A stretch of 20,498 bases of DNA, taken from positions 1 through 20,498 of IMG/VR virus record IMGVR_UViG_3300032360_000064. One strand, 5' to 3'. The notes beneath the pieces are model-generated. The model saw only the letters and a list, made by a program, of their open reading frames with translations. It was not told where the DNA came from and did not search any database. The DNA is from a virus. The position numbers and the translations under genes are program-made. Shown in pieces: positions 1-20,498 of the stretch; the stretch's first letter is position 1, and every line of letters starts with the position of its first letter.

Positions 1-483
1 ACCCGTAACCATGACTCGATGCTGGCTAACAGGATGTGGATTCTGCGATCTGCGATGATTCAGGCTAAGACGATTGCCCGTATTGCCCGTATCTCTGCCG
101 ATATCGAGTTCACCGATCACCAGTTCAAGACGATGGTGGAGGAGTTGCCTGATCTGGCGGCGTTCAAGGCTAAGGCCGAGGCTCCCCGTTATGACAAGGA
201 TGGGCTAGGTGTGCCGCAGCACATGAAGACGGTCAACACATGGGAAGATCGTCGCGATGCGTTGATGCTCAACTGGGGCAAGGAGAAGGAGTTGAAGGGC
301 GGCGCACACAAGTGGGCTGCGTTCAACGCTGTGCAAGGTGCCGAGCAGCACACCATCTCGGTGGGGTTCGGTAAGCGTAAGAACAAGGATGAGCGCAGGA
401 TGATTCAGTTGGTTGATTCTCCTCGCCGTCTTGAGAACCAGGCGTTTCGTTACCTCGGTCTTAACGAGTTTGCTTCCGTCTGA
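1..483 (+). CDS. DUF932-type phage/plasmid protein, C-terminal part (5' end outside window)
   Basis: The reading frame is open from base 1 and ends at TGA 481-483, so only the last 160 codons are visible; the ATG at 19 is probably internal. The C-terminal half carries a block around GGAHKWAAFNAVQGAEQH followed by a charged stretch and a final NQAF.YLGL segment. This resembles the C-terminus of the DUF932 (phage/plasmid-like, TIGR03299) family, whose members carry a similar AW.AFNAV...DH motif. Before it, RISADIEFTDHQFKTMVEEL fits the family's helical middle region. The biochemical role of the family is not settled; members sit in early or accessory regions of phages and plasmids. The product probably acts in the cytoplasm. 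The family assignment is from recognised motifs, not from a search. Confidence 0.72.
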   Translation, partial: TRNHDSMLANRMWILRSAMIQAKTIARIARISADIEFTDHQFKTMVEELPDLAAFKAKAEAPRYDKDGLGVPQHMKTVNTWEDRRDALMLNWGKEKELKGGAHKWAAFNAVQGAEQHTISVGFGKRKNKDERRMIQLVDSPRRLENQAFRYLGLNEFASV

Positions 484-497
484 AGTTCCCCCTCACC

Positions 498-554
498 TGG
501 GCATGTGATGAAACTGCCCAACCCAACAAACAAACCAATTCTCCCCAGGGAGAA
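498..554 (+). promoter_or_regulatory. Intergenic gap with two inverted repeats
   Basis: The 91-nt gap between the DUF932-like gene and the next gene holds two inverted repeats. The first is TGGGCA (498-503) with TGCCCA (515-520), an 11-nt loop. The second is TTCTCCC (539-545) with GGGAGAA (548-554), separated by only CA. The second is too tight for a stable RNA hairpin and looks more like a DNA operator for a dimeric regulator. The first could be a weak hairpin. Neither is followed by a T-run, so a classical terminator is not supported. I see no convincing -10/-35 pair. Confidence 0.35.
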
Positions 555-574
555 CCTAAACAAAGGAAACTGTA

Positions 575-997
575 ATGGAAATTGAAACAAACATAAGCAT
601 TGAAATTGATGAAGACGACTGGTGTGCCGAAATAGACCTCGATGACCGCATCGCAAACGAAGTCAAACACATCATCGAGAGCAAGGTAGACGACGCTGTC
701 TTTGAGGCTATGGAGGAGGTGCGGCGGTCGATGGGCCAGGCCACGATCACACCAGACCGTGTGCGAGAAATCGTGCGTGAAATAGCTCTCGTTGATGGAT
801 ACGCCCAGCATGGGTGCGCCCTCACGGATGACAGGACGCGAGAAATTGTGCGTGAAGAAATCACCAAAAGCATCAACGGTGTCGGCAGCGTGCTGGCAGC
901 GATGATCGGACCAAAGGATTCGATCAAAGCCGTAATCGGTGAACCAATCCCAGCAAACCAGGCATGGAACACAAACAAGGAGAACAGCAATGACTGA
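575..997 (+). CDS. Hypothetical acidic helical protein with three related repeats (140 aa)
   Basis: I do not recognise this protein. It starts at ATG 575 behind an AAAGGAAA ribosome binding site and ends at 997, overlapping the next gene by 8 nt. It is acidic at the N-terminus (residues 1-25). Three similar helical segments begin with DDRIANEV (residue 23 on), PDRVREIV (60 on) and DDRTREIV (85 on), which suggests duplication of one short helix. No membrane segment, signal peptide or cysteine pair is seen. The repeats would suit coiled-coil or protein-protein contacts. It lies at the head of the small accessory genes, so an early host-interaction role is possible but not shown. Confidence 0.8.
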   Translation: MEIETNISIEIDEDDWCAEIDLDDRIANEVKHIIESKVDDAVFEAMEEVRRSMGQATITPDRVREIVREIALVDGYAQHGCALTDDRTREIVREEITKSINGVGSVLAAMIGPKDSIKAVIGEPIPANQAWNTNKENSND

Positions 998-1343
998 AAT
1001 CACCAAAGAACAGGTGCGTAAAGCTATCGAAGATGAAGTCATCTTCGGAGACGGCCACACCATCTACGACGCCAAAATATACGAAAACCACTTCGACCTT
1101 CCTGACTGGCTGGTCGCTGTCCACAAATCAGACACATCGGACCACAAGTCCACGATCTTCGGCAACGACGGTCAGATCATCGAGGAACTGAGAGGCGTCT
1201 ACAACCTGGCGTTCCTCGACTGGCTCATCAGAGCGCTAAACCTCGGGGACCGAACGGGGTCGTTCGGCGGGCGTGGAACGATTGCCCGAGACAATGTGCG
1301 AGTGCTCACCGAGTGGGCTAACGAAGGAGAAGAAACACAATGA
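990..1343 (+). CDS. Hypothetical protein (117 aa)
   Basis: No family recognised. The start at ATG 990 is chosen because AAGGAGAA lies at the right distance; a longer frame from 939 would run deep into the preceding gene without a better ribosome site. The protein begins MTEITKEQVRKAIEDEV and has a mixed charged sequence, with an aromatic stretch FDLPDWLVAVHK and a short amphipathic segment YNLAFLDWLIRALNL. The C-terminus is acidic (EGEETQ). It overlaps the previous gene by 8 nt and the next by 4 nt (ATGA), which points to translational coupling. It appears cytosolic. Confidence 0.8.
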   Translation: MTEITKEQVRKAIEDEVIFGDGHTIYDAKIYENHFDLPDWLVAVHKSDTSDHKSTIFGNDGQIIEELRGVYNLAFLDWLIRALNLGDRTGSFGGRGTIARDNVRVLTEWANEGEETQ

Positions 1344-1576
1344 TGGTAATGATAGAAGCCAAATGTATGGCGTGTGGACAATCAGAAGACACGACCGTAG
1401 ATGAGAAAGACATGGCCCGTTACAGCGCTAACGACGGATACGTCCAAACCGTGTTCCCTGAGCACACCGCAGCGCAACGAGAAATAATTATTAGCAACCA
1501 TCCCCGCAACGTGAACAACCCCTTCTCGGGGTTCATGTGCAGCGATTGCTGGGCGAAACTAGGAGAGCCAGGATGA
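1340..1576 (+). CDS. Small zinc-ribbon-like protein (78 aa)
   Basis: The start codon overlaps the stop of the preceding gene (ATGA at 1340-1343), with GAAGGAGAA upstream. The protein has one cysteine pair near the N-terminus (KCMACGQ) and another near the C-terminus (MCSDCW). This CxxC...CxxC layout is typical of a zinc ribbon or of restriction-endonuclease-like zinc knuckles. The long spacer between the pairs contains a histidine-containing HPRNVNN stretch. Function is unknown. The probable metal binding is inferred only from the cysteine spacing. Its ribosome binding site and gene packing match its neighbours. Confidence 0.78.
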   Translation: MMVMIEAKCMACGQSEDTTVDEKDMARYSANDGYVQTVFPEHTAAQREIIISNHPRNVNNPFSGFMCSDCWAKLGEPG

Positions 1577-1794
1577 GAACCATTCACATACGAGTCAACG
1601 ACCGAACATCGGACTACGACGAGACAAAGAAACGGGTAGAAGCCTACCTTTACAGCAACTTCAGTTTCGCTGAAACCCGCGACGGGTGGCCCGAACTGGT
1701 CGTTGTTCACGGCCACGATCAAGCGGGGTGGACGGCAGAAGCGCAGACAGTGCGTTTGCAGTCGGGCCTTATCGCAGCGGAGGTAATCGCATGA
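1573..1794 (+). CDS. Hypothetical protein (73 aa)
   Basis: No family recognised. ATG 1573 is preferred because AGGAGAG precedes it and it overlaps the previous stop by 4 nt (ATGA); an upstream ATG at 1537 lies well inside the previous gene. The N-terminus MRTIHIRVNDRT looks like a beta strand followed by an acidic/basic helix (DYDETKKRVEAYLYSNF). A second strand, PELVVVHGHDQ, follows. An alternating alpha/beta domain of about 70 residues is plausible. There are no cysteines or membrane spans. Confidence 0.75.
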   Translation: MRTIHIRVNDRTSDYDETKKRVEAYLYSNFSFAETRDGWPELVVVHGHDQAGWTAEAQTVRLQSGLIAAEVIA

Positions 1795-1994
1795 GCGAAC
1801 CAATCAGTTGGATCATCGACGGGCTGCTAGGCGACTTCCTAGAAGAATCATGCGACCCGTGGACCAGTCGGGTAACGAACACCCGAACAGGTAAACAAAA
1901 GATCTTCCGAGGCGAAACGGCATGGTCTGATGCCACCCGTTACGCCTGGGATGAACACAGCAAGCCACAAAACAAACAAGGAGAAGATAAATGA
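1791..1994 (+). CDS. Hypothetical protein (67 aa)
   Basis: It begins MSEPISWIIDGLLGDFLEES at ATG 1791, behind GCGGAGGT, and overlaps the previous stop by 4 nt. A longer frame from 1686 would overlap the previous gene by over 100 nt and is not preferred. The N-terminal half is a hydrophobic/acidic amphipathic helix; the C-terminal half is polar and ends in a lysine-rich tail (KPQNKQGEDK). No family is recognised. It overlaps the next gene by 4 nt. Confidence 0.72.
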   Translation: MSEPISWIIDGLLGDFLEESCDPWTSRVTNTRTGKQKIFRGETAWSDATRYAWDEHSKPQNKQGEDK

Positions 1995-2254
1995 CTGTTG
2001 AACGTCACGAAGTTAACGGCATGAGAGTAATTGCCGTGGCCGAACGGCCAGGAGAAGTCCTGGGAGGACGGTATTCCGTTCTCCTGCACCGTGAGAACGC
2101 CCCCTTCAAGGGGCGTCCCTTCGTTGGGGCATCCTACTGGGATGGCAAGTCCGACCACTGGGGGAGCGGCATGTATGACATGGACCTAGAGCAAGCGATG
2201 GACTGGCTCCGTCACCGTACCTCTCCCGCCGCTGGCGTCGTATCAATCCCCTAA
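1991..2254 (+). CDS. Hypothetical protein (87 aa)
   Basis: ATG 1991 overlaps the preceding stop (ATGA), with AAGGAGAA upstream. The protein starts with a probable beta-rich part (VNGMRVIAVAERPGEVLGG), then RYSVLLHRENAPFKG, then an aromatic, glycine-containing segment SYWDGKSDHWGSGMYDM. It ends in a short helix LEQAMDWLRHR. No catalytic motif is evident and no family is recognised. It continues the coupled chain of small early genes. Confidence 0.75.
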   Translation: MTVERHEVNGMRVIAVAERPGEVLGGRYSVLLHRENAPFKGRPFVGASYWDGKSDHWGSGMYDMDLEQAMDWLRHRTSPAAGVVSIP

Positions 2255-2264
2255 GGAGAAGCAA

Positions 2265-2438
2265 ATGAACAGACCAGAATGCCCAATATGTTCGGGCTGG
2301 ATTCCGAACAACGCCACGCCTGGCCTATACCCAGGCGCTATCAGTCGCCGCGATAACAAGACCGAGATCTGCTCAAACTGCGGAATGGTCGAAGCGATGG
2401 ACGACTGGGCTAAGAGCATCAACGACCACAGAGAGTGA
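2265..2438 (+). CDS. Small zinc-ribbon-like protein (57 aa)
   Basis: This short gene starts at ATG 2265 behind a strong AAGGAG and ends at TGA 2436-2438. The translation begins MNRPECPICSGWIPNN and later has EICSNCGMVEAMDDW, giving two CxxC pairs separated by about 27 residues. This is a classic zinc-ribbon arrangement. The C-terminus is an acidic helix. Such phage mini-ribbons may bind nucleic acid or host proteins, but no specific role can be read here. Its ribosome site and the exact fit between neighbours support expression. Confidence 0.72.
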   Translation: MNRPECPICSGWIPNNATPGLYPGAISRRDNKTEICSNCGMVEAMDDWAKSINDHRE

Positions 2439-2446
2439 GGTGCAAA

Positions 2447-2599
2447 ATGGGTCGCGAACATTCATGCCCAGTCCCCCAAGGCTTCGAATGCGTAGTCGGA
2501 ACGCTGTGGCCCTCTAATCCGACACAAAACTGGCGCACAACGCGCCATCTATGCCCCTGCGGCTGTCATCTGCCGCCAGGAACCAAAAAGGAGAAATGA
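2447..2599 (+). CDS. Cysteine-rich small protein (50 aa)
   Basis: It starts at ATG 2447 after GTGAGGTG and ends at TGA 2597-2599, overlapping the start of the GP88-like gene. The sequence contains single cysteines near residues 7 and 15 and a tight HLCPCGCHLPPG cluster near the C-terminus. Cysteine and histidine spacing suggests metal binding. It is rich in proline and arginine and has no hydrophobic span. No family is recognised. The gene is short enough that translation should be confirmed. Confidence 0.6.
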   Translation: MGREHSCPVPQGFECVVGTLWPSNPTQNWRTTRHLCPCGCHLPPGTKKEK

Positions 2600-3411
2600 T
2601 GAGAAGAGCACAAGTAATGCTTAACCGATACTCCAAACGGGTCGGAGGAGGTGCAACCCCATACCTGTTCACCCGACAGAAAGACAGCGCCAAACTGGCA
2701 CACAACGCAGACGTGACCGACTACTACGAACAGATCGTCTGCTACATGCTGCCCCACACGATGGCCCGAAAGGTATGGCTAGAGGCGACAGGGACGCCTG
2801 CCCCGTGGAAATGGCGCAACATATGCCCCCACTCCACGCCAGGATGCCGAGCAGCGTGCCTCGTTCACTCAGGGAGGCTAGGCAAGGACCATGCTAAGCG
2901 TGCCATGCTGGCACGCACCGCCCTCTACAATGCCCACCCCAAACTATTCTGGGAACAAGTCAGCCATGAGATCGCCGTTCACCAGAAACGTGTCGAAGAC
3001 AAAGGCAAGAGGCTGGTTGTGCGGCTCGACGGGACCAGCCAGATCAACATTTGGGAGACAGCCCCCGAAATAGTCAAACACTTCGAAGGGGTAATCTTCC
3101 AAGACTACGTCAAGGGGCCGTACAAGACTGAATGGGCAGCCCCCAACCGATACCAAGTAGCGTCAGGGACCGAACGAGACACCGAGGTCACGATCAGGGG
3201 GCGCGGCAACATCGTGTTCCCCGTGGACGTGAAGAAGGGCGACCCGTTGCCTGAGCGTTTCCTGGGCCGTCGCACACTCGACGGCGACAAGCATGACCTC
3301 AGGTTCTTTGACCGACAGGGAGACTATGCGGTCCTTGTCAGAGTCAAAGGTTCGAAGCGTGACACGCACGGTTTCATTCGCGACATAGACAAGGAGCTAA
3401 CAAATGTGTGA
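2599..3411 (+). CDS. GP88-family phage protein (270 aa)
   Basis: The central part reads ICPHSTPGCRAACLVHSG at residues 75-92, followed by an alanine-rich helix, a hP.lFweqvshEI-type segment and VRLDGTSQINIWE. These are hallmarks of the GP88 family (named after a mycobacteriophage gene product), whose function is not established. Cys76, Cys83 and Cys87, with nearby histidines, could bind a metal or an Fe-S cluster; that is inference. ATG 2599 is preferred over the adjacent ATG 2596 because GGAG then sits five bases upstream rather than two. A frame open from 2551 lacks a good ribosome site. The gene overlaps the next by 8 nt. This is the largest protein of the accessory block. Confidence 0.78.
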   Translation: MRRAQVMLNRYSKRVGGGATPYLFTRQKDSAKLAHNADVTDYYEQIVCYMLPHTMARKVWLEATGTPAPWKWRNICPHSTPGCRAACLVHSGRLGKDHAKRAMLARTALYNAHPKLFWEQVSHEIAVHQKRVEDKGKRLVVRLDGTSQINIWETAPEIVKHFEGVIFQDYVKGPYKTEWAAPNRYQVASGTERDTEVTIRGRGNIVFPVDVKKGDPLPERFLGRRTLDGDKHDLRFFDRQGDYAVLVRVKGSKRDTHGFIRDIDKELTNV

Positions 3412-3646
3412 ACGCATTGACCATGCTGCCCGTGAGGGCACTATTAAACGGTTGCACGTCGATCAACACAAAATTCGCAACGGCGACCGTAACGTGGTGA
3501 CGGTACAGACATCCAAAGGGCCATTCAAAGCCGCTGAGGTGGAGTGGGATGGCCCCTCGAAATTGGTGTACAGGCCCGACACGCCGCTGGGATGCGGCGC
3601 CAAGGTATGGATCGAAACCACATCGCCAGTCAAAGTGATACACTAA
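3404..3646 (+). CDS. Small conserved-looking phage protein with CGAKVWIET motif (80 aa)
   Basis: The start at ATG 3404 follows AAGGAGCTAAC and overlaps the GP88-like gene by 8 nt. The middle reads LHVDQHKIRNGDRN and the end DTPLGCGAKVWIETTSPV. From memory, small proteins with a VNQH.I.......PS.LVYSPD.PL.CGA.VWIET pattern are common in phages of actinobacteria, and this one fits it well. I know no experimentally supported function for them. The sequence looks beta-rich and cytosolic. The family likeness is recalled, not searched. Confidence 0.7.
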   Translation: MCERIDHAAREGTIKRLHVDQHKIRNGDRNVVTVQTSKGPFKAAEVEWDGPSKLVYRPDTPLGCGAKVWIETTSPVKVIH

Positions 3647-3690
3647 GTCCGTAGCAAGTTGCGGGACACTAACAATAAGGGAGTAAGAGA

Positions 3691-3903
3691 GTGCTAGAAG
3701 ACGAAGAACACGAAAAGCTAATCAAACAAATTACTGAAGTCACCAGAATGGTAGAGAATTGCTTAGAGATGCTCAAAGCCGACGGTAGCCGCTTCTATAC
3801 AGACAAGCTCCTGTTCTCTTTCACCCGCATCCAGCGGGCGCTTCAATCATCTCTGATTGAAATAACTATTGGGGGCCTAGAGGGGGACTTCGCTGATGGC
3901 TGA
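3691..3903 (+). CDS. Hypothetical helical protein (70 aa), GTG start
   Basis: The frame starts at GTG 3691 with AAGGGAG seven to eight bases upstream; no ATG upstream fits. The protein is largely helical: MLEDEEHEKLIKQITEVTRM with further leucine and isoleucine heptads, then a basic patch DKLLFSFTRIQRALQSS. It ends in an acidic GGLEGDFADG and overlaps the next gene by 8 nt. No family is recognised. The 44-nt gap before it (3647-3690) shows only a small GCAA/TTGC inverted repeat. Confidence 0.68.
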   Translation: MLEDEEHEKLIKQITEVTRMVENCLEMLKADGSRFYTDKLLFSFTRIQRALQSSLIEITIGGLEGDFADG

Positions 3904-4036
3904 TATCAAGATCCAACAAATACAAGCAGAACTAGACGTAATAGACCGACAACCACCAGGCAAAGCAATGGACATCCAACCAGACGAGCTACCCGCCAAC
4001 TGGATAAAACGAGTCCTCAAAGGAGAAACCAAATGA
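3896..4036 (+). CDS. Hypothetical mini-protein (46 aa)
   Basis: ATG 3896 lies inside the end of the previous gene and the frame stops at TGA 4034-4036. The peptide starts MADIKIQQIQAELDVIDRQP, a short amphipathic helix, followed by a proline-rich turn and NWIKRVLKGETK. Ribosome-site support is modest (GAGGGGGACTT upstream). The exact ATGA junction with the next gene and an AAGGAG near its 3' end fit the coupled pattern of neighbours. Function unknown. Confidence 0.52.
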   Translation: MADIKIQQIQAELDVIDRQPPGKAMDIQPDELPANWIKRVLKGETK

Positions 4037-4119
4037 TATACACCATAACAATACTAGGAATCTCATGGGCCGTAGCGTTCGCCATATGGTTCCTATTCAC
4101 GTTCAAGGACGACCTGTAA
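4033..4119 (+). CDS. Single-span membrane micropeptide (28 aa)
   Basis: This 29-codon frame starts at ATG 4033 (ATGA overlap with the previous gene) behind AAAGGAGAAACCAA and ends at TAA 4117-4119, whose last A begins the next ATG. The sequence starts MIYTITILGISWAVAFAIWF and ends FKDDL. The first 24 residues are almost entirely hydrophobic and aromatic; the tail is short and charged. This is the composition of one transmembrane helix with a charged C-terminal end. It is likely inserted in the cytoplasmic membrane. A role in blocking other phages, in lysis timing or in host signalling is conceivable, but nothing in the sequence chooses among them. Confidence 0.55.
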   Translation: MIYTITILGISWAVAFAIWFLFTFKDDL

Positions 4120-4319
4120 TGGAACTTGTACGCATACGCAAATACGGCAAGCCAGGGTTCAACAACATTGTTCACCTCGTACCAGAAGGACGCCCAGGGT
4201 TAGCCTTGTGCGGCACCAAGGCCAACGTCTACGACCGCGCCGTTGAAGACATCGCAGATAGTTCTTTGACTAAATGCAAACGATGCGAGAAACAGGAGAA
4301 CAAAAATGGAACAGGCTGA
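4119..4319 (+). CDS. Small zinc-ribbon-like protein (66 aa)
   Basis: The preferred start ATG 4119 overlaps the preceding TAA by one base, with AAGGA about eight bases upstream; a longer frame from 4065 would cover most of the micropeptide gene. The protein begins MELVRIRKYGKPGFNNIVHL and contains ALCGTK and, later, KCKRCEK. One single cysteine plus a CxxC pair could form part of a metal site with His21. The tail is basic and polar. No family is recognised with confidence. It overlaps the next gene by 14 nt. Confidence 0.66.
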   Translation: MELVRIRKYGKPGFNNIVHLVPEGRPGLALCGTKANVYDRAVEDIADSSLTKCKRCEKQENKNGTG

Positions 4320-4569
4320 CGACACGATCCCTGTAGACAGGCATGTGCTGTTAGCGATGCTGGACGAGGCATTCGACGTGATCGAATGGCTCCACCCGCT
4401 CAGCCACCACCCGTCATTCTCCGAGATCGACTTCCTCGGGTTCATCGTAGCCCACAAGAATCTGGTAGCCGAGTTTGAGAAACACACCGTCGACCAGATA
4501 GTCGAAGACCTAGCCGAATCTCACAACGTGACATCAATTTTTACCAAACTGCAATTCTTTAGGGAGTAG
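4306..4569 (+). CDS. Hypothetical acidic helical protein (87 aa)
   Basis: ATG 4306 is preceded by AACAGGAGAAC. The protein is acidic and helical: VDRHVLLAMLDEAFDVIEWL, a histidine-rich turn HPLSHHPSFSEI, then DFLGFIVAHKNLVAEFEKH and a further acidic helix. The hydrophobic faces suggest a small helical bundle. No known motif is seen. Its stop is closely followed by the GTG-start gene at 4574. Confidence 0.74.
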   Translation: MEQADDTIPVDRHVLLAMLDEAFDVIEWLHPLSHHPSFSEIDFLGFIVAHKNLVAEFEKHTVDQIVEDLAESHNVTSIFTKLQFFRE

Positions 4570-4573
4570 TACT

Positions 4574-4741
4574 GTGATATTCAAAATAGAATCCAGATGT
4601 ATACCCCTTGGACAAGGGCTGTATGCTATGCGCCACCTCGTAATCGGGGAGAACGATAGAATCCTTGAGTGCTTCACTCACCGATCCGAAGCCGAACATT
4701 TCGTAGACAGAAAGAAAGAAGAACTAACCCGTGATGGATGA
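4574..4741 (+). CDS. Hypothetical small protein (55 aa), GTG start
   Basis: The frame begins at GTG 4574, eight or so bases after AGGGAG, and ends at TGA 4739-4741 inside the next gene. It begins MIFKIESRCIPLGQGLYAMR and continues with strand-like HLVIGENDRILECF, then a helix THRSEAEHFVDRKKEEL. This strand-strand-helix pattern looks like a small domain. No family can be named. Confidence 0.55.
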   Translation: MIFKIESRCIPLGQGLYAMRHLVIGENDRILECFTHRSEAEHFVDRKKEELTRDG

Positions 4742-5114
4742 ACCAACCCCTTTCAGCCCCTACAACGGCTGCATCAAAGAAATGAATCAAACGGTCTGGC
4801 CCGAACTCTGCCGAGAGTTTGAGAAAGCCCGAGATGAGGCTGTCGCTTTCCGCTGGAACGACAGGGTGCAACGCATCAAGAACCTCGCTACCACCATCGA
4901 AACGATGGAGAAGATGATCGCACTGCTCCACTACGAGAAGCGTCAAACAATCCACGAGTTCGTGTTCTTCGGAGAGCGCGGCACAGCGTCACGACTGGCC
5001 CGTGAACTGAACATTTCCCGACAGCGAGTCTCGGACGTTTCACAGAAAGCAGCGTACGAACGGCTAGCTGGGATGCACCCTCTTCAAGAAAAGGTTGCGT
5101 CCGAGGTACAGTAA
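4734..5114 (+). CDS. Helix-turn-helix DNA-binding protein (126 aa)
   Basis: The C-terminal third contains GTASRLARELNISRQRVSDV (about residues 83-102 of this frame). It has the A..LA..L.IS.QRVS pattern of a recognition-helix HTH like those in sigma region 4 or small phage regulators. The N-terminal part is a long charged helix (CREFEKARDEAVAFRWNDRV) that may mediate dimerisation. ATG 4734 or the adjacent GTG 4731 may be used; both overlap the previous stop. The gene directly precedes the structured non-coding segment 5115-5265, so it is a natural candidate to regulate the downstream replication operon. That is positional inference. Confidence 0.68.
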   Translation: MDEPTPFSPYNGCIKEMNQTVWPELCREFEKARDEAVAFRWNDRVQRIKNLATTIETMEKMIALLHYEKRQTIHEFVFFGERGTASRLARELNISRQRVSDVSQKAAYERLAGMHPLQEKVASEVQ

Positions 5115-5193
5115 CGTTACAGTGGGGGAGGGGGGCCTCCAAGCCCCCCTCCCCCCCAGTACCAGTACAGAGTTGTGGATGGCTCTTGTACTG
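5111..5193 (+). other. Hairpin and CAGTAC-repeat cluster (possible operator or origin)
   Basis: Part of the only long non-coding gap on the rightward arm (5115-5265). It holds a perfect 10-bp palindrome GTAACGTTAC at 5111-5120. A perfect 13-bp GC-only-but-one stem follows: GGGGGAGGGGGGC at 5124-5136 with its complement at 5143-5155 and loop CTCCAA. Next are tandem CAGTAC copies at 5157-5162 and 5163-5168, and an inverted GTACTG at 5188-5193. AGTACA 5164-5169 also pairs with TGTACT 5187-5192. No T-run follows the GC-rich stem, so it is not a standard intrinsic terminator. Short iterated motifs plus hairpins before replication genes could be operator sites or an origin. Confidence 0.42.
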
Positions 5194-5201
5194 CAAGAAC
5201 G

Positions 5202-5261
5202 GTATGGAGGGGATGGTTTTTGTTCTCCTTTCCCATCCCCTCCATACTCGTCTAAAGGAGA
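5202..5261 (+). promoter_or_regulatory. Leader hairpin with anti-Shine-Dalgarno loop
   Basis: A perfect 15-bp stem is formed by GTATGGAGGGGATGG (5202-5216) and its reverse complement (5233-5247), with a 16-nt loop. The loop contains TCTCCTTT (5224-5231), the exact complement of AAAGGAGA (5254-5261), which is the ribosome binding site of the nuclease gene starting at 5266. Loop-to-ribosome-site pairing could mask translation of the replication operon. The six-base linker is short for a full 15-bp stem, so partial opening of the stem or pairing in trans would be needed. Base pairing is seen; regulation is inferred. Confidence 0.45.
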
Positions 5262-5265
5262 CAAC

Positions 5266-6051
5266 ATGATAGAACTGAATCTTCGCCAATCTTGGATTGG
5301 CACGTTCCTGCGGTGCCCTGAGCAGGCACGTCAGGAACGACTGAAACTTGTACGGCAACTAGAGTCCAGCGACATGCTGCGCGGTAATGCCGTTCATTAC
5401 TCCATCGAACAAGCAGGCGCTCAGAAACTCGCAGGGCGCGAAGTTGAGCTAGACATGATGCTCAACGCCGCAGACCGCTACATAGCCGACCACGCCCACG
5501 AGGTCGAGGTCTGGCGAACCGAGGTAGGCCCGTTGACCGACGTTGTGCGGGCCAACGTAGAATGCTGGCACAACGAACTAAACCCGATCCTGTTCCCCAA
5601 GCCCGACGGCATCGAACGCATGTTCATCAAGAGCATGGGGGTCCGAGAGTACGACGGTCATCCCCCCGTCAAACTCAACCTTGTTGGCACCGCCGACTGG
5701 ATAGACGAGACAGGCATCATTTGGGACTGGAAGAACCCGAGCCGCCACTACCAAGCTTGGGAGAAGAAACGGTGGGATATCCAATCGCACGCCTACACAT
5801 GGGCGCATGGCCTCGACCAGTTCAACCTGGCAGTCATGTCAAAGGGAGAGCTACAAATCATTGAGATCCCCCGCAGCGCAGAAGAGAAATCTGCGTTTGT
5901 TGATCTTTGCTGGAGTATTGTGCCTACAATGCTTTCAGATGCAGATTCCTGGCCGCAACGCTGGGAAGGCTGGCACTGCTCACCAAAATGGTGCCCAGTG
6001 TGGCAAGCAGGACGCTGCCGAGGCGAACACCTCGGCCAAGACCCTTGGTAA
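5266..6051 (+). CDS. Cas4/RecB-like PD-(D/E)XK exonuclease with probable Fe-S cluster (261 aa)
   Basis: ATG 5266 follows AAAGGAGACAAC; longer frames from 5095 would cross the structured leader. The N-terminus has SWIGTFLRCPEQAR, typical of the start of PDDEXK_1/Cas4-type nucleases. LRGNAVHYSIEQ supplies the metal-binding His44; GTADWID supplies Asp144; IIWDWKN supplies Asp154 and Lys156; and QSHAYTWA carries the family's late Gln/Tyr motif. Cys17 and three C-terminal cysteines (C238, C243, C251 in CSPKWCPVWQAGRC) match the four-cysteine Fe-S cluster of Cas4 and AddB. It is probably a ssDNA or dsDNA exonuclease used in phage replication or recombination. No CRISPR genes are nearby, so a CRISPR role is not suggested. 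It heads the operon that also holds helicase and primase. Confidence 0.85.
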   Translation: MIELNLRQSWIGTFLRCPEQARQERLKLVRQLESSDMLRGNAVHYSIEQAGAQKLAGREVELDMMLNAADRYIADHAHEVEVWRTEVGPLTDVVRANVECWHNELNPILFPKPDGIERMFIKSMGVREYDGHPPVKLNLVGTADWIDETGIIWDWKNPSRHYQAWEKKRWDIQSHAYTWAHGLDQFNLAVMSKGELQIIEIPRSAEEKSAFVDLCWSIVPTMLSDADSWPQRWEGWHCSPKWCPVWQAGRCRGEHLGQDPW

Positions 6052-6073
6052 CACAACCAGAAAGGTAAAGGGA

Positions 6074-6808
6074 ATGAGTAAAGTAACAGTGACCTTCGCA
6101 CAGAAGGTCAGCGAGGCTCCGTACGAAACGGCAGACTACTCGTTGATGATTGAGCAGGAATTCGATGAACTATCGGACCCCGTTCAGATCGCCAACGATC
6201 TGTTTGCCCAGGTTAAGAGCGAAGTGCTAAAGCAGGCAGGCTGCGAATATGACCTGAGCCAAGATGGCCTCGTCATGCGGAGGTTGCAAACAAGCGTTCG
6301 GGGAAGTTCTGCTCCTCAAGCCAGCGCTCCCGCAGCAACGGCCCCGAGTGTCCCGACAGGTCCGACAGCTAACTCAGTAGCTCAGTCGTCCACTTCAGCC
6401 CCGACACCATCGGGAGCGAAGATGACTGGCCGCGTGTACCCACGCACCGAGTTCTCTGTCGGCAAGGACGCCGACAAGAAGCAGCTTGCTTTCAACATCC
6501 TGGCATTCCACCCCGCCGAATGGGACGGAGGGGTCAAGGCATATCAGGTCAAAGAGAAAGCCGACGGCACCACCGACACCACCCCGAAGGGAACCAACTA
6601 CCCCAACTTCTCTATCTCCACCACAGCGCTGGGGATGGCAGGCGTTAACGTCGAACGAGACATGGGTGTTTGGATCAACGAAGGCGACAGCAATGTGCCG
6701 CTGAAAGTTTGGGATGCTCTCAACGGGCAAACCCAAGCCGATGCCGTTGAATGGGACTGGACAACCCGCCGTCAGGAACTACAAGCCTTCGCATACAAGA
6801 AGGTCTGA
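6074..6808 (+). CDS. Hypothetical two-domain protein, possible ssDNA-binding protein (244 aa)
   Basis: ATG 6074 follows GGTAAAGGGA; the longer frame from 5807 lies inside the nuclease gene. The N-terminal domain (about 1-72) begins VTVTFAQKVSEAPYETADYS and has a DPVQIANDLFAQVKSEVLKQ helix, a layout I associate with a poorly characterised phage domain. A flexible linker rich in Ala, Ser, Pro and Thr follows (about 75-118). The C-terminal domain is beta-rich and aromatic (NILAFHPAEWDGGVKAYQVK and later NYPNFSISTTALG). Its place between an exonuclease and a helicase, plus the two-domain layout, makes a ssDNA-binding role plausible. No OB-fold signature is decisive and the acidic tail of typical SSBs is absent. 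Confidence 0.75.
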   Translation: MSKVTVTFAQKVSEAPYETADYSLMIEQEFDELSDPVQIANDLFAQVKSEVLKQAGCEYDLSQDGLVMRRLQTSVRGSSAPQASAPAATAPSVPTGPTANSVAQSSTSAPTPSGAKMTGRVYPRTEFSVGKDADKKQLAFNILAFHPAEWDGGVKAYQVKEKADGTTDTTPKGTNYPNFSISTTALGMAGVNVERDMGVWINEGDSNVPLKVWDALNGQTQADAVEWDWTTRRQELQAFAYKKV

Positions 6809-7785
6809 TGGAACAGGGCCAACCAGCCCTGACCGAAGATGAGATCAGCGCCCGCCTAGCGGGCGTTGATCTCTCTCTGGGGGCAGAGAAGACATACAAA
6901 TGGTTCACCCCGACAGGGGACGCCGTTGACCGATGGATGCAGTACGCAAAGGGATCAGAAGACTGTTTCTTTCTGGGGTTAGAAGAGATCGACCAGCGAA
7001 TGCGCGGCGTATGGCCGTCAGATGTGCTCGTCGTCACAGGCAGAGCACACAGCGGCAAATCCGCAGTGCTGCTCTCCAGCCTGGCATACAACCTCCGAGA
7101 AGACCCAGGCTTCCACGGGGTGATCTTCACCCCCGACGAACCAGAAGTGCTGGTAGTAGCGAAGCTCTACGCTCTGCTCTACCAACGCAACCTGGCCGAA
7201 GTCGAAGAAGCGCTACGGTTAGAAGACCCTCTCTACATAAATGAGATCATGGAGGCCAAAGAGCGCTACCTAGATCGACTCAAGATATTTCCCAACGCAC
7301 TCAAGTTCCCAGACATGAGCCAAGCGATGAGGGAATGCGAGGACTACTGGCAAGCCAAACCAAAGTTTGTCATGGTCGACTTCCTAGAGCAGCTACCTCA
7401 AGCGTCAGGCTACGAAGGCGTATCGAAGGTTCTGAAGAACCTGAAGGAATGGACAGAAAACGAGAACATGCCAGTCGGGCTGGTACACCAGTCAGGCAAA
7501 GGGTCCACCCGAGGTTCTAGCCGAGGGATGGACGACGGCAAATTCAACGCAGACGAATACGCCATCCTTCAACTCAACGTGTTCCGTAAACGAGATGACC
7601 CGAAACTCACCGACAAAGAACGGCGCATCCATTCGGTATCCATCAGCCTTGACCTATGCAAGAACAAACGTCCACCATGCCAAATCACATCGCCACCGAT
7701 TGATTACTTCATGGACCCGACATGCGGCCTAGTCCGTTCGTACTACGAGTCGGATATCCCAGGTGATGAACGATGGATCGAATAG
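6808..7785 (+). CDS. DnaB-type (SF4) replicative helicase ATPase core (325 aa)
   Basis: Residues 78-85 are GRAHSGKS, a Walker A motif. KFVMVDFLEQL (about 186-196) is the Walker B strand with Asp191. VGLVHQSGKGSTRGSSRG (about 223-240) fits DnaB/RecA motif H3/L2 with its glutamine/histidine sensor. GLEEIDQRMRGVWPSDVLVV before Walker A matches the start of the RecA core in DnaB-like helicases. At 325 residues it is shorter than bacterial DnaB (about 450-470) and lacks a clear N-terminal primase-interacting domain. It likely unwinds DNA as a hexamer at the phage fork. It starts with TGATG overlap to the previous gene and overlaps the primase by 13 nt, suggesting coupled synthesis. Confidence 0.85.
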   Translation: MEQGQPALTEDEISARLAGVDLSLGAEKTYKWFTPTGDAVDRWMQYAKGSEDCFFLGLEEIDQRMRGVWPSDVLVVTGRAHSGKSAVLLSSLAYNLREDPGFHGVIFTPDEPEVLVVAKLYALLYQRNLAEVEEALRLEDPLYINEIMEAKERYLDRLKIFPNALKFPDMSQAMRECEDYWQAKPKFVMVDFLEQLPQASGYEGVSKVLKNLKEWTENENMPVGLVHQSGKGSTRGSSRGMDDGKFNADEYAILQLNVFRKRDDPKLTDKERRIHSVSISLDLCKNKRPPCQITSPPIDYFMDPTCGLVRSYYESDIPGDERWIE

Positions 7786-8660
7786 AGCAATTCGCGGCCC
7801 TTCACTCTGGCGGGTTCGTCGCTGACGTATCCGAAGGCGTAAAACCCTTTCTAATAAATGAAGAAACGGCGATAGCCTCAGGCGAAGAATACGAAGCCCT
7901 CATCGAGCAACACTTGTACGGCGAAGAAGCCCTCGGTGTGTACCCGCTGATGGAACGCAACGGACTGTTCTGGGTCAACTGGGTAGCCGTCGACCTAGAC
8001 GAAGGCGACATCTCCGAACCCCACGCAGATAACCTCGTAGCGTTGCTAGAGAAACTATCCATCCGTTCATGGAAAGAACCATCACGGTCCAAAGGGTTCC
8101 ACGTCTGGGTCTACCTAGAACGGCCACTACAAGCAGCGATGGCACGCAACTGCATGATCGGCGCATGCCGACTCATAGAAACCCCCATCAAAGAGGTATA
8201 CCCCAAACAGGTAAAGCTAGGCCCAGGCAAGATCGGCAACTGCCTCAGGCTCCCTTACGCTGCGACCCGCAACACGGGTCGGCAACAGATGGGCGACCTC
8301 ACCTGGGAAGAGTTCACCGACACTGCGTGGGCTACACGCTGCGCCCCCGAGCACTTCGAACGGCTCCACGCCCTCTACATACAAACAGAACCAGCCAAAG
8401 CAGCGTTCTCGTATAGCGGCACAAACGACAGCGAAGACTTCACAGGGCGAGCCAGAACGATCTGGGAAAACCCGTTTGAGAAAGACCGCAGCAGCACCTT
8501 GTACCGCTTCGCTGCATCGTTACTTGAACGCGACTACTCTGTTGAGGCTACAATCTATTGGGTAACTCAACTCGATGAACGGGTAGGGAAGTTCAAGGAC
8601 CGTGAAGACGGTCCTCTACAGATTGAACGTATGGTCGAGTCGGCCCTAAGGAGCCTCTAA
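7773..8660 (+). CDS. Archaeo-eukaryotic-type (AEP) primase (295 aa)
   Basis: WVAVDLDEGD (about 70-79) provides the paired metal-binding Asp74 and Asp76. SKGFHVWVYLERPLQ (about 106-120) provides the S.G.H motif with His110. KLGPGKIGNCLRLPY (about 148-162) matches the third conserved block of phage and plasmid AEP/PrimPol-type primases. The C-terminal 90 residues are helical (SSTLYRFAASLLERDYSVE...) and resemble the small helical cap of such enzymes. It would make primers, or act as a primase-polymerase, with the helicase, whose gene it overlaps by 13 nt. No zinc-binding DnaG-type domain is present. It lacks a fused helicase, unlike many PrimPol replicases. Confidence 0.78.
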   Translation: MDRIEQFAALHSGGFVADVSEGVKPFLINEETAIASGEEYEALIEQHLYGEEALGVYPLMERNGLFWVNWVAVDLDEGDISEPHADNLVALLEKLSIRSWKEPSRSKGFHVWVYLERPLQAAMARNCMIGACRLIETPIKEVYPKQVKLGPGKIGNCLRLPYAATRNTGRQQMGDLTWEEFTDTAWATRCAPEHFERLHALYIQTEPAKAAFSYSGTNDSEDFTGRARTIWENPFEKDRSSTLYRFAASLLERDYSVEATIYWVTQLDERVGKFKDREDGPLQIERMVESALRSL

Positions 8661-9014
8661 ATGCCGTCCAAAGGTAAGCAATACCGATTCTCTATCCCGC
8701 ACCGACCCAAAGCAAAGGAACGACCTCGGTTCTCGATGAAAGGCGGCTACGCCTACACGAGCGCCAAGACCCGCACTTTCGAAGATCTCGTCAAAACGTA
8801 TTACAAAGGCCCAAAGTTCGAAGGCCCAGTATCTCTCGCTCTAACATTCTCACCGACACGCGTCACCGTCTGTGTAACAGAGATGCCCGACACCGAACCA
8901 AGCAAGCTCCGAGGCGACGTAGACAACTACGTCAAATCGGTGAGCGACGCACTCAACGGGTTGGCGTACGACGACGACAAACAAATCCATAAGCTCTCAG
9001 GGCGCAAACAATGA
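8661..9014 (+). CDS. rusA: RusA-family Holliday junction resolvase (117 aa)
   Basis: The sequence has the family pattern. KAKERPRFSMKGGYAYTSAK near residues 17-36 corresponds to the RPR......Y....Y block. LRGDVDNYVKSVSDALNG (83-100) carries Asp86 and Asp88. LAYDDDKQI carries the third catalytic aspartate around 104-106. Length matches RusA (about 120). The enzyme cuts four-way DNA junctions, clearing recombination intermediates before packaging. It starts immediately after the primase stop with AAGGAG seven bases upstream, and overlaps the next gene by 4 nt. Confidence 0.88.
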   Translation: MPSKGKQYRFSIPHRPKAKERPRFSMKGGYAYTSAKTRTFEDLVKTYYKGPKFEGPVSLALTFSPTRVTVCVTEMPDTEPSKLRGDVDNYVKSVSDALNGLAYDDDKQIHKLSGRKQ

Positions 9015-9463
9015 GCGCCCCCTTCCACGCTGGTTCGTACGGCGAACGGTTCCAAGCAATGGGAGACGAAGCCGAATCAAACTTTGAGCGACTCAACACG
9101 AACTGGATACGCTTCGGGTTCAACCGACCCGACGTATCCAAGTTCTACCAGATAAGCCACACCATCCGAGCAACCCCCGACTACATCCAGTCCGACCCTC
9201 CACGGCTCGTAGAAGTCATGGGAATGGGGGCCAAGCCGCTCAAGTTCAAACTAGAAAAGATGGCAGCGTTGCAATGGTGGGACTGCTCAGGCATGGATGT
9301 TTGGCTCTGGATCTGGTCCTCGACCAGACAGGCCCATGCACAAATCAGATACCGCGATCTGATGACAGTCATAAATAAGAACGATGTTTCGCTTGGCTCG
9401 TTCCACGAAGGAAAGAAATACCTTAATATTTCTTCAAAGCTACTAGACTGGGTAGATGGGTGA
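9011..9463 (+). CDS. Probable PD-(D/E)XK-fold nuclease (150 aa)
   Basis: Residues 53-85 read like a restriction-endonuclease core. RATPDYIQSDPPRLVEVMG gives Asp57 and Glu68 with the usual spacing, followed by PLKFKLEKMAALQWW with Lys78 or Lys80 on the following helix. An earlier acidic helix (MGDEAESNFERL) could supply the alpha-1 glutamate. The canonical ExK lysine after Glu68 is replaced (EVM), so the catalytic lysine would have shifted. The C-terminal part has strands WLWIWSSTRQAHAQIRY. It overlaps RusA by 4 nt (ATGA), consistent with a joint DNA-processing role. Assignment is by motif reading only. Confidence 0.6.
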   Translation: MSAPFHAGSYGERFQAMGDEAESNFERLNTNWIRFGFNRPDVSKFYQISHTIRATPDYIQSDPPRLVEVMGMGAKPLKFKLEKMAALQWWDCSGMDVWLWIWSSTRQAHAQIRYRDLMTVINKNDVSLGSFHEGKKYLNISSKLLDWVDG

Positions 9464-9923
9464 AAAGTTAGATGTTTCTGAAGGCGCACGAATATTCAAA
9501 GCGCTTCAAGATCTAAACCTTCCACCGTTATCACCGCTATACATAATATGCGGGGACCAGGCGCACCTGCCGCCGTGGGTTTTGAAGCCCGACCGTTCTG
9601 ACCGCAAGCATTATAAACCACTGACAGATACCGAAGCGCTAATGATCTCTGCGCCTCACCAAGAAACCGTTGAGAGTATACAAGAGTTCGAAATAGTCCA
9701 AGCAGGACTGATCGAAGCTGTCAAAGAAGTCTGGGAAACGCTGACCGACACCGAACAATGGATCTACCACATGCTGGTAGACGTAGGCTTGTCGATGCGG
9801 CTCGTAGCCCTAGCGTTAGGCACACCAAAGACCACGTTCGCTCGTAGACGCGACGACATAGCACAAAAGATCAAGAACGAACTGCTCCGTCACCCAGCAG
9901 TCATCGACTACTTAGAGCGCTAG
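9456..9923 (+). CDS. Sigma-region-4-like HTH protein (155 aa)
   Basis: The C-terminal 60 residues, from ETLTDTEQWIYHMLVDVGLS through LVALALGTPKTTFARRRDDI, match the L...E..i....d.gls..evA..LG.s..tv.rr......L pattern of sigma-70 region 4 and related response regulators. The N-terminal 90 residues (residues 23-55 are proline- and aromatic-rich) match nothing I know. No region 2 is present, so it cannot be a complete sigma factor. It is the last gene of the early arm and stands next to the late arm, so a late-transcription activator is a reasonable inference. It overlaps the previous gene by 8 nt and shares its stop with the opposite-strand gene. Confidence 0.68.
   Translation: MGEKLDVSEGARIFKALQDLNLPPLSPLYIICGDQAHLPPWVLKPDRSDRKHYKPLTDTEALMISAPHQETVESIQEFEIVQAGLIEAVKEVWETLTDTEQWIYHMLVDVGLSMRLVALALGTPKTTFARRRDDIAQKIKNELLRHPAVIDYLER
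9920..9923. other. Convergent stop codons sharing CTAG
   Basis: The palindrome CTAG at 9920-9923 reads TAG on both strands, ending the sigma-like gene (plus) and the 107-residue gene (minus). The two transcription arms therefore overlap by 4 nt with no intergenic space. I see no hairpin with a T-run on either side close to this point, so transcripts may run into each other or be stopped inside the opposite genes. Confidence 0.85.
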
Positions 9924-10243
9924 TCGGGTTCTTCCAGCAACAAACATTGCTCAAGGAACGACGTGAACGCCAACGTCCACGACGAAAGAGCCAACCAGTC
10001 CTCTATCGACCCGCCGTTCGCTTGCCCTTGAGTAGCGTAAACAAGCCGCCGTACTTCGTCCTTGTGCAGCAAGATAAGAACACCGAGATGGTCACCCCGC
10101 CATTGGGCGTGGGTGCCATCATCCATGTCCATCAGAAACTTGGAGTTCTCCAAGGTTTCTTCGATCTCGTCCGCAAGATCAAAGCCTGTATCTTCCAACC
10201 ATTCCCGCCACACTTCCTCAAATAGTTCAGGATCGTCTGGCAC
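9920..10243 (-). CDS. Hypothetical acidic protein of the lysis region (107 aa)
   Basis: No family recognised. The frame is open up to 10438, but its upstream part overlaps the better holin frame and has an implausible arginine/leucine-rich sequence. The most likely start is therefore GTG 10243, a few bases after the holin stop (TTG codons further up are alternatives). Ribosome-site evidence is weak and coupling to the holin is assumed. The protein is acidic (DDPELFEEVWREWLEDTGFD), with a central THAQWRGDHLGVLILLHKDE and a helical C-terminus. It is the last gene of the late transcript. Confidence 0.6.
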   Translation of the reverse strand: MPDDPELFEEVWREWLEDTGFDLADEIEETLENSKFLMDMDDGTHAQWRGDHLGVLILLHKDEVRRLVYATQGQANGGSIEDWLALSSWTLAFTSFLEQCLLLEEPD

Positions 10244-10250
10244 GGCAGGT

Positions 10251-10448
10251 CTAGCCGAGCGCTGCTCGACGCTGAACAACAATAGTTTTGACCGCTGAAA
10301 GAAACGCAGCCGCAGCCGCAGTCGTTGCCGCTTCGATCGTAGATAGATCCGTAACAACAAAGACAGCAAGGAAAGCCTCCACAGCGGTATACGCCGCACG
10401 TTCGACCGTATCAGACCTGTCAGACACCCAACGGGCACTCATAGTCAT
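10251..10448 (-). CDS. Putative holin, two membrane spans (65 aa)
   Basis: The small protein begins MTMSARWVSDRSDTVERAAY. It has two hydrophobic stretches, TAVEAFLAVFVV (about 21-32) and ATTAAAAAFLSAVKTIVV (about 41-58), joined by a short TDLSTIEA turn, and ends in QRRAALG. The pattern of an N-terminal W...R..ERA..T..QA.lA segment followed by a helix ending LS..K resembles the r1t-type holin of Gram-positive phages. It sits two small genes downstream of the endolysin on the same strand, where holins are often found. It would form the membrane lesion that releases the endolysin. It overlaps the 18-residue peptide gene by 4 nt. Confidence 0.68.
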   Translation of the reverse strand: MTMSARWVSDRSDTVERAAYTAVEAFLAVFVVTDLSTIEAATTAAAAAFLSAVKTIVVQRRAALG

Positions 10449-10501
10449 CGTTTGCGGCCCTTTTTCGGTGGCTTCGGTTTCTTATAAACTGGTTTCTTCA
10501 T
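10445..10501 (-). CDS. Lys/Pro-rich micropeptide (18 aa)
   Basis: A 19-codon frame encodes MKKPVYKKPKPPKKGRKR. GGAAAG lies about six bases before its ATG, and its TGA overlaps the holin ATG (ATGA). It has 9 lysines and 2 arginines in 18 residues and no hydrophobic part. It could be a real basic peptide, or only a translated leader that couples holin synthesis to upstream ribosome flow. Very short coding length leaves doubt. Confidence 0.4.
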   Translation of the reverse strand: MKKPVYKKPKPPKKGRKR

Positions 10502-10504
10502 AAG

Positions 10505-10669
10505 TTACTTTCCAAAAGGGCGTCCGCCAGTTATGGCATTGCCCAAATTTGTGGAACGAAGCATCTTCGCGTTAGCGGCAGCTTCCTTCCCTACAGCGTG
10601 CATGTTCGACTCAGAATGAGAGTCCTGAGTTTGATCGTCAGAGGCGTAAGCCCCACCATCTGCTGGCAT
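10505..10669 (-). CDS. Hypothetical small protein (54 aa)
   Basis: ATG at 10669 has a perfect AGGAGGT seven bases upstream, the strongest ribosome site I saw in the late arm. The peptide begins MPADGGAYASDDQTQDSHSE and continues HAVGKEAAANAKMLRSTNLG to a glycine/arginine end (TGGRPFGK). It is hydrophilic, with an acidic N-terminal half and a basic C-terminal half, and has no membrane span. No family recognised. It lies between endolysin and the basic micropeptide; its strong ribosome site suggests high expression, perhaps as a virion or lysis accessory. Confidence 0.65.
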   Translation of the reverse strand: MPADGGAYASDDQTQDSHSESNMHAVGKEAAANAKMLRSTNLGNAITGGRPFGK

Positions 10670-10705
10670 AACAAATACCTCCTATATGAAGATTGAAACG
10701 TCCCG

Positions 10706-11464
10706 TTACAGGAACATCCTCGCCCAAGTGTTCTTGCCGACAACACCATCGGCTTTCAAACCGCTCCGCTGTTGGTACGAGCGTACGGCAGAAGCCGTGA
10801 GCCTGCCATAGACGCCGTCCACAGGCCCAGCGTCATGCCCCAAACCGTTCAGCTTCGCCTGCACGAGCCGCACAGCAGGCCCCCTAGACCTGCGTCGCCT
10901 CGATAGCGGGCGACGCGCTACAGCCGCTCCCAGGCCCGCTACATACGCTTTGATGCCGTCCCAGTCCTGCTCAGGGGCCGTATCAGCCTTCAATGGCATA
11001 CCGTCCTGCAACCAATGATACAACGACGTGCCAGGGCACGACGTAGAAGCCAAATCCCTATGGCCCTTTACCCAAAGCCCGCGGCCATAACGGCCCTGAA
11101 TATCAGAAACAAGCCACTTAATAGAATCCAACGCACGCTGCGAAACCTCTCCAGAACCCCAACCCGTGTAACAGATCGACTCGGTACGGCTGTTCCAACC
11201 CCGAGTAGCTCCGCCAACAATACCGCCACCACGGCCCTCATAGATGACGCCATCGTCATCAACAAGCCAGTTGTAAGCAATAGCGTTCCAACCACGGCTA
11301 TCCATGTGGTACCGCTCAAAGCCCTTCACAGTAAACGGCCCAGTCGTAGCGCTCTTAACCCCCGAATGGTGCAGCACAACACCGACCACCCCGCGAAGTT
11401 TCGAGAACGCCCGTTTAGGGGGACGTGCGTTCCAACCATCTCTGCTAACTATCGTTCTACCCAT
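10706..11464 (-). CDS. Endolysin: N-acetylmuramoyl-L-alanine amidase with peptidoglycan-binding domain (252 aa)
   Basis: Residues 1-155 form an Amidase_2/PGRP domain. VVLHHSG holds the zinc ligand among His32/His33, and WVKGHRDLASTSCPG holds His135 and Cys143, the other two zinc ligands of T7-lysozyme-like amidases. YNWLVDDDGVIYEGRG is the family's central strand pair. A basic linker (RRPLSRRRRSRG, about 184-195) leads to a PG_binding_1 domain (about 196-252) with VRLVQAKLNGLG and GPVDGVYGRLTASAVRSYQQ. It cleaves the bond between the glycan and the stem peptide. No signal peptide is present, so export depends on a holin. The start at 11464 overlaps the giant gene by 8 nt. Confidence 0.92.
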   Translation of the reverse strand: MGRTIVSRDGWNARPPKRAFSKLRGVVGVVLHHSGVKSATTGPFTVKGFERYHMDSRGWNAIAYNWLVDDDGVIYEGRGGGIVGGATRGWNSRTESICYTGWGSGEVSQRALDSIKWLVSDIQGRYGRGLWVKGHRDLASTSCPGTSLYHWLQDGMPLKADTAPEQDWDGIKAYVAGLGAAVARRPLSRRRRSRGPAVRLVQAKLNGLGHDAGPVDGVYGRLTASAVRSYQQRSGLKADGVVGKNTWARMFL

Positions 11465-14400
11465 AACGTCCTGCTAACGCTTGTTGCCTCCGCTTTTCGG
11501 CGGAGTCTTTATACATCTGTCTGATCTTTTCGTTCCGCTGCTCTTTCGGCGTGTTCACCCTGAACCCCAACCCCAACACAAAGTTCAAAGCAGTAGCGAT
11601 CTGCTTCATATCCGCAGAAGACTGCCACTTCGGGTCAACGTTCGGGTCCAAACGGCTGGCATTAGCGAACACAGGAACAAACTGTTCCACCATATACGCA
11701 GCTTTGTCCGTCATCAGAAGCCGCCCATTAGCGTCTTGCTGCAAGTTCCCCGAAGCCTGCAATACTTGTTGCAACACAGGGATACTAGCCCATTTAGGTG
11801 CAGGTTTTAGATCATTAGAGAACGGAACCTGATTAAACGTCCGCACATCCATCGCCCACTCGGCAGGGAACTTGTAATGAGGGATAGCGGACTCCATAAA
11901 GGGCCGCGAAGCGTTCAGAATGTAATCTTGGATGCCAGCGTTCGGGCCAGCATCAGCGGCCTTAGCCCAGTTCGCCAGATCAGCGAACGGCAACGAAGGC
12001 AACGTGTAAACCCTCATCCCGCCCCACTTGAAAGGCAACCTGATACCCATGTTCTCACCGAAGTAAGCAGGTTCCGTTCCCTCCGCAGGCGAAAGATGTT
12101 CCATCTCAGCTTTGAAATTGGTGATGCGGTTCCAAGCCTTCGGGTTACGGCCCACCGATTCAATCAACACAGGCAGCGCACGACGCTGCCAAGTCCAGAA
12201 CGGAATAACTTGCTTAGCTCTACGTTCAAACTCGGTCAGATCAGTGTAATCAAAATGGTATTTGTAAACCTTGGTCATAGCCGTGTCGAGACTCTCGCCG
12301 CCCATCATCGCGTGATGGGCAAGGGAACCTCGGGCCATAAACTCTACGTCAGTGTTCCAGCCACGAATAGCAGAGAACCCCTTGAAATCGGCGCTCCACG
12401 GTGCCCACTTTCCTGCCTTGAAACCAGACCGAGCGCCTTTACCCTCGACCAACTGCCCAGCCTTATCAAGCCCAGACGTAATATCCACACCGCGACCGCC
12501 TGTACCAGACGCAATACCCGATGCGTACCACTTCTGGAACGTCACCAATTCGTCAACAGGTACCTTCGTCCCTCCAGCATAGATACCCAACTTCAGGTTG
12601 AAACCGCCCCTGTCAATCAGGATCTTCAAACCAGCGTTCACATCACCTTTGCCAAGACGACGGGCCTTGTCTCGGATCTTCACAACACGAGGCATCATGT
12701 GCAGCGGCATCTCAGCAAGCTGATTATTCATCCATGCAGCGCCAAGCATGTTACGCATCACGAACCCAGGGGTACCAACCGCCTGAGCCTTCCACCAATT
12801 CTGCACTCGTGCATAACTCTTTAAGAAATTGCTCATTTCTTGCATGTCAGCCGTCCGAGCAACAGCCTCAAACATTTCAGAGAAGTGCCGACCCAACTCT
12901 GCCGCCCTAGCAGGCGTCATAGGAGTATCAACAGGAGCCACAAACGATTTCCCGTGAAGCTTCGACTTCGTCAGATTCCCCACCCTGCCGTACGAAGATT
13001 CAATACCAAAGTTATGAAGAACATCCTTCAGTACCCCTTCAGCACCCTCCATGTACTTGTCGACAAACGCAGCGTTACCCTGCCCCTTAGCAACCGCTCT
13101 AAACGCAGCGACAGGGTCATCAGCGATCTCCAAAGCAGCAGCCGTATCGCCCTTCCTGGCGGCAGCTTCAAGCAGCTTCCGCTGCTGCATCAACGAATCA
13201 GGCCCGTTACTCAACACGCTACGAATCAGCGTGTTGCGGTTCCCTACCTCTTTAACAGTTTGAGCAATCGTTTGGATGTCTGCAACCATCGCCTCGATCT
13301 CGCCTTCAAGGGCAGCTTTGTTCTGAGATAGTTGATCCATTGTTTCACGGACCTTCGGCGGGGTACGACTACGAACTTGAGGTACGGCCCCTTCAAGCTG
13401 TTTGACCTTTATAAAGGTTATATCTCGCCAGGCTGGTTCAACACCCGTGACACGAAACTTGCCTCCACCGACTACCTCTCTAAACCCACCACCCCTATCT
13501 GGCCTCCATCGTGATTCATCCATCACCATGAACTGGACGCGATCTCCGCTTTCGATCTGGTAGATAACTTTCTTCGTCCCAGGAGCAAGCGAGTGAGTCT
13601 GCTCAGAGAACCCTGCGGCATCGTCCACGTCCCCGCCCCAAGCCCGAGGCTTCATACTTATTTCGTCTCCAACCGCAGGAATCTCAGAAACAACTGCGCC
13701 GCGGTGGAACACCCCTTCAGCAGCCATCGGGTCGTTCTGTGCCAAAGTCGCTCTTATGTAAGCGGCTGTCTGAGACTCAGCCGTGTCTTTAACAGCCGCT
13801 CCCGCCACCTGAGCATCGAACTCTTTAAGAACTGGTCCGATGTTGCTATGATCCGCCCATACACGGAACACTGAACTGTGAACACCTCGTGGGTTTGGGT
13901 GCTGCATAAATGGGCGAGGGTCATAGTCCTTAGGATCAAGCTCCGCACGAAACCCCAAACGCTGATCCAAAAACGAATCAACAAGAACATCAAGATCACT
14001 CTTATACTCAGCCCGCAAAAGCGTAGTCAACGCATCAGCATCATCCAACGACTGACCAACAGCATCCATCAGATGCACCCCAGGAGTCAGATCCCCCAAA
14101 CGCTGCTCCAAAATGCGGGTATTCTCCATCGTCTCTATCAACGCAGCCTGCGCCCGACCCGCAGGAGAATCATCAAACGTAGCCAAAACCTTGTGCATAA
14201 TTTCAACACGGTCCTCGCCCAACAACGTACGCAATGTGCGGCGATCACCCAACCCAGCAAGAGGCTGAGAGTTCCAACGAACCTCCCAACCAAGGTTGCC
14301 TCCCTTCCAATCGACCCGCACCACACGGCCATCAGCAGGCAAATCCATAAACGTCGAAGCGACCCGTCTGAAATCATCACCCGCAGCCCACAAGCCAAGC

Positions 14401-17321
14401 AGGGTTTCCTTCAACGCAACCTGAGCCTCCTGCATCAAAGCAGGATCACCCAACTTAGCTAACCCCCGACCAGAGACAAGCGTCGGATCAAACGCCTCCA
14501 AATTGCCCCGAACGTTCTTAGCAATATCAGCAACCTCATCAAACAATTCGTCTAACTGAAGAGCCTGCTCTTCTAGCTGCGTACGAATCGTCGCAGGACG
14601 GAACCTCTTAACAGCATCATCACCAGCCTGCGCCCCAAGATCCCACTGATTCAACACCGCACCAATCTGGTTACGTTGCATCTGCAAACGCCCAGCAGTC
14701 AACTGCAACTGATGAAAGAACTCCGTCGCATCAGCCAACGCAGCCAACCGCCGCTCCCCATCAGCAGCCATCTCACGAATCTTCCGACCCTGAGCCTGCG
14801 TAAACGGCCCCTCTATAGCGTCACGCCAACCAGCATCATCCAACAAAGCACGAGCATCAGCCGACAAACCAGTGTAATAATTGCCGTCAGACGCCGCACG
14901 CAATACCTGACCAAACGAATCAATCTGAACCTGAAGATCAGCGACCGACCCAGCCAACTGGCCGTCAGTGCTATTCAGCCACTTCGCAGCAAACTCGGGA
15001 GTAATACCATCAGAAGCAGCAATATCGGCCAAAATGTTAGCGACCTCATCAGGATCTCCGCTCCCAGCATCCAACTGGGCGCGCAACACATCAAGCTGCT
15101 CCCCATTTTTGACAAGCTTGCCGTTCAAGACAGCGATGTTCTCCGCTATATGCCCCTGAGCAAACCTCGTACCAGGCAACATCCAACCGTCTCGTACAGC
15201 CAAATCCAGAATCGTCTGAGAACGGATATGAGAACTCATCACATTGATGTACCGCGGCAACACCATCGAAGCATCAGAAGAAAACGTAAACGCCTTCTTC
15301 TTAGCCCCCTTCGAAAGAGTCGACGGAGAAGCCTTGTCTACAATGGCTTGCATCTGGCGCAGCACATTCATACCCGCCTCATCAACGTTCTTAATGACCT
15401 CGCCTGCGTGCAAGTTCGTCATCACGTTCGTTGTGTTATCCCCGTAACGGACACCGTTAGCCAACTCTGCATTCATGACCGCTTCGAACTCTGCGGTCAA
15501 CGCCTTCTCATCAGGAACCAAGATCCCGCCACGGGCAGGATCTTTAAGATTCGCCTTCGCAAGCTGCTCAATACGATCAATGTCAGCCGCATAAGCTTTG
15601 CTTTTTGGGGTCGGCTTTAGCACCCGATTCTTTCGGATTTCAAGGAGCTTTACCCCGATATGCTTAGGCTCCATCAAATGCCGAGACTGAGTCGGGTTAC
15701 CCGTCAACGGGATACCGCCGTCATCAAACAATGGCACAGTCTTATTTCTGCCAGCCCGACCAGTAGGCATGTCGTCTCTGAATCGGGCGGCATACAAGAA
15801 CTCTTCTATCTCATGCGGGGGAATGCCAGCGCTCTCACCAGCCTTCTTCCACCAAGCCTTCGCTTGGTCGACCAACGGATCGACAGTCCTTGTGCCGTCT
15901 TTCGCTGTCACCACCCACCGAGAGAACGTAGGGTCCGACAACAACAAATCATCAGGGGTAGTCGCCGCATCAAACATCAATTCATCGAACTCGCTGCCGC
16001 TAACATTCGACTTCCGACCTTGCCTAACCAAGTTATCTAAGCCATCCGTCGACTCCTTATTCCACCTAAGACTCTTCAAAGTGCCCTGGTTCCCCATGCG
16101 TTCCACGCCCATCGCTAGGAGAGCCGCCTGAGAATCTTTGCCACGTCTCGCAGAGATTATTGCCGCCTGACTGTTGAGCCTCCCCAGCAGCCCCTTCGTT
16201 CCTTGCTCAGTTTCGGAAGCGGCACGACCAGCAATAAGCCCTGCCCTAGACGAATGGGTGACAGCCCTCCCGATCTGCGAAGTCATCAAAGAAAGACCTT
16301 TAGCAGAACCCGTCCGCAAAGTCTGCGTTGGAAGACCAACCGACAACGGCAACCGAGCAGCCTTACGAGCAGCCTGGTTCACCACCTCAGGAGAAGCCCC
16401 AATGATCCCTGGCGTTGGCGCTTTACCCATCATGCGCTGCACAACCAGCTTCTGATTAGCCGCTAACGTTAAATCAAACCCTGCGTCCGTCGCCCACGGT
16501 GCAGTCCCTAACTCCCTCACACGGCGTTTCGCAGCCGCCTTCTTAAGAGGCGGCAGAAGCGTCCCCAAAGGCCGCTCAACAACCCTCCGCGCTAGCCGCC
16601 CCGTTCCAGGCACAATAAACCTGATACCAGGCTGAATCCCAAGCGCCCGCATAGCTGCTGGTTCAGCAGCAGAAGCAGCAATAACACCTCTTGTGCGGAC
16701 AATGTCAAACACGTTGTCCATACTTCTGACTATTTCAGCCGCATCAGCACCCTTGCTCGCCTTCGCGGCCTTAGAAGCAGTAGCAGCAGCCAGAGCGATG
16801 TCTTGAACTTTCGACGCCCTAGCGATAAGGCCCACACCAGCTATGTACGTCAACGGATCTAAAGCGATATCTAATGCAAGACCAGCCGCAAACATGCCTG
16901 CGGGGGGAAGATCAACCCCCCAGTTCCGCAACAGATCGCTAGCCATCATGTTGTCTGTGAAAGCTTGGCTATACCAATCAGATATTGACGCGTCACCGCC
17001 CATAAACAAATCGGATGTCTCCTGAATGGTGGAAACCACCATTGCACGCATGGTGTCGAGGCCATCTAACGTTGGCCCAAGGATAGGAATATCGAATACC
17101 CCGCCGCCCTCACCCTCGACGCTGCGGACACCATGATACCCGTAAGGATTTGGGCGTATATAGTTAGCGTAAGGGATATTGACCGTTGCCGACAAATCCA
17201 GCCCCTTAACAGGGGTAAAGCTAGAATAGTCTAGCTTCTTAATAAGACCCGACATATCGGGAACCGTCGTCTCCCGAGGAGACGGTAAAGCGTTAACGAT
17301 GCTAGTTCGGTCGATAGCCAC
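11457..17321 (-). CDS. Giant virion protein, probable internal/ejection protein (1954 aa)
   Basis: One uninterrupted frame of nearly 6 kb. The N-terminus is polar; residues 141-167 are hydrophobic and contain LDIALDPLTYIAGVG, a motif I associate with phage internal virion and large polyvalent proteins. A long helical middle (about 600-1120) includes charged repeats such as NILADIAAS and coiled-coil-like stretches. About 1200-1300 looks like an ADP-ribosyltransferase fold (separate entry). Near the C-terminus, YHFDYTDLTEFERRAKQVIP and FWTW (about 1708) with RNPKAW resemble a conserved phage block (F.Y..LT.FER...IPF.TW). The protein probably travels in the capsid and enters the host with the DNA, like T7 gp16. 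No transglycosylase motif is visible. The exact role is inferred from size, neighbours and motifs. Confidence 0.8.
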   Translation of the reverse strand: MAIDRTSIVNALPSPRETTVPDMSGLIKKLDYSSFTPVKGLDLSATVNIPYANYIRPNPYGYHGVRSVEGEGGGVFDIPILGPTLDGLDTMRAMVVSTIQETSDLFMGGDASISDWYSQAFTDNMMASDLLRNWGVDLPPAGMFAAGLALDIALDPLTYIAGVGLIARASKVQDIALAAATASKAAKASKGADAAEIVRSMDNVFDIVRTRGVIAASAAEPAAMRALGIQPGIRFIVPGTGRLARRVVERPLGTLLPPLKKAAAKRRVRELGTAPWATDAGFDLTLAANQKLVVQRMMGKAPTPGIIGASPEVVNQAARKAARLPLSVGLPTQTLRTGSAKGLSLMTSQIGRAVTHSSRAGLIAGRAASETEQGTKGLLGRLNSQAAIISARRGKDSQAALLAMGVERMGNQGTLKSLRWNKESTDGLDNLVRQGRKSNVSGSEFDELMFDAATTPDDLLLSDPTFSRWVVTAKDGTRTVDPLVDQAKAWWKKAGESAGIPPHEIEEFLYAARFRDDMPTGRAGRNKTVPLFDDGGIPLTGNPTQSRHLMEPKHIGVKLLEIRKNRVLKPTPKSKAYAADIDRIEQLAKANLKDPARGGILVPDEKALTAEFEAVMNAELANGVRYGDNTTNVMTNLHAGEVIKNVDEAGMNVLRQMQAIVDKASPSTLSKGAKKKAFTFSSDASMVLPRYINVMSSHIRSQTILDLAVRDGWMLPGTRFAQGHIAENIAVLNGKLVKNGEQLDVLRAQLDAGSGDPDEVANILADIAASDGITPEFAAKWLNSTDGQLAGSVADLQVQIDSFGQVLRAASDGNYYTGLSADARALLDDAGWRDAIEGPFTQAQGRKIREMAADGERRLAALADATEFFHQLQLTAGRLQMQRNQIGAVLNQWDLGAQAGDDAVKRFRPATIRTQLEEQALQLDELFDEVADIAKNVRGNLEAFDPTLVSGRGLAKLGDPALMQEAQVALKETLLGLWAAGDDFRRVASTFMDLPADGRVVRVDWKGGNLGWEVRWNSQPLAGLGDRRTLRTLLGEDRVEIMHKVLATFDDSPAGRAQAALIETMENTRILEQRLGDLTPGVHLMDAVGQSLDDADALTTLLRAEYKSDLDVLVDSFLDQRLGFRAELDPKDYDPRPFMQHPNPRGVHSSVFRVWADHSNIGPVLKEFDAQVAGAAVKDTAESQTAAYIRATLAQNDPMAAEGVFHRGAVVSEIPAVGDEISMKPRAWGGDVDDAAGFSEQTHSLAPGTKKVIYQIESGDRVQFMVMDESRWRPDRGGGFREVVGGGKFRVTGVEPAWRDITFIKVKQLEGAVPQVRSRTPPKVRETMDQLSQNKAALEGEIEAMVADIQTIAQTVKEVGNRNTLIRSVLSNGPDSLMQQRKLLEAAARKGDTAAALEIADDPVAAFRAVAKGQGNAAFVDKYMEGAEGVLKDVLHNFGIESSYGRVGNLTKSKLHGKSFVAPVDTPMTPARAAELGRHFSEMFEAVARTADMQEMSNFLKSYARVQNWWKAQAVGTPGFVMRNMLGAAWMNNQLAEMPLHMMPRVVKIRDKARRLGKGDVNAGLKILIDRGGFNLKLGIYAGGTKVPVDELVTFQKWYASGIASGTGGRGVDITSGLDKAGQLVEGKGARSGFKAGKWAPWSADFKGFSAIRGWNTDVEFMARGSLAHHAMMGGESLDTAMTKVYKYHFDYTDLTEFERRAKQVIPFWTWQRRALPVLIESVGRNPKAWNRITNFKAEMEHLSPAEGTEPAYFGENMGIRLPFKWGGMRVYTLPSLPFADLANWAKAADAGPNAGIQDYILNASRPFMESAIPHYKFPAEWAMDVRTFNQVPFSNDLKPAPKWASIPVLQQVLQASGNLQQDANGRLLMTDKAAYMVEQFVPVFANASRLDPNVDPKWQSSADMKQIATALNFVLGLGFRVNTPKEQRNEKIRQMYKDSAEKRRQQALAGRYG
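13394..13760 (-). other. ADP-ribosyltransferase-like segment within the giant virion protein
   Basis: Residues about 1190-1310 follow the strand order of ADP-ribosyltransferase (ART) exoenzyme domains. GVFHRG has Arg1207 at the place of the NAD-binding arginine. VGDEISMKPRAW with DDAAGFS follows, where ARTs have an STS strand and an A..F helix. Then comes KKVIYQIESG, and RGGGFREVVGGGKFRVTGVE has Glu1282 at the place of the catalytic glutamate. The STS motif is not intact (AWGG region), and the first glutamate of ExE is Phe1280. It may therefore be inactive, altered in specificity, or only a structural relative. Confidence 0.42.
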
Positions 17322-17327
17322 GATAAT

Positions 17328-18983
17328 CTAGTCGACCCAGCGGCCAATAGATTCCGACCAGTCTTGCACCGTGTCCCCTACAATGTCCACTCCTAACTTA
17401 AAGTTATCGACGGACCACTTCGTCGGGTTCGCCCAATCAGGCAACGAACCGTGGCCGCCGCCGCCCGCCTCTTCAGGTAGCTCTAGCTGGTATTCAAGTA
17501 ACGACAAAGCACTAATAGCTTCGGGCGAGTTTGCGCCAAACTGCTCCACCGCCCGCTGATACCCCTTAGCCAGAGTGTCATAATCATCAATGCCGAGATT
17601 GCCAGTAGGAGTATCAATCCTCGGTTCGTTAAGGTCAGAATCAAGGAACTCGTCGCCATATTCGCTCTCGGATATAGCCAGCCACTCGCTCTCAGTGAGA
17701 GGCAGACCCTCTTTGTGCTTCTGTATAGCCGCTAGCGAAACCGCACCGACCTGAATAGCACGCTCCTTAGCGGCGCGACTCTCAGCAGCCCGAGCAGCCG
17801 CAGCCTGAGCAGCTTGTGCCGCCTGCAACACCTGAACATCAATGTTAGTCATCGCCATCTGGTACGCCTGACCAGCCTGCCGCTCAGCATCCGAAATAGC
17901 CTGCAACGCCAAAGCATCATCAATCAAACCCTGATTACGCATCTGATCGACAGCCTGCAACGCAAACGACAAATCCTCACCAATGCCAAACATGGCAGCA
18001 GCAGAAGCCTGATCGTTAGCGTTCGACGCAAACTCGGCAGAAGCCGTCGCAACCATGTCCATCTGGTTCAACAAGTTCGCAGAAGACATATTCTGCGAAT
18101 GCAACATCGCAGTAGTCTCAGACTGTGCATCTCCAGCAAAATCGCCAGGAGCAATACCCATCATCTCCAACCGCGAACCAGCAGTCGAAACATCAACACC
18201 GTTAGCCCGCAACGCATCATCAAACTGTGTTTGCTGACGGGTTAGCTCCTCAGCTTTACGCAACTGTCGCGAAGCAGTAGCCGCTGCCTCCGATTCAGCA
18301 CGAGAAGAATCAAGTTCCGTTAAGAAATCTTCACGGCCCTCAGCCGTGTCCTCAGCGAACTGCTCATCGGAAGCCAAACCCTCTTCGCGAAGAACGCCCA
18401 ACTCTTCTACCAAATCGCGGTTCTCTTCGAAGCCTTCCAGTTGGCTACCGAACAGATCGGTCTGGCCCTTCCGCAGCAGGTCGTAGATGCTTAAAGCAGG
18501 AGCGCGCCCGCCTCCGCCTCCGCCTCTGCCTCTGTCGTCATCGTGCGGCCACCCCGAATCTTCTCTTTCCTTATACGCATTCTTCCTGCGCCATTCTGCT
18601 CGTTGCTGAGCAGCCGAAGGCTGACTGAAATCGTAATCCGAGACGTAGCCGCCGCCAGGCCCAGCAAACGGGTGGTTTGACTGACCCATCCTCGGCGGGC
18701 CGTCAACGTTCGAATAACCAAGATCAGGAGAATCAGGATTCCAACCACGCTTCGAATAAGAATTAGGCAACAAACCCATATCATTTGCTTGGCCTTGAGC
18801 GGCCAACAAATCCTGCCAACGAGGAACATACCCCTCCTGTGCAGTAGGAACAACAGAACCACCGTATTCAGGCTGCGTCACAGGCCGTACCGAGTTAGCC
18901 AGTTCCATAGCCCGAACGATGTCATCGTAACTTAAAGTAGTTTCAGTTCTGGTTGTTTGACCGTTGATTACTTCAGCCATCAT
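17328..18983 (-). CDS. Probable internal virion protein, coiled-coil and Gly-rich (551 aa)
   Basis: No direct family match recognised. The N-terminal 150 residues are polar and proline/glycine-rich. A glycine tract (RGRGGGGGGR, 151-160) follows. A long acidic helical region (about 170-430) is rich in Glu, Gln and Ala, including LLNQMDMVATASAEF and an alanine/glutamine stretch VLQAAQAAQAAAARAAE. The C-terminus has an amphipathic end (FKLGVDIVGDTVQDWSESIG). Size, composition and place before the giant gene recall T7 gp15-type core proteins. Start is ATG 18983 (or 18980), overlapping the previous gene's stop. The six bases to the giant gene suggest one transcript. Confidence 0.72.
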   Translation of the reverse strand: MMAEVINGQTTRTETTLSYDDIVRAMELANSVRPVTQPEYGGSVVPTAQEGYVPRWQDLLAAQGQANDMGLLPNSYSKRGWNPDSPDLGYSNVDGPPRMGQSNHPFAGPGGGYVSDYDFSQPSAAQQRAEWRRKNAYKEREDSGWPHDDDRGRGGGGGGRAPALSIYDLLRKGQTDLFGSQLEGFEENRDLVEELGVLREEGLASDEQFAEDTAEGREDFLTELDSSRAESEAAATASRQLRKAEELTRQQTQFDDALRANGVDVSTAGSRLEMMGIAPGDFAGDAQSETTAMLHSQNMSSANLLNQMDMVATASAEFASNANDQASAAAMFGIGEDLSFALQAVDQMRNQGLIDDALALQAISDAERQAGQAYQMAMTNIDVQVLQAAQAAQAAAARAAESRAAKERAIQVGAVSLAAIQKHKEGLPLTESEWLAISESEYGDEFLDSDLNEPRIDTPTGNLGIDDYDTLAKGYQRAVEQFGANSPEAISALSLLEYQLELPEEAGGGGHGSLPDWANPTKWSVDNFKLGVDIVGDTVQDWSESIGRWVD

Positions 18984-19435
18984 GCACCCCGCATCTGATC
19001 GCCGTACAAACCAGCCACCAAATCCTGATAATCCTGAGAAGCAAGACCCTGCCTCAACTCAGACAAATTGCCCATATCCAACGAATCTTGCAACCAAGAA
19101 TCCATAATCGACTGCCCAAAATCCTCACGCATACGGTTCTGCCCCCGCAACACATTCGCAGCAGTCTCACGACCACCCCGAACAAACGAACCGCTATCAA
19201 TCATCCCGCGCTGGTTATACATGCCAGGCAACGCCCGATACGCCTGCTCAGCATTACGGTTCAAATCAATACGGTTACGAGTGTTCTGGCGCGACATTTT
19301 ATCGCGCCCGTACTGCCTGTTGATAAGGTTCTTCTGCACCTGAGTAGACGCGTTTTGCACGTCTGCTGCCGAGGTAGAACCCATACCGCCGAAAACGGCA
19401 GAACCAATGTCTTGATAACTTGGGGAAAACGCCAT
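18980..19435 (-). CDS. Probable small internal virion protein (151 aa)
   Basis: The sequence begins MAFSPSYQDIGSAVFGGMGS and then is a Gln/Asn/Arg-rich helix (NASTQVQKNLINRQYGRDKM and on). ALPGMYNQRGMIDSGSF and a further helical part to DLVAGLYGDQMRGA follow. The MYNQRGM-DSGSF region resembles a turn seen in small phage virion proteins upstream of larger core proteins; this is recollection, not a search. GTAGGAGCTT precedes the start. Its place before the 551- and 1954-residue proteins parallels T7 gp14. The C-terminus overlaps the next start by 4 nt. Confidence 0.7.
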   Translation of the reverse strand: MAFSPSYQDIGSAVFGGMGSTSAADVQNASTQVQKNLINRQYGRDKMSRQNTRNRIDLNRNAEQAYRALPGMYNQRGMIDSGSFVRGGRETAANVLRGQNRMREDFGQSIMDSWLQDSLDMGNLSELRQGLASQDYQDLVAGLYGDQMRGA

Positions 19436-19469
19436 ATAAAGCTCCTACTTCATGGCAAAGATTGTCCCA

Positions 19470-19619
19470 CTACTCGGACTCTTCGTCCTCGTTGTCGGGA
19501 TCAACAGCCAACTGTTGCTGCATCTTGATGTTCTGTACGAGCAGCACACACAACTCAAACTCTGTCGGGTAACGGTCCTTGAATGCTTGGACTACTTCGT
19601 CTGCGGTTACTTCAATCAT
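19470..19619 (-). CDS. Hypothetical acidic mini-protein (49 aa)
   Basis: It begins MIEVTADEVVQAFKDRYPTE at 19619, five bases after AAGGA, and ends at TAG (complement of 19470-19472). It continues with a short helix FELCVLLVQNIKMQQQLAVD and an acidic tail DNEDEESE. The helix-loop-helix with hydrophobic face suggests a small dimerising or scaffold-like protein. No family recognised. It lies between the tail fibre and the three core-like proteins on the same strand. Confidence 0.62.
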   Translation of the reverse strand: MIEVTADEVVQAFKDRYPTEFELCVLLVQNIKMQQQLAVDPDNEDEESE

Positions 19620-19640
19620 CACAAATCCTTAAAGCTAGTT

Positions 19641-20498
19641 TCATGATGACTCTAGCGCATCAACCCGTGCCCGCAGGAACTGGCACTCAGCTATCAGGAT
19701 CGGCACAATCTTCGAGTAGTCCAGCGCAGCGGCGACATATGTTTCGTCTTCGTCTGCCGTGGCAGGCTCAACAGACGGAGCGTTGACAATGCTTTCAGGC
19801 AGAACGTCGATCGCTTCTTGAGCGAACAACCCGATCTGGTCGGTGACTGTTCCCTCGTTCCAGTCGAAGTCGTGGACTTGGAGCGTGTCCATAATGGACC
19901 CGATCCGTTCCTCAGTTACCAGGCCGTTGTCGGTCTTTAGGGTGGCGTCGGAGGTTGTCGAGAAATTGACCGACGCTGAACCCGTGCCACGAACTGATCC
20001 GATGGTGGAGCCGTTGCCTCGCCTGAACAGAATCCAATAGTCGCCCGTGCCAGGGTTGGTACTGTTGCCCGACGCTCCGATCTGGATAACGCCTCCTGTT
20101 CGGTTGCCTGTACTAACATCCAGTTGGTTCCAGAAGTTGAACGCTGTCCGAGATGCGGTGACCGAGAACTGGCGAGCACTGACCAAAGTGCCGACGCCGA
20201 CGCGCCCGTCACCATCGACGGTCATACGAGTACTACCGTTGGTGCGTAACGAAATGTCATGGTCAGTATCAGTTTCCAGATACAGTCCGCCTTGCTTATT
20301 CTCGATCTGTAGCAGTCCGCCGCCCGTAGCAGGGAATCCCATACTGCCCGCCAAAGCGCCTCCAGCGTAGAGTTGAATCCGTGCGTTGATCGCGCCGCCA
20401 ACCGTGCCGCCAGTGTCATCTAAGCGTAGTGTAGCCTCGGTAGCGTTGGCGAGGTGGAGCAGTTTGTTGGGCGACGTGGTGCCGATACCGACCTTGCC
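19641..20498 (-). CDS. Tail fibre/spike C-terminal part with S74 self-cleaving chaperone domain (N-terminus outside window)
   Basis: The frame stays open to the window edge; an internal TTG at 20354 is not the true start. The visible 285 residues include two fibre motifs, GKVGIGTTSP at the edge and GRVGVGTLVSA, typical of beta-helical or triple-stranded fibres. From FSTTSDATLKTD on (about residue 180), the sequence matches the peptidase S74 intramolecular chaperone: TSD with the cleavage serine, a nearby lysine, GLFAQEAIDVLPE, then DYSKIVPILIAECQFLRARV. The chaperone folds the trimer and then cuts itself off. The fibre likely binds the host surface. The S74 assignment is firm; the fibre N-terminus and its virion anchor are not visible. 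Confidence 0.88.
   Translation of the reverse strand, partial: GKVGIGTTSPNKLLHLANATEATLRLDDTGGTVGGAINARIQLYAGGALAGSMGFPATGGGLLQIENKQGGLYLETDTDHDISLRTNGSTRMTVDGDGRVGVGTLVSARQFSVTASRTAFNFWNQLDVSTGNRTGGVIQIGASGNSTNPGTGDYWILFRRGNGSTIGSVRGTGSASVNFSTTSDATLKTDNGLVTEERIGSIMDTLQVHDFDWNEGTVTDQIGLFAQEAIDVLPESIVNAPSVEPATADEDETYVAAALDYSKIVPILIAECQFLRARVDALESS

What the first reader, a model, noticed from the sequence alone, without database searches (positions are those of the whole stretch)
13394..13760. ADP-ribosyltransferase-like fold buried in a 1954-residue virion protein
Seen: around residues 1200-1295 of the giant protein, FHRG (Arg1207), VGDEISMKPRAW...DDAAGFS and FREVVGGGKFRVTGVE (Glu1282) occur in the order and spacing of R-S-E class ART domains. 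Known: ART domains occur in phage polyvalent and MuF-type proteins, and T4 injects ART enzymes with its DNA. Inference: this protein may deliver a host-modifying enzyme or its decayed remnant at infection. The STS motif is not intact and ExE is FxE, so activity is uncertain.
Basis: partly seen in the sequence, partly recalled or inferred. Interest (0 to 1): 0.66.

Follow-up and report, generated by a model that had tools for sequence, protein, structure and literature searches.

The report
Possible ADP-ribosyltransferase insert in phage protein
A giant protein that this phage probably injects with its DNA carries a clean extra block of about 195 residues, missing from its nearest relative, whose sequence faintly resembles a worn ADP-ribosyltransferase enzyme, but no search or structure prediction could confirm that.

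Summary
New: they lie inside a discrete insert, residues ~1123-1317 (13371-13955). The closest relative (46-59% identical on either side) joins the flanks directly and lacks all of it; the insert has no match in any other family member examined. The gene order (~150 aa, ~420-550 aa, giant, endolysin) recurs in relatives and matches the podovirus ejection-protein operon (T7 gp14-gp15-gp16 layout), so injection is plausible though unproven. The ART reading is weakly supported. No Pfam, NCBIfam, PHROG or PDB match names it an ART; on a home-made ART HMM it scores about 1 bit where PF03496-type ARTs score 48-88 (T4 ModB and Alt also score only about 2). An end-to-end profile alignment gives z = 3.2-3.4 (16 of 4000 shuffles as good), with Arg1207 and Glu1282 in register. 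AlphaFold was inconclusive (pLDDT 34 alone, 50 with ART rows). STS is absent and ExE reads FxE. Verdict: a lineage-specific insert in an ejection-type protein, somewhat under even odds of being a diverged, probably impaired R-S-E ART. The concept is already known (T4 Alt, polyvalent proteins).

The parts
11457..17321 (-). Giant 1954-aa ORF, third gene of an ejection-protein-like operon
   Evidence: family of 38 further loci; conserved neighbourhood
13371..13955 (-). Discrete insert, residues ~1123-1317 (195 aa), absent from nearest relative L003, which joins ...DQRLKL to TRKSPAVRETM...
   Evidence: no relative of it in the other giant homologues by phmmer
13386..13739 (-). ART-like core, residues 1195-1312: strand with FHRG, then VIYQI, FREVV and KFRV elements
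   Evidence: end-to-end profile alignment z = 3.2-3.4; no database profile hit
13701..13703 (-). Arg1207 codon, candidate R of R-S-E
13476..13478 (-). Glu1282 codon, candidate catalytic E; two residues before it is Phe1280 where ExE enzymes have Glu
11952..12878 (-). Conserved C-terminal domain, residues 1482-1790, the signature of this giant-protein family (KYHFDY...IPFWTWQRR)
17328..18983 (-). 551-aa protein upstream (gp15-like position)
   Evidence: 53% identical over residues 162-448 to the matching gene in L003; size and position kept in relatives
18980..19435 (-). 151-aa protein (gp14-like position)
   Evidence: 58% identical in L003, weaker matches in L010, L030-L032
10706..11464 (-). 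Amidase_2 + PG_binding_1 endolysin just downstream
   Evidence: PF01510, PF01471; syntenic in most relatives

Best explanation
Residues ~1123-1317 are a self-contained module inserted into the variable central part of a giant podovirus-type ejection protein (T7 gp16-like position). The most likely single identity is a strongly diverged ADP-ribosyltransferase-type (R-S-E) domain: Arg1207 on the first core strand and Glu1282 on the ExE strand are kept, while the STS element and the first Glu of ExE are lost. It would leave the virion with the rest of the protein at DNA entry and meet NAD or a host target in the cell, either with altered or weak activity (NAD binding or hydrolysis rather than classical arginine ADP-ribosylation) or as a decayed remnant. 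Shown: the insert, its absence in the nearest relative, the gene order, and the weak motif resemblance. Inferred: virion location, ejection, the ART fold, any chemistry.
For: Clean insert boundaries against L003. The insert is about as long (195 aa) as the PF03496 model (196 positions). End-to-end ART profile score 21 bits, z = 3.2-3.4, best place in the 1954-aa protein. Trimmed to the core, four MAFFT strategies all register Arg1207 with the ART Arg and Glu1282 with the ART Glu, with VIYQI and KFRV in step. Motif order found in 2.4% of shuffles. The alignment-guided model has three entries of the ART Vis as its top PDB matches, though weak and circular (E 0.1-0.2). Ejection-operon gene order conserved. 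Precedent for virion-borne ARTs: T4 Alt, polyvalent and MuF-ART proteins (PMC5512222, PMC9503650); MuF-type ARTs found here in Pseudomonas, Xanthomonas and Enterococcus phages.
Against: No match to any ART model in Pfam, NCBIfam or PHROGs, nor to any PDB chain, while virion ARTs in the same library score 25-65 bits. Home-made ART HMM: -0.4 to 1.5 bits versus 18-88 for left-out ARTs, except T4 ModB and Alt at about 2. hhalign to the MuF-ART profile aligns only 17 residues, probability 0.4%. With the whole insert, MAFFT put a different Arg (IRAT) at the ART Arg. Models low-confidence: pLDDT 34 and 50; TM to Vis only 0.27-0.30. STS and the first E of ExE absent. A few unrelated natural segments score as high in the profile test.
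Confidence: 0.43

Rival explanations
1. The insert is not an ART but an orphan beta-rich or structural domain (or a new cargo domain of another fold) in a fast-evolving mosaic region; the R/E motifs are coincidence.
For: All ART profile searches negative; ART-HMM score near zero; the whole central region of this protein family is hypervariable with unrelated inserts in relatives; a weak match to an uncharacterised phage family, phrog_12488 (E 0.007, residues 1219-1273), whose nature could not be found.
Against: End-to-end ART alignment equalled by only 0.4% of shuffles and peaking exactly at this region; R, strand and E elements fall in the right order in a domain-sized insert.
Confidence: 0.4
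2. The insert is an active ADP-ribosyltransferase injected at infection that modifies a host protein, as T4 Alt does.
For: Ejection-type gene order; Arg1207 and Glu1282 kept; literature precedent.
Against: STS missing, first Glu of ExE replaced by Phe, no profile support, no conservation data because no homologue carrying it was found. Departures from the canonical triad exist in working enzymes (RES family, PMC9503650), so loss of motifs alone does not exclude activity.
Confidence: 0.13
3. The insert is the ancestral state and L003 lost it by deletion, so it is an ordinary part of the protein and not a gained module.
For: Only one close relative is available, so gain and loss cannot be polarised from that pair alone.
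Against: No similarity to the insert in any other family member, including those with longer central regions.
Confidence: 0.04

Closest known systems
MuF-type ART minor head proteins (PF01129/PF03496 domains, e.g. Pamexvirus PaMx28, Bradleyvirinae phages, Enterococcus phage phiFL4A gp35)
   Same: Virion protein with an RG ... strand ... E-V-L ... F-R-V core; the window's core can be laid on it end to end
   Different: Those match Pfam ART models and keep STS and ExE; the window's insert matches none, lacks STS, has FxE, and sits in a gp16-like giant protein rather than a minor head protein
T4 Alt (virion-borne ART injected with DNA)
   Same: Proposed role: enzyme carried in the head and delivered with DNA
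   Different: No sequence match; Alt is a separate protein with known activity; here only motif-level resemblance
Polyvalent proteins with ART-PolyVal domains (Iyer et al. 2017, PMC5512222)
   Same: Very large multidomain protein encoded among virion genes with a candidate ART
   Different: PF18760 (H-Y-D clade) does not match the window; the window's motif would be of the R-S-E clade; other polyvalent hallmark domains not detected
T7 gp16 / P22 gp16 ejection proteins
   Same: Last and largest of three adjacent genes, mosaic domain content
   Different: No detectable sequence similarity to such families in PHROGs; 1954 aa is larger than the 609-1337 aa range given in PMC8954989

Membership tests
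R-S-E ADP-ribosyltransferase (PF03496 / PF01129) | Match to the family profile | tested here: not met
   No hit; virion-ART positive controls hit at 1e-5 to 1e-18
R-S-E ADP-ribosyltransferase (PF03496 / PF01129) | Arg on the first core strand ([aromatic]-R-G) | tested here: inconclusive
   FHRG, Arg1207, registers with the ART Arg when trimmed to the core but not with the whole insert
R-S-E ADP-ribosyltransferase (PF03496 / PF01129) | Ser-x-Ser (STS) strand | tested here: not met
   WGGD or FSEQ at that place, depending on register
R-S-E ADP-ribosyltransferase (PF03496 / PF01129) | ExE/QxE loop with catalytic Glu | tested here: not met
   F-R-E: second Glu (1282) present, first position is Phe1280
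R-S-E ADP-ribosyltransferase (PF03496 / PF01129) | ART fold (split beta-sheet with NAD cleft) | tested here: inconclusive
   pLDDT 34 alone and 50 with an ART-guided alignment; top PDB matches are the ART Vis but E 0.1, TM about 0.3
R-S-E ADP-ribosyltransferase (PF03496 / PF01129) | NAD-dependent ADP-ribosyl transfer or NAD hydrolysis | not testable with these tools
   needs protein
ART-PolyVal (PF18760, H-Y-D clade) | Profile match | tested here: not met
Podovirus ejection protein (T7 gp16-like) | Third and largest gene of the gp14-gp15-gp16 type operon | tested here: met
   150/454/1742 aa in L003, 144/418/2149 in L030; endolysin after it in most relatives; layout from PMC8954989
Podovirus ejection protein (T7 gp16-like) | Sequence similarity to known gp16 families | tested here: not met
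   PHROG scan gives no internal-virion-protein hit
Podovirus ejection protein (T7 gp16-like) | Presence in the virion and ejection into the cell | not testable with these tools
   needs virion proteomics

The most novel reading that the evidence does not exclude
The central region of this giant ejection-protein family is a swappable cargo slot: an R-S-E-type ART in the window's phage, a different (H-Y-D polyvalent-type) ART candidate in relatives L030-L035, other inserts elsewhere, so that related phages inject different NAD-using enzymes from the same carrier.
Probability: 0.22. Interest if true: 0.6.

Novelty: new member of a known kind. Interest (0 to 1): 0.36.

Why it matters
Phages that inject enzymes with their DNA act on the host before any gene is expressed. 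If the insert is an ART, it would add a podovirus-type ejection protein to the known virion ART carriers (T4 Alt, MuF and polyvalent proteins) and point to a place in a large, unannotated protein family where effectors are gained and lost. If not, it is still a cleanly delimited presence/absence module in an ejection-type protein.

Tried and rejected
Insert as query against viral contigs (three scans, one of them with an ART-mixed alignment), phages, plasmids and 296 genomes of the class of an Acidimicrobiaceae MAG: no relative; the last gave only scattered E 0.007-0.1 pieces. PF03496, PF18760 and phrog_12488 were searched in relatives and other genomes: only phrog_12488 rang in the window, and its members could not be found to say what it is. 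Pfam hits Rv2632c-like and Mod(r) are below cut-off and judged chance. Alignment A4 was discarded because I had typed letters into one row that are not in the source; A6 and A8 misaligned and were discarded; A7 had no stretch conserved enough to search with. The single-sequence model and its PDB matches are meaningless at pLDDT 34; the viral-library matches likewise. The PDB search with A11 only confirms that the 14 virion-ART rows are ARTs; it says nothing about the window. No direct repeats flanking the insert were found that would suggest how it arrived. GC3 of the insert (0.49) equals the lowest value of equal-sized stretches elsewhere in the gene (0.49-0.64): slight, not decisive.

Full report
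WHAT IS THERE. The window is an entire 20,498-base virus record. The other strand has only short overlapping ORFs there.

THE INSERT. A scan with the C-terminal domain (residues ~1480-1790) brought 38 related loci. The closest, L003, aligns at 46% over residues 1-1122 and 59% over 1318-1949, and skips the segment between...DSMLDQRLKL is followed at once by TRKSPAVRETM... where the window has ...DSFLDQRLGF-[insert]-SRTPPKVRETM. phmmer of the insert finds nothing in the other family members (some of these are fragments). A second scan for closer relatives returned L003's contig alone. So residues ~1123-1317 (13371-13955) are a presence/absence module of 195 aa; gain in the window's lineage is the simpler reading, but one close relative cannot prove it. 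The ART-like core (1195-1312) is wholly inside it.

CONTEXT. Upstream in the same direction lie a 551-aa and a 151-aa gene, downstream an amidase endolysin. The same order and sizes recur: 150/454/1742 aa in L003, 144/418/2149 in L030, 144/435/2168 in L031. This is the order described for podovirus ejection proteins (gp14-like, gp15-like, larger gp16-like; PMC8954989), and that review stresses swapping of enzymatic domains between ejection proteins. No PHROG links the protein to gp16 by sequence, so this is an argument from position. In the annotated phage collection the whole protein matches one record only, an environmental podovirus, over 15% of its length at 27.6% identity; the C-terminal domain alone finds a few more, weakly.

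IS IT AN ART? Database tests are negative: Pfam, NCBIfam, PHROGs and PDB sequences, and PF03496 and PF18760 against the record. Virion ARTs found here by tblastn in Pseudomonas, Xanthomonas, Variovorax and Enterococcus phages do hit PF01129/PF03496, so the library can see virion ARTs. A home-made HMM of known ARTs gave left-out PF03496-type ARTs 48-88 bits and ModA 18, but ModB and Alt only about 2 and the window about 1. The insert is therefore not a recognisable member of that clade, yet the test has no power for ARTs as divergent as Alt. hhalign recovered only FREVV..KFRV.

A more sensitive end-to-end alignment to an ART profile gave 21.1 bits against a shuffle mean of 6.0 (sd 4.8): z = 3.16, 16 of 4000 as good. 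Against 2809 natural segments of related proteins z = 3.39, 5 as good. Along the 1954 aa the best place is the segment starting at residue ~1193. The alignment reads EGVFHRGAVV / GDEIS...AW-GGDVDDAAGF / VIYQIESGDRV / GGFREVV--GGGKFRVTGVE, with Arg1207 and Glu1282 on the ART Arg and Glu; four MAFFT strategies agree when the core is used, but not when the whole insert is used. The resemblance is above chance and short of homology: left-out PF03496-type ARTs score 70-108 bits in the same test.

STRUCTURE. Alone, AlphaFold2 gave pLDDT 34. With 14 virion ARTs as alignment rows, pLDDT rose to 50, pTM 0.47, still low. Foldseek's three best PDB matches were the ART Vis (E 0.1-0.2, probability 0.30-0.44, TM about 0.3). 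Because ART rows were supplied, this is circular and counts for little.

MECHANISM. Most likely (0.43) a diverged, probably impaired R-S-E ART carried into the cell within an ejection protein. The missing STS and the Phe in place of the first Glu of ExE argue against classical arginine ADP-ribosylation. A rival of nearly equal weight (0.40): an unrelated orphan domain. An active host-modifying ART gets 0.13.

A RELATED LEAD. In relatives L030-L035 and L082 the same variable central region holds another segment; in L030-L033 and L035 it reads HG[FTM] ... then a Tyr/Ser-containing strand (YA.DP....GF.V...NPV.[FY]GG in most) ... G[YH]DSI[IL]Y.....W..I.L.P. This is the H (strand 1), Y (strand 2), D (strand 5) order described for polyvalent-protein ARTs (PMC5512222). 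PF18760 did not hit and no structure was run. If both readings hold, the region is a cargo slot for different ART clades; both are motif-level only.

NOVELTY. Virion-borne ARTs in large phage proteins are an established theme. The finding would be a new member of that kind at most. Interest is moderate because the insert is clean and testable and the carrier family is unannotated.

Noticed in passing
L030:5586-6818, L031, L032, L033, L035, L082 (relatives' giant proteins): Central region with H / Y / D motifs in the order described for polyvalent-protein ART domains (HGF...YAGRDP...NPVVFGG...GYDSIIYSG in L030). No Pfam, PHROG or PDB support.
   Followed up: partly
L036 residues 2736-2855, L037 residues 2818-2941 (giant proteins): Two distant relatives end in helix-hairpin-helix motifs (PF12836, E 7e-25 and 3e-23) that the window's protein lacks.
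   Followed up: no
window 2551-3411 +: GP88-family protein (PF17338, 7.7e-16).
   Followed up: no
window 7773-8660 +: Primase of the AEP-TOTE kind (PF22548, 1e-16), next to a DnaB-like helicase (6751-7785), a RusA nuclease (8661-9014) and a PD-(D/E)XK nuclease (5095-6051).
   Followed up: no
window 13503-13667 -: Weak match of the insert to phrog_12488, a phage family of unknown function (E 0.007 in PHROGs; 1.1e-4 for the record alone); its members could not be located.
   Followed up: partly
L042 (NHIM01000009.1): A 37.6-kb contig in an Acidimicrobiaceae MAG (TMED189) carries a phage of this family (46% identical in the C-terminal domain); a possible host hint, or a stray phage contig in the bin.
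   Followed up: no
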